A stretch of DNA of 61,418 nt, taken from contig LJUQ01000012.1 in the NCBI GenBank assembly GCA_001304505.1, positions 1-61,418 of the forward strand, in the 5' to 3' direction. Below the pieces are notes generated by a model that ran no database searches, was not told the DNA's origin, and saw only the letters and a list, made by a program, of their open reading frames with translations. This document shows, piece after piece, positions 1-61,418 of this stretch (within the stretch, counting starts at the first letter, position 1; the number at the start of each line of letters is the position of its first letter). The DNA comes from Bacteroides sp. SM23_62_1 (GTDB lineage: Bacteria; Bacteroidota; Bacteroidia; Bacteroidales; SM23-62). A program made the position numbers and the translations under genes.

Positions 1-1
1 C

Positions 2-3000
2 GACGCGGGAGATTATGATCTTGTTGTTACAGATTCAAATGGTTGTGTTGCCACTATTCCAACCCAGACCATAAATGAACCATCAGCAATTAATGTGACT
101 GTTGATCCCACATCCAAGCTTGCTCTTAACTGTTATGGTGATAGTGACGGAAAAATAGATATTACTGTTTCAGGCGGAACTGCTCCCTTCACATACTCAT
201 GGACCGGACCAGGCGGATATACATCAGGTAGTGAAGACATTAACGGGTTAATCGCGGGTGAATATAACCTTTCAATCATCGACAAAAATGGATGTTCAAA
301 AAATTATACTCCTCTTGATACAATCACCCAACCCGCACTCCTGCAGGTTTCATTATCAAAAACAGATATTTCCTGTTTCAATGATAATAACGGTACAATC
401 ACTGCACATGCTACAGGAGGTACTTCTCCGTATAAATATCGTCGAAAACTAAGTGATCTCTGGCAAACAGACAGTGTATTCAGCAATCTGCCGCCTGCTA
501 AATACACTATTTATATCCAGGATACAAATCTTTGTACTGTATCCGATACCATTTCGATTAAACAACCTTACGATCTGCGAATTGTCAGTGAAACCAGAGA
601 TGATTCCAATAATAAGTGCTTCGGCGACAGTAATGCGTATATTTCAATTACCGCAACAGGTGGAACAAGTCCCCTGACTTATTCTATCGACAGTGGTTAT
701 ACATATGTTGCATCCAGTTATTTCAGTAACCTCCCCGCAGGAGATTATTATGTCTTCGTCGAGGATGCCAAAGGATGTAAGGAGCAGGGCAGCAAACTCG
801 TTATTGGACAGCCTGCAGAAATCCTGATCACATCATACGGACAAATTGATATTACTTCCTGTTCTTACAGTAAAGAGGGTTATATTGGCATTGAGGCCAC
901 AGGAGGAGTTACACCCATCACCTATACGCTTGATGGATCTGAAAGTAATACATCCGGTGAATTTTTTAATGCGAGTGCCGGGCCACACCTGATTGAAATC
1001 ACTGATGCCAATACCTGTTTGAAAGACACAAATGTTACCATTCTCAGTCCGCCACCCATTGTTGTAGATATTGTTACCCTTACTCATATTACCGGATGTT
1101 ATGGTGACAGTACCGGCAGTATTGACCTGACTGCCTCCGGTGGCACAGGTGCCCTCGAATATTCCATGGATGGCGAGCCTTATGGGGCCATCGCATCTTA
1201 CTCCAACCTTCCTGCAGGCAGTTATACAATTACCATCAAGGATGGAAACGATTGTACACGTGATACAATTATTAAAATTAATCAGCCGGATACTATTGCA
1301 ACTTCGTCTGTATTTGTAAATCCTGTCACCTGTAAGGGAGATGTCGATGGTATCATATCGCTTGCAGGCTCCGGCGGAACTGCACCCTATACCTACACCC
1401 TTATGCCGGGAGTTATCAGTAACGGAACAGGTCTCTTTAACAATCTTGCACCGGGTGTATATACAGTAACAATCGATGATGTAAACGGTTGTCCCTCCTA
1501 TACAACTCCTGATCTTGTTGTTGATGAACCGGAACAATTGCTGATCGATTCCGTCACCTGGAGTGAGATTACCTGCTTTGGCAGGAATGACGGTCAGATT
1601 CATATCTATCCATCCGGAGGATATATTCCCTATAACTACTCGGTTAATGACGGAGTTGATTATGATACATCTGCTCTTGTTACCGGATTATCTCCTTCAA
1701 CTTACTATATCGTTGTGCAAGATTCCGGAGGATGTGTGGTTCAGGGAGATACTGTAACACTTGCCGATCCCCCCGGAATAACAATAGATACAGAGTTAGC
1801 AACAGATGTGTCAACATGCTATGGCGACAGCACAGGTTCAGTAAGTGTCTCAGCTTCTGGCGGACGGGGCCTTCTTAATTATTCACTTGACTCCATCATT
1901 TGGCAGTCATCAGGTGATTTCAATAATCTGCCTGTTGGAGATTATTCAGTGATAGCAAGTGATACAACCGGTTGCTATGCTAAAAGTAATGTGCTGACAA
2001 TCAGCCAGCCTGTGCTTATTACTGCAGATATATCCATGATCCAATCCATCAATGGAGAGCCCGGATCAATACATGTTTCCGCCTCCGGAGGAACAGGGAA
2101 TCTGGAATATTCCGTCAGCGGTCCCACCGGACCATATCAGCCTGATACTGCTTTCCTTAACCTGTGGCCGGGAGATTACCCTGTGGTGGTAAGGGATGAT
2201 AACGGTTGTATGTTCCAGGAAACCGTTACACTCGATGCTGTTCCATTACTTGAAATCGATGTCAGCTATTCTTTCATTGACTGCTATGGACAAAATTCCG
2301 GAACCATTACACTCATCTCAATAAACGGAACAGGAACAGTACAGTATTCAATCGATGGAGGCACAACTTTCTTTACTGATGGTATTTTTACAAATCTCCC
2401 TGCAGCAAAGTATCCCATATACGCAACCGATGAAGATCACAGGATCTTCAAGGATACAGTGAACATCATTCAACCTCCTGAACTGATTGTTACACCTTCA
2501 CTTACAAATCCAACGTGTAACCGTTATTCAAACGATGGATCCATTATTCTGGATGTGTCAGGAGGCACTCCCGGTTACTCCTACCTGTGGTCAAATGATT
2601 CCACAACAAGAGACCTGTTAAACATCGATGAAGGAACCTATTTATTAACCATCACAGATGCCCAGAACTGTATATGGCAGGATACTTTCATTTTGGTTGC
2701 CAATGTTTCAATTACGGCAAATGCAGGTAGTGATACATCTGTCTGCCAGGGCACACAGATTATTTTAAACGGTTCAGGGGGAACAAATTATTTCTGGCAA
2801 CCTGAAACCGGTCTCAGCAGTCCCATTATTGCTAATCCTGTTGCAACAATTACTTCAGATATCACCTATGTGTTGACAGTTACCGAACCGGGAGGATGTT
2901 ACGACAGGGATACACTTGTCATAGGTGTATATCCTCTGCTGGGTATTGATGCCGGAAATGATACAACCGTCGCTATCGGTCAAACCATTCAGCTGAATGC

Positions 3001-3439
3001 CTCCGGCGGACCATTCGATACATACTCCTGGACCCCGCAGGAAGGTCTTGATGATCCTGCAAGTTCAACACCATCATTACTGGTTTCTGAATATATGGTT
3101 TACCATGTCACAGGGATCAGTACATACGGATGCTCTGAGAGTGATTCTGTATTCATCACTACCGCAGGGAATCTGATTATCTATAACGGTTTCACCCCAA
3201 ACGGCGATGGTGTTAACGATTTCTGGGATATTGATAATGTCCAGTATTATCCAAATATCACTGTTGAAGTTTACAACAGATGGGGATCCCAGGTATTCAG
3301 CTCCAAAGGCTATGGAGATGACAAGAGATGGGATGGTACATATAAAGGCAAGGATGTGGCCATCGGCACATATTATTATATCATTCACCTGAATGACGGA
3401 TCCAAACCAATAACAGGACATGTGACTATTGTGAGATAA
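2..3439 (+). CDS. SprB-repeat surface protein with T9SS C-terminal domain, 5' truncated
   Basis: Partial gene: the frame is open from base 2, already inside a repeat (reading GDYDLVVTDSNGC), so the start lies outside the window; the first ATG at 95 is internal. Seen: about eleven repeats of roughly 75-80 residues, each beginning with a Cys-containing motif such as CYGDSTG followed by SGGT-P-Y, then NLP-AG-Y and ending in D-x-x-x-C. Two PKD/Ig-like segments follow (around SDTSVCQGT and NDTTVAIGQ), then a C-terminal module starting FTPNGDGVND and containing VEVYNRWG and W-DG-Y-G. Known: SprB repeats and the gliding-motility-associated C-terminal (CHU_C type) domain mark large T9SS-secreted surface adhesins. 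Inferred: an exported, surface-attached adhesin. The porP/sprF gene starts 1 nt after its stop, so the pair is probably co-transcribed, the usual arrangement for adhesins with this type of C-terminal domain. Confidence 0.9.
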   Translation, partial: DAGDYDLVVTDSNGCVATIPTQTINEPSAINVTVDPTSKLALNCYGDSDGKIDITVSGGTAPFTYSWTGPGGYTSGSEDINGLIAGEYNLSIIDKNGCSKNYTPLDTITQPALLQVSLSKTDISCFNDNNGTITAHATGGTSPYKYRRKLSDLWQTDSVFSNLPPAKYTIYIQDTNLCTVSDTISIKQPYDLRIVSETRDDSNNKCFGDSNAYISITATGGTSPLTYSIDSGYTYVASSYFSNLPAGDYYVFVEDAKGCKEQGSKLVIGQPAEILITSYGQIDITSCSYSKEGYIGIEATGGVTPITYTLDGSESNTSGEFFNASAGPHLIEITDANTCLKDTNVTILSPPPIVVDIVTLTHITGCYGDSTGSIDLTASGGTGALEYSMDGEPYGAIASYSNLPAGSYTITIKDGNDCTRDTIIKINQPDTIATSSVFVNPVTCKGDVDGIISLAGSGGTAPYTYTLMPGVISNGTGLFNNLAPGVYTVTIDDVNGCPSYTTPDLVVDEPEQLLIDSVTWSEITCFGRNDGQIHIYPSGGYIPYNYSVNDGVDYDTSALVTGLSPSTYYIVVQDSGGCVVQGDTVTLADPPGITIDTELATDVSTCYGDSTGSVSVSASGGRGLLNYSLDSIIWQSSGDFNNLPVGDYSVIASDTTGCYAKSNVLTISQPVLITADISMIQSINGEPGSIHVSASGGTGNLEYSVSGPTGPYQPDTAFLNLWPGDYPVVVRDDNGCMFQETVTLDAVPLLEIDVSYSFIDCYGQNSGTITLISINGTGTVQYSIDGGTTFFTDGIFTNLPAAKYPIYATDEDHRIFKDTVNIIQPPELIVTPSLTNPTCNRYSNDGSIILDVSGGTPGYSYLWSNDSTTRDLLNIDEGTYLLTITDAQNCIWQDTFILVANVSITANAGSDTSVCQGTQIILNGSGGTNYFWQPETGLSSPIIANPVATITSDITYVLTVTEPGGCYDRDTLVIGVYPLLGIDAGNDTTVAIGQTIQLNASGGPFDTYSWTPQEGLDDPASSTPSLLVSEYMVYHVTGISTYGCSESDSVFITTAGNLIIYNGFTPNGDGVNDFWDIDNVQYYPNITVEVYNRWGSQVFSSKGYGDDKRWDGTYKGKDVAIGTYYYIIHLNDGSKPITGHVTIVR

Positions 3440-3440
3440 A

Positions 3441-4340
3441 ATGAAGAAGACGATCATTATAATCATAGCAGGATTTGTTCTTCTGCCATATATGGCAAGA
3501 GCACAACAGTCGCCGATGTATACACAGTATATGTTTAATAAATTCCTCTATAATCCTGCGGTCGCCGGTATCGATCCGTTTTTTCAGATCCGTTCGAACC
3601 ACAGATTCCAATGGGTGGGCATTTCTGATCCTCCAATAACAAATTCCATCAGTTACTATGGACCCCATGGGAATTTGCCAATGGGTTACGGGGGTTATAT
3701 ATACTATGATGTGACCGGCCCTACCACCAAGGCAGGAGCAACCGGTGCCTATGCTTATAATGTAGGTATTACAGGTGATATCAGGCTGTCTATGGGAGTA
3801 TCCGTAGGAATCATGCAGTACAGGGTAGACGGTACACAGATCAACCTGAAAGATCCCTCCGACCAGGCCCTAGAAGAAGCGATTTATTCAAGTATTGTGC
3901 CCGATGCAAACTTTGGTGTTTTTATGTACACCGAAAATTATTGGGCCGGATTCTCAACATCACAATTGATCAATACAAAAGTTAAGCTGTACGAACAAAA
4001 AACCGGATTGAATAAACTGAAGGCTCACTTTTATCTGACCGGAGGATACCTTTTTGTTATTAATAACGACTTTAAGATCGAACCTTCCTTAATCCTTAAA
4101 GGTACTGCACCCGTTCAGATACAGCTTGATCTTAACACAAGAGTAATTTACCAGGATATGGTATGGCTGGGACTTTCTGTGAGAACAAGAGATGCATTAT
4201 CTTTGCTTATCGGTTATGCCTATGATAATAAGATCCATATCGGATATTCCTATGATTTCACCATAACTGATCTCAGAAAATATAACTCCGGCACACATGA
4301 AATCATGATCGGATACCGTTTTAGTGATATAAAAAGGTAA
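3441..4340 (+). CDS. PorP/SprF family type IX secretion outer-membrane protein
   Basis: 299 residues with an N-terminal signal peptide (hydrophobic IIIIIAGFVLLPY, cleavage near ARAQ). The mature start has the family hallmark SPMYTQYMFNKFLYNPAVAG, followed by a Gly/aromatic-rich beta-barrel sequence ending in EIMIGYRFSDIKR. Known: PorP/SprF proteins accompany T9SS cargo that carries the gliding-type C-terminal domain and act in its secretion or surface attachment at the outer membrane. The start codon is 1 nt after the stop of the SprB-repeat gene, indicating translational coupling and a dedicated partner role. Length is typical for the family. Confidence 0.92.
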   Translation: MKKTIIIIIAGFVLLPYMARAQQSPMYTQYMFNKFLYNPAVAGIDPFFQIRSNHRFQWVGISDPPITNSISYYGPHGNLPMGYGGYIYYDVTGPTTKAGATGAYAYNVGITGDIRLSMGVSVGIMQYRVDGTQINLKDPSDQALEEAIYSSIVPDANFGVFMYTENYWAGFSTSQLINTKVKLYEQKTGLNKLKAHFYLTGGYLFVINNDFKIEPSLILKGTAPVQIQLDLNTRVIYQDMVWLGLSVRTRDALSLLIGYAYDNKIHIGYSYDFTITDLRKYNSGTHEIMIGYRFSDIKR

Positions 4341-4358
4341 TTAAAGTATCAGATCAAA

Positions 4359-4706
4359 ATGCACAAATTTGTTGTTCTTCTTGTTTTATTTATCCTGCTG
4401 AGTTGCAACACGGACAAGAAACCTCAAGCTAAATATCTTCTCTCAAAGGATCAGCTAATTTCAGTGCTGGTGGATATTCATCTCACCTTTGCCATTCAAA
4501 CCACTACAGAATTTCGTGATATTGCTAACCGTTATGATTCAATCGATATACATTCCGGTATTTTCCTGAAGCATCATATTGATAAAGCGTCTTTTGACAG
4601 TACGCTTTCTTATTATTCAAAATATCCGGAAAATATGATGGAAATATATGATGAAGTAATCATGCGGCTCAGCAAAATGCAGGATTCAATCCAGAGTAGT
4701 GAATGA
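4359..4706 (+). CDS. DUF4296-type small lipoprotein
   Basis: 115 residues. The signal peptide ends in a lipobox (FILLSC, Cys16), so it is a predicted lipoprotein. After the Cys comes KDQLISVLVDIHLTFAIQ, which matches the DUF4296 pattern (a polar 'seek-motif' then ILVDxHLAE-like helix), and a C-terminal helical part rich in Tyr and Met (SYYSKYPENMMEIYDEVI). The function of DUF4296 is not known. It lies 18 nt after porP/sprF and 31 nt before the amidohydrolase-like gene, all on one strand and probably one transcript. Confidence 0.75.
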   Translation: MHKFVVLLVLFILLSCNTDKKPQAKYLLSKDQLISVLVDIHLTFAIQTTTEFRDIANRYDSIDIHSGIFLKHHIDKASFDSTLSYYSKYPENMMEIYDEVIMRLSKMQDSIQSSE

Positions 4707-4737
4707 GGCCCGGTCTGTCTAATATGATAAATCGAGG

Positions 4738-5859
4738 ATGAGAAGGGTATCTGCAAATTATATAATTCCTGTCTCATCCCCACCCTTGAAAAATGGAATT
4801 ATTGAATTTGATGATTCCGGCAGGATTAGCTCTTTGATTGATACAGGTGGGAATCTTAAAGAGTCCGCAAACCTGGAATTTTATAATGGTCTTCTTGTTC
4901 CCGGATTTATCAACCCATACTGCCGAATTGAACCATTCATTATTGATATACCAAGAAAAGATCCTCATCAGCCTGAATTTTCTATTGATACCGAATATTC
5001 TGAAGTCAGGGATGACCTGGGTATTCATTCTCGGTTCAGGGAACTTGAAAGAATATTAAAAAATTCAGGAATTTGTGGCCTTGGTAGCGTATCTTCCAAT
5101 CATCATTTCTTTTCAAATAAGTCGGCAGGAAAACTTAAATATCACAGCTTTATTGAAGTATGCCAGCAGAAGGGAGCAGATAGTTTTGAAATATTCAATC
5201 ATGCCGTTGAAGTTATAATGACCGGATGGAATGAGTATAACCTCATGTGTTCCCTGATACCATTTGACTCGTGCAGTGATAAGGAAATCGCAACCCTTGT
5301 TGCAGAATTTACTGTTACTCACTATAATCCGGTTATATTGAAGTGTCAGGATAAGAGTGTCTCTTCAGAATCGTTGTTAATTGATTTTTCAGAATCACTT
5401 GCACGCATAACAGGAAAATCAGCTGATGCAGCCTTAAATTCTTTCAACAGCCCCATTATATTTCCTGTTACTGATCTATCCGGATTCATTCTCGAGTTAA
5501 AATCTGATATTTTTTATTTATTATCCATAGAGGACTTTCAAAGGACCGGATTAATGACACTTTCAAAAGATATCCTTAAAAAAATATCTAACCATATTCT
5601 GTTCAGTTCATATGGATCAGGTTTTCATACACATTATCCAATCATTTCTGAATTGATCATCCTGCAGTCCAAGATTCCTTCGTTATCGATCAATGAACTG
5701 TTGCGTTCATGTACAATTAATCCTGCCCGCGCATTAAAAATGGATAAATATCTCGGCAGTTTGGAGCCAGGAAAAGCTCCGGGAATAAACCTTATTACCA
5801 ATATCGATTTCAGTGAAATGAAACTGACAGAAAAAAGTGAGCTTAAAGCACTTATTTGA
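4738..5859 (+). CDS. Amidohydrolase-superfamily protein lacking metal ligands (probable pseudoenzyme)
   Basis: 373 residues; the ATG is preceded by GAGG. The fold signature is clear: an N-terminal beta segment (SANYIIPVSSPPLKNGIIEF), the strand leading into the barrel (GLLVPGFINPYCRIEP) and the C-terminal NPARALKMDKYLGSLEPGKAPGINL. Known: active members have HxH after PGFIN (usually NAHCHLE) plus later His and Asp metal ligands. Here HxH reads Y-C-R, and the late Asp region reads FSSYGSG without the Asp. The frame is open for the full family length, so this looks like a maintained protein that cannot bind metals normally, not a recent wreck. It may be a regulatory or structural paralogue; substrate unknown. 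Confidence 0.7.
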   Translation: MRRVSANYIIPVSSPPLKNGIIEFDDSGRISSLIDTGGNLKESANLEFYNGLLVPGFINPYCRIEPFIIDIPRKDPHQPEFSIDTEYSEVRDDLGIHSRFRELERILKNSGICGLGSVSSNHHFFSNKSAGKLKYHSFIEVCQQKGADSFEIFNHAVEVIMTGWNEYNLMCSLIPFDSCSDKEIATLVAEFTVTHYNPVILKCQDKSVSSESLLIDFSESLARITGKSADAALNSFNSPIIFPVTDLSGFILELKSDIFYLLSIEDFQRTGLMTLSKDILKKISNHILFSSYGSGFHTHYPIISELIILQSKIPSLSINELLRSCTINPARALKMDKYLGSLEPGKAPGINLITNIDFSEMKLTEKSELKALI

Positions 5860-5880
5860 TAAAAGAATATATTCATCTAT

Positions 5881-5938
5881 ACCTCCCCTGCATGTCCTGT
5901 CAGACGGGTTGCAGTCCCACTTCGGCAGACAGGGAGGT
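5881..5938. repeat. GC-rich palindromic intergenic repeat
   Basis: The segment is bounded by ACCTCCC and GGGAGGT and contains CTTCGGCAGACAGG, markedly more GC-rich than the surrounding DNA. It resembles the CTGCCTGC/GCAGGCAG elements at 20961 and 32903. It is followed at about 5937-5975 by CAGAG/CTCTG-rich sequence (ending CTCTGTGGATC) that resembles a degenerate arm of the fold-back family described at 29-41 kb. Function is unknown. Confidence 0.5.
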
Positions 5939-6053
5939 AACAGAGATTCACTCTGTTCACTCTGTGGATCTTCCATTTACTATGTGATGATAATCATTTC
6001 AGGTTAGGAAATGCCGGATTTTAGTATTTTAGCACCTTTGAAAATATTTCAAC

Positions 6054-6830
6054 ATGACATTCCTTTTCGACGAGGTAATTTTCGGACCTGTAACCAGCCG
6101 CAGGCTTGGATCATCACTGGGTATTAATCTTCTTCCATCATGCAGGAAGGTATGTACTTTTAACTGTATTTACTGTGAATGTGGCTGGACCGGCAGCAGG
6201 GATCTTACAAAATCGGATTACCCAACCAGATCCGATGTCAGGTCAGCTCTGGAAGTCCGGCTACAAGAACTGTCAGAAAAAGGTATTCCGCCGGATTCTA
6301 TCACCTTTGCAGGAAATGGTGAACCAACTCTTCATCCCGACTTTGAGGGTATTGTTGATGATAGTATTAGCCTGCGTAACAATATATCGCCCGTGAGCAA
6401 AATTGTTGTTTTATCAAATGGATCCCTTGCAGATAGGAAAAATATCAGTCACGCCCTTCTGAAAGTTGACCAGAATGTCCTTAAACTGGATACCGGGTAC
6501 GAAGAAACATTCAGGGTGCTGAATCATCCTCCTGAAAGTATCAGGCTTTCAGATATTATCCATAATTTAAAAAGTTTTAATGGCAAGCTGATTGTCCAGA
6601 CACTCTTCATCAGGGGTAGTTATCAGGGTAAATGGATAGATAATACAACTGAGAAAGAAATTTCTGAACTATTAAAACTTTACCAGGATATATACCCCGA
6701 GATGGTCATGGTTTATACATTCGCACGTGGAACTCCCATTGAAGGCCTGGATAGAATTTCTTATCAGGAGTTGAAAAACATTGCTGACAGGATAGAAGAA
6801 CTGGGTATAAGGACACAGATCTCAGCATAA
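6054..6830 (+). CDS. Radical SAM protein
   Basis: 258 residues. The [4Fe-4S]/SAM-binding motif is CTFNCIYC (C-X3-C-X2-C) at about residues 36-43, preceded by the conserved N-terminal VIFGPVTSRRLGSSLGINLLP. Further conserved pieces are TFAGNGEPTLHPDF (the radical SAM GGE-like strand) and VVLSNGSL. Known: this sub-family of small radical SAM enzymes is common in Bacteroidota and anaerobes, with substrates mostly unassigned. It stands alone between a 194-nt gap and the glycosyltransferase that starts 12 nt after its stop, so the two are probably co-transcribed. No SPASM or Cys-rich extension is present. Confidence 0.88.
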   Translation: MTFLFDEVIFGPVTSRRLGSSLGINLLPSCRKVCTFNCIYCECGWTGSRDLTKSDYPTRSDVRSALEVRLQELSEKGIPPDSITFAGNGEPTLHPDFEGIVDDSISLRNNISPVSKIVVLSNGSLADRKNISHALLKVDQNVLKLDTGYEETFRVLNHPPESIRLSDIIHNLKSFNGKLIVQTLFIRGSYQGKWIDNTTEKEISELLKLYQDIYPEMVMVYTFARGTPIEGLDRISYQELKNIADRIEELGIRTQISA

Positions 6831-6842
6831 AGTTTTAACCCA

Positions 6843-7952
6843 TTGATTAATAATTATCGTATTTTGATTTGCCCCCTTAACTGGGGATTAGGACACGCAA
6901 GCAGGGATGTCTATCTGATCAGCTGTCTTCTTGACCGTAAGTACGAAGTAATCATTGGTGGAGAGGGGGCTTCAATGGAATTCCTGAAAGCAGAATTTCC
7001 AAACTTGAAATATGTTCATCTCCCCTCATTCCAGATCAGGTATTCTTTAAAATGCCGGGCATGGATTATGATAGTTTTATTATTACCAATTTTTTTTGCC
7101 TGGGTGATTCGTGAAAACAGGTTTCTTCAGCAAATTATCCGTGAATATAATATTGATCTTGTTATTTCTGATACACGTTATGGCTTGTGGAGTTCACTTA
7201 TACCTTCAATTATTATCACGCATCAACTAAGTTTCAGGCTTCCCCGCCTGTTAAAACCATTACAGTATATCATATACAGGATTAATCTTAAGGCATTAAA
7301 AAAGTTTTCCCAGTGCTGGATACCGGATTTCCCCGGATATCCCAACCTTAGCGGAGATCTTGCCCACAAATATAAATTACCTGATAATGCACTATTTATT
7401 GGTCCACTTTCAAAATTCCGGCGATCCGATATTCCATATCTTTCTAAAAAAGGATTCGAAATTGCAGCTGTTTTATCCGGCCCTGAACCTCAAAGATCAC
7501 TATTGGAAAAAATAATTACGGAACAGCTGGTGGAAAATCATCGCAACGCCATCATCATTTGTGGCCTGCCGGGTAAAAAAATATCAGAAACCCTTACTTC
7601 ATCAATTACCCGGGTATCCTGCCTGGCGGGTGATGAATTGGGATCTGTTTTAAAGTTCTCAAAATATATCTTCTGCCGTTCCGGTTATACTTCAATCATG
7701 GATCTTTTAACTATTGGGAAAAGTGCCATGCTTATCCCAACTCCTGGACAGACGGAACAGGAATATCTTGCTCTTTACATGGAAAGACAGGGTTTATTCC
7801 AGTCTGTCCGGCAAAAGCATTTTAATCTTGAAGAAGCGATTTCCCGCTTAGATAAATTCGTGCCTGATATGCTGTTTAACAAAAAACATGATTTACTGGA
7901 TAAAGCCCTGGAGGGATTACCATCCTTGATTGAAAGAATCAAGCATGGTTAG
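6843..7952 (+). CDS. MurG-like GT-B glycosyltransferase
   Basis: 369 residues reading from a TTG. The frame is closed by a stop at 6828 and the first ATG-coded Met lies far inside, so TTG is the best start. The N-terminus has the GT-B donor/acceptor loop (CPLNWGLGHASRD). The C-terminal half has the GT28-like nucleotide-sugar pocket: ICGLPGKK, FCRSGYTSIMDLL and LIPTPGQTEQEYLA. One hydrophobic stretch (about residues 75-92, IMIVLLLPIFFAWVI) suggests membrane association. Known: this family transfers hexoses or HexNAc to lipid or polyprenyl acceptors. The specific substrate cannot be inferred. It follows the radical SAM gene by 12 nt. Confidence 0.8.
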   Translation: MINNYRILICPLNWGLGHASRDVYLISCLLDRKYEVIIGGEGASMEFLKAEFPNLKYVHLPSFQIRYSLKCRAWIMIVLLLPIFFAWVIRENRFLQQIIREYNIDLVISDTRYGLWSSLIPSIIITHQLSFRLPRLLKPLQYIIYRINLKALKKFSQCWIPDFPGYPNLSGDLAHKYKLPDNALFIGPLSKFRRSDIPYLSKKGFEIAAVLSGPEPQRSLLEKIITEQLVENHRNAIIICGLPGKKISETLTSSITRVSCLAGDELGSVLKFSKYIFCRSGYTSIMDLLTIGKSAMLIPTPGQTEQEYLALYMERQGLFQSVRQKHFNLEEAISRLDKFVPDMLFNKKHDLLDKALEGLPSLIERIKHG

Positions 7953-7987
7953 TTGTTTTGCAATCCCGGAAAATTTTTTGAATGGGG

Positions 7988-8096
7988 TACAGCTTCGCTA
8001 ATGATCCAGTCATTTATAGTGACTGGATCCTAACAGAAAAACTTCATAACCGGATACAGCTTCGCCAATGATCCAGTCACTTTAAATGACTGGATC
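7988..8096. repeat. Two 42-bp direct repeats, each carrying a 10-bp perfect hairpin
   Basis: Copies at 7988-8029 and 8055-8096 share TACAGCTTCGC(T/C)AATGATCC. Each ends in a perfect inverted repeat, GATCCAGTCA / TGACTGGATC, with 7-nt loops (8003-8029 and 8070-8096). The period is 67 bp. The pair lies between convergent genes (glycosyltransferase ending 7952, PAP2 ending 8196). Neither hairpin is followed by a clear T-run, so a simple intrinsic terminator is not obvious; a REP-like repeat or bidirectional 3'-end structure are alternatives. Confidence 0.8.
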
Positions 8097-8195
8097 ACTA
8101 AAATAACTCCCCAAACATTAATGTCAAAAAAAAGAAAATATCGGTCGTTTTGATATAAAATTTTTACTTCAGCAAGCCATGTCTAATGTGGATTA

Positions 8196-8801
8196 TTAAT
8201 ACATCAACATAATCAGGGAAATGACAGTAAATCCGACGATGAATCCACTGTAAATTTCAGAGGGCTTGTGTGCATCCAGAATCATTCGTGCCGCACCAGT
8301 AAGTCCTGCAACTACAATAATGATGATAAGATAAATTTCAAGGTTTATCTGTAAATAGAAAATAAGGTAGGTTATTAATCCTGTGATGCCACCATTCCCG
8401 ATCATATGTGCACTGATCTTCCACTTTGAGGTGATGATAAAAGCTGCCAGTACAGATACCATACATCCCAGGGAGAATGCTTTGTATGGCGGGGGTATCT
8501 GTAAGCGCATAAGCAGATAATAGCAAAAAAGGAAAAGTAAAAAACTGAGGATAAGGGGAACAAATCTTTCACGTCTTTCTGACATCTGTACAGAAAAAAT
8601 GATCTTTTGATACAAAAAAAATGGTATCATGCTGATTGGGATAACCAATGTACAGAGAATAACTATCAAAAGGATCATCTTTTTATATTCTGCAGGAAGA
8701 TAGGATAGATAGGTTCCGGAATTGAAAAGTATAAGAAATCCCAGGGAAGGCATCAGCAGAGGATGAAAGAGAATGGAAATAATCTGTGCTGATTTTTTCA
8801 T
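8196..8801 (-). CDS. PAP2-superfamily integral membrane protein
   Basis: 201 residues, almost entirely hydrophobic with about six membrane segments. The phosphatase-like motifs are recognisable but atypical: SERRERFVPL (motif 1 region), KISAHMIGN (motif 2, with S-A-H) and RMILDAHKPSEIYSGF (motif 3, R-X5-H). Known: PAP2 membrane enzymes dephosphorylate lipid phosphates such as undecaprenyl pyrophosphate or phosphatidic acid phosphates. The order asnS-rpoN-PAP2 is a grouping I associate with Bacteroidetes. It starts 43 nt after the rpoN stop, and the three minus-strand genes may be read together. Activity on lipid phosphates is inferred, not certain. Confidence 0.7.
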   Translation of the reverse strand: MKKSAQIISILFHPLLMPSLGFLILFNSGTYLSYLPAEYKKMILLIVILCTLVIPISMIPFFLYQKIIFSVQMSERRERFVPLILSFLLFLFCYYLLMRLQIPPPYKAFSLGCMVSVLAAFIITSKWKISAHMIGNGGITGLITYLIFYLQINLEIYLIIIIVVAGLTGAARMILDAHKPSEIYSGFIVGFTVISLIMLMY

Positions 8802-8844
8802 TTAATTCCCTGTTGTGTGATTCCCTGCGGATTATTCATTTCTT

Positions 8845-10229
8845 TCAGAGCTCTTTCCTTAAACGGGCAACCGGTATATCAAGTTGTTCCCGGTATTTAG
8901 CCACAGTACGTCTGGCAATATGATATCCCTTTTCTTTGAGTATCTCGGCAAGTCGTTCGTCTGTCAGAGGTTTACGTTTTTCCTCACCTTCAATACATTC
9001 CTGCAATATCTTCTTAATTTCACGGGTTGAGACTTCCTCCCCAGTATCGGTCTGCATTCCCTCTGAAAAGAAAAACTTCAGTGGATATATACCAAAATGG
9101 GTCTGTATATATTTACTGTTCGCTACCCTGGATATGGTTGAAATATCCAGGCCTGTCATATCAGCAATATCTTTGAGAATCATTGGTCTCAGCTTCTTCT
9201 CATCACCATCTTTAAAATATTCATGCTGGTAATTTATAATGGCGTTCATGGTTAGCATAAGGGTGTTTTGTCGTTGCTTGATAGCATCAATAAACCACTT
9301 GGCTGAATCGAGCTTTTGCTTTACAAATGTGATGGCCTCTTTTTGTTCCCTTGTCTGTTTATTCCGGTTAATATGATATGATTCAAGCATTTCACTGTAT
9401 GTCTGGCTGATCCGCAATTCAGGAACATTCCTGGCATTCAGGCTTAACTGTAATTCTCCATCATTGTTTTCAAGTACAAAATCAGGAACAATATGCTGAA
9501 CATTCTTATTTTGAGGATCACTGTATGAGCTTCCAGGTTTTGGATTCAGTTTAAGAATCTCTTCCATGGCCAGTCTCAGTTCGGCTTCACTGATATTTAG
9601 CCTGATAATGATTTTTTCGTAATGCTTTTTGGTAAATTCCTGAAAATAATATTTAACCGTGCACCCACACCTACAGGCTCAAAGTCCTGTATAATCCTGA
9701 GCACTTCATGAAGTTCTTCTTCGGTAGTTTGAATGTTCTGAGTAAATGCAAGATCATCCACAATAGCTTCAAGCTTTCTTCTTAAATAGCCATCATCATC
9801 AATATTTCCAATTAAATAAGAAGCAAGCAATTCCTGTTTCTCTGTAAGCTCCCTTAATCCCATCTGGCTCTCAAGATATTCATGGAAAGAGGATCCAACA
9901 GAAAACGGTATCTCTTCACGTTTTTCATCCTTTGGATAGTTCTTCGGATTCAGCCGGTAAACAGGAATATCTTCATCATTCAGATAATCTTCAAGCGAAA
10001 ACTCTTCCAGATCAGAATCCTGTTCATCCTGTCTGTCTTCATCAGTCTGTTCAGTCTCTTTAAGGGTTATTTCATCATCTGTTCCTTCTTCCAGTAATGG
10101 ATTCTCCTCCAGTTCTTTCTTAATTCGCTGTTCGAGCTGTATGGTAGGTATCTCAAGCAGCTTGATCATCTGTATCTGCTGCGGAGAAAGTTTTTGTAGT
10201 AACTTTTGTTGTAACCTTTGTTTCAGCAT
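8845..10229 (-). pseudogene. rpoN: RNA polymerase sigma-54 factor, disrupted by an internal deletion and frameshift
   Basis: Two reading frames together make one RpoN. The upstream part (10229 down to about 9657) has the activator-interacting region (LSPQQIQMIKLLEIPTIQLEQ), an acidic region II and the core up to EPVGVGAR. Its frame then runs into LNIIFRNLPK and stops at 9597. The downstream part is in another frame and is recognisable from about 9656 (VKYYFQEFTKKHYEKI) through LKLNPKPG to the RpoN box ARRTVAKYRE and the end at 8845. Summed intact residues are about 460, roughly 30 short of usual Bacteroidota RpoN; the missing part is the stretch normally beginning NLQECLL after GVGAR. The frame offset implies a deletion of 3n+1 nt at about 9650-9660. 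Either a real loss or an assembly/consensus error; sigma-54 is normally retained in this phylum and a sigma-54 activator is encoded at 45087-46451. Confidence 0.85.
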
Positions 10230-10493
10230 TATCTATCCTGTTACGCTTCTCTAATACTATGGAACGGACATTTATTCTATACTACTTACTGTTTCATAAA
10301 ATTTACCTTTCCTGACCTGCAGCACCCCCCGTTGAAATAAATGTTCAGCAGGCAGATAAATTTAATGTCTGTAACGTGCTTTGAGTTTAGAATTTATTGA
10401 TCGCTATATACAAATTTAAACTTTTTGCAGAAGAAAAGTTACAAAAAATCCTTCAATTCTATTGCCTTGCAGGCCGTTAAAGTCCTGTTCGTA

Positions 10494-11891
10494 TTAAAAC
10501 TCTGCATTATTGGGTGTTCTTGGAAAAGGAATTACATCCCGGATATTATTCATGCCGGAGATGAATAACATAAATCTCTCAAAGCCAAGCCCAAACCCGC
10601 TATGGGGTGCAGTACCAAATTTCCTGGTTTCAAGATACCACCACAGATCCTTCTCAGGAAGGTTTAGTTCAAGAATTCTTTGTCGCAATTTTTCATAATT
10701 TTCTTCCCTCTGCGAACCGCCAATGATTTCACCGATCTTAGGGAATAATACATCCAGGGCCCTCACTGTCAATCCATCATCATTCTGCTTCATATAAAAG
10801 GCCTTGATATCCTTCGGATAATCAGTAAGCATGACCGGTTTTCTGAAATGTTTCTCAACAAGATACCTTTCATGTTCCGATTGAAGATCCTTTCCCCATT
10901 CAACAGGGAATTCAAATGGCTGATCAGCCTTTTTGAGGATTTCAATTGCTTCACTGTAAACTGTACGGACAAAATCATGAGCTAGAACAAAATCCAATCT
11001 CTCAATAAGCCCATCATCATACATCTTCTGAAGGAATTCAAGGTCTGTCATACAATGGTCAAGAATATAACGTATAAGGTACTTCAGCAGATCTTCAGCA
11101 AGGTCCATATTGTCATGAATGTCATAGAAAGCCATCTCCGGTTCTATCATCCAGAATTCTGCGAGGTGTCGTGGTGTGTTTGAATTTTCTGCTCTGAATG
11201 TGGGTCCAAAGGTATATATAGTTGACAACGCAAGAGCTCCCGTTTCTCCTTCAAGCTGTCCCGAAACGGTCAGGTTTGTTTCTTTTCCAAAAAAATCCTC
11301 ATTAAAATCTACTTTTCCGTCTTTAGTTAATGGTGGTGATTTTGGATCAAGGGTTGTCACCCTGAACATCTCTCCCGCTCCTTCACAATCGGACCCGGTA
11401 ATGATAGGGGTATGCATATAATAAAAACCCTTATCATTAAAATATTTATGGATAGCATAAGAAAGATGGTGCCGGAGCCTGAGTATGGCACCAAACGTAT
11501 TTGTTCGTGGTCTGAGATGTGCGATTTCCCGAAGGAATTCCAGGGAATGTCCTTTTTTCTGAAGAGGATATGTTTCCGGATCAGCCGGTCCGTATAGCGT
11601 AATTTCGTCTGCATGTAATTCAACTTCTTGCCCTTTACCGGGCGATTCCGCAAGCTTCCCCCGCACCTCAATGCAGGTCCCTGTCGACATCTTTTCCAGG
11701 ATCTCTTCCTTAAACTTTGGAACATCTGCCACTACCTGAAGGTTATGTACAATGCTTCCATCATTGATGGCAATGAAAGCAATCTTATTGTTTCCTCTTT
11801 TTGTACGTACCCATCCCTTAACAATAATTTCCTTCTCTGTTTCCTTTTGTTCAAGAATATCCCTTATCTTTTTCCTGTAGAGCTCCTTCAT
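10494..11891 (-). CDS. asnS: Asparagine--tRNA ligase
   Basis: 465 residues. The ATG at 11891 is chosen because GGAGG stands 8 nt upstream; an in-frame TTG 15 nt further upstream overlaps that ribosome-binding site. The N-terminal OB-fold anticodon-binding domain ([22 protein letters not shown]) is followed by the class II catalytic core: motif 2 region [15 protein letters not shown] and motif 3 [15 protein letters not shown], ending in the typical [12 protein letters not shown]. Known: charges tRNA-Asn with Asn in the cytoplasm. Length is usual for bacterial AsnRS (about 465). It is upstream of the broken rpoN and transcribed in the same direction. Confidence 0.96.
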
Positions 11892-12184
11892 TGTTTTATC
11901 CTCCAAAAAATGAAATACAAAAATAATTATTTCCAGCAGAAGTTATGCTGATAATATCCGGTTGTTTTACTCCGCCGCAATTGCCTTATGAAATGTGTCG
12001 GATAAGCAATGAAGTGATCATGTTTATATCTCCGGAACTTAAATATTTTCAAAGATTGTATGACTGGTATTTTTGAAGTGAGGTAATCACTTTACAGAGA
12101 ATGATTAAAAGTTGGCCTATCTGAATTTTTGAAAATAAAAAGAATGAATTAAATTTATACATCTTTCAGATTGAATCCGGTTCA

Positions 12185-13033
12185 ATGGAAAAAGACAGGA
12201 ATACCATACTGGTCACATGGGACTACACAGAACTGTCGGAATATGCTCTTATGCATGCTATACGGATTGCCAGAATGGTTGAAAATAACGTCCGTATCAT
12301 TCATATTATTGATCCGAATGCAGCAAAGAGAAGTTATAACGAGGTTGAAGAACGTTTCCGAAAGACAATTGAGGAATTACAGGAGAAATATAATTTCCCC
12401 CTGGAAACTGTTATTTTGACCGGTAAGATTTTTTCAGAAATTTCGAGGTATGCCAGTGATTCTGATGCCAACATGGTTATTATGGGCACACATGGTATCA
12501 AAGGGGTTCAAAGATTTACCGGCAGCTGGGCATTAAGAGTAATTGCCGGTTCAACCATCCCTTTTATTGTAGTTCAGGATAAACCCCATACCGAAGACCG
12601 TTTCAGAAGTATTGTGTTCCCGATTGATTTTAAAGCTGAGAACAAGGAAAAACTCCAATGGGTAATATTCCTTGGTAAGTACTTTGACTCAAAAGTATAT
12701 TTATTTAAACCTCCCGTCAGTGATAAGGGGCTTCAGAAAAAGGTTAATATTAACCTGAATTTTACTGTAAAATTCCTGATCCAGAATAACCTTGAATATG
12801 AAATACATACAGCTTCAAAATCATCAAAATTTGCACAGGAAACCCTTGATTTTGCTCAGAAAGTAAATGCTGACCTGATCCTCATTACAACCACAAAACA
12901 TATTAATTTTGCAGATCTGATATTTGGTGCACAGGAGCAGTTTATTATTGCAAACAGTTCAAAGATACCTGTTATGTGTGTTAATCCCCGAGCTGCATAT
13001 GCTCATGTCGGGCAATTCATGTGGGGAAGATAA
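12185..13033 (+). CDS. Tandem universal stress protein (UspA family)
   Basis: 282 residues with two Usp domains. The first (about residues 1-140) starts RNTILVTWDYTELSEYAL and has the ATP-binding glycine signature GTHGIKGVQRFTGSWA (G-2X-G-9X-S). The second (about 145-282) begins FRSIVFPIDF and ends PVMCVNPR but lacks a clear nucleotide loop, as is common in tandem Usps. Known: Usp proteins bind ATP or act as stress-response modulators in the cytoplasm; the molecular role is often undefined. It stands alone, with 293 nt of AT-rich DNA before it in which no gene was seen, and converges with the TPR gene 10 nt downstream. Confidence 0.88.
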   Translation: MEKDRNTILVTWDYTELSEYALMHAIRIARMVENNVRIIHIIDPNAAKRSYNEVEERFRKTIEELQEKYNFPLETVILTGKIFSEISRYASDSDANMVIMGTHGIKGVQRFTGSWALRVIAGSTIPFIVVQDKPHTEDRFRSIVFPIDFKAENKEKLQWVIFLGKYFDSKVYLFKPPVSDKGLQKKVNINLNFTVKFLIQNNLEYEIHTASKSSKFAQETLDFAQKVNADLILITTTKHINFADLIFGAQEQFIIANSSKIPVMCVNPRAAYAHVGQFMWGR

Positions 13034-13043
13034 AAAAGTTATT

Positions 13044-14027
13044 TTACTGGCACTGTAATACATTATCCATCTTATGTTTGACATTACTGGTATAAGGCTC
13101 ATATAAAGCATTTTTGAACGCTTCACATGCCTTATTGTACTCAACAATGCCAACATATGCATTCCCCAGTTCAAAATATATCCTGGCTTTCTTTTCCGGT
13201 TCACTATCATCATATGCAAGTGCCTTTTCAGCATTTTCTATAGCTTTATCATACTCCAGCTGCTTATTGTATATTGCTGATAAATAGTAATAAGGTTCAG
13301 CATATTGATCATCATATTTCATTGAAGCATTGAGCAGGTTGATCGCTGATTCATAATTTTCTTCTTTCAGGGCTTTCACTCCTGCAATAACAAGGTAATC
13401 CCTGGCTGTTTTAACGGCTGCTTCAGCAGTCTTTTCATCACCGGATGTTTTTCCTGATTCAATAGCTTTATCAAGTGCCGTAAACATATTTTCCTCCTGC
13501 TCAAGTTTCCTGTAAACCACTCCCATACTGTAATAAGCCTTTGTATAATCCGGTAAATATTCAATTGCTTTATCAAAACTGGCAAGGGCTTCTTCATATT
13601 CTTCATCCTTTGCCTGTGTATTACCCTTTACATAGTAAAGTTGCGGGATATAGTTTAACGACTTTGTTTTAATATCATCATTGCCATACTGTTCGCATGT
13701 TGTAACTGTCTTCTCAAACCATGAAATTGCACCATCAATATCTTTTTCTTTGTATTTATCAAGTGCAATACGATAATGAATGGTTGGTAACTGTTCCTGG
13801 GCTTTCCCTTTCATTTCTTCACCCTCAGATCCAAGCTGGTCTGCCAGCTGAACACATTCTTCAAATTTTGAAATAGCAGTTTCGAAATTTCCAGCATTAA
13901 TTTCTTCAGCACCTGCATTAAAGGCATTGATAACATCTGCCAACGTCTGTGCACGTATCAAAGTTGATACTAAAAGAAGGACAGCAATTGGCGTTAACCT
14001 GAGTAAATGATTCTTCTTGTAATTCAT
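13044..14027 (-). CDS. Exported tetratricopeptide-repeat protein
   Basis: 327 residues. A signal peptide (LTPIAVLLLVSTLIRAQ, cleavage after about residue 26) is followed by TPR units across the whole mature protein, for example EINAGNFETAISKFEECVQLA, YTKAYYSMGVVYRKL and YAEPYYYLSAIYNKQLEYDKAIENAEKAL. Inferred: a periplasmic or membrane-associated scaffold. No enzymatic domain is visible. It is transcribed divergently from the symporter gene at 14265 and convergently with the Usp gene. Typical of the many TPR proteins in this phylum; the partner is unknown. Confidence 0.85.
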   Translation of the reverse strand: MNYKKNHLLRLTPIAVLLLVSTLIRAQTLADVINAFNAGAEEINAGNFETAISKFEECVQLADQLGSEGEEMKGKAQEQLPTIHYRIALDKYKEKDIDGAISWFEKTVTTCEQYGNDDIKTKSLNYIPQLYYVKGNTQAKDEEYEEALASFDKAIEYLPDYTKAYYSMGVVYRKLEQEENMFTALDKAIESGKTSGDEKTAEAAVKTARDYLVIAGVKALKEENYESAINLLNASMKYDDQYAEPYYYLSAIYNKQLEYDKAIENAEKALAYDDSEPEKKARIYFELGNAYVGIVEYNKACEAFKNALYEPYTSNVKHKMDNVLQCQ

Positions 14028-14237
14028 AACTGTGCGATTTTAATTTTCAGTCAAACATTTGATTTTTAAATAATTATATAATTTTTATTTATTAATAATA
14101 TTTTCTATTCAGGGATTAGAAAATTTCTATTGATTGTTAACTTCATTCCATTACTCCACTTTCTGCCTGGATATGAACTGCAAAAATAAGATTTTAAGTT
14201 AAATAAGGTAGATTATCATTTTTTTTTCACATATAAT

Positions 14238-14245
14238 TAAATTTG
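14238..14245 (+). promoter_or_regulatory. Bacteroidota -7 promoter box
   Basis: TAAATTTG matches TAnnTTTG, the Bacteroidetes housekeeping -7 element, 19 nt before the symporter ATG at 14265. No clear -33 TTTG is visible. Confidence 0.4.
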
Positions 14246-14264
14246 AACCAGAAATCATTCCATA

Positions 14265-15701
14265 ATGAACCTACAGATTCTGATCCCATTTTTTCTTTAT
14301 TTTCTTGTTGTTATTCTTATAGGTGTTTTTGCCACACGTTTTTCCTCAAGGGGAATTTCAGAGTTTTTTCTTGGTGGGCGATCAATGGGGCGTTTTGTGG
14401 TAGCCCTTTCTGCAGTTGTTTCAGGTAGAAGTGCATGGCTGCTTCTGGGATTTACAGGTATGGCCTACACAATGGGATTATCAGCTGTATGGGCAGTTGC
14501 CGGTTATACAATCGTTGAATTTGTTCTGTTTCTTCTGTATGCTCCCAGGATTAGAAAATTCAGCGAGGAAAATGATTGTATTACACTTCCGGATTTTTAT
14601 GCCGCACGGTTCAGGGACCAGTCAGGCAGCCTGAGAATCATCATTATCATCATCTTTATGATCTTTATGGTTACATATGTGTCGGCTCAATTTGTTGGTG
14701 GTGGAAAAGCATTTTTTGCAAATTTTGGTTTAAATCAAAATACAGGATTACTGATAACAGCTGCTATCATTCTTATCTATACCATACTTGGTGGCTTTCT
14801 TGCAGTTAGTCTTACAGATGTTCTCCAGGCATTCATCATGATTATTGGCCTCATCGGTTTACCCTTATATGGTATCATTAAACTGGGTGGATGGAATGAT
14901 CTGACAAATAATTTGCTTAAAATCGACAATGATTTCTTCAATTCTTTTGCATTAACGGCAGGCATGCTGGCAGGATTCCTGGGGATTGGCCTTGGATCAC
15001 CTGGCAATCCGCATATAATAATACGCTATATGTCTATCAGGGATCCATCACAATTTAACTGGACTGCCATTGTAGGTACAGTCTGGAACATTTTACTGGC
15101 TGCCGGTGCATTATTTACCGGACTTGTTGGCAGGGCATATTTCTCCTCCCCATCCTTATTACCTGATGCAGATGCAGAAAATGTTTATATTACCCTTGCC
15201 AATGAATTGTTACATCCTGTAGCAGTTGGCCTTATCCTGGCTTCAATTTTCGCAGCTATTATGTCCACAGCTGATTCACAACTACTTGTGGCAGCCTCAA
15301 GTATTGTGAGGGACCTGTATGAAAAGATACTTCTAAAAGGCAAACAAATATCACAAAAAAAACTTGCCCTGATGAGCAGGTTTGTTGTGATTATTCTTGT
15401 TCTGATTGCTGTTATTCTTGGAATTTTAATTGAAGACCTGGTATTCTGGTTCGTCCTGTTTGCATGGGCCGGGCTGGGAGCATCTATCGGCCCTACATCC
15501 ATACTTGCCCTTTTCTGGGAACGCACAACAAAGCCCGGAATTATTGCAGGATTAATTACAGGAACCCTGACAGTCTTTGTCTGGAAAATTGTGCCGGCAT
15601 TAAATAATCTAATGTATGAGCTAATACCTGCATTTTTTATTTCATTACTCATCACAATCCTGGTAAGTTACATGAGTGGCCGTAAAAAAGTAATCAATTG
15701 A
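14265..15701 (+). CDS. Sodium:solute symporter (SSS family, PutP-like)
   Basis: 478 residues with about 13 membrane segments. Family motifs are present: an N-terminal FFLGGRSMGRFVVALSAV, the loop GRSAWLLLGFTGMAY, the SSS signature-like GGFLAVSLTDVLQAFIM and AIMSTADSQLLVAASSI with the conserved Ser/Asp pair. Known: SSS carriers import solutes with Na+ across the inner membrane. The sequence most resembles the proline symporters (GRSAW, DVLQA), so proline or a related amino acid is likely but not certain. It is a single-gene unit with a -7 box 19 nt upstream. Confidence 0.9.
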   Translation: MNLQILIPFFLYFLVVILIGVFATRFSSRGISEFFLGGRSMGRFVVALSAVVSGRSAWLLLGFTGMAYTMGLSAVWAVAGYTIVEFVLFLLYAPRIRKFSEENDCITLPDFYAARFRDQSGSLRIIIIIIFMIFMVTYVSAQFVGGGKAFFANFGLNQNTGLLITAAIILIYTILGGFLAVSLTDVLQAFIMIIGLIGLPLYGIIKLGGWNDLTNNLLKIDNDFFNSFALTAGMLAGFLGIGLGSPGNPHIIIRYMSIRDPSQFNWTAIVGTVWNILLAAGALFTGLVGRAYFSSPSLLPDADAENVYITLANELLHPVAVGLILASIFAAIMSTADSQLLVAASSIVRDLYEKILLKGKQISQKKLALMSRFVVIILVLIAVILGILIEDLVFWFVLFAWAGLGASIGPTSILALFWERTTKPGIIAGLITGTLTVFVWKIVPALNNLMYELIPAFFISLLITILVSYMSGRKKVIN

Positions 15702-15870
15702 GATAGCGAATATTTGATAAAATCAAAAATAATTGTTTTAAAAAATTTGTAAAGAAGTGCTATGGCATGGCTCTTTAGAATTTATAAATACCCATCTGTC
15801 CCCTGTAAGATAATTTCTGTGATAGCATAACCCGTATTTTTTAATTATTTTCGCCTGTTAATTTCCTGTA

Positions 15871-16785
15871 ATGTCTATCCTCACCAAGGAAATATCTAAA
15901 CGGTATGGCGAACAGCTTGCACTGGATCATGTGTCATTTAAGGTCCGGAAGGGAGAAATTGTTGGTTTAATTGGTCCCAATGGCGCCGGCAAATCGACAA
16001 TGTTTAAGATCCTCACAGGATATATTCCCCCAACATCGGGTGATGTTTATATGAACGACCTGGATATTGTAGAACATTCCCTGGAAATCAGAAAAATAAC
16101 AGGTTATCTTCCTGAACATAATCCCCTATACACAGAGATGTATGTGAGTGAATATTTGCACTACGTGGCCGGTTTATATGGTCTTCGAAACAAGGCTGGA
16201 AAGCTTGTCCCGGAGATTATTCTACGAACGGGGCTTGATATCGAACGAAAGAAAAGAATCGGGGAACTGTCAAAAGGTTTCCGCCAACGTATTGGACTTG
16301 CACAGGCTTTAATACATAATCCTGAAATTCTTATCCTCGACGAACCGACTTCCGGACTGGATCCCAATCAGATAATAGAAATCAGGAATCTTATTGCTGA
16401 ACTGGGAAAAGAAAAGACTGTATTGCTGTCAACACATATCATGCAGGAGGTGGAAGCGATTTGCGACAGAGTAATCATTATTGATAAGGGAAGGATTGTT
16501 GCCGATGAAGAATCAAAGAAAATAGGTCATCAGCTCCGGGAATCCACTCAAACAATTATTGTTGAATTCGACAGGGAGATAGATTCAGAAGATCTTCAGG
16601 AGATTCAGGGAACAGACCAGATAAAGAATATAGATAGGAATAGGTGGCTCATTCAGTCTTCTTCAGATAGGGATATCCGGGGTGAGATATTTGAACTGGC
16701 CGTCTCAAAAGGATATAAGGTCCTTTCTTTGCAGAAAAAGGAGAAAAGCCTTGAGGATGTTTTCAGGGATCTGACAACTTCATAA
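15871..16785 (+). CDS. gldA: GldA-type ABC transporter ATP-binding protein
   Basis: 304 residues. Walker A is GPNGAGKST (about residue 36), the ABC signature LSKGFRQRIGLAQA, Walker B ILILDEPTSGLD and the H-loop LLSTHIMQ. A C-terminal extension (about 225-304) ends SLEDVFRDLTT, typical of GldA. Known: GldA with GldF/GldG forms an ABC exporter first linked to gliding motility, and homologues also occur in non-gliding Bacteroidota. The permease genes gldF/gldG are not next to it here; the next gene is metK. Family assignment is firm, the gliding role is uncertain. Confidence 0.85.
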   Translation: MSILTKEISKRYGEQLALDHVSFKVRKGEIVGLIGPNGAGKSTMFKILTGYIPPTSGDVYMNDLDIVEHSLEIRKITGYLPEHNPLYTEMYVSEYLHYVAGLYGLRNKAGKLVPEIILRTGLDIERKKRIGELSKGFRQRIGLAQALIHNPEILILDEPTSGLDPNQIIEIRNLIAELGKEKTVLLSTHIMQEVEAICDRVIIIDKGRIVADEESKKIGHQLRESTQTIIVEFDREIDSEDLQEIQGTDQIKNIDRNRWLIQSSSDRDIRGEIFELAVSKGYKVLSLQKKEKSLEDVFRDLTTS

Positions 16786-16839
16786 ATTTTGGAATTACAA
16801 ACTATTATTACTTACTTCGTACCCTTTTAAAATACAAGA

Positions 16840-18111
16840 ATGAGTTACCTGTTTACATCAGAATCCGTTTCGGAAGGGCATCCTGACAAGATAGCTGATC
16901 AAATATCAGATGCATTGCTTGATGAGTTTCTAAGACGTGATCCGGAATCTAAAGTTGCTGTAGAAACACTTGTAACAACCGGGCTGGTCATGCTCAGCGG
17001 AGAAGTACATACAAATACCTATGTAGATGTCCAGCAAATAACCAGGGAAGTTATCCGGAAAATCGGATATACCAGAGCCGAATATATGTTCGATGCCGAT
17101 TCATGTGGTATTATCTCAACTATTCATGAACAATCACCCGATATCCGCCAGGGAGTGGAAAGAGGGGATGAACTGGAACAGGGGGCCGGAGATCAGGGAA
17201 TGATGTTCGGCTATGCCTGTACAGAAACGGATGATTATATGCCGCTTGCTTCCCAGATATCCCATATGTTGCTTCAGGAGCTGGCAGCAATAAGGAGGGA
17301 AAGTGAAAAAATGACCTATCTGCGCCCGGATTCAAAATCACAGGTTACAATAGAATACGACAAAAATAATCAACCTGCTAATATTCATACCATTGTTGTT
17401 TCAACCCAGCATGATCCCTTTGATTCAGATCAAAACAGAATGCTGGCCACCATTAAGGAAGATGTCAAGAATATCCTCATCCCGCGAATTAAATCAAGAT
17501 TACCTGAAAGGATACAAAAACTTTTCTCCGATAAGCTGGTCCTCCATGTGAATCCTACCGGTAAATTTGTTATCGGCGGACCACATGGTGATACCGGCCT
17601 CACTGGCAGGAAAATCATCGTGGATACCTATGGAGGAAAAGGTGCACATGGTGGTGGCGCTTTTTCTGGTAAAGATCCTTCAAAAGTTGATCGTTCCGGA
17701 GCATACGCCATGAGACATATTGCAAAAAACCTTGTCGCCGCAGGTGTAGCCGATGAAGTGATTGTCCAGGTCGCATATGCTATCGGAGTAGCCAGACCAA
17801 TAGGGTTGTTCCTGAATACCAATGGTACCTCCCATGTTCATTATACTGATGACGAGATTGCAAGAAAAATCCTGGATATTTTTGACCTCAGGCCCGCTGC
17901 TATTATTAATAAACTCGGACTTAAGAATCCGATCTATCTGCCAACTGCAGCATACGGACATATGGGAAGAGACCATTACCGAGACACTGTTGAAATTATT
18001 CATAATAGTAATTGTGACCGCGAAGAGAGAATTCGGAAAGATGTAGATTTTTTTACATGGGAAAAACTGGATAATGTTGACGACATAAAAAATATATTTG
18101 GAATAGGTTGA
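16840..18111 (+). CDS. metK: S-adenosylmethionine synthetase
   Basis: 423 residues. It has the N-terminal [19 protein letters not shown], the second signature [12 protein letters not shown] and the phosphate loop [20 protein letters not shown]. Known: makes SAM from Met and ATP in the cytoplasm; SAM feeds methylation and the radical SAM protein encoded at 6054-6830. The upstream gap is only 54 nt and holds no recognisable SAM riboswitch. The methionine-salvage gene mtnA is in the same window (33714) but not linked. Confidence 0.97.
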
Positions 18112-18169
18112 AAACTTTGCGGTATCCCTATTGTTATTCCTTACTTTTTATTAACGATCGTCTTTCATC

Positions 18170-18682
18170 ATGCAGGGAAAAAAATGGTACGCCATCTATA
18201 CAAAGCCCAGGTGGGAAAAAAAAGTGGCTGAATTGCTTCTTGAAAAAGGCATTGATCATTACCTGCCACTGCAAAAGGTATTAAAACAATGGAGCGACCG
18301 AAAGAAATGGGTCAGAGAACCATTATTTAAATCATATATATTTGTTTATATTACGCGGGAAGACTACCTTCCTTCACTCCAGACACCTGGTGTGGTCAGG
18401 TTTGTAACCTTCGAAAAAAAAGCTGTAACAATCCCACCGGTACAGATTGAAGCTATCAAAACTTTTATTGCCACGGGTGAAGAATTGACGGATGAGACCA
18501 TCCATGTGAAAATAGGCGACAGGGTTATAGTTACCCATGGAACACTTAAAGGATTGGAAGGAACACTTATTGAAATCTCAAAGAAAAAAAGACTCAGGAT
18601 CATGATCGAGGGAATACAACAATCCCTTCATCTTAAAATACCTGCCTCGTATATAAAGATCGTTAAGAATCCTAACTCCTGA
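18170..18682 (+). CDS. UpxY/RfaH-like NusG-family transcription antiterminator
   Basis: 170 residues. NGN domain at about residues 4-100 (KKWYAIYTKPRWEKKVAELL, LFKSYIFVYI, VRFVTFEKK) and a KOW domain at about 115-165 (IKVGDRV-like IGDRVIVTHGTLKGLEGTLIE). Known: specialised NusG paralogues (UpxY in Bacteroides, RfaH in enterobacteria) let RNA polymerase read through long polysaccharide operons. Here no capsule or polysaccharide operon follows within the window; the next genes are a small lipoprotein and an epimerase on the opposite strand. So it may act on a distant locus or be a leftover of a lost cluster. Confidence 0.85.
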   Translation: MQGKKWYAIYTKPRWEKKVAELLLEKGIDHYLPLQKVLKQWSDRKKWVREPLFKSYIFVYITREDYLPSLQTPGVVRFVTFEKKAVTIPPVQIEAIKTFIATGEELTDETIHVKIGDRVIVTHGTLKGLEGTLIEISKKKRLRIMIEGIQQSLHLKIPASYIKIVKNPNS

Positions 18683-18899
18683 CAGAAATTTTCATTCCTT
18701 ATTTATTGAATGATTTCAATTGAATTTCCTGTATTATATCTGTATACTTATGTATTGTAAGCCTCTGAGGTTTATATAATATTAATACAACAAAAACACC
18801 AACCTGGGTACCATCGTGTGGTGATAAGTGGATTAAATATATACAAGCAGTTGAAGCAGACATTAATCAATATATCAATAACATAAAAATCTTTTAATC

Positions 18900-19301
18900 A
18901 TGAAACAAATTTACAATCTGATTATGATTCTTTCGCTTTTATTACTTGCTTCCTGTGGTGGCAGATCAGGACAGACAGGAACAGAAAGCGACCTGGAAGA
19001 AGATACCGGGGAATCTGTAGAGGTCAAAGACGGTGATGATAAAATAAGTAATTGTGACGAGTTCCTGGATAAGTATGAAGAATGGATGGACGAATATTTG
19101 AAATTTCTCGAAGATTATAAAAATAATCCTGCCGACGTTGAAATAAGTTCAAAGTTTGGTTCACTCATGGAAGAACTTGGTTCGTGGTCTACAAACTGGG
19201 TGACAATGTATCAGTGTGCCAATGAAGAGAAATATCAGCAAAGATATGAGGAAATTGCCAGGAAATCAGAGGAGAAGATGAAAGATCTCGGATTCGAGTA
19301 A
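18900..19301 (+). CDS. Small acidic lipoprotein (DUF6591-like)
   Basis: 133 residues with a lipoprotein signal peptide (SLLLLASC, Cys19), an acidic Ser/Gly linker and a helical domain (NCDEFLDKYEEWMDEYLKFLEDYKNNP ... EKYQQRYEEIARKSEEKM). The CDEFLDxYEEWxDxY pattern recalls DUF6591 lipoproteins found in Bacteroidota; function unknown. The 217-nt gap upstream contains no gene. It converges with the epimerase gene, whose stop is only 2 nt away. Confidence 0.75.
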   Translation: MKQIYNLIMILSLLLLASCGGRSGQTGTESDLEEDTGESVEVKDGDDKISNCDEFLDKYEEWMDEYLKFLEDYKNNPADVEISSKFGSLMEELGSWSTNWVTMYQCANEEKYQQRYEEIARKSEEKMKDLGFE

Positions 19302-19303
19302 TA

Positions 19304-20317
19304 CTAGCTGCTCACATCCTGGAGAAACAATCGCGCTGTTTCCTGAATAGATTCATGTACCGGTATAAATCTTATTCCGGTTACTTTGATTATCTTCTCA
19401 TTTGAAAATTTTCTTTTTTCATTTGCCGCGGAAATAAATTCCATGGTTATGCGTCTTTTGTCACCACTAAACAGGCTCTTAAACCAGTCGAGGACACATA
19501 CTATCTGAATGATGATTGGCGAAGGTACCCTTGAAGGCAATGGTTTTCCCAGAGCTCCGGCAATCATTTCAAGTACTTCTTTATTTGTCAGATTTTCTGA
19601 CGTTATTATATATCTTTCTCCGGAATAATCTCCATTCATAAGGTGAATCATTACCTTTACCACATCCCTGACATCTACGTACCCCGTCATACCCTCAATA
19701 TAATATTTCAACCCTTTCCATACCACCTGAATCAATTGCCCACTGCTCCTGTGCCAGTTACCCGGGCCGACAATTACTGAAGGATTAACAATGACTGCAT
19801 TTAATCCTTCATTAATTGCACGCCAAACGATCATTTCAGACTTGTATTTACTGATAGAATAATATGAATGATGATGTGGACCTGTCCAGAGCTTTTCTTC
19901 AGTAACTTTTTCTTCCAGAACATTGTTTCCGAGTGTTGCCACAGAACTGACAAAACAAAGCTTTCTTACCTTGTGCTCCAAACAGGCGTTTACAACATTT
20001 TCAGTTCCTTCAATATTATTCCTCAGGATGGCCCGTTTGTCTGCAGGAGTAAACGAAACACGGGCGGCCAGATGATATACAAAATCCATCCCGCTAATAG
20101 CATCATGCACACTGTATGGGTCCGTTATATCAGCTTCAATCCATTCAATACGTGATAAAAGATCATCAGGATCATCCGTATAATAGCTGAAGGTTCTTTT
20201 AACATAATCAATACCATTCATATCACGGATCAGTGCCCTGACTTTCTTTTCTTCTTTCAGCAGGTTAAACAGAAGGTGAGAACCGACCAATCCTGTACCC
20301 CCGGTTATAAGAATCAT
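19304..20317 (-). CDS. NAD(P)-dependent epimerase/dehydratase (extended SDR family)
   Basis: 337 residues. N-terminal Rossmann motif ILITGGTGLVGSHLL, the D at the end of strand 3 (EADITD), and the catalytic Y-X3-K as YYSISKYKSE (about residue 153). The sequence resembles 3-beta-HSD/dihydroflavonol-reductase-like extended SDRs (VYHLAARVSF, VNPSVIVGPGNW). Known: such enzymes oxidise or reduce sugar nucleotides, steroids or acyl-linked alcohols; the exact substrate is not identifiable. Single gene, convergent with the DUF6591-like gene. Confidence 0.85.
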   Translation of the reverse strand: MILITGGTGLVGSHLLFNLLKEEKKVRALIRDMNGIDYVKRTFSYYTDDPDDLLSRIEWIEADITDPYSVHDAISGMDFVYHLAARVSFTPADKRAILRNNIEGTENVVNACLEHKVRKLCFVSSVATLGNNVLEEKVTEEKLWTGPHHHSYYSISKYKSEMIVWRAINEGLNAVIVNPSVIVGPGNWHRSSGQLIQVVWKGLKYYIEGMTGYVDVRDVVKVMIHLMNGDYSGERYIITSENLTNKEVLEMIAGALGKPLPSRVPSPIIIQIVCVLDWFKSLFSGDKRRITMEFISAANEKRKFSNEKIIKVTGIRFIPVHESIQETARLFLQDVSS

Positions 20318-20498
20318 GTATTAACTTTTTGTATCTGCGAAAATATGAATTATTCTTTGTTTTAAGGTCAAAACAGGAAACGGAGGCTAAATGAATTCTC
20401 TGAAAAATATCTATTATCTCTGAAAAAAATGACCATAACATGACCGATATTTTTAACAATTCATCATTAAAGGGTATAAACCATTAAACTCTTAAATC

Positions 20499-20864
20499 AT
20501 GAAAAACGAAAATTTAATGAATTCCTCTTTTGGCCGTCTGTTGGGATCAGATCTTATACCCGATGAATTCAATAATCAACAGGATTTTAATTTGTTCTGT
20601 AAAATACATGATGAGATGAACAAGTTTTTACAAAACCTTAATCAAAGCAAGTATGATAGTTCATTGAACGACCGGATTCATTTACTTTTTATGGCTCTTA
20701 AAAATCTCGATAATGTTGAAAAAGAATTACTTGCCTCAAATTTTGCAGAGGAACTATTATATCAGGAAAAGATCATAGAGGATATTCATTCAATGAAACT
20801 GATGGTTATAGATTATATCAATGACCTTTCCGGAGAATTGAATCGCAATAATATGAATCCGTGA
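20499..20864 (+). CDS. Uncharacterised 121-residue helical protein
   Basis: Not recognised. The sequence is soluble, acidic-leaning and almost wholly helical (DFNLFCKIHDEMNKFLQNL, IEDIHSMKLMVIDYINDLS), without signal peptide or membrane segment. Codon use resembles the neighbours and it starts with ATG in a clear frame, so it is likely real. It sits between the divergent epimerase gene and the riboflavin synthase leader. No function can be assigned. Confidence 0.65.
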   Translation: MKNENLMNSSFGRLLGSDLIPDEFNNQQDFNLFCKIHDEMNKFLQNLNQSKYDSSLNDRIHLLFMALKNLDNVEKELLASNFAEELLYQEKIIEDIHSMKLMVIDYINDLSGELNRNNMNP

Positions 20865-20891
20865 ATACAAGGTGTGTGTTAATATTATCTT

Positions 20892-21018
20892 TTCACGTAA
20901 GACAAATAGAATACAAAGTTTGCAAAGATCACATGTTTGTTAATCAAAACTTTGCGATCCCTGCCTGCTTCGCCAACTGGCGGATTCAGCAGGCAGTTTT
21001 GCGTCAGCTTTGCGTGAA
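20892..21018. repeat. Fold-back intergenic element with nested GC-rich palindrome
   Basis: Bounded by TTCACG (20892) and CGTGAA (21013-21018). Inside, CTGCCTGCT (20961-20969) pairs with AGCAGGCAG (20988-20996). The flanks contain CTTTGCG-type words facing one another. It lies in the 417-nt gene-free stretch 20865-21281 before ribE. Structure seen; function unknown. Confidence 0.5.
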
Positions 21019-21127
21019 GTCTTAAATTTAAGTTGTGACATACCTCCGGTTACATTTATATCTGGCATGAATGCTATTATTTCTCAAACTACGTTATACA
21101 TTAATTAATTTTCCTATGTAAAAAGTT

Positions 21128-21135
21128 TAAATTTG
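21128..21135 (+). promoter_or_regulatory. Possible -7 box for riboflavin synthase
   Basis: TAAATTTG fits TAnnTTTG and would give a transcript leader of roughly 140 nt before the ribE ATG at 21282, containing the two hairpins at 21172-21222. No clear -33 element. Confidence 0.35.
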
Positions 21136-21171
21136 TCTTTATTAATCAACAAATTTACACTTTACAGCAGG

Positions 21172-21222
21172 GAACTCCCATGAACTTTTTTCATGAGTTC
21201 TTGAGTAGTTTTTCATGAAAAA
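21172..21222 (+). promoter_or_regulatory. Two hairpins with repeated CATGAA words in the ribE leader
   Basis: Hairpin one pairs GAACT..CATGAA (21172-21184) with TTCATGAGTTC (21190-21200). Immediately after is a perfect 14-bp palindrome TTTTTCATGAAAAA (21209-21222). They could be an operator, a terminator/attenuator or an RNA switch. No FMN riboswitch consensus was recognised. Confidence 0.4.
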
Positions 21223-21281
21223 ACTTCATGTCCGTTAATAAATTGCACAACAGGTCAAATCTTAAACTAAAACGAATAATT

Positions 21282-21881
21282 ATGTTTTCAGGAATTGTTG
21301 AGGAAACAGCAACCGTTACAAAGCTTGTAAAAGAGCAAGAAAACCTGCATATTACGCTTACATGCAGTTTTGTAAACGAATTATCCATAGATCAGAGTAT
21401 TTCACATGATGGCGTATGCCTGACAGTAGTAAAAAAAACAGATAAGGATTATACTGTGACAGCGATCCTTGAAACCCTTCAAAAAACAAATCTGAGAAAC
21501 TGGAATGTTGGAACAAAGGTTAATCTCGAACGGAGTGTAAAGGTCGATGGCCGTCTTGACGGACACATGGTACAGGGGCATATTGATCTCACTGCTATAT
21601 GTGCTGAGGTCAAAGAAGCCGAAGGAAGCTGGTATTTTACATTCCAGTATGAACCTGTAACAGAAGAACATATAACTGTAGAGAAAGGATCCGTTTCAGT
21701 GAATGGGGTGTCCCTGACCGTTGTAAACTCCCGGGAAAAATCTTTCCAGGTTGCTATTATTCCGTATACATACCAGGTTACAAATTTCCACGAGATTAAA
21801 CCGGGAACCGTTGTAAATATTGAATTTGACATTATCGGGAAATATATTGCCAGAATCCTGAAAAAACAACTGGGGAAATAA
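21282..21881 (+). CDS. ribE: Riboflavin synthase alpha subunit
   Basis: 199 residues from the ATG beginning MFSGIVEETATV; an upstream in-frame ATG at 21228 would add a non-conserved leader. Two lumazine-binding repeats: the first with the SISHDGVCLTVV motif (about 40-55) and the second with KGSVSVNGVSLTVVN (about 130-150). The bridging DGHMVQGHIDL motif is intact. Known: dismutation of two 6,7-dimethyl-8-ribityllumazine molecules to riboflavin, acting as a trimer with lumazine synthase. It is a single gene here; other rib genes are not in the window. Confidence 0.93.
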   Translation: MFSGIVEETATVTKLVKEQENLHITLTCSFVNELSIDQSISHDGVCLTVVKKTDKDYTVTAILETLQKTNLRNWNVGTKVNLERSVKVDGRLDGHMVQGHIDLTAICAEVKEAEGSWYFTFQYEPVTEEHITVEKGSVSVNGVSLTVVNSREKSFQVAIIPYTYQVTNFHEIKPGTVVNIEFDIIGKYIARILKKQLGK

Positions 21882-22135
21882 TCCCAATTTATTTATCCTT
21901 ATTCCTACTCGCTAAACAGGTTTTAATTTTTTGTTTATTAAATCTTTTACTATCAACTGTATAGTTTATCCTTAACTGTATGCGGTTTGTTAAAAATCTC
22001 AGATTTACTGGACTTCAACTGCCAGATTTTAATTTTTCGGCACAGCCTGATTTTTGTTTAATTAATACCTTCTCCCTATCTGATTAGATTTTGTGTATCA
22101 GCACATTCATGATTATCAATTCCTAAAAAAATCCT

Positions 22136-22143
22136 TATCTTTG
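22136..22143 (+). promoter_or_regulatory. Bacteroidota -7 promoter box for ileS
   Basis: TATCTTTG (TAnnTTTG) lies 20 nt before the ileS ATG at 22164. No convincing -33 TTTG at the expected spacing. Confidence 0.45.
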
Positions 22144-22163
22144 CACAATTTTTAAAGAGACAC

Positions 22164-25100
22164 ATGAGTACCAGGTTCACAGAATATAAGAGTCTTGATC
22201 TTCCGAAAATAAATAAGGAAGTCCTTTCTTATTGGAAAAAGAATAAAACTTTTGAAAAAGGTTTGGAAATCAGAAAAACCAGCCCTGCATTCATTTTTTA
22301 TGAAGGACCCCCTTCAGCGAATGGAATTCCTGGCATTCATCATGTTATTTCCCGCACAATTAAAGATATCTTTTGCCGGTATAAATCACAGAAAGGTTAC
22401 AGGGTTGACCGCAAAGCCGGCTGGGACACCCATGGCCTTCCTGTTGAACTTGCAGTTGAAACATCCCTTGGCATCACCAAGGAAGATATAGGAAAGAAAA
22501 TCAGTGTAAGTGAATACAATAATACCTGTAAACAAGAGGTTATGCGTTATACACGTGAGTGGGAGGATTTTACCGATAAGATGGGTTACTGGATTAATAT
22601 GGACGAACCTTACATCACTTACGATAACCGTTATATTGAAACACTCTGGTACCTGTTAATGGAACTTTACAAGAAAGAATTCTTATACAAGGGATATACC
22701 ATTCAGCCATATTCACCCGCTGCCGGTACAGGCCTCAGCAGCCATGAACTGAACCAGCCGGGATGTTACCGTGATATCAAAGATACATCTGTTGTTGCCC
22801 TTTTTAAACTGATTCGTGATAAGAAATCCGATTTTCTTTATAAGAATATTGACTGTGACGTGTTCATACTTGCATGGACCACAACACCATGGACACTTCC
22901 ATCAAATACTGCACTTGCAATGGGGCCTGATATTGATTATATCAGAATAAAAACATTTCATCCATACAGTGGCAAACCTATTGTGGTAATTTTAGCCGGA
23001 ATTCTGTCAGAAATATATTTCCCTCCGGAAAACAGGAATCTCGATCCAGATCATTATCAGCCGGGTGATAAAGAAATTCCTTTTAAAGTCCTTTCCCGGC
23101 ATAAAGGCCGTGAATTTGAAGGAATCAAATATGAACAGCTTATTACCTGGGTTAAACCACATAAAGAAGCCTTCCGGATACTGCTGGGAGATTTCGTTTC
23201 AACAGAAGAAGGTACCGGGGTTGTGCATATCGCACCAACATTTGGAGCAGACGATTATAAAATAGCCCGGGAATATGATATACCTCCCCTGATTATTATT
23301 GATCGCGAAGGCACCACACAACCCCTGGTAGATAAAAAAGGAAGATTTTACCTGATCGAGGATATGAATCCCGATTTTGTGAAAGAATATGTAAATACAA
23401 AAGTCTATGGTGAATTCGCCGGCAAATTTGTAAAAAACGAATATGACGAGACGAGTGAAAAGGATGACGAGACTACTGATATTTCTATTGCTGTCGATCT
23501 GAAAAGACAGAATAAGGTTTTTCAGATCTCAAAGTATATACACAGTTATCCTCATTGCTGGCGCACTGATAAACCTGTTTTATATTATCCGCTTGAATCA
23601 TGGTTTATCCGTACTACAGCACTTAAAGACCGGTTAATTGAGCTGAATAATACAATTAACTGGAAGCCGAAATCAACCGGGGTCGGAAGGTTCGGGCAAT
23701 GGCTTGAAAACCTCGTTGACTGGAACCTTTCACGCTCCCGTTTCTGGGGAACTCCATTGCCAATCTGGATGACTGAAGATAAAACCGAGGAAAAATGTAT
23801 CGGATCACTGAAAGAATTGAAGGATGAAATAGTAAAATCTGTTGAGGCAGGATTTATGAAAGATAATCCACTTGCAGATTTTATCCCGGGTGATAATTCT
23901 TCCAAGAACTATAACAGGTTTGACCTTCATCGCCCATTTGTGGATAACATTATACTCGTTGCCTCTTCAGGAAAAAAAATGTACAGAGAACCGGATCTGA
24001 TAGATGGCTGGTTCGACTCGGGAGCTATGCCTTACGCCCAGTGGCATTATCCCTTTGAAAATAAAGATGAATTTAACCATTTGTTCCCTGCGGATTTTAT
24101 CTCCGAAGGTGTTGAACAAACCCGCGGATGGTTTTTTACACTTCATGCTATTGCTACAATGATCTCGGATTCAGTTTCAAGCAAAACTATTGTTTCACAT
24201 GGACTGGTTCTGGACAAGAATGGAAACAAGATGTCAAAAAGGCTTGGTAATTCTGTCGATCCGTTTCATACTATTGAAACATACGGGGCTGATCCGTTAA
24301 GGTGGTATATGATAACAAATAGTCAGCCATGGGATAACCTTAAATTTGATATTGCCGGTGTTGATGAAGTACGCCGGAAATTTTTTGGGACTCTGTTTAA
24401 TACATATTCATTCTTTGCACTATATGCCAATATCGATAGATTCCGATTTAATGAGGAAGATATTCCGGTAGCGGAAAGGCCTGAAATAGACCGGTGGATT
24501 ATTTCCCTGCTGAATACACTTACAAAAGAAGTTCAGGAATATTACGACGATTACGAACCTACCTGGGCAGGAAGGGCTATCCAGGAATTTGTTATAGAAA
24601 ACCTGAGTAACTGGTATGTTAGATTAAACAGAAAACGTTTCTGGGGTGGCGATTTTTCTAAAGATAAACTTTCCGCTTACCAGACTCTTTTCACCTGTCT
24701 CGTAACAGTTGCCCGGCTTATGGCACCTCTTGCTCCCTTTTTTGCAGAAAGATTATATAATGACCTCAATCAGGTTACGAAAAAATTCAGCTATGATTCC
24801 GTTCATCATACTGATTTTCCTGAATATGATGAATCGCTTATCGATAAAGAACTTGAAGAACGCATGGATATTGCACAAAAAATTTCTTCCCTCATACTGG
24901 GATTAAGAAGAAAAGTGAATATCAAAGTCCGCCAGCCTCTCAATAAAGTGCTTATTCCCCTCCTTAATAAAAAGTACAAGACAAAAATCGAAGCTGTTAA
25001 AAACCTTATTCTTTCAGAAATTAATGTGAAGGAACTTGAATATCTTTCCGATTCAAGTGAAATTTTAATTAAAAAAATTAAACCTGATTTCAAGGCCCTG

Positions 25101-25601
25101 GGACCCATGTATGGTAAACTAATGAAAGACATTGTTACTGTTATCAATCAGATGTCTCATGATGATATCCTTAATTTTGAAAAAGAAGGTTCGTTCACCT
25201 TCAGGATCGGGGAACAAAAAATCACGCTTACCTTGGATGATGTTGAAATCCTTTCCGAAGATATCCCGGGTTGGCTCGTTGCCAGTGAAGGAGACCTGAC
25301 TGTTGCACTCGATATCTCTGTTACTGAAGAACTCAGGTTCGAAGGTATTGCCAGGGAGTTCATTAATCGCATCCAGAATTACAGGAAAGAAAGCGGTTTT
25401 GATGTGACAGATAAAATCCTGGTCAGCATCCAGAAACATGATGCTATTAATAAAGCAATAGAAAAAAATAAGGAATATATTGGTTCTCAGACACTTGCGA
25501 AAGAAATACGATTAACTGATAAGCTGGAAAAAACCAATTCCCGGAAGGTTGAGATTGATGATGATATCACAACCCTGCTAAAAATAGAAAAAGTTATCTG
25601 A
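22164..25601 (+). CDS. ileS: Isoleucine--tRNA ligase
   Basis: 1145 residues. Class I signature in the Bacteroidetes form (PPSANGIPGIHHVISRTIKD, replacing HIGH), the RKAGWDTHGLPVEL segment, a large CP1 editing domain (AWTTTPWTLPSNTALA, EGTGVVHIAPTFGADDY), the tRNA-binding loop EGVEQTRGWFFTLH and KMSKR at about residue 690. An anticodon-binding and C-terminal domain follows. Known: attaches Ile to tRNA-Ile and edits Val. Length fits the eukaryotic-like IleS type. It leads the conserved set ileS, dksA-like, lspA, though each appears to have its own -7 box. Confidence 0.97.
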   Translation: MSTRFTEYKSLDLPKINKEVLSYWKKNKTFEKGLEIRKTSPAFIFYEGPPSANGIPGIHHVISRTIKDIFCRYKSQKGYRVDRKAGWDTHGLPVELAVETSLGITKEDIGKKISVSEYNNTCKQEVMRYTREWEDFTDKMGYWINMDEPYITYDNRYIETLWYLLMELYKKEFLYKGYTIQPYSPAAGTGLSSHELNQPGCYRDIKDTSVVALFKLIRDKKSDFLYKNIDCDVFILAWTTTPWTLPSNTALAMGPDIDYIRIKTFHPYSGKPIVVILAGILSEIYFPPENRNLDPDHYQPGDKEIPFKVLSRHKGREFEGIKYEQLITWVKPHKEAFRILLGDFVSTEEGTGVVHIAPTFGADDYKIAREYDIPPLIIIDREGTTQPLVDKKGRFYLIEDMNPDFVKEYVNTKVYGEFAGKFVKNEYDETSEKDDETTDISIAVDLKRQNKVFQISKYIHSYPHCWRTDKPVLYYPLESWFIRTTALKDRLIELNNTINWKPKSTGVGRFGQWLENLVDWNLSRSRFWGTPLPIWMTEDKTEEKCIGSLKELKDEIVKSVEAGFMKDNPLADFIPGDNSSKNYNRFDLHRPFVDNIILVASSGKKMYREPDLIDGWFDSGAMPYAQWHYPFENKDEFNHLFPADFISEGVEQTRGWFFTLHAIATMISDSVSSKTIVSHGLVLDKNGNKMSKRLGNSVDPFHTIETYGADPLRWYMITNSQPWDNLKFDIAGVDEVRRKFFGTLFNTYSFFALYANIDRFRFNEEDIPVAERPEIDRWIISLLNTLTKEVQEYYDDYEPTWAGRAIQEFVIENLSNWYVRLNRKRFWGGDFSKDKLSAYQTLFTCLVTVARLMAPLAPFFAERLYNDLNQVTKKFSYDSVHHTDFPEYDESLIDKELEERMDIAQKISSLILGLRRKVNIKVRQPLNKVLIPLLNKKYKTKIEAVKNLILSEINVKELEYLSDSSEILIKKIKPDFKALGPMYGKLMKDIVTVINQMSHDDILNFEKEGSFTFRIGEQKITLTLDDVEILSEDIPGWLVASEGDLTVALDISVTEELRFEGIAREFINRIQNYRKESGFDVTDKILVSIQKHDAINKAIEKNKEYIGSQTLAKEIRLTDKLEKTNSRKVEIDDDITTLLKIEKVI

Positions 25602-25676
25602 TAAGTGAGGCATTTGCCTGTTCTGTTTATATTTTCCAATAAACTCTACAATATGGCCCATTTATTCAAATTTTCT

Positions 25677-25684
25677 TATATTTG
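25677..25684 (+). promoter_or_regulatory. Bacteroidota -7 promoter box for dksA-like gene
   Basis: TATATTTG matches TAnnTTTG, 17 nt before the ATG at 25702; -33 element not evident. Confidence 0.4.
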
Positions 25685-25701
25685 GCGAAAATTTATGAGC
25701 C

Positions 25702-26079
25702 ATGGGAGAAAAGACGAGATATAATGATGATGAGCTTGAGGAATTTAAGCAAATAATCCTGGCCAAGCTTGACAAAGCAAGAAAAGATTATGACTTGTTA
25801 AAAGATGCTATCACCCAGAGTGAAAGCAACGATACACAGGATACTTCCCCAACCTTTAAGGTGCTTGAAGAAGGGGCTGCAACCCTATCCAAAGAAGAAG
25901 CCGGTAAACTGGCACAACGACAACAAAAGTTTATTCAACATCTGCAGGCAGCCCTGATCAGGATTGAGAATAAAACTTATGGCATCTGTCGTGTGACCGG
26001 CAAGTTGATACCAAAGGAAAGGTTACGTGCTGTACCACATGCAACCCTCAGTATTGACGCCAAACAACAGCAACAATAA
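25702..26079 (+). CDS. TraR/DksA-family protein without a complete zinc finger
   Basis: 125 residues. An N-terminal coiled-coil (LEEFKQIILAKLDKARKDYDLL ... QRQQKFIQHLQAALIRIENKTYG) is followed by the zinc-finger region ICRVTGKLIPKERLRAVPHATLS. Known: classical DksA has C-X2-C-X17-C-X2-C; here only the first Cys remains (GICRVTG), while the flanking pattern is kept. This variant is seen in Bacteroidota ileS-lspA neighbourhoods. Inferred: binds the RNA polymerase secondary channel without zinc to modulate transcription. A strong terminator follows 21 nt downstream. Confidence 0.85.
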   Translation: MGEKTRYNDDELEEFKQIILAKLDKARKDYDLLKDAITQSESNDTQDTSPTFKVLEEGAATLSKEEAGKLAQRQQKFIQHLQAALIRIENKTYGICRVTGKLIPKERLRAVPHATLSIDAKQQQQ

Positions 26080-26100
26080 TCTTTAAGTAATGACTTTAAT

Positions 26101-26136
26101 AAAAATGATTGGAGAACGATTTCCAATCATTTTTTA
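26101..26136 (+). terminator. Rho-independent terminator after dksA-like gene
   Basis: AAAAATGATTGGA pairs with TCCAATCATTTTT around an 8-nt loop and is followed by further T residues, giving a 13-bp stem and U-tract. It is 21 nt after the dksA-like stop and separates it from lspA. Confidence 0.85.
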
Positions 26137-26292
26137 TCTAGTCCTGAAAAGTTCTGAGGTCAAACCAGCGATATTGAGGATTCAACGCTTACGGTGCTGT
26201 GCACTGGCACAGCTCCACATATCCGAATTATAGCTCATTTATCTGGAATTTCAATATACATGTCCGAAAGTATTAACTTTTCATATTAATAT

Positions 26293-26300
26293 TATCTTTG
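26293..26300 (+). promoter_or_regulatory. Bacteroidota -7 promoter box for lspA
   Basis: TATCTTTG fits TAnnTTTG, 20 nt before the lspA ATG, and downstream of a strong terminator, so an own promoter is expected. Confidence 0.5.
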
Positions 26301-26320
26301 CCTTTCCCGAATGAAATAAT

Positions 26321-26995
26321 ATGTCTATTACAAGAAAATCCCTTATTCTTATATCTGTGATCCTTATCCTAGACCAGTTTATGAAAATCTGGATTAAAAC
26401 TTCACTCATGCTGGGAGAGGAAATTCATGTTTTTGGTAACTGGTTCATCCTGCATTTCACTGAGAATAACGGTATGGCATTCGGAATTGATATTCCGGGA
26501 GAATTCGGTAAAATCAGTCTCAGCCTTTTCCGTATTGCTGCGGTAGTAGGGATTGCTTTTTTTATCCGTCATCTTATCCGTAACAAGGCTCATCATGGCC
26601 TCGTCATCAGCACCTCACTCATCCTGGCCGGAGCCATAGGCAATATCATCGATTCAGCATTTTATGGTGTTATTTTTACTGACAGCTGGGGTCGGGTTGC
26701 AGAAATTTTTCCGGAAAATGGTGGGTATGCATCATTTCTCCATGGCAGGGTCGTTGATATGTTATATTTTCCAATTATTAAAGGAAGCTGGCCGGACTGG
26801 TTCCCCTTCTGGGGTGGTCAGACTTTTATTTTCTTCCGGCCTGTTTTCAATATCGCCGATTCATCAATTACAACAGGTGTAATTATTATCCTTATTTTCC
26901 AGAAACGCTTTTTCAGGATATCAGAAAAAGTGCAGACCGAAGATACTGATGCAATCCACTCATCCGGCTCATCAGAAGAATCAATAGAGCAATGA
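26321..26995 (+). CDS. lspA: Lipoprotein signal peptidase (signal peptidase II)
   Basis: 224 residues with four membrane segments. Family motifs: HFTENNGMAFGID, the first catalytic Asp in AGAIGNIIDSAFYG and the second in FNIADSSITTG. Known: inner-membrane aspartyl protease that removes signal peptides from prolipoproteins. The loop between the catalytic segments is expanded, as usual in Bacteroidota LspA (about 200-225 residues). Substrates in this window would include the lipoproteins at 4359, 18900, 50467 and 55530. Confidence 0.95.
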   Translation: MSITRKSLILISVILILDQFMKIWIKTSLMLGEEIHVFGNWFILHFTENNGMAFGIDIPGEFGKISLSLFRIAAVVGIAFFIRHLIRNKAHHGLVISTSLILAGAIGNIIDSAFYGVIFTDSWGRVAEIFPENGGYASFLHGRVVDMLYFPIIKGSWPDWFPFWGGQTFIFFRPVFNIADSSITTGVIIILIFQKRFFRISEKVQTEDTDAIHSSGSSEESIEQ

Positions 26996-27042
26996 TTCTG
27001 AAGAAACCTCGTATAGAACTCATTTAGAGATTGCGAGTGGTT

Positions 27043-29229
27043 CTATTCATCAACAAAAAATAAATCTAACTGTCTTTTTGCCAGGTTGGCACGCGCAATT
27101 TCCACTTTAATCTGATCACCGAGCTGAAATTTCCTGCCTGTCCGCTTTCCGGTAATACAATAGTTATCCTCATCATAATCATAGAAATCGTCAAATAGGT
27201 CCCTGAGAGAAATCATCCCTTCACATTTACAGTGAACAAGCTCAACATACAAGCCCCATTCAGTCACACCAGAAATAACACCATCATAAATCTCTCCAAT
27301 TTTATCAGCCAGAAATTCAACCTGTTTATACTTAATTGATGCCCATTCAGCTTCCATGGCCTTCCTTTCCATTTCTGAAGAATGCTTGCATCGTTCTTCA
27401 TATTTTTTCTGACTTTTGGAATCCCCGTTTTGCAGATAATGATCCAGCAGTCTGTGAACCATTAAATCAGGATATCTCCGGATAGGGGATGTAAAATGCG
27501 TGTAGTATTGAAAAGCCAGGCCATAGTGGCCGATATTCATGGTGGAATATTCTGCTTTTGCCATGGTTCTAATCGCGAGACTTTCAATGATGTTTTGTTC
27601 ACTTTTCCCTTTTACATCTTCCACAAGTTTATTAATTGAACCGGCTATCTTTTTTTTACTCCCCATATTCAGGCTGTATCCAAAACGTTTGATAAACCAT
27701 GCAAAAGATTCAATTTTTTCCTGGTTTGGTTTATCATGTATCCTGTATACAAAAGTCTTTCCGATAGTCTTTGCAGGTGGTGCAAAATCATTATCCTCCA
27801 ATTGTTTAAGTTTCTTTGGTTTGCCAATCAATTCAGCCACCTTTTTATTGGCAAGTAGCATAAATTCTTCAATCAGCTGATTGGATGCTTTATTCTCTCT
27901 CCAGAAAACACTTAGAGGATATCCCTCATGGTCAATCTCAAATTTAACCTCAACCCTTTCGAAGGAAAACGAACCATTTCTGAATCGTTCAGCTCTTAAT
28001 TTTTGTGCTATTTCATGAAGTTCAAGAATTTCATCCTTCATATCACCTTCTTTCCACTCAATAATCTCCTGTACCTCATCATAATTAAAGCGGCGGTCTG
28101 AACATATAATTGTCCGTCCAAACCATTCATTTAGCACTTCGGCATTATTATTCATTTCAAAAACGGCGGAGTAACACAATTTTTCTTCCTGTGGCTTGAG
28201 GGAACAGATATTATTTGAAAGACGCTCCGGCAACATGGGTATAACCCTGTCAACAAGATATATAGAAGTTCCTCGTTCATAGGCTTCCTGATCAATGATG
28301 GATTTTTCACCAATATAATGTGACACATCAGCAATATGAACACCGACCTCACTGTTGCCGTTCTCAAGGTGTGTGATTGACAATGCATCATCAAAATCTT
28401 TTGCATCTGCCGGATCAATTGTAAAAGTTGGTACATCCCTGAAATCCCTCCGCTTGGCATAGTCATGCTCTGTTATACGGTCACTGATCAACTCCGCAGC
28501 ATGGTTAACCTCTTCAGGGAATTTCCATGGTAACTCAAATTCAGCAAGAATAGCATGCATTTCAACTTCATGCTGTCCCGGTTCACCAAGTACCTCGATA
28601 ATCTCCCCTGCAGGATTTTTAGTACCTTTTGGCCATCCTGTTATAACTGCAATAGCTTTATCCCCGTCTTTTGCCCCTTTTAATCTGTCGAGAGGAATAT
28701 ACAGGTCATAAGGCATCTGTTTTGTGCCGGAATTCAGAAATGCAAAATTGCCGGACACCTCAACAATCCCAACAAATGTTTTCTTCGCACGTTCAATAAT
28801 TTCAATAACCTCACCTTCCAACCGTTTGCCCTTCTTCCTGGCAAACAGATATACCTTAACATAATCTCCATCAAGTGCCTGGTTCAGATTATTCCGTGAA
28901 ACAAACACATCCTCCCCGCTCTCATCAGACTGGATATAAGCATAACCAAATTGCGTCATGTCAACTGTACCGAAAATATATCCGCCTCTGGATCTAAGCT
29001 TATATTTACCTGGAAATATCTCCATCAAATCATTGCGGTTTTTTAAAAACTCCAGAACTTCAATGATTTTTCGTTTTGTAACTGTATCAGTGATCTCAAG
29101 ACGTTTAGCTATTTGTTTATAGTTAAAGGTCTGTGTGGGATTATTTGTAAAAAGCCCAGTCATAGCACTGGTCAGCGCTTCACGGTGAAAAGGTCTGCCT
29201 GTTTTTTTCTTTTTTCCTTTCCTTGCCAT
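27043..29229 (-). CDS. rnr: Ribonuclease R
   Basis: 728 residues. A basic N-terminus and winged-helix domain (about 15-80), cold-shock domains (from about 85: GYIFGTVDMTQFGYAYI), the RNB catalytic domain with the Asp cluster DPADAKDFDDALS (about residue 270), and a C-terminal S1 domain (GVISGVTEWGLYVEL). Known: processive 3'-5' exoribonuclease for structured RNA decay. Typical length. It is transcribed divergently from cysS, with fold-back repeat A in its immediate 5' region. Confidence 0.95.
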   Translation of the reverse strand: MARKGKKKKTGRPFHREALTSAMTGLFTNNPTQTFNYKQIAKRLEITDTVTKRKIIEVLEFLKNRNDLMEIFPGKYKLRSRGGYIFGTVDMTQFGYAYIQSDESGEDVFVSRNNLNQALDGDYVKVYLFARKKGKRLEGEVIEIIERAKKTFVGIVEVSGNFAFLNSGTKQMPYDLYIPLDRLKGAKDGDKAIAVITGWPKGTKNPAGEIIEVLGEPGQHEVEMHAILAEFELPWKFPEEVNHAAELISDRITEHDYAKRRDFRDVPTFTIDPADAKDFDDALSITHLENGNSEVGVHIADVSHYIGEKSIIDQEAYERGTSIYLVDRVIPMLPERLSNNICSLKPQEEKLCYSAVFEMNNNAEVLNEWFGRTIICSDRRFNYDEVQEIIEWKEGDMKDEILELHEIAQKLRAERFRNGSFSFERVEVKFEIDHEGYPLSVFWRENKASNQLIEEFMLLANKKVAELIGKPKKLKQLEDNDFAPPAKTIGKTFVYRIHDKPNQEKIESFAWFIKRFGYSLNMGSKKKIAGSINKLVEDVKGKSEQNIIESLAIRTMAKAEYSTMNIGHYGLAFQYYTHFTSPIRRYPDLMVHRLLDHYLQNGDSKSQKKYEERCKHSSEMERKAMEAEWASIKYKQVEFLADKIGEIYDGVISGVTEWGLYVELVHCKCEGMISLRDLFDDFYDYDEDNYCITGKRTGRKFQLGDQIKVEIARANLAKRQLDLFFVDE

Positions 29230-29243
29230 TTATGAGTATGATA

Positions 29244-29328
29244 AAGGTCACGGAGAATCACAGAGATGAGGCAGAACCACAGATAAATTCTCTGTAGAAC
29301 TCAATATACTCTTTGATTCTCTGTGCCC
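29244..29328. repeat. Fold-back element A (GGTCAC...CACAGAG family)
   Basis: Left arm GGTCACGGAGAATCACAGAG...AACCACAGA faces right arm TCTCTGTAGAAC...TGATTCTCTGTG, with a short central loop. Outer arms match at 13 of 15 positions (GGTCACGGAGAATCA against GGGCACAGAGAATCA). It begins 15 nt upstream of the rnr start, in the rnr/cysS divergent region. Same family as copies at 30879, 33612, 40831 and the arms at 34832/35260. Confidence 0.75.
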
Positions 29329-29410
29329 AAATTATATTTATAAACAAAGGTAATTATTACTAATTTTACATATCAATAATAGCCATGGTTTCCTGACTGA
29401 TTTTTTTATT

Positions 29411-30880
29411 ATGGACCATATACTTTACTTATATAACACACTATCACATACAAAGGAGAAATTCGAACCGTTTCATCCCCCGCTGGTTGGGCTATATGTC
29501 TGCGGGCCCACGGTATACGGGGATCCCCATCTCGGTCATGCCCGCCCGGCAATAACTTTCGACCTGTTATACCGCTATCTCACGCACCTGGGTTTTAAGG
29601 TCCGTTATGTAAGAAACATCACAGATGTGGGTCATCTGGAACAGGATCTGGATGAAGGGGAAGACAAGATTGCCAGACAGGCCAGGATTGAAAAGATGGA
29701 ACCAATGGAAGTGGTTCAGTATTATATGAACCGCTACCACGATACAATGCGGAAATTGAATGTTCTCCCTCCAAATATTGAACCCCTTGCATCCGGACAT
29801 ATTATTGAACAGCAGGAACTGGTTAAGAAATTAATTGATAACGGATATGCATACGAAAGTAATGGTTCGGTTTATTTTGATGTGGAGAAATATAACAATA
29901 AAAATCATTATGGTAAACTTTCAGGCAGAAAAACTGAAGATTTACTGGCTGCTTCCCGCGAACTTGAAAAACAATCAGATAAGAGGAATCCATTAGATTT
30001 TGCTCTATGGAAGAAAGCTGAACCGCAACATATTATGCGCTGGCCTTCCCCCTGGAGCGATGGCTTCCCCGGCTGGCATGTTGAGTGTTCGGTAATGAGC
30101 CAGAAATACCTGGGTAACAGATTTGATATCCATGGTGGTGGTATGGACCTCCTGTTTCCTCATCATGAATGTGAAATAGCACAGACAGTTGCCAGCCAGG
30201 GAACGGAATCAGTTAAATACTGGATGCATAATAATATGGTAACCCTGAATGGAAAGAAAATGGGTAAATCACTCGGTAATTCCATAACCCTGGAGGAATT
30301 TATTACGGGACATCACAAACTCCTCAGTAATGCATATAGTCCAATGACAATCAGGTTCTTTATGCTTCAGGCCCATTACAGGAGTACGCTGGATTTTTCC
30401 AATGAGGCATTGCAGGCTGCAGCAAAAGGGCTTGACAGGTTGATGGAAGGATTTAAAAATATTGATAAGATTATCCCGGCTAAAAAATCCACTATCAATC
30501 CGGACCGCATTAAAAAGGAGCTATATGATGCTATGAATGATGATCTGAACAGTCCTATAGCCATATCACATCTTTTTGATGGTATCAGGGATATTAATTC
30601 AGTTGTCTCAGGAAATGAGAGCCTTAACTCATCGGATCTGGTGAAGATAAAAAAAATCTATCATACCTTCATATTCGATATCCTTGGACTTCAGGAGGAA
30701 AAGGATGATGCAAAAGGAAAAGGCCTGCTTTCCGACCTGATAAATCTCCTGCTCATGATACGTATTGATGCCAGGAAAAGAAAAGATTTTGAAACTGCCG
30801 ACCGGATCAGGGATGAATTATCCAGATTGGGAGTGGAAGTCCGGGATGTGAAAGATGGTTATGAGTGGAAGATAAATTAG
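29411..30880 (+). CDS. cysS: Cysteine--tRNA ligase
   Basis: 489 residues. Class I motifs: [16 protein letters not shown] (HLGH replaces HIGH) and KMGKSLGN (KMSKS). Zinc ligands are visible as YVCGPT, VECSVMS and HHECE. Known: attaches Cys to tRNA-Cys. The TAG stop (30878-30880) overlaps the first two bases of fold-back element B, which fills the space up to ispG. Confidence 0.97.
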
Positions 30881-30957
30881 GTCACAGAGTAATACAGAGA
30901 AATATTGAGAACCACAGAGTAATTTCTCTGTGGTTCTTATTTATACCCTGTGATCCT
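30879..30957. repeat. Fold-back element B between cysS and ispG
   Basis: Left arm AGGTCACAGAGTAATACAGAG...; perfect inner stem GAACCACAGAG (30909-30919) with CTCTGTGGTTC (30926-30936), 6-nt loop; right end CCCTGTGATCCT. It contains the last bases of the cysS stop and the GTG proposed as the ispG start (30950). A compact gene-less version of the element at 34832-35302. Confidence 0.85.
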
Positions 30958-32749
30958 GTATAAACCAATATATTACAAGCATAAATTGTACAAATCCCAA
31001 AAAATAAAAATAGGCCCTACCAGTATTGGAGGAGATGCCCCCATCCGTGTCCAGTCAATGACCACTACCAGTATACTGGATACAGAGAAAACTATAGACC
31101 AGTGTATTAGAATAATCAACGCAGGTGCTGATTTTGTCAGGCTCAGCGTCCGAAGTATGAAGGAAGCTGAAAATCTAAGGATCATTCAAAATAAACTCAG
31201 AGATAAAGGAATAAATAATTCATTGATTGCAGATGTTCATTTTAATCCCAAAATAGCAGTTGCTGCAGCAAATATTGTTGATAAGGTAAGGATAAATCCC
31301 GGAAATTTTGCTGATGACAGTATCAGGGAAAAGCTTATTCCTTTGCTTAATTGTTGCAGACAGAGCGGAACTGCTATCAGGATTGGAGTCAACCATGGAT
31401 CACTGTCAAACCATATATTGAATAAATACGGCGCTACACCGGAGGGAATGATTGAATCCGCCATGGAATATCTCAGGATCTGCATGGAGGAAAATTTTTT
31501 TAACCTGGTGGTATCACTCAAATCAAGCAATACCAGGATAATGATTCACGCTAACAGGCTCCTGGTAAAGAGGATGATGGAAGAAAACATGAATTTCCCC
31601 CTGCACCTTGGTGTAACCGAATCAGGTGAAGGAGAGGATGGAAGGATCCGCTCTGCCGCAGGAATAGGGACATTGCTTGCTGAAGGAATAGGCGATACAA
31701 TAAGGCTGTCACTTACGGAAGATCCGGAAAATGAAATAGCAGCTGCCCTGAAACTTTTACATAATGGAAAAGGCAGGTTGAAAATAATCACTGATAAACC
31801 TGCCTGGAATGAGTATCATTATTCAAAACGAAAAACAAATGAAATATTGGATATTGGTGGAAGGAATGTGCCTGTTGTTGTATCTTCCATTCCTGTTATA
31901 AAAGGAACAAAACTAGATGATGATGCAATCATTGCTGACTTTCTCTATTCATCAAATCCTGATTTTCATTTAGTACATGAAAAATCTTCCTTCATTACGG
32001 ATGCTCCAGGCTGGCAAAGCCATGGATCTGAATTTAATAAACTCTATCCCTCCTTTAACCGGGAGGAATTCATGAAAACATCTTATAGATCTGAATCACT
32101 CAATTTTATCCAAATCCATCCGGAAGAAATCAATAATCACCTGCTAGATAATCTTACAGAATTTAGTAATATCGTATTCATATTATTATGTCAACCTGGT
32201 AAACGAAATAAATTAATCCGGGCATTCAATCTACTTTACCAGTCCGGTTTGCCTGTCCCTGTTATATTAAAATCAGAATATCCCTGTAGTGATAAAGAAC
32301 TTTATATCCTGAAAGCTGCCTCAGACCTTGGTATGTTTTTTACCGACGGCCTGGCAAATGGATTATGGCTTGAAAATCCAAATTTTCCCTCCGGCGAAAA
32401 TGTGAACCTTACATTCCAGATCTTACAGGCAACAAGGGCCAGGATGTTCAAAACTGAATACATTGCCTGCCCGTCGTGTGGGCGGACCTTATTTAACATA
32501 CAGGATACACTTGCCAGGGTTAAAAATTCCACTCATCATCTTAAACACCTTACAATTGCCGTGATGGGATGTATCGTTAATGGGCCGGGGGAAATGGCTG
32601 ATGCTGACTACGGATTTGTTGGCAGTGGCCCGGAAAAGATAACTTTATATAAGGATAAACAACCTATAAAGAAAAATATCCCTGCACAGTATGCCGTTGA
32701 GGAATTGATTAATTTAATTAAAGAATGTGGTGATTGGATTGAAAAATAA
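30950..32749 (+). CDS. ispG: 4-hydroxy-3-methylbut-2-enyl-diphosphate synthase (long form)
   Basis: 599 residues. GTG start at 30950 gives the expected N-terminus (YKPIYYKHKLYKS...) leading to GGDAPIRVQSMTTT. The TIM barrel is followed by an inserted domain (about 280-500) typical of Bacteroidota, Chlamydiae and plant IspG. The 4Fe-4S cluster Cys residues lie in CPSCGRTLF and GCIVNGPGEMADADYG. Known: seventh MEP-pathway step, reducing MEcPP to HMBPP for isoprenoids. The start codon lies within fold-back element B, so the repeat forms its 5' leader. Confidence 0.95.
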   Translation: MILYKPIYYKHKLYKSQKIKIGPTSIGGDAPIRVQSMTTTSILDTEKTIDQCIRIINAGADFVRLSVRSMKEAENLRIIQNKLRDKGINNSLIADVHFNPKIAVAAANIVDKVRINPGNFADDSIREKLIPLLNCCRQSGTAIRIGVNHGSLSNHILNKYGATPEGMIESAMEYLRICMEENFFNLVVSLKSSNTRIMIHANRLLVKRMMEENMNFPLHLGVTESGEGEDGRIRSAAGIGTLLAEGIGDTIRLSLTEDPENEIAAALKLLHNGKGRLKIITDKPAWNEYHYSKRKTNEILDIGGRNVPVVVSSIPVIKGTKLDDDAIIADFLYSSNPDFHLVHEKSSFITDAPGWQSHGSEFNKLYPSFNREEFMKTSYRSESLNFIQIHPEEINNHLLDNLTEFSNIVFILLCQPGKRNKLIRAFNLLYQSGLPVPVILKSEYPCSDKELYILKAASDLGMFFTDGLANGLWLENPNFPSGENVNLTFQILQATRARMFKTEYIACPSCGRTLFNIQDTLARVKNSTHHLKHLTIAVMGCIVNGPGEMADADYGFVGSGPEKITLYKDKQPIKKNIPAQYAVEELINLIKECGDWIEK

Positions 32750-32902
32750 GAGTTATCAAAGGTTTTGTATTTTTTCTAATTTAAATATCCTGAATAAACA
32801 TATATTTATTGCCGATTTCACCGATTATAAAGCAGATTCCGCCGGTCATAAATAACCGGGATTTTAAATATCCGCGAAATCTGCGTTAATATCTGAGGTA
32901 AT

Positions 32903-32938
32903 CCCTGCCTGCGTGCCGAAGCACTTCGGCAGGCAGGG
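32903..32938. repeat. GC-rich palindrome CCCTGCCTG...CAGGCAGGG
   Basis: Arms CCCTGCCTG and CAGGCAGGG with an inner CCGAAG/CTTCGG stem. It lies in the 240-nt gap between ispG and the HAD gene. Similar cores occur at 5881-5938, 20961-20996 and 52137-52159. Could be a dispersed repeat or transcript end; no T-run follows. Confidence 0.65.
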
Positions 32939-32989
32939 GCGAGAAGCCTTATATATCAAATATTAATATATTAATTCGTTGTTTTAATT

Positions 32990-33631
32990 ATGATCGATCT
33001 GAAAAACATTAAAAACATCATCCTTGACCTGGGAAGGGTTATTCTTGAAATCCACCTTGAAAAAACCATCATTGCATTTAAAGAATTTGGCATCCCTCAG
33101 ATTGATGATCTTGATATCGTATTTGCCAGGTATCCTTTTTTTTACCATTTTGAAATAGGAACAATCCGTCCTGAACAGTTTATATCCGAAATCCGGAAAG
33201 CTTCCGGAAATAATATACCGGATCATGTTATTGCTGATGCCTGGAATGCGATGATCGGGGGATTCATCGATGGATCGATTGATACAATCATGAAGTTAAA
33301 ATTAAAATACCGGGTGTTCCTGCTCAGTAATACCAATGCAATGCATGAAATAGTATACAATAACCATCTGAAAAAGGATCATGGTATTGCAAATCTTTCA
33401 GAATTATTTGAAAAAGTATATTATTCCCACACCCTTCATATGAGTAAACCCGATATCAAAATATTTGAATATGTTTTGAAAGACAGTAATCTTGTTCCGG
33501 AAGAAACCTTATTTGTTGATGATCTCCTGATTCATATTGAAAATGCAGCTAAACTTGGAATACAAACATATCAACTTGTGCCTCCACTACAGATAAAGGA
33601 TATATTCTTTCAGGTCACAGAGAACCTATGA
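32990..33631 (+). CDS. HAD-superfamily phosphatase (YihX-like)
   Basis: 213 residues. HAD motif I IILDLGRVILEI, motif II FLLSNTNAMH, motif III Lys in MSKPDIKIFEYVL, motif IV LFVDDLLIHIE. The DxGRV form of motif I fits the HAD-IA haloacid/alpha-glucose-1-phosphatase-like group. Known: Mg2+-dependent hydrolysis of sugar phosphates or related phosphomonoesters. Its last codons (QVTENL then TGA) are supplied by the left arm of fold-back element C. mtnA follows about 80 nt later; a role in methionine salvage is possible but unsupported. Confidence 0.88.
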   Translation: MIDLKNIKNIILDLGRVILEIHLEKTIIAFKEFGIPQIDDLDIVFARYPFFYHFEIGTIRPEQFISEIRKASGNNIPDHVIADAWNAMIGGFIDGSIDTIMKLKLKYRVFLLSNTNAMHEIVYNNHLKKDHGIANLSELFEKVYYSHTLHMSKPDIKIFEYVLKDSNLVPEETLFVDDLLIHIENAAKLGIQTYQLVPPLQIKDIFFQVTENL

Positions 33632-33698
33632 GACAAAATAGATCCACAGAGTTTTTTCTTTGTGGTTATTATAAAATCTCTGATGCCCTCTGTGCGCT
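33612..33698. repeat. Fold-back element C overlapping the HAD gene 3' end
   Basis: Left arm AGGTCACAGAGAACC..., inner stem CCACAGAG with CTTTGTGG, right arm CTCTG...CCCTCTGTGCGC. The left arm encodes the HAD C-terminus in the frame GTC ACA GAG (V-T-E). mtnA starts 16 nt after the right end. Confidence 0.75.
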
Positions 33699-33713
33699 GA
33701 ATTATTATGTTTT

Positions 33714-34820
33714 ATGTTAATTAACGGAAAAGCATATCAGGCAATCTGGCTTGATGAGACAGACCAAAAAACTGTCAGATTCATCAATCAGAATGAACTC
33801 CCTTTCCGGTTTGTCATTGACGAACTTCATACTGCACAGGATGCATTGAATGCTATCCGGGAAATGAAAGTAAGAGGCGCACCACTAATCGGTGTAACCG
33901 CAGCATTTGGTATTTATCTTGCAACCCTCGAAGCAGTAAAAAATAAAGATCCCTTACAAAATATTTTCTCCTTCGCTGAAAAACTGCGTAACGTCCGGCC
34001 AACAGCTGTTAATCTTGACTTTGCAGTAAATCGTCTGACCGAGACTATCAGATCTTTTACAAATCCCGAAAAATTACCCGAAGCAACATTGAAGGCCACT
34101 TTAAATATCCTGAATGATGAAACAGAATCATGCCGGCAGATAGGGCTTCATGGATTCACTGTTTTAGATACGATATATAAAGAAAAATCCAAAAAAACCG
34201 TGAATATATTAACTCATTGCAATGCAGGATGGCTTGCCTGTATTGATTATGGAACCGCCACAGCCCCTATATATATGGCATACGATCATGGTATCCCCGT
34301 CCATGTGTGGGTTGATGAAACCCGCCCAAGGAACCAGGGAAGCCGGCTAACTGCCTGGGAACTTTTACAGCATGGTGTTCCCCATACTGTGATTGTCGAT
34401 AATGCAGGAGGTCATCTTATGCAACATGGGTTGGTTGACCTGGTAATCGTAGGAAGTGATCGCACAACCCGTTCAGGTGATGTGGCCAATAAAATCGGAA
34501 CCTATCTGAAAGCACTGGCAGCAAAAGATAATCATGTGCCCTTTTATGTCGCCCTCCCATCATCCTCAATAGATTTTTCGATTCGGAATGGCTTCCGTGA
34601 AATTCCTATCGAACAAAGAGATCCGGATGAGGTCAGATATATAGAAGGTCTTGACCAATCCGAAAGAAAGAAGGTATTGACCATGGATCCTGCCAGCCCT
34701 GTTTCCAATTATGGTTTTGACGTAACCCCTGCCAGGCTCATATCTGGATTAATTACTGAAAGAGGAATATGCGAAGCTTCTGAAAAAGGCCTGGCCGAAC
34801 TGTTTCAGGAAAAATTCTAG
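33714..34820 (+). CDS. mtnA: S-methyl-5-thioribose-1-phosphate isomerase
   Basis: 368 residues. Motifs REMKVRGAPLIGVTAAFG (substrate-binding), LTHCNAGWLACIDYGTA (catalytic Cys) and VGSDRTTRSGDVANKIGTY (catalytic Asp). Known: converts MTR-1-P to MTRu-1-P in methionine salvage, recycling the 5'-methylthioadenosine left over from SAM-dependent reactions. Length is typical. The related archaeal ribose-1,5-bisphosphate isomerase is less likely given full MtnA motifs. Other salvage genes are not adjacent. Confidence 0.93.
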   Translation: MLINGKAYQAIWLDETDQKTVRFINQNELPFRFVIDELHTAQDALNAIREMKVRGAPLIGVTAAFGIYLATLEAVKNKDPLQNIFSFAEKLRNVRPTAVNLDFAVNRLTETIRSFTNPEKLPEATLKATLNILNDETESCRQIGLHGFTVLDTIYKEKSKKTVNILTHCNAGWLACIDYGTATAPIYMAYDHGIPVHVWVDETRPRNQGSRLTAWELLQHGVPHTVIVDNAGGHLMQHGLVDLVIVGSDRTTRSGDVANKIGTYLKALAAKDNHVPFYVALPSSSIDFSIRNGFREIPIEQRDPDEVRYIEGLDQSERKKVLTMDPASPVSNYGFDVTPARLISGLITERGICEASEKGLAELFQEKF

Positions 34821-34831
34821 AAATTATTTTC

Positions 34832-35302
34832 AAGGTCACAGAGGCTCACAGAGAATAAAGAGTGCCACAGAGATTAGTTTATGATCCTTTTAAGGCCATC
34901 TTTTAATCGAAGTACGTTAATATTAATTAATAATCCTAATTTGTAATTTCCTAACTTTAAGTAAGTTATGACTTGTGCTGTATGAATAATATTTATTGCT
35001 TCAACTGCTTTTAACTCGACAACCACTTTATCCTCAACCAACCAATCTATTCTGTAGCCATAATTAATAATAACTTCTTCATATTCAAGTGGTAAGATGA
35101 CTTTCTTCCTGACAAACAAACCACTTTTTGTTAAATCATAATATAAGCATTCCTTATAGGCATTTTCAAGCATACCAGGTCCAAATCTTTTATGTACCTT
35201 GATAGCACAATTGATAATTTTGCCAGTAATTATATTTAGTTCCATATTCTTTTCATTTTGACTCTGTGGTTCTCAGATTTCTCTGTGATACTCCGTGACC
35301 TC
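34832..35302. mobile_element. Candidate terminal-inverted-repeat element carrying a GxxExxY gene
   Basis: Arms of about 40 bp at 34832-34872 (AAGGTCACAGAGGCTCACAG...) and 35260-35302 (reverse complement of AGGTCACGGAGTATCACAG...) align along most of their length: GGTCAC(A/G)GAG..TCACAGAGAA, then GAG..CCACAGAG. They enclose one gene at 34874-35245 and little else; its stop codon abuts the left arm. Four gene-less versions of the same arms occur at 29244, 30879, 33612 and 40831. Seen: shared arms. Inferred: a small element or repeat/nuclease unit. No clear target-site duplication was found. Confidence 0.55.
34874..35245 (-). CDS. GxxExxY protein, PD-(D/E)XK nuclease-like
   Basis: 123 residues, full length for the family. 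The defining motif is GMLENAY (G24, E27, Y30), preceded by INCAIKVHKRFGP. A PD-(D/E)XK-like core follows: D67 in YRIDWLVED and E77-L-K79 in VVVELKAVE (D-X9-E-X-K), then TAQVITYLKLGNYKLGLLINI. Known: the GxxExxY family is placed in the PD-(D/E)XK nuclease superfamily and its role is not established. It is flanked by inverted copies of the GGTCACAGAG arms that recur nearby without a gene. Inferred: a nuclease acting on, or mobilised with, these repeats. On the opposite strand to its neighbours. Confidence 0.85.
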   Translation of the reverse strand: MELNIITGKIINCAIKVHKRFGPGMLENAYKECLYYDLTKSGLFVRKKVILPLEYEEVIINYGYRIDWLVEDKVVVELKAVEAINIIHTAQVITYLKLGNYKLGLLININVLRLKDGLKRIIN

Positions 35303-35382
35303 TATATCTTTATCCCAAAAACTATGAATTATCGGTATCCTTTGTCTTTATTTTTGATTAACTTTTAAAACTTATTGATCGT

Positions 35383-36126
35383 ATGAAAATAGCTATCATT
35401 TCAGATATCCATTCAGACATCCGGAGCCTTGAAAAAGCATTGAAAATGATAAGAAAAACAGGCTTTGACCAGCTTGTTTGCCTGGGTGATATTGCCGGAT
35501 ATAGCCACCATTATCATAAAGATCTGGATGGCAGGGATTCCAATGGTTGTATCGAGATGGTTGAAGAAACATGTAACATTACCATAGCAGGTAACCACGA
35601 CCATTATTGGTCCGGGAAGCTCCCGGTTTACCTGAAGAAAAAAATATATCCAGATAACTGGTTTGAGCTTGACCTGTCAGAACAAATAAAAATCTCACGT
35701 AATACCATCTGGCTTTATCATGACGAAATAAAGGATACCATCAATGATGATCACATACAGTTTCTCGCATCCCTTCCTGAAACACATATTTTTCCCGTTG
35801 AGAATTTCACTATCCTTTTCTCTCATTTTCTCTATCCGGATCTTACCGGGGCCACAAAATTTTTCCCTTCAAAAATCGGTCATTTCAGGCCTCATTTAAA
35901 ATACATGAAGCAGCAAAAAAGTCTGTATGGAATTATGGGGCATGGCCACCTGCAGGGATATTCCATTACCTCCAGGAAGCAATTCAGATATAATTATTTT
36001 GGTAAAACAGGGCTGGATTTAATCCCGCAGATCATAATAGGCCCGGCGATTACCAGGGGAGATAGCAAAAATGGCTTTATGATTCTGAATACTTCAATAC
36101 CGGAGCTGGAGGTTATTCAAATATAA
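35383..36126 (+). CDS. Calcineurin-like metallophosphoesterase
   Basis: 247 residues. Metal-binding motifs in order: SDIHSDIRS (D-x-H), CLGDIAGY (GD), AGNHDHYW (GNHD) and MGHGHLQGY (GHxH). Known: dinuclear-metal phosphoesterases of the YfcE/DNA-repair-like group hydrolyse phosphodiesters or phosphomonoesters; the substrate is unknown. No signal peptide, so cytoplasmic. Separated by 89 nt from the sensor gene downstream, which has its own -7 box. Confidence 0.88.
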   Translation: MKIAIISDIHSDIRSLEKALKMIRKTGFDQLVCLGDIAGYSHHYHKDLDGRDSNGCIEMVEETCNITIAGNHDHYWSGKLPVYLKKKIYPDNWFELDLSEQIKISRNTIWLYHDEIKDTINDDHIQFLASLPETHIFPVENFTILFSHFLYPDLTGATKFFPSKIGHFRPHLKYMKQQKSLYGIMGHGHLQGYSITSRKQFRYNYFGKTGLDLIPQIIIGPAITRGDSKNGFMILNTSIPELEVIQI

Positions 36127-36183
36127 CAATATTCAAGGATTCACTTTTAGCCACCCTTAGATAAAAATACAGAACAATTAAAT

Positions 36184-36191
36184 TAACTTTG
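36184..36191 (+). promoter_or_regulatory. Bacteroidota -7 promoter box for the sensor-GT operon
   Basis: TAACTTTG (TAnnTTTG) is 24 nt before the ATG at 36216; -33 element not clear. It would drive the sensor/nucleotidyltransferase gene and possibly the membrane GT gene that starts 1 nt after it. Confidence 0.4.
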
Positions 36192-36215
36192 TATTCCTAA
36201 ATACCCGTTAATAAA

Positions 36216-38744
36216 ATGGATGAATCCGGGTTTCGGTTCAGATATATAATCAGTTATATTCTTCCTGCATTCCTGACAATTGCGCTATTTATTTTCATAT
36301 TCTTCTTAGTTATTATTCCCTGGTTCGAATCCTGCTTGTTTGACCGTAAGCGTGAAATGATCCGTGAACTGACCTATTCAACAATCAGTATCATCGATAA
36401 TCTGAATAAGGAAACATCCACTGATTCTCTTTCTGCTGTTGAGGCCCGGAAGCAGGCCATAGATGTTATCCGGAATATGCGATATGGTGAAGAACTGAAA
36501 GATTATTTCTGGATCACAGATACAGTACCTGTAATGATCCTTCATCCCTACAGGAATGATTTGGAGGGTAAAAGGCTGGACGATTATAAAGATCCTAAGG
36601 GTAAAGCTTTATTCATAGAATTTGTAAAGGTTACAAAAGAAAAGGGTGAGGGATATGTAGATTATATGTGGCAATGGAAAGATGACTCCACCTTGATTGT
36701 TCCTAAATTATCATTTGTGAAATTATATGAACCATGGGGATGGATTATAGGAACTGGCATATATATTGAAGATGTAAAGCAGGAAATTTACAGGAGGAAA
36801 ATCCACCTTGCCATGATATCAGGTGGTATCATCCTGGTTATAACCATATTACTATCATTTATTATCAGACAAAGCCTTAAATCAGAAAGAATCAGAGAAC
36901 AGGCTGAAGAAGAACTCGAACTTTCAAAAGAGAAATACCAGGCTCTCATCGACACGTCTCCTGAAGGGACCATCATGTATATTGATGGCAGGTTTGTTTA
37001 TTCCAATATCATTTTCCTGGCCATGACAGGATACACACAACATGAGATATCACAGTTAAATTTCAGGGATATTTTCTACATCAAAACTGATCCTGATTTT
37101 TCAATTGCCAAACTTCGTAAAATATTAAATGAATCAGGTAAAACAATGAATTTCGAGGCACAGGCCAGGAATAAGGATGGAAAGTACCGGGATGTGATTG
37201 TGATGGCATCTGCTATCACTTACCTCGATAAAGAAGGCATTATTTTTATTACCAAGGATATCAGCCGGAGACAAAAATATGGGATTGAAAAAGAAACACT
37301 GACCGATGAATTACAATCATCACTTCTTTTGATGAATTTACCGGTAACATCTTTCATGAAAGAACATATAAAATGTAATATGAACCAGAGTATCTATGAT
37401 GCTGCGATACTCATGAACCGTAAAAACCAGGATGCTATCCTGGTTACCAAGGATGACAGGAATTACATTGGCATTATTACCGATTCTGATCTCCGGAACC
37501 GTGTGGTAGCAGGTGAATATCCGTTCACTAACCCGGTATATGAAATCATGAGCTCTCCTCTCATTACAATACCCGACCAGGCTTTATTGTACGAAGCCAT
37601 CCTTCTTGTTGAAGAAAAAAAGATCTCTCATCTTGCTGTTTCAGGTAAATCGGGTGATATCGTTGGTATCTTCAGTAACGAAGATCTTATCGAAGTTCAG
37701 AGAAATTCCATTTCATACCTGATTAAAGAAATTAAAAATGTAAGAACAGTCGAAAATCTTAAAAATATACATCAAAAAGTGCCGGGACTAGTAAAGATCC
37801 TCCTTGATAGCGGTGCCCGGATACAGAATATTACTCACCTGATCAGCACCATAACAGATGCTATTACAGAACGTGTTATTGAATTTGCCGTGGAAGAAAT
37901 GGGAGCGCCCCCTGTCAGATTTGCATTCCTCGTACTTGGCAGTGAGGGACGCAGGGAACAAACTATGGTCACGGATCAGGATAATGCCATCATCTATGAG
38001 GATGTTTCCTATGATAAAATATCAGAAATAAATAAGTACTTCCTTTACTTTGGACAAAAAATTAACCTCTGGCTCGACAGAATAGGATATAATTACTGTA
38101 GAGGTGATATCATGGCCGGTAATCCACAATGGTGCCAGCCTGTTTCAAAATGGAAGGATTATTTTTCCAACTGGATTCAGAACGAGACACGGGATAGTTC
38201 TCTTGGTATATCTATCTTCTTTGACTTTCGTACCGTCTACGGTGATCATCAATTCGCCGAACAACTCCGTTCCCATATCGATAAGATCTCCTACGACAAG
38301 CCGGACTTCTACCAGAGAATGGCACAGGATACCCTGAAATATAAACTGCCTCTGAATATATTTAAATCCGCTTCGGTTGATTCGCCAGGAGCTAAACCAG
38401 AAACGATGGACCTCAAAACAGGAATTATGCCTGTGACTGACTTTGCACGCATATACTCACTTTATCACCGGATAATAGAAACAAATACAATTCTGCGTAT
38501 TGAAAAAATATTCCAAAAAGGTGAGATTAATAAATCAGAATATGATGAAATCACACATGCCTATGATTTCCTTATGGGCCTCCGCTTTAAAATACAATTG
38601 GCTTCTATCCTGAATAATGAGATCCCTAAAAATATAATTTCCTCACAGGATCTGACGGAAATAGAGCGAAGTATGACTCGCAATATTTTTTCCAGAATTT
38701 CCGGTTTCCAGACCAAACTGACTAATGATCTGAAATGGAGCTGA
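36216..38744 (+). CDS. Membrane Cache-PAS-CBS-DUF294 nucleotidyltransferase signalling protein
   Basis: 842 residues. Order: TM1 (about 12-35), an extracytoplasmic single Cache domain (about 40-195, with YFWITDTVPVMILHPY and WGWIIGTGIYIEDV), TM2 (about 197-217), a coiled linker, a PAS domain (about 235-350), two CBS motifs (about 370-490), then a GlnD/DUF294-type nucleotidyltransferase with LGSEGRREQTMVTDQDNA (about 573-592; the TDQDNA acidic pair is intact) and a helical DUF294 C-domain. Known: DUF294 proteins usually pair CBS with a cyclic-nucleotide-binding domain and are cytoplasmic; here the input is a membrane Cache-PAS module. Inferred: senses a small ligand outside and transfers a nucleotide to an unknown target. 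The GT39-like gene starts 1 nt after its stop. Confidence 0.85.
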   Translation: MDESGFRFRYIISYILPAFLTIALFIFIFFLVIIPWFESCLFDRKREMIRELTYSTISIIDNLNKETSTDSLSAVEARKQAIDVIRNMRYGEELKDYFWITDTVPVMILHPYRNDLEGKRLDDYKDPKGKALFIEFVKVTKEKGEGYVDYMWQWKDDSTLIVPKLSFVKLYEPWGWIIGTGIYIEDVKQEIYRRKIHLAMISGGIILVITILLSFIIRQSLKSERIREQAEEELELSKEKYQALIDTSPEGTIMYIDGRFVYSNIIFLAMTGYTQHEISQLNFRDIFYIKTDPDFSIAKLRKILNESGKTMNFEAQARNKDGKYRDVIVMASAITYLDKEGIIFITKDISRRQKYGIEKETLTDELQSSLLLMNLPVTSFMKEHIKCNMNQSIYDAAILMNRKNQDAILVTKDDRNYIGIITDSDLRNRVVAGEYPFTNPVYEIMSSPLITIPDQALLYEAILLVEEKKISHLAVSGKSGDIVGIFSNEDLIEVQRNSISYLIKEIKNVRTVENLKNIHQKVPGLVKILLDSGARIQNITHLISTITDAITERVIEFAVEEMGAPPVRFAFLVLGSEGRREQTMVTDQDNAIIYEDVSYDKISEINKYFLYFGQKINLWLDRIGYNYCRGDIMAGNPQWCQPVSKWKDYFSNWIQNETRDSSLGISIFFDFRTVYGDHQFAEQLRSHIDKISYDKPDFYQRMAQDTLKYKLPLNIFKSASVDSPGAKPETMDLKTGIMPVTDFARIYSLYHRIIETNTILRIEKIFQKGEINKSEYDEITHAYDFLMGLRFKIQLASILNNEIPKNIISSQDLTEIERSMTRNIFSRISGFQTKLTNDLKWS

Positions 38745-38745
38745 T

Positions 38746-40860
38746 ATGCCAGATCAAAAAGCGACATCCACCCGATTTAAACTTATTGGCACAGTAATTT
38801 TTATTTTTACTCTTTTTATCATCGCCTGGTATTTTAATTACCCTGAGATCCTGCTTAAAAAACCTCAGTCTATTCACTTCCCCAGGCAGGCAGATTGTGC
38901 GTCATTAGCCCTGAATTATTACCAGAGTGATATGGATTTTTTTCATCCCGAAATCCACAACCTGACCTCCGATGATGGGACCAGTGGTAAATGTGCACCC
39001 AGCGAATTGCCGTTCCTGTATTACCTGGTGGCAATACTTTATAAAATGTTTGGGTATCATGACTTTATTTACAGAATCATCAATACCCTGATTTTCTTCC
39101 TCGGACTATTTTACTTTTTCAGGCTTCTGTATGTATTGCTGAATGATATATTCTGGTCGGTATCACTGCCTCTCATCCTGCTTTCATCACCCGTAATAGC
39201 CTATTATGCTAATAATTACCTGACAAATACCTCTGCACTGGCTTTTGTTATTATGGCATGGTTTTATTTTATCAATTATTATATTCATGGACAACATAAA
39301 AATCTTTATCTCAGCGCATTATTCTTTTTCCTTGCCGGTGCATTTAAAATAACCGGGCTTTTCAGCCTGCTATCCCTTGCGATAATATTTACTCTGGAAG
39401 GATTGAATATTATCCGTTGCCATCAGGATGGCAGAAGGATTTTTGGTAATGGTTTAAAACGGATTATCCCTTATATCCCTGGTGTCATTATTATCTTTTT
39501 ATGGATAGTTTATGCGCACCGGTATAATCAAATCCATGACTGTTATTACTTCTCAACAAGGTCATTCCCCATCTGGGATATGAATACGGAAGCTACAAGA
39601 AATGTCATCAAGGCTGTGGTTAAAATCTGGTTCACTCAGTATTTCAGTATTTGGATATATTTCTTCCTTATCATATTGTTTATTTATATGCTGGTTAACC
39701 GTCTTTCCGCTCATCCTCTCCTGTTCTATACCATTATGTTTCTTATTCCAATTGTCCTGCTTTATGTTCTGATGCAATTTTTTATGTTGAAGGATCACGA
39801 TTATTATACAATCAACATCTATATTCTGCCAATATTCATAATTATCTCTTCATTCAGCCTTATGAAGCAAAAACATTACAGACTCTTTAAATCCCTCATT
39901 TTAAAATCCCTGTTTTTTTGCTTTGTCATTTATCATCTCTGGTATGCTAAATCCAAACTGGATGAAAGATATAACAATAAAGAAAACATTTATTACATGC
40001 TTCATGATTACTATGAAATCACACCTTTTCTGGAACAGAATGGGATCCTGCTGAAGGATACAGTTATTTCCATCTCAGGTGAAACGCAGCTTCCTCTTTA
40101 CCTGATGAACCGTAAAGGATGGATTGAACACATTGAAACACAATTTGGTGAAGGAGAAAAAATCCTTTATAACAGGGATAGTACCGGTATTCAACACTCC
40201 ATAGATAAGGGGGCTAAATACATGATTGTCAGGGACCTGGAAGAACTTATCGTGAAACCATATCTTCAGAGCTATGCTACAAACCTCGTGGGCCGTTTTA
40301 ATAAGATCCATATTTTCGATCTGGTAAATAAAAATCCCAATTTTACAATCCCTGAAAGAAAGATCCTGCAGTCTATACTGTGCGATGCCGAGCAGGTTAC
40401 AAATGACAGCAAGGACTACCTTTCCTTCTCTGATTCCCTTTTATTTGAATTTGGAATAACACAGAGTGACGAAACATCATGGTCAGGAAAGTATTCTGCC
40501 AAACTTAATCCTTCACATCCCTTTGGCATGACAATAACTCTCCCACAGGTTAAGACAGGTGAGAGCTTTGCAATAGAAGTTAAATATTCCGGTGTCCCTG
40601 AAAAGGGATTGATTATTGCCTCTGCATTAACGTCTGACGTATTCTATTATAATGAAAATACGATAATTCCGGATACGGTGCCGGGCTGGTATAATATTTC
40701 TGCAGAATTCTTTGTTCCCGGGGAAATGGATGGTAAAGAAATGAAAATATATCTCTGGTATACAGGCAATGATTCTGCTTATTTTGATGATTTTAAAATA
40801 ACCAGATATAGTTCATATTCATTTGTAAATAAGGTCACAGAGGGCCACAGAGATAAATGA
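38746..40860 (+). CDS. GT39-like membrane glycosyltransferase
   Basis: 704 residues with about ten membrane segments in the first 410 residues and a soluble C-terminal part. The N-terminal loop (ALNYYQSDMDFFHPEIHN) resembles the acidic acceptor loop of the GT-C (PMT/ArnT) fold, and SELPFLYYLVAILYKMFG is typical of this class. Known: GT39-type enzymes move sugars from polyprenyl-phosphate donors to lipids or proteins on the periplasmic side. It starts 1 nt after the sensor gene. The last ten codons (NKVTEGHRDK, TGA at 40858) come from fold-back element F, so the natural C-terminus has been replaced or extended. Confidence 0.78.
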   Translation: MPDQKATSTRFKLIGTVIFIFTLFIIAWYFNYPEILLKKPQSIHFPRQADCASLALNYYQSDMDFFHPEIHNLTSDDGTSGKCAPSELPFLYYLVAILYKMFGYHDFIYRIINTLIFFLGLFYFFRLLYVLLNDIFWSVSLPLILLSSPVIAYYANNYLTNTSALAFVIMAWFYFINYYIHGQHKNLYLSALFFFLAGAFKITGLFSLLSLAIIFTLEGLNIIRCHQDGRRIFGNGLKRIIPYIPGVIIIFLWIVYAHRYNQIHDCYYFSTRSFPIWDMNTEATRNVIKAVVKIWFTQYFSIWIYFFLIILFIYMLVNRLSAHPLLFYTIMFLIPIVLLYVLMQFFMLKDHDYYTINIYILPIFIIISSFSLMKQKHYRLFKSLILKSLFFCFVIYHLWYAKSKLDERYNNKENIYYMLHDYYEITPFLEQNGILLKDTVISISGETQLPLYLMNRKGWIEHIETQFGEGEKILYNRDSTGIQHSIDKGAKYMIVRDLEELIVKPYLQSYATNLVGRFNKIHIFDLVNKNPNFTIPERKILQSILCDAEQVTNDSKDYLSFSDSLLFEFGITQSDETSWSGKYSAKLNPSHPFGMTITLPQVKTGESFAIEVKYSGVPEKGLIIASALTSDVFYYNENTIIPDTVPGWYNISAEFFVPGEMDGKEMKIYLWYTGNDSAYFDDFKITRYSSYSFVNKVTEGHRDK

Positions 40861-40920
40861 GATACACAGGGAATGCATCTCTGTGGTTCTCTTAAACACA
40901 CAGTGGCTCTCTGGGACCTT
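40831..40920. repeat. Fold-back element F overlapping the GT39 gene 3' end
   Basis: AAGGTCACAGAGGGCCACAGAG at the left faces CTCTGTGGTTCTC...GGGACCTT at the right; the outer ends AAGGTC/GACCTT are perfectly inverted. The left arm encodes the C-terminal residues of the membrane GT in the frame GTC ACA GAG (V-T-E), as in element C. Confidence 0.8.
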
Positions 40921-41018
40921 TTTTATAAATAACATCAGGATAACAATCAAAATAATTCAGTTTTTAGTACCTTAACACCCTTATTCATTTATCATTAAGA
41001 ATATTATAAGAGTGGGAA

Positions 41019-41750
41019 ATGACTTCCAGTATTAAAACACTTTCAATTATTATCCCGGCATATAATGAGGAATCAACCATCGGGACGGTTCTGGATAAAG
41101 TTGTTCAGGTTGATCTTGATAATATCAAAAAGGAGATCATTGTTGTTAACGATCATTCCTCCGATCATACAATGGAAATTGTGCAGAAGTATATAGACAA
41201 AAACCCGGATGTCGCAATCAAGCTTGTGAACCATGATAAAAACCTTGGAAAGGGTGCTTCTTTACATTCGGGTTTTAACCAGGCCACGGGCGATTGCATA
41301 ATCATCCAGGATGCTGATTTTGAATATGATCCACGCGAATATATGATTTTACTGGGTCCAATCATAGAAGGTCATGCTGATGTTGTCTATGGATCACGAT
41401 TTATGGGATCCAATCCTCACAGGATATTATTCTTCTGGCATACGATAGGAAACCGTTTCCTGACATTCCTGTCAAATATATTCACCAACCTGAATCTGAC
41501 CGATATGGAAACAGGATTCAAATGTTTCCGGAAGGAGATTATTAAAAGTATAAATCTCAAGGAAAAAAGATTTGGTTTTGAACCGGAAGTCACGGCAAAA
41601 ATATCCAGGATCCCCGGCATCAGGATCTATGAGGTCGGGATATCGTATTACGGGCGAAGGTATGAAGAAGGGAAAAAAATCAAGTGGAAAGATGGATTCC
41701 GTGCCCTTCTCTGCATTGTAAAATATAATCTCTTCAGAAAAAGAATCTGA
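41019..41750 (+). CDS. GT2 family glycosyltransferase (polyprenyl-phosphate sugar synthase-like)
   Basis: 243 residues, GT-A fold: SIIIPAYNEESTIGTVLDK, VVNDHSSDHT, GKGASLHSGFNQATGD and the DXD-type IQDADFEYDPREY. C-terminal ETGFKCFRKEII and EPEVTAKISR match the DPM1-like/undecaprenyl-phosphate mannose or glucose synthase group. No membrane segments. Known: charges a polyprenyl phosphate with a hexose that GT39-type enzymes then use as donor, fitting the GT39-like proteins encoded on both sides. Confidence 0.9.
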   Translation: MTSSIKTLSIIIPAYNEESTIGTVLDKVVQVDLDNIKKEIIVVNDHSSDHTMEIVQKYIDKNPDVAIKLVNHDKNLGKGASLHSGFNQATGDCIIIQDADFEYDPREYMILLGPIIEGHADVVYGSRFMGSNPHRILFFWHTIGNRFLTFLSNIFTNLNLTDMETGFKCFRKEIIKSINLKEKRFGFEPEVTAKISRIPGIRIYEVGISYYGRRYEEGKKIKWKDGFRALLCIVKYNLFRKRI

Positions 41751-41752
41751 AG

Positions 41753-43696
41753 ATGAGGCAGTTTAAATATCCGGACGAAAGGCTGATCGCATTCACCCTC
41801 CTGGGAATACTCTTTATATTTTTCCTGGTTATCTCCTTCCTGCAGGAAGGAACATATGGCGGAGCAGATGATATTTCACATTATAACATCTCCAGTAATG
41901 TTTTTCAATACCCGCATTTAATCCTGGATCTCTGGGGCAAACCTGTTTATACCCTTCTCGCTGCACCTTTCGCCAGGTTTGGAATGGAGGGTGTAATTAT
42001 CTTCAACATCCTCATCGGGTTGCTCACATGTTATTTCACCTACCTGATTGCCAGAATCATGCAGTATAAAGATGCCTGGCTGTTAATCCTGTTTATTTGC
42101 TTTGCTCCGATGTATACTGTGATGATTGTATCAGGAATGACAGAAATCTTATTTGGTTTTGCACTTATAGTTGCTGCCTATCTGTTTTTTAAGGAAAAAT
42201 ATATCTTTTCTTCAGTCGTTGTATCTTTTCTTCCATTTATCCGGAATGAGGGAATCGTTATTATCCCTGTTTATCTTGTCATTTTTGCATGGTATAAAAA
42301 ATGGAAAGCGATACCTTTTCTCCTATCAGGAGTATCACTATTTAGTCTGGCCGGGGCATTCTATTACCATGACCTGCTTTGGATCATTCATCAATGGCCA
42401 TATGGTGACACATCCGGTATTTATGGCAGTGGAAGTATTTTCTATTACGTAAGCAATGCGGCCAGGATCCTTGGGATTCCTCTTACTCTGATGTTTATCA
42501 CTGGATTATTATACAGCCTTACCCGATTGTTTTCTGAATTCTCATTTAAATATTCCCATAAACTCTCTGAATTATTTGTTATCCTGGGACCCTTATTTGT
42601 GTATATTGCAGCTCATTCCTATGCATGGTACAGGGGCACGGTTGGCTCGGGTGGTCTGATTCGTTTTATGACACCGGTTCTGCCCCTGGCTTCAATATAT
42701 TGCCTGCAGGGTATTAACCTGATAACAAAACCCCGGTTTATAAATATCTGGCTGAAAACAGGCATATATGCTATTCTGCTGTATTTTATCTTTATTACAC
42801 CATTTAAAGTTTATACCATCCCACGACGCTTCAATGAACCGGAAAGACTTATTTTCAAAGCCAGTCAATGGCTGAAACATCATGCACTTGATAAAGGAAA
42901 GATTTACTTTTTCGACCCCCTTTTGCAACATTATATGGGTGTTAATTATTTTGACAGGGAGAGGATTAATCAATTTCTTCCAAACCCCGAAAATCCCGGA
43001 GAAAAAATCCCCGAAGGAAGTTACATTGTCTGGGATGCCCACTTCGGAGCAAATGAAGGAAGGGTGTCGCTGAAGAGCCTTGTTGATGATCCGTCCCTGA
43101 AGTTGATTAAATTATTTAAACCTGTTAATTATTTCTGGGTTCTTGGAAAAAATTACTATAACATTTTCGTTTTCAGAAAAGACACAATGACTGAGAAAAA
43201 TTACAATTATGATCAGCTTAACACACTTTCTTTTTATAATGATGATGATATCAAACAGATAAAAACTATCCGATACATACCATTTGATATTGATACACTG
43301 ACAAATCTCCCTGATACGATCATTGCCGGACGGGCCTGTACACTGCTCGATACCACTTCCCACAGCGGTTATACGGTCAGAATCAGCGGGAATGAAATCG
43401 ATCCTGAGTTCACAGGAATTAGGGCCAGTATTTATTATTATCCCGTTGAGATACTCAGGGAACAATCATGTAGCTTACAATTATCAGTTTTCAGGGATAA
43501 ATGGAACCGCATTATTCATCATACAACCCTGCCATACTACCTTTATCATCTCCCCGGTATGTGGAACCTTATGATTGTTGAAGCCGTACTGCCGGAAAAG
43601 TTAGACAATTCAGGTGAAATTATCGTTCAGATCAGTCAATCTATAAACCAGGGAATTTATATATATGATTTACTGGTTGAGCAAATTAAATATTGA
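41753..43696 (+). CDS. GT39/GT-C-type membrane glycosyltransferase
   Basis: 647 residues with about ten membrane segments, starting 2 nt after the GT2 stop (tight coupling). The first extracytoplasmic loop has GGADDISHYNISS, the acidic GT-C type motif, followed by LWGKPVYTLLAAPFARFG; SGMTEILFGFALIVAA and RNEGIVIIPVYL are also typical of large membrane GTs. A C-terminal soluble domain (about 420-647) has no recognised fold. Inferred: transfers a polyprenyl-phosphate-linked sugar made by the neighbouring GT2 enzyme to a lipid or protein acceptor. Confidence 0.78.
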   Translation: MRQFKYPDERLIAFTLLGILFIFFLVISFLQEGTYGGADDISHYNISSNVFQYPHLILDLWGKPVYTLLAAPFARFGMEGVIIFNILIGLLTCYFTYLIARIMQYKDAWLLILFICFAPMYTVMIVSGMTEILFGFALIVAAYLFFKEKYIFSSVVVSFLPFIRNEGIVIIPVYLVIFAWYKKWKAIPFLLSGVSLFSLAGAFYYHDLLWIIHQWPYGDTSGIYGSGSIFYYVSNAARILGIPLTLMFITGLLYSLTRLFSEFSFKYSHKLSELFVILGPLFVYIAAHSYAWYRGTVGSGGLIRFMTPVLPLASIYCLQGINLITKPRFINIWLKTGIYAILLYFIFITPFKVYTIPRRFNEPERLIFKASQWLKHHALDKGKIYFFDPLLQHYMGVNYFDRERINQFLPNPENPGEKIPEGSYIVWDAHFGANEGRVSLKSLVDDPSLKLIKLFKPVNYFWVLGKNYYNIFVFRKDTMTEKNYNYDQLNTLSFYNDDDIKQIKTIRYIPFDIDTLTNLPDTIIAGRACTLLDTTSHSGYTVRISGNEIDPEFTGIRASIYYYPVEILREQSCSLQLSVFRDKWNRIIHHTTLPYYLYHLPGMWNLMIVEAVLPEKLDNSGEIIVQISQSINQGIYIYDLLVEQIKY

Positions 43697-43726
43697 AAAA
43701 CAGTGTGAAATTTAGGATAATTTTCA

Positions 43727-45100
43727 TCAAGGCTTTTTCCCCGGGAATATCAAAATAACAGTCGTTCCTTTTCCCTCAACCGATCGCAACCGGATTGTAC
43801 CTCCATGCAGGTACATGATACGGCGGCTAAGGCTTAGTCCAATACCGGTACCCTTTTCATCTGTGGTAAAAAAGGGTACAAATACCTGGTCAATGATATC
43901 TTCCGGAATTCCTTTGCCATTATCAGAAATATTTATTATTACCGTTCTATTTTCTTGCATATATGCTTCAACATTGATTACTCCGTCTGGATTTACTGAA
44001 ATGGCTTTGAGTGCATTCTGTAGCAGGTTGATCAGAACCTGTTCAAGCATTTTTCTGTCAGCAGTTACCTGTAAATCTGGAGGCTGGATTTTATTGTGTA
44101 TGATCGTTGATTCTTCAGAGCTTTCTGCGGAGCATAGCGAACACACATCATCAAATAATATTCTCAAAACCACATTTTTCATATCCGGCTCCGGGAGTCG
44201 TATAAAGCTCTTATAATGCCCGATGAAGTCGATCAATCCATTCCCGCGTTGTTCAATTAATTCCGCACTCCGGTGAATATCCTTCATGACAGGACCGGGC
44301 ACCTTCACTTCTGTTTCGGTCTCTTTCCATAAGGCTTTTATTCTGTTACCTATATTGGTTCCAAGGGTAGTAATTGGTGTTATGGAATTGGACACTTCAT
44401 GCGCAAGGACCCGGATCAGTTTCTGCCATGACTCCATTTCCTTTTCTTCGAGCTCCGATTGTATATCCTGGAACGATACCAGTTGCAATTGTTCCTTGCC
44501 CAATAAAAAACTCTTAGCCCTGAATAAAAATGGCTGGTTCTCACCCAGGGTATTTGAAAGAATAATAACTGAGCTCCCTCCTGGTTTCAATGTCTGGATT
44601 CGACTGCTAAGGCCCGGATATTGAAAATCCAGTTCAGATATATGTTTAAGATCTTTGACGTTCAGAAGACCCAGTCCTGATTCATTGACAACCTGGATAG
44701 AGCCGGCTCTGTTCCATACAAGGATACCTGTATCCATATGACTCATCACATTACGGAACAGAATATCGGAATATTCACGCTGAAGTTTTACCCGGTTGAT
44801 CTCCTCATTCAACCTTTGAAAACTGTAATGTAATCCTTTGAAGGTTTTTTCAACTTTTTCTTTCAAATGCATAAATTCAACACTTTCCTCGCCAATCATC
44901 AGAAGGAAACTTGCCAGATTGCGATTGGTTGTATTCACATAATGAATAAGCCCGGCAATCTGTGTAATGATCAGGAATCCCAGAAAGACTATAGAGAAAA
45001 ATCTTCCGGTGCTAACCAGAAACCAGAAAAAAGCGAAATTAGTGGCACTTAAAAGGATTATTCTGGTCAGTATATTCACATAGAAACTATTGTATCTCAT
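43727..45100 (-). CDS. Membrane sensor histidine kinase
   Basis: 457 residues. Two N-terminal membrane segments (about 10-55), a coiled region, a PAS-like domain (about 120-215), then H-box VLAHEVSNSITPITTLG (phospho-acceptor His), N-box QVLINLLQNALKAI, G-boxes ISDNGKGIPE and GTGIGLSLSRRIM. Known: NtrB/NtrY-type kinases pair with sigma-54 regulators. Its start overlaps the end of the response-regulator gene by 14 nt, so the two proteins are a cognate pair. Confidence 0.93.
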   Translation of the reverse strand: MRYNSFYVNILTRIILLSATNFAFFWFLVSTGRFFSIVFLGFLIITQIAGLIHYVNTTNRNLASFLLMIGEESVEFMHLKEKVEKTFKGLHYSFQRLNEEINRVKLQREYSDILFRNVMSHMDTGILVWNRAGSIQVVNESGLGLLNVKDLKHISELDFQYPGLSSRIQTLKPGGSSVIILSNTLGENQPFLFRAKSFLLGKEQLQLVSFQDIQSELEEKEMESWQKLIRVLAHEVSNSITPITTLGTNIGNRIKALWKETETEVKVPGPVMKDIHRSAELIEQRGNGLIDFIGHYKSFIRLPEPDMKNVVLRILFDDVCSLCSAESSEESTIIHNKIQPPDLQVTADRKMLEQVLINLLQNALKAISVNPDGVINVEAYMQENRTVIINISDNGKGIPEDIIDQVFVPFFTTDEKGTGIGLSLSRRIMYLHGGTIRLRSVEGKGTTVILIFPGKKP

Positions 45101-46451
45101 ATTTTTTTAATTTATGATACAGGGTTGTTCTTGAGATGCCCAGTTCTCTGGCAGTATCTTTATACCTTCCATTATTCTTAACCAGTGCTTTCTCGATAGC
45201 TACCCGTTCAATATCCTCCAGCTTAAGACTCTCCTGCTGCAAGGAAAGAGATGTCTGGAAAGAAAAATCGTCAGGTGATAAAACATTCGATTCACACAGA
45301 ATGACAGCATTTTCAATAGCATGTTGTAACTCCCTCACATTCCCGGGCCACGAATAGTGTTTGAGTTTTTCCATTGCCCGTTGTTCAATTCTTAGGTTTT
45401 GTTTCTGATATTTCGTTGAATATTTAATAAGAAAATATTCCGTTAACAAAAGCAGGTCATTACCCCTCTCACGCAGTGGTGGTAATTCAATCTGGACTGT
45501 GTTGATCCTGTAAAATAAATCCTGCCTGAAAAGGTTCTCTTCTATTAACCTTATAAGGTTCTGATTTGTTGCAGAAATTAATCTGATATCTATTCCAATA
45601 GGTTTATTTGATCCGATTCGTGTGATTTCCCTGTTTTGAAGGACGGTTAGAATTTTGGATTGCAATGAGTGAGGGAGATTCCCAATTTCATCCAGGAAAA
45701 GAGTTCCTCCTGAAGCAGTCTCAAATTTTCCTTCCCGATCTGACCGGGCATCTGTGAAGGCACCTTTCGTATGACCGAACAACTCACTTTCAAAGAGTGT
45801 CGGACTGAGGGATGCCAGGTCAACACTTACAAAATTTTCATCTGTCCTTGTTGATTGTCTGTGTATTTCCCTGGCCACCAGGTCCTTACCTGTGCCATTC
45901 TCTCCAAGAATCAATACATTGGCATCCGTCACTGCTACTTTTTTAATTATTTTAAATACCTGTATTACCGGGGGGGATTCTCCAATGAATCCGGGGTAGA
46001 ATCTATCAATATCTTCCTTCAGAGTTTGATTCCTGTTTTCCATTTCCAGTTTTCTCACTTTTATTTTTGATTGTCGCAGCTTATAGGCAGTCTTTAATGT
46101 GCCGATCAGCTTGTCACTGTTCCATGGTTTCTGAATAAAATCAGTTGCTCCCAATTTCATTGCTCTCACAGCAATGTCAACATCTCCATAAGCAGTTATG
46201 GGAATTACAACAGCGTCCCTGTCGTGGCGAAGAATTTTTTTCAGCCAGTAAAATCCTTCTTCACCTGTGTTGGCCCCTGCTTTAAAGTTCATATCAAGAA
46301 GAATCATATCATAAGATTCCAGTACCAGATGTTCTATTATTTTTTTGGGATCCGGTAATGTCACTACCTTTTCAAATTCATACTTCAGCAATAATTCAAG
46401 CGATTCCAGTACATGAATATCATCATCGACGATCAGTATTTTTCCAGACAT
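45087..46451 (-). CDS. NtrC-family sigma-54-dependent response regulator
   Basis: 454 residues. Receiver domain (ILIVDDDIHVLESLE; phospho-Asp in ILLDMNF), AAA+ domain with Walker A GENGTGKD, the sigma-54 contact loop GAFTDA (consensus GAFTGA), Walker B-like GGTLFLDEIGNL and arginine-finger region, and a C-terminal Fis-type helix-turn-helix (RYKDTARELGISRTTLYHKL). Known: needs sigma-54 to activate transcription; the only rpoN seen here is broken. It overlaps the kinase gene by 14 nt and diverges from the FtsX-like permease gene, a probable target, though no -24/-12 promoter was found there. Confidence 0.95.
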   Translation of the reverse strand: MSGKILIVDDDIHVLESLELLLKYEFEKVVTLPDPKKIIEHLVLESYDMILLDMNFKAGANTGEEGFYWLKKILRHDRDAVVIPITAYGDVDIAVRAMKLGATDFIQKPWNSDKLIGTLKTAYKLRQSKIKVRKLEMENRNQTLKEDIDRFYPGFIGESPPVIQVFKIIKKVAVTDANVLILGENGTGKDLVAREIHRQSTRTDENFVSVDLASLSPTLFESELFGHTKGAFTDARSDREGKFETASGGTLFLDEIGNLPHSLQSKILTVLQNREITRIGSNKPIGIDIRLISATNQNLIRLIEENLFRQDLFYRINTVQIELPPLRERGNDLLLLTEYFLIKYSTKYQKQNLRIEQRAMEKLKHYSWPGNVRELQHAIENAVILCESNVLSPDDFSFQTSLSLQQESLKLEDIERVAIEKALVKNNGRYKDTARELGISRTTLYHKLKKYEIQ

Positions 46452-46929
46452 TGATTTTTCTTTAAATTATAATATTTGACATATTTATTACCCTTGCAAT
46501 ACCTTAATTGCGAAACTGGTTAAGGTCTTTTGAAAGCTTGTAAAGGTTCGGGGGGGTGTCACAACTTCAATAAATAGCTAAAATATCACTTCACCCCCCT
46601 CCAATCCTCCCCCCTAAAAGGGGGAGGCCGTAGGGGGTCCCTGTTCCCCTTCCCACTTCATGGGAAGGGGATAGGGTATGGAGTGAAGTTGAGAACTATA
46701 TTCTGTAAAATCTCCATCGTCTCTGAATGAAAAAGTAGTTATTACACAGCCCCAAATAAATTTTATGATCAAATGATAAAATTACATCAAAATGTTAAAA
46801 AATTAAACATTCTGCGTTCAATATTTGAACATATTTTATTTGTTTTTTGATGAATAAAATTATAAATTGCTGATATTCAGACAAAAGAATGAGATGGTAT
46901 AAAATTTGAATTTGTGTTTTAAAAAATAT
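46452..46929. other. Gene-free 478-nt divergent region
   Basis: Lies between the response-regulator start and the permease start. It is AT-rich apart from the C/G-rich block at about 46594-46676 (two hairpins). No protein frame with a plausible start was seen, and no GG-N10-GC sigma-54 promoter was identified by eye. Confidence 0.6.
46606..46670. repeat. C/G-rich double hairpin repeat
   Basis: CCTCCCCC (46606-46613) pairs with GGGGGAGG (46620-46627); then CCCCTTCCCA (46646-46655) pairs perfectly with TGGGAAGGGG (46661-46670) around CTTCA. The base composition contrasts sharply with the flanking AT-rich DNA, suggesting an inserted dispersed repeat. Confidence 0.7.
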
Positions 46930-49311
46930 ATGTGGGGAAATTATATTAAAACAGCTTTCCGCAACCTGGTCAGGCATCGTTCATACACGATTGTAAACGT
47001 ACTTGGACTTTCATTTGGACTGGCCATATTTATAGCACTTGCCCTTTATATCCAGTTTGAACTCAGTTTTGACAATTTTCATAAAAATGCAGACCGGCTG
47101 TACCGGATTGAACAGATCATGAACGCCGGTGGAAGGATTGAGCGGATGACCGGTTTGCCTACCCCTTTATGGAAGGCTTTAAAGGATGAGTTCCCGGAGA
47201 TAGAGGCTTCCATGCGCCTGGTTAATTCACAGATAACGCTTACTGATACTGAAAATAAAGCCTTTAATGTTAATGCATATTATGTGGAGGAAGACTTTCT
47301 AAAAGCCTTTACTTTCCCTTTGTTCAAAGGAGATGTTGATAATGCATTAACTGATCTTCAGGGTGTTGTACTTACGCAGGAAACAGCCCAGAAATTATTT
47401 GGTGAGGAAGATCCCTTTGAAAAACCATATGAAATTAATGGAACCCCTTTTAAAGTAACAGGGATCCTGTATGATATACCAAAAAATTCTCACCTGGATT
47501 TTGATTTGTTGATTCCGGTTAATGTTATAGGCGAAATACCATTTACATATTGGGGAGATAACTGGGTTCATCTGTATGTTATGTTAAAACCGGGGCAACA
47601 GATGGAGGAATTCAGGTTAAAAATCAGGTACATCCTGAAAAAATTTATTGATGAGGAGATTCTTAACGAGCTCGATGCACGTCCGATAAGGGATATTCAC
47701 CTGTATGCAGATGTGCCTGACGACTTTGCTGTTATTGGCAGTATCCAGAATGTTTATATTCTTTTTGCCATTGCTTTGTTTTTATTGCTGATGGCAGGTG
47801 TAAATTTCACTAATCTATCAATAGCATATTCTTCTGTTAGAACACATGAAGTTGCCATACGGAAAGTTTCTGGCGGGACAAGGTCCCTTTTATTAACACA
47901 ATTCCTTGGAGAATCACTTATAATGGTTATCATTTCCTTGTTTCTGGGATTTGTAATCTTTGAATCTATTCTCCCATGGTTTAATCATATAGTAAGTCGT
48001 GAACTGGATTTTAAATACCTGCATAACCTCCCCTTATTTTTTCTTATTTTTTTCATAGGAATTATTCTTGGAATCTTATCAGGGATCTATCCTGCCATTT
48101 TGATCTCCGGATTTAAACCTATCTCAATTCTTCGTAAACAGGATACCGGCGGAAGTAGAAATCCAACTCTTAGGAAAGTTTTAATCTGTATACAATTTTT
48201 CATTTCAGTTGTGTTGATTGTAGGTGCTATCGGAGTAGTCAGGCAGACCTATTATCTGAAAAATAAAAATCTCGGTTTTAATCCGGAACAGGTTGTGAGA
48301 GTATATCTCAATGATTCTTCCATGTTACATATCAATACATTCAGAGAACAACTTCTAAGGGATCCAAGGATTATCGACGCTTCTGTTCATGATTATGCAG
48401 TATGCAATTCGGAAAACTGGACAGGCATTGTGTGGGAGGGAGTACCTGAAGGAGAGTTCATCCGTATTAATATTAATTATACCGACCAACATTATCTTAA
48501 TACCTATGAAATAAAACTAACTGAAGGGGAAGGTTTTAAAGGTCCGCAGAGAGATACTTTAAACGAAAATAACCAGGTTATTTTAAACCGGGCTGCCCTG
48601 AACAGTATGAGCCTCCAGGATCCCATTGGGAAAAAAATATATTATTTCCGCGATTATAAACGCTATAAAGTAACTACTGCAACAATTGTGGGTATTGTGG
48701 AAGATTATCATTTCTTATCCGCTCATAATCTTATTACTCCGGTTATGCTCAGATTATACAATGGTGAGATGGTGGGCTGGAGTATATCCATCAGGCTGGA
48801 TGGCACAGATATGAAAAATACGCTGGATGAAATACGGAAGGTATATGAAATGTTTTACCCTGATCAGATATTTGACTTTGAATTTGTTGATGAATTCCAT
48901 GCAAGGATGTACCTTGAAGAAGACAAACTGGCAAGAATCGTCTTTTATCTCTCTCTGCTGGCGGTCGTAATTGCCTGCCTGGGAGTATATGGACTTGTCG
49001 CTTTCATAACTTCCCGGAGAACCCGGGAAGTGGGGATCAGGAAAGTGATGGGTGCCAGCTTTGCAACTATCACCGGTGTCTTTGCCAGAGAATTTCTATG
49101 GCTCATTGTCATTGGTAATCTCCTTGCCTGGCCCATAGCATATTACCTTGTAAGAAACTGGTTACAGTCTTTCCCATACAGGGTGGATTTTTCCTCCGTA
49201 CCTTATTTAGTGGCTTTCCTGTTAACGTTGCTTTTTGCTGTTCTCAGCATGCTATACCAGATATTCAGGGTTTCAAGAATCAATCCTGCAGACAGTTTGA
49301 GATATGAATAA
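46930..49311 (+). CDS. FtsX/MacB-type ABC transporter permease
   Basis: 793 residues from the ATG at 46930 (MWGNYIKTAFRNLVRHR, the usual N-terminus for this group); an upstream TTG in frame would add eight atypical residues. TM1 at about 20-42, then a periplasmic MacB-type domain, three membrane segments, a second periplasmic domain and three C-terminal membrane segments; FtsX motifs HEVAIRKVSGGTRSLLLTQF and REVGIRKVMGASFATI appear twice, as expected for a fused double-unit permease. Known: such proteins export peptides or lipoproteins or act mechanically with a cytoplasmic ATPase. No ATPase gene is adjacent; the divergent two-component pair probably controls it. Confidence 0.9.
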   Translation: MWGNYIKTAFRNLVRHRSYTIVNVLGLSFGLAIFIALALYIQFELSFDNFHKNADRLYRIEQIMNAGGRIERMTGLPTPLWKALKDEFPEIEASMRLVNSQITLTDTENKAFNVNAYYVEEDFLKAFTFPLFKGDVDNALTDLQGVVLTQETAQKLFGEEDPFEKPYEINGTPFKVTGILYDIPKNSHLDFDLLIPVNVIGEIPFTYWGDNWVHLYVMLKPGQQMEEFRLKIRYILKKFIDEEILNELDARPIRDIHLYADVPDDFAVIGSIQNVYILFAIALFLLLMAGVNFTNLSIAYSSVRTHEVAIRKVSGGTRSLLLTQFLGESLIMVIISLFLGFVIFESILPWFNHIVSRELDFKYLHNLPLFFLIFFIGIILGILSGIYPAILISGFKPISILRKQDTGGSRNPTLRKVLICIQFFISVVLIVGAIGVVRQTYYLKNKNLGFNPEQVVRVYLNDSSMLHINTFREQLLRDPRIIDASVHDYAVCNSENWTGIVWEGVPEGEFIRININYTDQHYLNTYEIKLTEGEGFKGPQRDTLNENNQVILNRAALNSMSLQDPIGKKIYYFRDYKRYKVTTATIVGIVEDYHFLSAHNLITPVMLRLYNGEMVGWSISIRLDGTDMKNTLDEIRKVYEMFYPDQIFDFEFVDEFHARMYLEEDKLARIVFYLSLLAVVIACLGVYGLVAFITSRRTREVGIRKVMGASFATITGVFAREFLWLIVIGNLLAWPIAYYLVRNWLQSFPYRVDFSSVPYLVAFLLTLLFAVLSMLYQIFRVSRINPADSLRYE

Positions 49312-49433
49312 GAATTTACGGTAACGAAGCAACAAGATGTCGGTTCCTGATAATGCTATGAAAATTTTATTGAATGATTTATGTTCAAGGATATTTAATT
49401 CTGCATAAATTTATTCTTTAAATACAGACTGTT

Positions 49434-50306
49434 ATGCAAAAACCAATCCTGAAATTTCTCAATTTCCCACTTGTTAGAATTATTGTTGGAATACTTATAT
49501 GTATTGCGGTTCCTCTGCTGTTAAACAGATTCGCTCTTAAACCACTATTCAATGCTCTGGGAATTGAAGAAACCTTAAACCGTTGTCTCCGGGCTGTCCT
49601 GACACTTTTAATCCTGATGCCATATTTATACTGGCTCTTTTACAACAAGCTGGAAAAACGGGAAATTACCGAGCTGGGAAAAAAGGGATTGGTAAAAGAT
49701 TTGCTGGCTGGGCTTTTATTATCAGCAGGAACAATATCACTGATTCTACTTTTCCTGGCAATATTTGGTTTCTTTAAGATAGAATCCTTCAGCCCTCAAA
49801 TTTCTTTGATTCCACTTTTTATCATGATGATAAGTCTGGTATTTGTTGAAGAATTATTATTCAGGGGGATTATTTACCGGATTATTGAAAATAGCCTTGG
49901 AACAAACCTGTCTCTTGTAATCTCAGGTTTACTGTTCGGCCTATTTCATATTACAAATGAAAGTATGACCATTCAAAGTTTTTTCGCAGTAGTGATTGGT
50001 GGAATGATGGTTGGTATAATGTTCACTTTTGCAAAAAGATTATGGCTCCCGGTATTTTTTCATTTTGGCTGGAATTTTACACAGGTATTATATGGAGTTA
50101 CATTATCCGGAACAGATGAATATAAAGTTGATGCTCTTTTTAAAAGTAATCTATCGGGACCTGATTTACTAACAGGAGGAAAATTCGGCCCCGAAAACTC
50201 TATAGCAACAATTATTCTTACTTTCGTATTATTCCTGGTTTTCTATTGGCTTAGCTACAAAAAAAATAAAATTGTCCGTGCCTCCTTTCAAAAACATGAT
50301 TTATAA
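49434..50306 (+). CDS. CPBP-family intramembrane metalloprotease
   Basis: 290 residues, about eight membrane segments. Abi/CAAX protease motifs: EELLFRGIIYRII (EExxxR), GLLFGLFHI (FxxxH) and HFGWNF (HxxxN). Known: CPBP proteases process prenylated or bacteriocin-related peptides or regulate membrane proteins in bacteria; the substrate is unknown. It sits 122 nt after the permease gene and may belong to the same unit. Confidence 0.88.
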   Translation: MQKPILKFLNFPLVRIIVGILICIAVPLLLNRFALKPLFNALGIEETLNRCLRAVLTLLILMPYLYWLFYNKLEKREITELGKKGLVKDLLAGLLLSAGTISLILLFLAIFGFFKIESFSPQISLIPLFIMMISLVFVEELLFRGIIYRIIENSLGTNLSLVISGLLFGLFHITNESMTIQSFFAVVIGGMMVGIMFTFAKRLWLPVFFHFGWNFTQVLYGVTLSGTDEYKVDALFKSNLSGPDLLTGGKFGPENSIATIILTFVLFLVFYWLSYKKNKIVRASFQKHDL

Positions 50307-50466
50307 AAATCAGTCGACCAATACTGAAGAAGTCTAAAATCTGTTTATACGCTGTTTGAATATTAACAATTCATTACCTGTAATTGTTGATAATATCTGT
50401 TATACCACAGTTAATCCTGATTTGCCGATTTAATAATTTCGCATAACAAATTTAATGCCCTGACAG

Positions 50467-50904
50467 ATGAAACATATTATAATACTATTATTCCTTGTAT
50501 TGATTTTTACAGGCTGCGGCGGTCCCCAGAAATCAGCTATCGCGCCGGATCATTCAAAACAAACAGCGAAAACGTCTGTAACCGAAATGAGTCCTGAAAA
50601 AGCTGTTGAACAACAAATTATTGAAATAGAAGAGAAGCTGGTACCTGTCAATAACCTTCCACCCGATCCAGCCAGGTATTTTGTCATAATCGGGAGTTTC
50701 AGGATCCCGGAAAATGCGACTAACTATCAGAAAGAGATTGAAAAGGATGGATTTTTATCCGACCTGTTAAAAAATGAAGCAGGTTTGTACAGGGTTTCAG
50801 TAATGGCTACGGATGATATTCTGAAAGCCAGAAATGAAATCAAAAGAATCCGTACAAATTATCCTAAATATTATGATGCCTGGCTGCTTATTCAGGAAAA
50901 ATAA
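50467..50904 (+). CDS. SPOR-domain lipoprotein
   Basis: 145 residues. Lipoprotein signal peptide (LVLIFTGC, Cys17), a Ser/Thr/Gln-rich linker and a SPOR-like domain (about 70-145): PARYFVIIGSFRIPENATNYQKEI ... LYRVSVMATDDILKARNEIKRI. Known: SPOR domains bind denuded septal peptidoglycan glycan strands. Inferred: outer- or inner-membrane lipoprotein acting near the septum. Single gene. Confidence 0.85.
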   Translation: MKHIIILLFLVLIFTGCGGPQKSAIAPDHSKQTAKTSVTEMSPEKAVEQQIIEIEEKLVPVNNLPPDPARYFVIIGSFRIPENATNYQKEIEKDGFLSDLLKNEAGLYRVSVMATDDILKARNEIKRIRTNYPKYYDAWLLIQEK

Positions 50905-51107
50905 TACCTGTGCCCGATAATTATAATCATAACGAATTGTAGGATCAAACCCGCGTTATTAAAAATCAACCAGAGTTGTTTGTTGCGGTTTGGGATGTAA
51001 CTTTTAACCAGCAACTTGGAGTAATTAATTTTGGCATAACAGTATTTCCCGAAAAATATTGACAGGTTAACACAATTATTTACTGCTTCCCCTGTTATAT
51101 CCAACAA
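50892..51107 (-). CDS. Doubtful small membrane ORF
   Basis: Seventy-one codons from a TTG, with one hydrophobic segment (GLILQFVMIIIIG) and neighbour-like codon use, overlapping the SPOR gene end by 13 nt. No family recognised, no clear start context. It is the only candidate in the 304-nt gap 50905-51208. It may be a remnant or noise. Confidence 0.2.
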   Translation of the reverse strand: MLDITGEAVNNCVNLSIFFGKYCYAKINYSKLLVKSYIPNRNKQLWLIFNNAGLILQFVMIIIIGHRYYFS

Positions 51108-51208
51108 TATATTTTCTGTAAATATTAAGTGTTATATTTATAGTATCATGATTCTAGAATAATCTTACAAAATAAATTTATGCTATCAGCTGTTTTAAGT
51201 GTTGCTTC

Positions 51209-52090
51209 ATGAAAAATGAGAAAAAGACAGTTGCATTAGTCTCGGTTTTTGCTGCAGTTTTCCTATCCGGATTTAAATTAATAGTCGGTTTATTAACAGG
51301 TAGCCTGGGAATTCTTTCGGAAGCATTGCATTCGATTCTGGACTTATTTGCTGCAGTGATAACTTATTTTTCAGTCAGGATATCCGATAAACCTGCTGAT
51401 CGCGAACATCATTTCGGACATGGAAAAGTTGAAAATTTATCTGCTTTTATTGAGACTATTTTATTATTTATCACCTGTGTCTGGATTATATATGAGGCAA
51501 TAAGCCGGCTTTCTACCGGACAGACTCATATTGAGGTCAATGCCTGGAGTTATATTGTCGTGATCTGCTCTATTGTTATTAATATCTGGAGAACACGTGC
51601 TCTCAGGAGAGTTGCAAGAAAATACAACAGCCAGGCTCTGGAAGCTGATGCATTACATTTTTCTTCAGATATATGGAGTTCTGCGGTTGTATTTCTTGGA
51701 TTAATCTGTGCTCAATTTGGATTTTTCTTTGCTGACCCCATTGCTGCACTATTTGTGGCAGTAATCATCCTTTATGCTACATACAAACTGGGTAAAAAGT
51801 CTATTGAAGTACTTCTGGATACCGCTCCAAGAAGCACCTATTATAAGATCGAAACTGCGATCCGGGGGATAAAAGAAATAACAAACTATCACGATATAAA
51901 AATCAGAACTTCAGGTGCCGACACTTTTATTGAGGTCACTATCCATGTTAATCCCGACCTGAATATTCAGCAGGCCCATGAGATATCTCACAAGGTTGAA
52001 AGCGAAATCTCCAAGATTGTTGAAAGGTGTGAAATCCATGTCCATGCAGAACCGGAAGGATTATCAGAAGATGCGGCTAACACTTTATAA
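51209..52090 (+). CDS. Cation diffusion facilitator (CDF) metal transporter
   Basis: 293 residues, six membrane segments. CDF signatures: SEALHSILDLFAAVITYFSVRISDKPADREHHFGHGKVENLSAF (shown in part) with the HxxxD and HHFGHGKxE metal-site residues, EADALHFSSDIWSS as the second site, and a C-terminal cytoplasmic domain ending EVTIHVNPDLNIQQAHEIS. Known: export Zn2+, Fe2+, Co2+ or Mn2+ from the cytoplasm by proton antiport. Metal specificity not determined. Confidence 0.93.
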   Translation: MKNEKKTVALVSVFAAVFLSGFKLIVGLLTGSLGILSEALHSILDLFAAVITYFSVRISDKPADREHHFGHGKVENLSAFIETILLFITCVWIIYEAISRLSTGQTHIEVNAWSYIVVICSIVINIWRTRALRRVARKYNSQALEADALHFSSDIWSSAVVFLGLICAQFGFFFADPIAALFVAVIILYATYKLGKKSIEVLLDTAPRSTYYKIETAIRGIKEITNYHDIKIRTSGADTFIEVTIHVNPDLNIQQAHEISHKVESEISKIVERCEIHVHAEPEGLSEDAANTL

Positions 52091-52136
52091 CTAAACATCA
52101 GCATTAGCAGGTAATATATTCATCATCCCCTTTATG

Positions 52137-52159
52137 TCTCCCCAGCAGGCAGGGGGAGA
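52137..52159. repeat. GC-rich hairpin between convergent genes
   Basis: TCTCCCC (52137-52143) pairs with GGGGAGA (52153-52159) around AGCAGGCAG. It is followed by GCCCGCAAAGCGGAC. It lies between the CDF gene and the convergent aminotransferase and resembles the GCAGGCAG repeats at 20961 and 32903. Confidence 0.55.
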
Positions 52160-52236
52160 TGCCCGCAAAGCGGACAGTGGGGATCAAGCAGAATTCAAAC
52201 CTATACTTTGTGTTGGTAGATTAATCCATACTTGTA

Positions 52237-53526
52237 CTACAATGCTGCCAGCCAGTCACCCAGAAGATCAAAAGCCTTTACCAGCTTCGGGCAGTTTTCT
52301 TTCATAAAGGTTGAATTAAGTTCTTTCTCAACGGGTATTTTCCCGGAAGTTTCCAGAGCATTTGCACCGTCAAAGTCTACATATGAAATACGTGTGGTCA
52401 GCTCTTCAGGTGGCCTTCCAAAATCGCTTCCGGGTAACATGGCTACACCTGTTTTTTCAAGTATTCTTTTGCATAATTCCCCGGAGGTGTAAATACCATA
52501 TTTTTCAAGTTTTCCCCTGTATGGATTGAAGTCAGGGAACAGATAAAAGGCACCCTGTGGCAGTTGTATATCAATTTCCATATTCCGCAGCTTATCTACC
52601 AGAACCTTAGCAATAGTTTTTAAAATCCTGCGCGAGTGCAAAAGGTAATTCTCAATCTCGGAATTTTCTTCAAAAGCTGTAATGGCAGCATATTGTATCG
52701 GGGATGATGTTGCTGTGTAAGTTTCACTCGCTACACTGGCAATAGCATCCAGCAACCACCGCAGCTTCGCCGGAAAGGTAAAACATCCCAGCCTCCATCC
52801 ACCTGCTCCACACCATTTGCTCATTCCAGAACTTACAATTGTCCCTTCCGGGTAATAATTAGCAACTGAAACATGTTTACCATTATGATGAATCAACCCA
52901 TAAATCTCATCTGACACCAGGATTACACCATATCGCCTGGCCACATGTGCCAGCCTCTCGAGTCTCTCAAGGGGATAGGTATATCCGGTAGGATTGGCAG
53001 GGTAGTTCAGAATAGCTATTCGTGGCCTGGTCGGGTCCGTTCTGCATATCATTTCAAGCATGTCGGGGCTTAAACGCCAGTTGTTATCAGCTTTTGTCGG
53101 AATCCAGTTGACATTCCTTCCCACAATCCTGGCCTGGGGTGAGTAGGACACCCAGCTGGGTGTGGGTATAATCAAATCACCGTAATACACGAGCTGAAGG
53201 AGAAAGATCAGTTCTTTTGACCCGGGGCCAATCAATACATCCTCCGGGGTGCATCTCAGGTTATGTTTCCTCAGGTTAAAATTCGCAATAGCCTCCTGCA
53301 GCTCAGGTAATCCTTTAACCGGAAGGTATTCTTTCTGATGTGCATTCTGCCTAAGGGCTTCCACAACGGGTTCAGGGACCGGAAAAGGTGATTGGCCAAG
53401 TCCTAGCTTAAATACCTCTCTACCTTCTTTAATCATCCTGTTGCTCATTTCATTGATGGCCAGCGTCGCTGACGGCCCCATTCCCCTGATATTAAGGTTG
53501 ATATTTATGTGAAGCTTGTCACGCAT
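52237..53526 (-). CDS. PLP-dependent aminotransferase, class I/II
   Basis: 429 residues. Fold type I features: substrate/PLP segment GPGSKELIFLLQLVYYGD, NYPANPTGYTY (Asn for PLP ring), VSDEIYGLIHH (PLP Asp/Tyr) and the Schiff-base Lys in SSGMSKWCGAGGWRLG (about residue 234). Known: transfers amino groups between amino and keto acids; aspartate/aromatic or methionine-type substrates are possible. The next gene is divergent across 418 nt. Confidence 0.92.
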   Translation of the reverse strand: MRDKLHININLNIRGMGPSATLAINEMSNRMIKEGREVFKLGLGQSPFPVPEPVVEALRQNAHQKEYLPVKGLPELQEAIANFNLRKHNLRCTPEDVLIGPGSKELIFLLQLVYYGDLIIPTPSWVSYSPQARIVGRNVNWIPTKADNNWRLSPDMLEMICRTDPTRPRIAILNYPANPTGYTYPLERLERLAHVARRYGVILVSDEIYGLIHHNGKHVSVANYYPEGTIVSSGMSKWCGAGGWRLGCFTFPAKLRWLLDAIASVASETYTATSSPIQYAAITAFEENSEIENYLLHSRRILKTIAKVLVDKLRNMEIDIQLPQGAFYLFPDFNPYRGKLEKYGIYTSGELCKRILEKTGVAMLPGSDFGRPPEELTTRISYVDFDGANALETSGKIPVEKELNSTFMKENCPKLVKAFDLLGDWLAAL

Positions 53527-53944
53527 TTATTGTTGTAAAATATAGATGAAATGAAGATTAACCTTCAAAAACTAATAAAGATAATGAACGATCTCTTTCT
53601 AAGATACCTGATAATATCCTGATTTATCAACATCATTTTAATACCCTGTTGCAGTGTTTTTGTCGCCGGGTCACAATCCCTTTTCTGCAGAACATTAAAT
53701 GTTTTCCGGGGATTGTGTCATAACTAATTTCAATAGTGGTTGACTTTAGACGGACCTTTTGTAATATTATAAGCCTATTGCGGAGTTCGACTTTCAGCCG
53801 GGACGTTTCTTTTTACAGCGACTGTTCACAGAGCCCGGCTCTCCAGCCATAACATTCATATTACCGACGAAAGTAGTTCTGATTTCCTTTAAGTACATTA
53901 AAATGATTGTGTAAATTTATCCAATCATAATCAAAAACTCAGTC
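53527..53944. other. Gene-free 418-nt divergent region
   Basis: No plausible frame was seen. It contains one inverted repeat, CACAATCCC (53672-53680) with GGGATTGTG (53709-53717), and a GC-richer patch at about 53775-53850. Presumed to hold promoters for both flanking genes, but no clear -7 box was found. Confidence 0.5.
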
Positions 53945-55024
53945 ATGGAACCTTATTCACGCAGGTCCTGGTTAAGGAAAAATCTGGCATTAGCGGTAAT
54001 CGGAACCATCAATCCTGTAATACCGAAAATAAATTATCCACCGGGACAGGGAAAATTACAATTGTCAATGCATCTCAGTTTACAAAATCCCGAACGGTTT
54101 AAGATCTGCAGACAGCTTGGTGTCACACATGCGATCACGGGAGCACCCTTCGGACAGATTGGACGTGACCAGTATGAGGCAGCAGCAAAAAAGCTCATGG
54201 ATGATTTTGCCGAAGCCGGATTTACCATCGCCGGCATTGAAGGCCATCCGGTCCCATTTGAGAACATTAAACTGGGTCTGGACGGCCGTGACGAAGAGAT
54301 ACGAAATACAAATGCTGCCATTGAGGCGCTCAGTAAAGCAGGTATCAACATGATATGCTATAACTTCATGGCCGGCCTTGGTTGGTACAGGACCAAATTT
54401 GATATTCCTGAACGGGGTGGAGCACTGACAAGCGAATTCAGCATGGAAGATGCAAATAAACAGGGATTAACCCAATGGGGAGAAATCAGTGAAGAACAAA
54501 TGTGGGAAAACTTGACCTATTTCCTTGAACGGGTCATTCCGGTTGCTGAAAAATTTAATGTTAGAATGGCGGCTCATCCGGATGATCCACCCATCTCGCC
54601 ACTGCGGGGGATTGGTCGTATCCTTACCAGTGCAGATAATTTCCGGCGACTAATGAGTATTGCCCCCAGTCCGGTCAATGGTATTACTTTTTGCCAGGCT
54701 AATTTCAGAGCAATGGGAGAAGATATTTATGAACTGGCCAGGGAGTTTTGCGAACAGGGAAAGGTATTTTTCGTACATTTCCGCGACATCGAAGGAACAG
54801 CAGATCGTTTTCATGAAACATTTCATGACAATGGCCCGACTGATATGCCAAGAATGCTTGAAATATATTCCAGAGCAGGATTTAACGGTCCTATCCGTCC
54901 CGATCACGCCCCAACACTTTCCGGCGAAGATGAGCAAAGCCGGGGATACGGTATGCAGGGGAAGGTATTTGCATTTGGATATATGATCGGTATTATGGAT
55001 GCGCTGAATATACCTTATGAATAA
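53945..55024 (+). CDS. Mannonate dehydratase (UxuA)-like enzyme with a Tat-type signal
   Basis: 359 residues. N-terminus SRRSWLRKNLALAVIGTI fits a twin-arginine signal (RR-x-W-L-K plus hydrophobic core), cleavage not certain. The TIM-barrel body has UxuA motifs: MAAHPDDPP (metal His), ITFCQANF, VFFVHFRDIEGTADRFHETFHDNG (shown in part) and RPDHAPTL (metal His). Known: UxuA dehydrates D-mannonate to 2-keto-3-deoxygluconate in cytoplasmic hexuronate breakdown. Inferred: an exported paralogue on sugar acids in the periplasm. A truncated nitroreductase gene follows 16 nt downstream; no other uronate gene is nearby. Confidence 0.82.
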   Translation: MEPYSRRSWLRKNLALAVIGTINPVIPKINYPPGQGKLQLSMHLSLQNPERFKICRQLGVTHAITGAPFGQIGRDQYEAAAKKLMDDFAEAGFTIAGIEGHPVPFENIKLGLDGRDEEIRNTNAAIEALSKAGINMICYNFMAGLGWYRTKFDIPERGGALTSEFSMEDANKQGLTQWGEISEEQMWENLTYFLERVIPVAEKFNVRMAAHPDDPPISPLRGIGRILTSADNFRRLMSIAPSPVNGITFCQANFRAMGEDIYELAREFCEQGKVFFVHFRDIEGTADRFHETFHDNGPTDMPRMLEIYSRAGFNGPIRPDHAPTLSGEDEQSRGYGMQGKVFAFGYMIGIMDALNIPYE

Positions 55025-55040
55025 ACAAAAATAATTGAAT

Positions 55041-55421
55041 ATGAAACCCAGACCTAATTTTGATCATCCGGTTCATGAATTAATACAAAGGCGGTGGAGC
55101 CCTCGTGCCTTTTCTTCGAAACAGGTTGATGAAAAAGTCCTTCTGACCTTATTTGAAGCAGCCCGCTGGGCAGCATCCGCAATGAATGAGCAACCCTGGC
55201 GGTTTATTTATGCTACCAAAAATCACGAAGAAAGATATAATAAACTGGTTGACTGTCTTTCAGAAGGAAATAAAATCTGGGCAATGCATGCACCAGTCCT
55301 GATCATGACATTGATTAAAACCCATTTTGAACATAACAATGAATATAATAGATGGGCTATGCACGATCTTGGTCTGGCAATTGGTAATCTGAGCTGGCTG
55401 TTCAGCAACGAAAACCGTTAA
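55041..55421 (+). pseudogene. Nitroreductase-family protein, C-terminally truncated
   Basis: 126 residues from the ATG at 55041 (an in-frame TTG 6 nt upstream is less likely). N-terminal nitroreductase features: IQRRWSPRAFSSKQVDEKVL (FMN phosphate site), FEAARWAASAMNEQPWRFIYA (FMN-binding) and MHDLGLAIGNLS. It then ends NENR at a stop, where intact members continue about 60-70 residues through the GxxGGFD-type FMN loop and C-terminal helix. Known: family length is about 190-200. Inferred: a deletion or remnant; the following DNA has no continuation in any frame. Confidence 0.7.
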
Positions 55422-55500
55422 ACAGGATTTTCCTGTAAGAATATATTTGCGTGAAGAATAAGCTGAGATACAGCCCTTTACAAATATTTTATTCGTTTAT

Positions 55501-55532
55501 TAACCTGCTTGTCTGGTTTATTCAACAGGTTA
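55501..55532 (-). terminator. Possible stem at the MBL gene 3' end
   Basis: TAACCTG (55501-55507) and CAGGTTA (55526-55532) are inverted around an 18-nt loop, just at the stop of the minus-strand MBL gene. No T-run; weak candidate. Confidence 0.25.
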
Positions 55533-56453
55533 TTTATCATTAAATAAATTATCCGGATTAAATACGATCCCGGCTCTTTCATAATAGCATATACGCCCTT
55601 CTCCTGCAAATGATTCATAAAGCTCTCCCTTACAACTGCCATCAAGTATATTCTTTGCACATATTATCTGTTCATCAATAAAATCCCTTTCCAGAGGAGA
55701 ACCATGTCCCGGCATTATCATGTCAAACTCATCTGATCTCTGTTGTAGTTTTTCTAAAGATTGCATATAAGTTTCCAGTGGAGCACAGCCCTCAAGGAAA
55801 AGCCATACAATAACGTTGTTGTTATCACCTGTGAATAGAATCTTATGGTCAGAATCCAGCAGGCAGATACTTCCCGGTGTATGACCAGGTACTTCAATTA
55901 CTTCAAGATTTCTGTCACCAAGATTGAGTATATAGCCATTTTCTAATGGCAACAGTATCAGGGATGAATGTTCCTCCTTGTCATCAGTTACTTCTCCAGT
56001 AGAATTTGTATTATCCTGGTTTTCCACTACTTCAAGATTACTAAATTGCCTGACTGCTTCGAAGTCCAAAGGGTGGGCCCAGACTTCTTTAAATTGATAA
56101 TTCGTTCCGGCATGATCGGGGTATCCATGTGTGTTGACAACTATCAAAGGTAAATCGGTTACTGACTTCACGCATCCCAGCAGATTCCCTGTACCAAAAC
56201 CTGTGTCAATTAGCAATGCACTGTCCTCACCAATAACAAGGTACATATTTACTCCGCCGTTTTCATTAATCACCCATATGCCCTCGTTAATTTGCTTAAT
56301 TACATAAACAGTATCACATCCGGCATTTTTTTCTGCAGATTGTTTGTCTTTTTCCCCGGACTGACTATCAGGGCAACCCGATAAAACCACCATTACGACC
56401 AGGATAGTTAAACTAACCAGGATCTTTAATAAAAACTTAATTGAATTTTTCAT
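55530..56453 (-). CDS. MBL-fold metallo-hydrolase lipoprotein with altered HxHxDH motif
   Basis: 307 residues with a lipoprotein signal peptide (VVMVVLSGC, Cys26). Metallo-beta-lactamase fold motifs: LLIDTGFGTG, the metal motif written THGYPDHAG (consensus THxHxDHxG), VPGHTPGSICLL, ILFTGDNNN and IMPGHGSPL. The second His of HxHxDH is Tyr (TAC where His would be CAC). Known: MBL lipoproteins hydrolyse thioesters, lactams or sulfates with two metals. With Tyr in place of a ligand the dinuclear site is probably impaired, or uses an unusual geometry. Faces an opposite-strand DUF3795 gene. Confidence 0.85.
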   Translation of the reverse strand: MKNSIKFLLKILVSLTILVVMVVLSGCPDSQSGEKDKQSAEKNAGCDTVYVIKQINEGIWVINENGGVNMYLVIGEDSALLIDTGFGTGNLLGCVKSVTDLPLIVVNTHGYPDHAGTNYQFKEVWAHPLDFEAVRQFSNLEVVENQDNTNSTGEVTDDKEEHSSLILLPLENGYILNLGDRNLEVIEVPGHTPGSICLLDSDHKILFTGDNNNVIVWLFLEGCAPLETYMQSLEKLQQRSDEFDMIMPGHGSPLERDFIDEQIICAKNILDGSCKGELYESFAGEGRICYYERAGIVFNPDNLFNDK

Positions 56454-56611
56454 AATACTCGATGATTTGAGGTTCTAAACTAGTGTATTATTCCTTCCTT
56501 TAGTATTTTAATACATTGAATTAAAGATTGATAATACACGATTTTTTTTAAATTTATATTGTTTTAAACTAACAACAAAAATTCTGATTATTTTAAGAAA
56601 GAAATTATAGC

Positions 56612-57052
56612 ATGAATACCCGGAGAATTTTTTTAAAAAAGAGTATTCCACTATGTGTTGGAATATCTATCGGAGGTTTTTGTCTTTCGTGTAACAGAAA
56701 TCGCAGTTCATCACAAAACAATGATCAGGAAGCGGAAGATTATCTCATGATAGCTTATTGTACCCTCCCCTGTGACAAATGTGATGCCTATCTTGCTACA
56801 ATAAATAATGACGAAAATCTGAAAAATGAAGTCGCGGCAAGATGGGGAATGAAAGCGGAAGAAATATATTGTAAAGGCTGTAAATCAGATAATGCACTTT
56901 TTAGCTGTTCAGCCAGTAAATGTGCAGCGAAAAGAGGTGTTATCACCTGTGCTCATTGTGAGGATTTTATTGATTGTGATAATGAACTGTGGAATAAACA
57001 ACCCCAATTAAGACAAATGGCCGAGGAACTAAGAAAATCACTTGCCGGATAA
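56612..57052 (+). CDS. Cys-rich DUF3795 protein with Tat-type lipoprotein signal
   Basis: 146 residues. N-terminus MNTRRIFLKKSIPL has a classical twin-arginine motif (RR-x-F-L-K-K), followed by GGFCLSCNRN, which gives a lipobox-like LSC. The mature part has the DUF3795 Cys pattern: YCTLPCDKCDAYLA, IYCKGCKSDNALF, CSASKCAAKRG and TCAHCEDFIDC. Known: DUF3795 proteins are Cys-rich and presumed metal- or Fe-S-binding; most lack a signal and are cytoplasmic. Inferred: an exported Fe-S or zinc-binding lipoprotein folded before export. Single gene. Confidence 0.82.
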   Translation: MNTRRIFLKKSIPLCVGISIGGFCLSCNRNRSSSQNNDQEAEDYLMIAYCTLPCDKCDAYLATINNDENLKNEVAARWGMKAEEIYCKGCKSDNALFSCSASKCAAKRGVITCAHCEDFIDCDNELWNKQPQLRQMAEELRKSLAG

Positions 57053-57118
57053 GAATCCTGAGACAGCCTTAGATTAATATTTTATCATTACCATTCCTAA
57101 TATAAAGGAGGGATTGAA

Positions 57119-57187
57119 ATGAAAAAATTATTTCCAATTACATTATTACTTTTACCGCAGCAGGTGAGTTTTATTAACAGGCTATAA
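57119..57187 (+). pseudogene. Orphan signal-peptide start (22 codons)
   Basis: ATG preceded by AAAGGAGGGATTGAA, an unusually strong ribosome-binding site for this genome. It reads MKKLFPITLLLLPQQVSFINRL then stops: a basic n-region and hydrophobic core as in a signal peptide, without a mature domain. Inferred: remnant of an exported protein gene, or a small hydrophobic peptide gene. Confidence 0.35.
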
Positions 57188-57390
57188 ATGGAAAAATTCA
57201 ATAATAAGGGAATTGTAAAAATATGGAATCCAATAAAATCATTCAACCTGATGAAAAAAAACCAGTTTCTTTAACTGGCAGGAGATATAACAATTGCCCC
57301 AGCAGAATTGAGATAGAGATCATTCCTGTATATATTTATAATATTCAATAACTTTACTTCGTTTATTTCAAAAAATGTTAATAGTTAAAT

Positions 57391-57398
57391 TAATTTTG
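57391..57398 (+). promoter_or_regulatory. Bacteroidota -7 promoter box
   Basis: TAATTTTG fits TAnnTTTG, 35 nt before the ATG at 57434; -33 element not seen. Confidence 0.35.
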
Positions 57399-57433
57399 CA
57401 TATTGTCCTGATTTCTAAATAAATAGCCCTGTT

Positions 57434-58108
57434 ATGAAAAGAAAAATTATCTTGAAATTTATGCTAATTCTTTTACCACTAGCCGCTTTCACGCAGGAAG
57501 ATAAGATTGATTCTATACTGCAAGAATCAGAATTCAGAACTTTTGAAAAGGGTGGAAATATATTTGTAGCTTTTACAGATGGAACAGAAAAACAATTAAC
57601 CTTTACCCAAAAAGATGAAAAACCTACCCTTTCAAAAGTCAAAAACCAGGTTATATTCCTGAGAAATGAAACATTATTGAAAAGTGGAGGTGAATATACC
57701 AGGAAGAAAATTATGAAAGTGGGTATTAACACTTATATAGAAGAGACTATTACAGACCAGAAGCCTTTTAAAGATGGCCTGGAAAACACCTATGATATAC
57801 TCCATGTAGAAAATCCTACATTATCAAGGGATGAAAATTTTCTCTACTTTATAACGAATCATACTGCAACATCAAACATTTTAATCAAGCTTGATCTGCA
57901 AAACGGGAAATGGAATGAATTATTCAGTGCTGAACTTTTTGAGTTGCTGAAGTCAGGGCCATTTGAAAATCATTTCATCATTGCCCGCAAAGAAGTAGCA
58001 ACAAAAGGGGGAGGATTATTCTATTACCTGGTTGATGAAACAGGTAACAAATTGAAGGAATTTGCGAATGAAGAGAGTGTTCAGCAATTTAAGAATTCAT
58101 TTGAATAG
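57434..58108 (+). CDS. Secreted protein with WD40-like/PD40-type repeats
   Basis: 224 residues. Signal peptide (FMLILLPLAAFTQ). The mature region has short beta-propeller-like units (TDGTEKQLTFTQKDEKPTLSK, NPTLSRDENFLYFITN, ILIKLDLQNGKWNELF) similar to TolB/PD40-type repeats; a full propeller would need more. No catalytic motif is visible. Function not assigned; similar single-gene secreted proteins are common in Bacteroidota. The gene follows a 381-nt gap. Confidence 0.65.
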   Translation: MKRKIILKFMLILLPLAAFTQEDKIDSILQESEFRTFEKGGNIFVAFTDGTEKQLTFTQKDEKPTLSKVKNQVIFLRNETLLKSGGEYTRKKIMKVGINTYIEETITDQKPFKDGLENTYDILHVENPTLSRDENFLYFITNHTATSNILIKLDLQNGKWNELFSAELFELLKSGPFENHFIIARKEVATKGGGLFYYLVDETGNKLKEFANEESVQQFKNSFE

Positions 58109-58122
58109 TATGGTTGTTTATA

Positions 58123-58236
58123 TTAAGGTTTAATGATTTCACTGACCTTCTCATCCATTAAATTTTTTGGCAAATCCACCCTTTCACAGGAAAAGCCTGA
58201 CAGGAATATGACTGCTATTAATATTAATTGCTTCAT
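58123..58236 (-). CDS. Very small lipoprotein, DUF4296-like N-terminus
   Basis: 37 residues: MKQLILIAVIFLSGFSC with a lipobox and Cys17, followed by ERVDLPKNLMDEKVSEIIKP and a TAA. The LPKNLMDEK pattern recalls the start of the DUF4296 lipoprotein domain, which here is cut short. It lies in the 340-nt region 58109-58448, opposite in strand to its neighbours. Either a truncated relict or a real micro-lipoprotein. Confidence 0.4.
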   Translation of the reverse strand: MKQLILIAVIFLSGFSCERVDLPKNLMDEKVSEIIKP

Positions 58237-58410
58237 TCAGTGTTAAATTGGTTTAATAAATGAATAATACAGGGCTGGTTTTATGACAAAATTCATATTT
58301 ATGATAATACCATAAACACTATTATATTCTCTTGAAACTACCGGATTCCCCGGGAAGGCAATAACATAATTATCTAATAAAAGGTTATATCTTTCAATAA
58401 CAAAATTTTT

Positions 58411-58418
58411 TAGATTTG
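58411..58418 (+). promoter_or_regulatory. Bacteroidota -7 promoter box
   Basis: TAGATTTG (TAnnTTTG) lies 30 nt before the ATG at 58449. It overlaps the upstream TTG of that frame, which argues for the ATG as the true start. Confidence 0.4.
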
Positions 58419-58448
58419 TTATTCAGGTTGGACTCCTATTATAAATCA

Positions 58449-58886
58449 ATGAAGGACAAGTGGATCGACAATATCCGTGACATTTTAAGAAACGGTATTA
58501 CGGAAGAACATAAATTATTTGCCAGGAGGTATGCACGTAGGGCAAAGTATCATATCAATAGAACAATGAAGGGACTGGATAACGAGACCCAGGAAACAAG
58601 GGAAATGGCCCAGTTGTTCTTTCGGATGCTTGAACACGAACTGAAATTAAATGACAGGACTGATCCTCCAACAAAAGAGGAAGTCAGAGCAGCAATCGAA
58701 CAGCTAAAAGATGTAGGACGATTCTCGCTGTTTGTAACTGCAGTCATCCTGCCCGGAGGAGTAATCTCCCTGGTTGGTCTTGAGCTACTTGCAAGAAAAT
58801 TTGGGATAGAAAATTTTACCCTGGTCCCTTCCTCCTTCAGGGAAAAAAAGGATAAACAATCCCATCAACCTAACAGGCTGTCCTGA
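58449..58886 (+). CDS. LETM1-like domain protein
   Basis: 145 residues from ATG (an in-frame TTG at 58416 overlaps a -7 box and is rejected). A helical N-terminal half (MKDKWIDNIRDILRNGITEEHK) and a C-terminal part LKDVGRFSLFVTAVILPGGVISLVGLELLARKFG (shown in fragments: GRFSLFV, LPGGVI, LLARKFGIE) that matches the ribosome-binding LETM1-like segment. Known: LETM1 proteins in mitochondria affect ion homeostasis and ribosome binding; the bacterial role is unknown. One membrane segment possible (LFVTAVILPGGVISLVGL). Confidence 0.7.
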   Translation: MKDKWIDNIRDILRNGITEEHKLFARRYARRAKYHINRTMKGLDNETQETREMAQLFFRMLEHELKLNDRTDPPTKEEVRAAIEQLKDVGRFSLFVTAVILPGGVISLVGLELLARKFGIENFTLVPSSFREKKDKQSHQPNRLS

Positions 58887-58998
58887 ACCTCTCAGGTTGA
58901 AAAAATCTATGATGAAAAGCATAATGATAACTCTATTATCGAACAGGCGGTTTATCCTGTACCTGCGGGCCGAAATATTTACAATTCAATCATTACTC

Positions 58999-60513
58999 AT
59001 GAAAAGGATTATATTATTATTTTCCGGTTTAATAACCTTTGTAATACTATCAGCACAGGATGTATATGATCTAACCATTAAAGCATCCATATCTGATGAA
59101 ATCAATCAGGAATTTATTTCTTCCGGAAGGTTATTTGTTTTTATTTCTCAGACTTCACGGATACAGCCAAGGTACCAGACCTGGCCAAATAAATCGGTAC
59201 ATATTTTTGCTGTAAATATACAGGATTGGGATCCTTCCAGATCTCTTATGCTCGATTCAACCACTGAATTCGTGAAAACATCTGAATGGACTTTCTCAGA
59301 ATTAAATCCGGGTAAATACTTTATTCAGCTATTATGGGATCAGGATCAGGATGAATCGGGCATCAATGCCCCGGGTAATATTTACAGTGATGTCAAAGAA
59401 ATTGAAATACAAAAAAACACCACCCTGGAAATTAACCTTGACCGGTTAATCCCGGAAAGAATCTTCAAAGAAGATAAATATGTAAAGTATGTGGAATTCA
59501 GAAGTGATACTCTTTCAGCATGGTGGGATAAATCTGTCTTTCTTAAAGCTTCTGTCCTGTTACCTTCTGACTTTTACAATAATCCGTCCGGGAAATTTCC
59601 AGTAAGGTATAATATTGCCGGTTACGGTGGCAGGTTTACCCGATCACAAAATTTGCTGGCCAGTGATAATGACTTCAAAGATTGGTGGTTTTCAGGCACA
59701 GCACCCCAGATTATCAGTGTATTTCTGGATGGAGAAGGCCCATATGGTGATTGTTATCAACTGGATTCTGAAAATAATGGCCCTTACGGATATGCACTCA
59801 TTCATGAATTTATTCCATTTCTGGAAAAGGAATTCCGGGCAGAAGGTATTCCTGAATCAAGGTTTCTGGATGGGTGTTCTACGGGAGGGTGGGTATCCCT
59901 GGCTTTACAACTTTTCTACCCCGATTTCTTTAATGGTGCTTTCTCATACAGCCCCGATCCTGTTACCTTTGAAGATTTTCAACTGATTAATCTTTACAGG
60001 GATAAAAATGCCTTTACCAATGAATGGGGTAATCTTCGTCCCGCGCAAAGAGATATTACTGGCGATCCCGTAATCACTATGAAAGATTTTGTGTACTTTG
60101 AAAATGTCCTTGGTGTAGATAACACATATATTACTTCAGGTGGACAGATAGGCGCGTTTGCAGCGCTTTTTGGACCAAAAGGAGAGAATGGATTACCTAT
60201 ACCAATATTCGATGCTGTTACAGGTGAAATAGATTATTCGGTTGCAGAATACTGGCGTAAATATGATCTAGTTGATTATGTAAAATCAAACTGGTCTGAC
60301 CTTGGACCTAAAATCCAGGGGAAAATATGGATCTGGATGGGTGATATGGATAACTTTTATCTAAACCCCGCTATGCGTAAAATGGAACATTTCCTGAATA
60401 CTGCATCCAATCCAACATCAGATGCTGTCATTAAATTCTCCCCCATGCAGGGACACTGCTGGCAATACGATCAGAAGGAGGTGCTTATGATGATTTCTGA
60501 AAAGATACATTAG
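58999..60513 (+). CDS. Secreted esterase-like alpha/beta hydrolase
   Basis: 504 residues starting at the ATG that begins a good signal peptide (RIILLFSGLITFVILSAQ); the same frame is open upstream from a TTG at 58897, giving an unlikely long leader. An N-terminal beta-rich domain (about 25-190) precedes a Fes/esterase-D-like alpha/beta-hydrolase: ASVLLPSDFY, FPVRYNIAGYG, IISVFLDGEGPYGD, the nucleophile elbow DGCSTGGWVSLAL (G-x-S-x-G) and a C-terminal His in MQGHCWQYD. Known: such enzymes cleave ester or siderophore/feruloyl links. The substrate is unknown. Confidence 0.8.
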   Translation: MKRIILLFSGLITFVILSAQDVYDLTIKASISDEINQEFISSGRLFVFISQTSRIQPRYQTWPNKSVHIFAVNIQDWDPSRSLMLDSTTEFVKTSEWTFSELNPGKYFIQLLWDQDQDESGINAPGNIYSDVKEIEIQKNTTLEINLDRLIPERIFKEDKYVKYVEFRSDTLSAWWDKSVFLKASVLLPSDFYNNPSGKFPVRYNIAGYGGRFTRSQNLLASDNDFKDWWFSGTAPQIISVFLDGEGPYGDCYQLDSENNGPYGYALIHEFIPFLEKEFRAEGIPESRFLDGCSTGGWVSLALQLFYPDFFNGAFSYSPDPVTFEDFQLINLYRDKNAFTNEWGNLRPAQRDITGDPVITMKDFVYFENVLGVDNTYITSGGQIGAFAALFGPKGENGLPIPIFDAVTGEIDYSVAEYWRKYDLVDYVKSNWSDLGPKIQGKIWIWMGDMDNFYLNPAMRKMEHFLNTASNPTSDAVIKFSPMQGHCWQYDQKEVLMMISEKIH

Positions 60514-60600
60514 AAGAAGGCTAAGGCTAAGGGAGTGTGGGATTCAGGGTGTGTGTGAAGAGGGTCGCAATGGTTACAGGGTCGCATAATCCAATATGGA

Positions 60601-60685
60601 GACCCCGACAGGGGTCAAACTATGAATAACCCGATACACAGTGCCGGGCGAGAATAAAAATCCGGGACTCAACCCCGCAGGGGTT
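60601..60685. repeat. Dispersed CCCC/GGGG palindromic repeats
   Basis: GACCCC..GGGGTC (60601-60616) and AACCCC..GGGGTT (60671-60685) are perfect short inverted repeats with 3-4 nt loops; TCCCCGCAAGGATT at about 60700 looks like a degenerate third. The preceding stretch at 60530-60600 is GT-rich and unlike the flanks. Located between the convergent esterase and metallopeptidase genes. Confidence 0.7.
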
Positions 60686-60753
60686 AAATAAATATATACT
60701 TCCCCGCAAGGATTAAAAGTTTAGGAACACAGAAATGCAACTGATATAAAAAA

Positions 60754-61418
60754 TTACCTGCCTGTTACATTCAACACTGCAATATAAAAGTTCGGATCAA
60801 CTTTAACCTTAGGATTTGCCGGATCAATTTCTGCTGTTGCCCACATACCATCGGGATAAAGCCATTTCTCAGTTCCTGAAATAGTAACTTTCAAAGGCAT
60901 ATCAAATCCTCTGACACAATTATTCCATCGATAGAATAATTCATTTCCTATGATTGAATATTCAAAAACAGGTATTCTCACATCCCTGAGGTATTGGTCG
61001 AAAAACTTCGAAAGATCAATACCTGTTTGTTCACTTAAATAATTTTCAATCTGACTGGTTGTAACTGTCTGATGATAAAACTCTTTATTGATACCTCTGA
61101 GAATATCTCTCCACTTCATATCATTATTCACAAGCTGACGCAGGGTATGTAACATATTTCCACCTTTAGGATACATGTCACCTGATCCACTGTAATTCAC
61201 ATCATACATCCCTATAACCGGACGGTCATTTCTTATTCCCATTCGGGTTCCCAGTACATATTCTGTCCCTGCATCTTTCCCGAAATGATATTCAACATAA
61301 AGGTTTTCGGAATAGTTGGTAAAACTTTCATGGATCCACATATCGGCAATATCCCTGTATGTTATGCTGTTGGCAAACCATTCATGCCCTGATTCATGAA
61401 TGATAATAAAATCAAATT
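60754..61418 (-). CDS. M1-family metallopeptidase, 3' part
   Basis: Partial: the frame is open to the window edge and no start is included. The zinc site is visible near the edge: HESGHEW (HExxH) followed 18 residues later by E in IHESFTNYSE, giving HExxH-X18-E of M1 (gluzincin) peptidases. Downstream are GNMLHTLRQ and a C-terminal beta-rich tail ending in NFYIAVLNVTG. Known: zinc aminopeptidases of this type in Bacteroidota are often exported. About 220 C-terminal residues are present out of a usual 550-900. Confidence 0.9.
   Translation of the reverse strand, partial: FDFIIIHESGHEWFANSITYRDIADMWIHESFTNYSENLYVEYHFGKDAGTEYVLGTRMGIRNDRPVIGMYDVNYSGSGDMYPKGGNMLHTLRQLVNNDMKWRDILRGINKEFYHQTVTTSQIENYLSEQTGIDLSKFFDQYLRDVRIPVFEYSIIGNELFYRWNNCVRGFDMPLKVTISGTEKWLYPDGMWATAEIDPANPKVKVDPNFYIAVLNVTGR

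Follow-up and report, generated by a model that had tools for sequence, protein, structure and literature searches.

RAYT genes are small DNA-acting genes that lie between inverted copies of their own repeat type, and the REP and REPIN sequences are intergenic, dispersed as inverted doublets and of a type specific to a RAYT subclass, according to two reports (PMC6006769, PMC3116915). Rpn/YhgA-like proteins (PF04754) are described as PD-(D/E)XK nucleases with a connection to gene acquisition; they reportedly have little or no sequence specificity, and the abstract makes no mention of partner repeats (PMC5350276). GxxExxY is a frequent annotation whose role is not settled, and it is scarcely named in the full-text literature searched.

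Here we analyzed a stretch of 61,418 nucleotides from Bacteroides sp. SM23_62_1, referred to as the window, in which a GxxExxY gene is located between inverted arms (Table 1), together with GxxExxY genes of related genomes. The arrangement resembles a REPtron: inverted repeats of its own type lie on both sides of the gene, further copies are scattered over the genome and occur as inverted doublets, and the type of the repeated unit is tied to the protein clade. The comparison with the logic of REP/RAYT pairs, drawn in a preliminary description of the window, was apt. GxxExxY is of the PD-(D/E)XK type, whereas RAYT is of the HUH/Y1 type; furthermore, GxxExxY arms consist of 7-8 nt units in series with non-pairing spacers, whereas REP is a GTAG-footed hairpin. 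The locus is not a REPtron as a family because enzyme fold and repeat structure both differ. An insertion sequence with its MITEs shares with it a gene in terminal inverted repeats, gene-less copies and the occurrence of both states at one site, where 3 of 11 fold-backs have the unit of the gene and 8 have another; it differs in that the locus shows neither a DDE transposase nor a target-site duplication, that the unit diversifies, and that the fold-backs within the window's genome are not near-identical. Like Rpn, GxxExxY is a PD-(D/E)XK protein, but it belongs to another Pfam family and is accompanied by repeat arms. The locus is likely a nuclease-repeat cassette that works on the same principle as a REPtron or an IS with its MITEs, with a different enzyme fold. 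A nuclease-repeat arrangement was not found described in the titles and abstract openings of the literature covered, with most subscription papers lying outside it.

The window protein matched TIGR04256 GxxExxY with an E value of 7e-38 (129.5 bits, cut-off 35) and PF13366 PDDEXK_3 with 128.2 bits (cut-off 22), in agreement with the PD-(D/E)XK-type core that had been ascribed to GxxExxY proteins. Its active-site pattern reads E27...D67...E77-x-K79, and the catalytic pattern was retained in 176 of 180 GxxExxY proteins; the motif columns were occupied by G24 in 180, E27 in 178 and Y30 in 179 of the 180. Structural modelling of the GxxExxY protein predicted a restriction-nuclease-like fold that contains the core fold of Cas4-type nucleases. 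The protein is predicted to be a minimal Cas4-like PD-(D/E)XK nuclease. Cas4 carries a four-cysteine iron-sulphur cluster. The window protein differs from Cas4 and RecB-like proteins in having only 123 aa and two cysteines, hence it is without such a cluster, and no cas genes were noticed on reading the list of open reading frames of the window. Profile matches to the window protein were restricted to PD-(D/E)XK families, with none to HUH/Y1, DDE or other known transposases. A PDB sequence search returned only T7 endonuclease I, at E values of 0.27 and 0.49, which was not relied on. The window's genome (4.74 Mb, 305 contigs, 92% complete) harbors a single intact GxxExxY gene, that of the window, which is of the CACAGAG type. 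Additionally, one broken copy was observed (L028, G000:C191:3567-3913) that is interrupted by a stop; by reading, the inverted pair around it is another one, of the CACGAATT type.

Table 1. Features of the GxxExxY locus and of the gene-less fold-backs in the window
Feature	Position	Strand	Remarks
GxxExxY gene (TIGR04256 / PF13366 PDDEXK_3)	34874-35245	minus	123 aa; complete; profile match
Arm beside the 3' end of the gene	34833-34872	+	CACAGAG at 34837, 34847 and 34866; degenerate AAAGAG near 34857
Inverted arm beside the 5' end of the gene	35262-35301	minus	CTCTGTG at 35262 and 35281; CTCCGTG at 35291
Gene-less fold-back	29244-29328		between divergent ORFs 27043-29229 (-) and 29411-30880 (+)
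Gene-less fold-back	30879-30957		abuts the stop codon of ORF 29411-30880; precedes ORF 30950-32749
Gene-less fold-back	33612-33698		covers the last 20 nt of ORF 32990-33631
Gene-less fold-back	40831-40920		covers the last 30 nt of ORF 38746-40860

The arms of the window gene comprise 40 nt each, are 78% complementary and enclose 389 nt. The flanks of the gene scored 22, as compared to a 95th percentile of 17 in mismatched flank pairs. The position of a complete GxxExxY gene between inverted arms of about 40 nt was confirmed. In each arm, units of 7-8 nt follow one another at a pitch of 8-12 nt, and this row is inverted across the gene; the unit word is CACAGAG in the window and CGCAAAG, CACGAAT or CACATAG elsewhere. 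Units were counted over the 110 nt of flank nearest to the gene in 181 elements, 104 from relatives and 77 from named loci. CRCNRAK units were found 616 times reading toward the gene and 269 times in the opposite sense, as compared to 37 in shuffled flanks. Among the unit-to-unit distances of up to 30 nt, 259 of 353 amounted to 8-12 nt, and a smaller peak was found near 19-21 nt. With a prevailing spacing of 8-12 nt, neighbouring units may lie on roughly one side of the helix.

A search with TIGR04256 gave matches in 49 of 99 relatives. Leaving out partial and weak rows, 105 nearly full-length genes were obtained, 104 of them with both flanks, from 41 genomes. The 300 nt upstream of each gene were locally aligned with the reverse complement of the 300 nt downstream, and a score of at least 16 was reached by 73 of 104 GxxExxY genes, as compared to 35 of 513 mismatched pairs, 6 of 104 shuffled flanks and 18 of 146 neighbouring open reading frames. 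ParE genes of the same relatives served as control and remained flat (3/29 versus 11/274 mismatched pairs); an artefact common to small accessory genes was therefore rejected. Small GIY-YIG genes scored in 8 of 16 cases versus 6 of 150, with repeats that are not rows of units and in several cases are plain palindromes. In a second set, drawn from named genomes as the best 80 of 583 confirmed matches, 60 of 77 loci had inverted flanks; mismatched pairs of this set also scored (105/455) because it was drawn with one clade that has units in common. The idea that arms bound every GxxExxY gene held for these 73 of 104 and 60 of 77 genes and failed for the 31 of 104 below the threshold of 16, several of which still show units. 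Inverted-arm flanks are a family rule for GxxExxY genes. According to the records, members outside the Bacteroidota come from Treponema, a Planctomycetota bacterium, Tolypothrix, Methylobacter and a Methanosarcinales archaeon; as the sequences are contigs of MAGs, they may be contaminants. Two loci recorded as Rhizobium (L213) and Sphingobacterium (L247) are probably misassigned, both having the flavobacterial hemW site.

Similarity between related elements of different families stops at the arms. Cross-family alignments extended over 515 bp with 83.5% identity (L144/L150), 516 bp with 77.5% (L108/L110) and about 490 bp with 74-76% (L045, L047, L111); a pair within one genome (L157/L158) aligned over 481 bp with 90.9%. 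Among the pairs listed, similarity ran past the arms in few, notably L113/L114, L112/L113, L052/L092 and L041/L089, and several flavobacterial loci have their whole neighbourhood in common. These alignments show gene plus arms as a discrete cassette of about 0.5 kb that is common to different families. Direct repeats of at least 5 nt, as expected of a target-site duplication, were found in 4 of 112 elements as compared to 5.6% of mismatched pairs, the element ends having been set by alignment and possibly being a few nucleotides off.

Ordering the genes by protein clustering brought out, by reading, blocks of unit words: CGCAAAG; CACAGAG/CACAGTG/CACAAAG; CACATAG/ACATTAG; CACTGAT/CGCTGAT; CAGAATT/ATGATT types; and CACGAATT/CACTAATT/CACAAAT. 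In cross-genome pairs, arms matched in 6% at a protein identity below 40%, in 11% at 40-50%, 27% at 50-60%, 47% at 60-70% and 81% at 70-80%, and in 8 of 8 pairs above 80%. A Mantel test on cross-genome pairs gave 0 of 2000 permutations reaching the observed trend below 70% identity and 6 of 2000 below 50%. Within single genomes the trend was weak below 70% identity (101/2000) and absent below 50% (751/2000). On a tree of 180 protein sequences, of which 108 were labelled by counting units and 72 were not assignable, five unit classes required 15 changes as compared to 51.4 +/- 2.3 after shuffling; for the relatives alone (55 labelled), 11 changes were required as compared to 29.0 +/- 1.8. As judged from these sequence comparisons, the unit class was shown to track the protein clade. 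Since the word changes with the protein lineage, GxxExxY likely recognizes its own arms. Our preferred reading is that GxxExxY gene and arms recur as one half-kb cassette whose product, a predicted Cas4-like nuclease, rather probably binds its own arm unit.

Four unit patterns were counted in the 99 relatives, with a cell defined as one unit in one genome and a threshold of at least 8 matches, to which the arms of the genes themselves contribute few. The threshold was reached in 11 of 21 cells with an intact gene of matching unit, in 21 of 143 cells with genes of other classes only, and in 8 of 232 cells for which the fetched genes included no intact one. The stratified odds ratio between matching-unit and other-class cells was 6.2 (p 4e-4); singly, one of the four units was significant at this threshold. 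A copy number that depends on the presence of the gene, a check suggested in the preliminary description, was supported by 11/21 versus 21/143 and contradicted by the 8 of 232 gene-less cells rich in arms; as a simple function of gene presence, arm abundance holds only partly.

One genome (G021) contained many arms though no GxxExxY match exceeded the cut-off. Among the copies fetched, 3 of 3 in G052, 2 of 5 in G021, 1 of 7 in G041 and 1 of 5 in G071 were bounded on either side by exact terminal repeats of a different kind, and most of the remaining ones had such a repeat at one end. Near-identical copies were considered as the result of cassette amplification and rejected as such, being at least partly located inside elements with other terminal repeats. 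The high-copy near-identical repeats resemble MITEs that have acquired a fold-back, and in L279-L298 (G041, G021, G071, G052), where terminal repeats such as GGCATGTTTCATTTATTAG, GGCTACC, GTTACGAAATAA and TTAGTGTCTGTC were observed, MITE-like carriers seem to have amplified the fold-backs. Tandem arrays of CACAGAG/CACGGAG fold-backs with a spacing of about 82 nt were noted at G053:C90 (L165). In G068, which has no GxxExxY match, fold-backs lie within a longer repeat and often near contig ends.

Such carriers, and fold-backs present without a matching gene, are in favor of the reading that the arms are ends for another, unlinked recombinase and GxxExxY is a captured passenger, comparable to MITE cargo. 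An unrelated family provides a further argument for it. At L201:800-1330 we observed a gene read as 23S rRNA IVP (four-helix bundle, PF05635) with iterated inverted repeats, and PF05635 matches were found in 66 of the 99 relatives. A score of at least 16 was obtained for 21 of 30 IVP genes (29 from relatives plus L201; loci L299-L328) as compared to 10 of 285 mismatched pairs. One IVP gene (L300) sits between CACAAAG/CACAGAG arms and no GxxExxY-like open reading frame was found in the 30 IVP loci, L300 included; hence, such arms need not belong to GxxExxY. The IVP arms broaden the phenomenon and weaken the case that the nuclease is required. However, the arms of IVP genes consist mostly of other words, e.g., AGTGTTCAG, GGCACTA and AGAAGTTT, and as a set their flanks are poor in CRCNRAK units (0.3 versus 3.4 per 2x160 nt). 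Moreover, a passenger should not predict the sequence of the arms, yet the unit class follows the protein tree. We consider capture as a passenger unlikely, and keep to a cassette whose protein binds its own arm unit.

Additionally, the site between hemW and a downstream cyclase gene was analyzed. A search of the phylum (395 genomes) and seven named loci yielded 34 loci that could be parsed for hemW and cyclase, and 3 that could not. Ten of the 34 contained a GxxExxY gene with CGCAAAG arms, 11 a fold-back (two of them partial), 7 a bare spacer of 11-41 bp, with three of the seven in other genera of the family, and 6 something else. Gene-less fold-backs do therefore occur where relatives carry the gene, which is in favor of the preliminary description. 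At L256, a small gene reading as GIY-YIG nuclease was observed at this site together with a short palindrome. The left arm of the fold-back L255 differed in 1 of 34 positions from that of the gene-bearing L213. The unit of the gene itself was found in 3 of 11 fold-backs; the other 8 have other units (CACTAAG, GCCGCAAAG, GCCACGAAG, CGCTGAT) and thus are not simple deletion remnants of the resident gene, but need replacement, re-insertion or change in place. In a HemW-cyclase tree, gene and fold-back loci were interleaved, with many nodes of low support. The ten GxxExxY proteins of the site fall within a clade of eleven (support 0.89), the eleventh being from Niabella; gene loss is therefore the simpler reading where the unit was kept (3/11).

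The left arm at the hemW site was 70% identical among the ten gene loci, as compared to 39% for fourfold sites of hemW and 37% for the next 34 nt, and still 62% identical without an 8-nt anchor. This conservation could reflect constraint or gene conversion. Strong conservation at an orthologous site suits a bound protein, as do units with a pitch of one turn beside gene start and stop; both would also be expected if the arms were operators by which GxxExxY represses its own gene, with fold-backs as relics or decoys and no DNA being cut. However, the catalytic pattern kept in nearly all GxxExxY proteins, the position of arms at both ends of the gene and the genome-wide dispersal of gene-less copies speak against operators, and we regard this possibility as improbable, preferring a nuclease that binds and acts on its arms.

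All four gene-less fold-backs reported earlier for the window were present (Table 1). They were said to consist of the same arms as the gene: the CACAGAG unit is indeed common to them, but the whole arm is not. The fold-backs near 29244, 33612 and 40831 were 69-79% identical to the left arm of the window gene; the one at 30879 is outside this repeat family. Those at 33612 and 40831 overlap the 3' ends of open reading frames and thereby supply the codons for the C-terminal residues of the proteins upstream. In the whole genome, the strict arm pattern GGTCACRGAGN{0,6}CACRGAG gave 24 matches, two of which are the arms of the window gene and three sites of which were counted twice, as compared to 0 for the reversed pattern; with a relaxed pattern both arms were recognized at 12 sites. 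Furthermore, 78 CACRGAG and 40 CGCWAAG matches were found in this genome, which has no intact CGCWAAG-type gene. Two tandem copies of 61 nt with 79% identity were observed in the window at 7969-8100, parts of which (GATCCAGTCA...TGACTGGATC) are strong inverted repeats.

Inter-unit nucleotides were compared between the two arms of one fold-back for 13 arm pairs from 12 sites of the window's genome, one site being used in two registers, and were 27% identical versus 35% after permutation. These non-pairing spacers ruled out a perfect hairpin as the conserved feature of the fold-backs in this genome; what is conserved is a motif, not a pairing stem. The fold-backs are palindromes as inverted sets of motifs, not as pairing hairpins. 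That they are transcription terminators or mRNA-stabilizing hairpins to which GxxExxY is incidental is very improbable: two of the four window fold-backs overlap an ORF 3' end, a third abuts a stop codon and the predicted RNA folding of -30 to -47 kcal/mol would suit such a function, but the spacers pair no better than permuted ones, no Rfam family was found at gathering threshold in 28900-41200, and both the arms of GxxExxY genes and the clade-dependent unit are left unexplained.

To our knowledge, no defence system described so far includes gene-less repeats dispersed over the genome. A PADLOC scan of five proteins gave weak Cas4 matches for two only (E 0.006 and 0.009), and the window protein had no match in a phage collection; PHROGs likewise gave nothing informative beyond weak matches. 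With these observations against it, a defence or toxin role like that of Rpn, with the repeats labelling self DNA or controlling a toxic nuclease, is hardly credible, in spite of the PD-(D/E)XK fold, the patchy distribution (49 of 99 relatives) and the reports in which Rpn proteins are such nucleases (PMC5350276) and are described as toxin-antitoxin systems (PMC10327210).

For the preferred reading, a nuclease that binds the units of its own arms, the following mechanism is conceivable. Several copies of GxxExxY would bind side by side to the iterated units of each arm, and the bound proteins would pair the two arms. The nuclease would then cut or process the DNA at the arms, which would allow the cassette or fold-back to be copied, moved or lost. 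Deletion of the gene between the arms would leave a fold-back.

Tentatively, and with somewhat less confidence than for binding of the unit itself, GxxExxY cassettes may represent a new class of minimal selfish element, in which a stand-alone Cas4-like nuclease reads a word repeated once per turn in its own inverted arms, moves between distant bacteria as a half-kb unit and seeds gene-less fold-backs; word and protein would have co-diversified into many specificities, and IVP, with iterated inverted arms mostly of other words, would form a second branch. A definite DNA partner would make GxxExxY a testable protein-DNA code with many natural pairs of protein and word, for which related genomes offer one site in three states: with the gene, with a fold-back or bare. 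If true, this reading would add an enzyme fold to the partnerships known from REPtrons and from IS with MITEs, and would account for intergenic repeats such as CACAGAG, CGCAAAG and CACGAAT, a class observed here in many Bacteroidota genomes.
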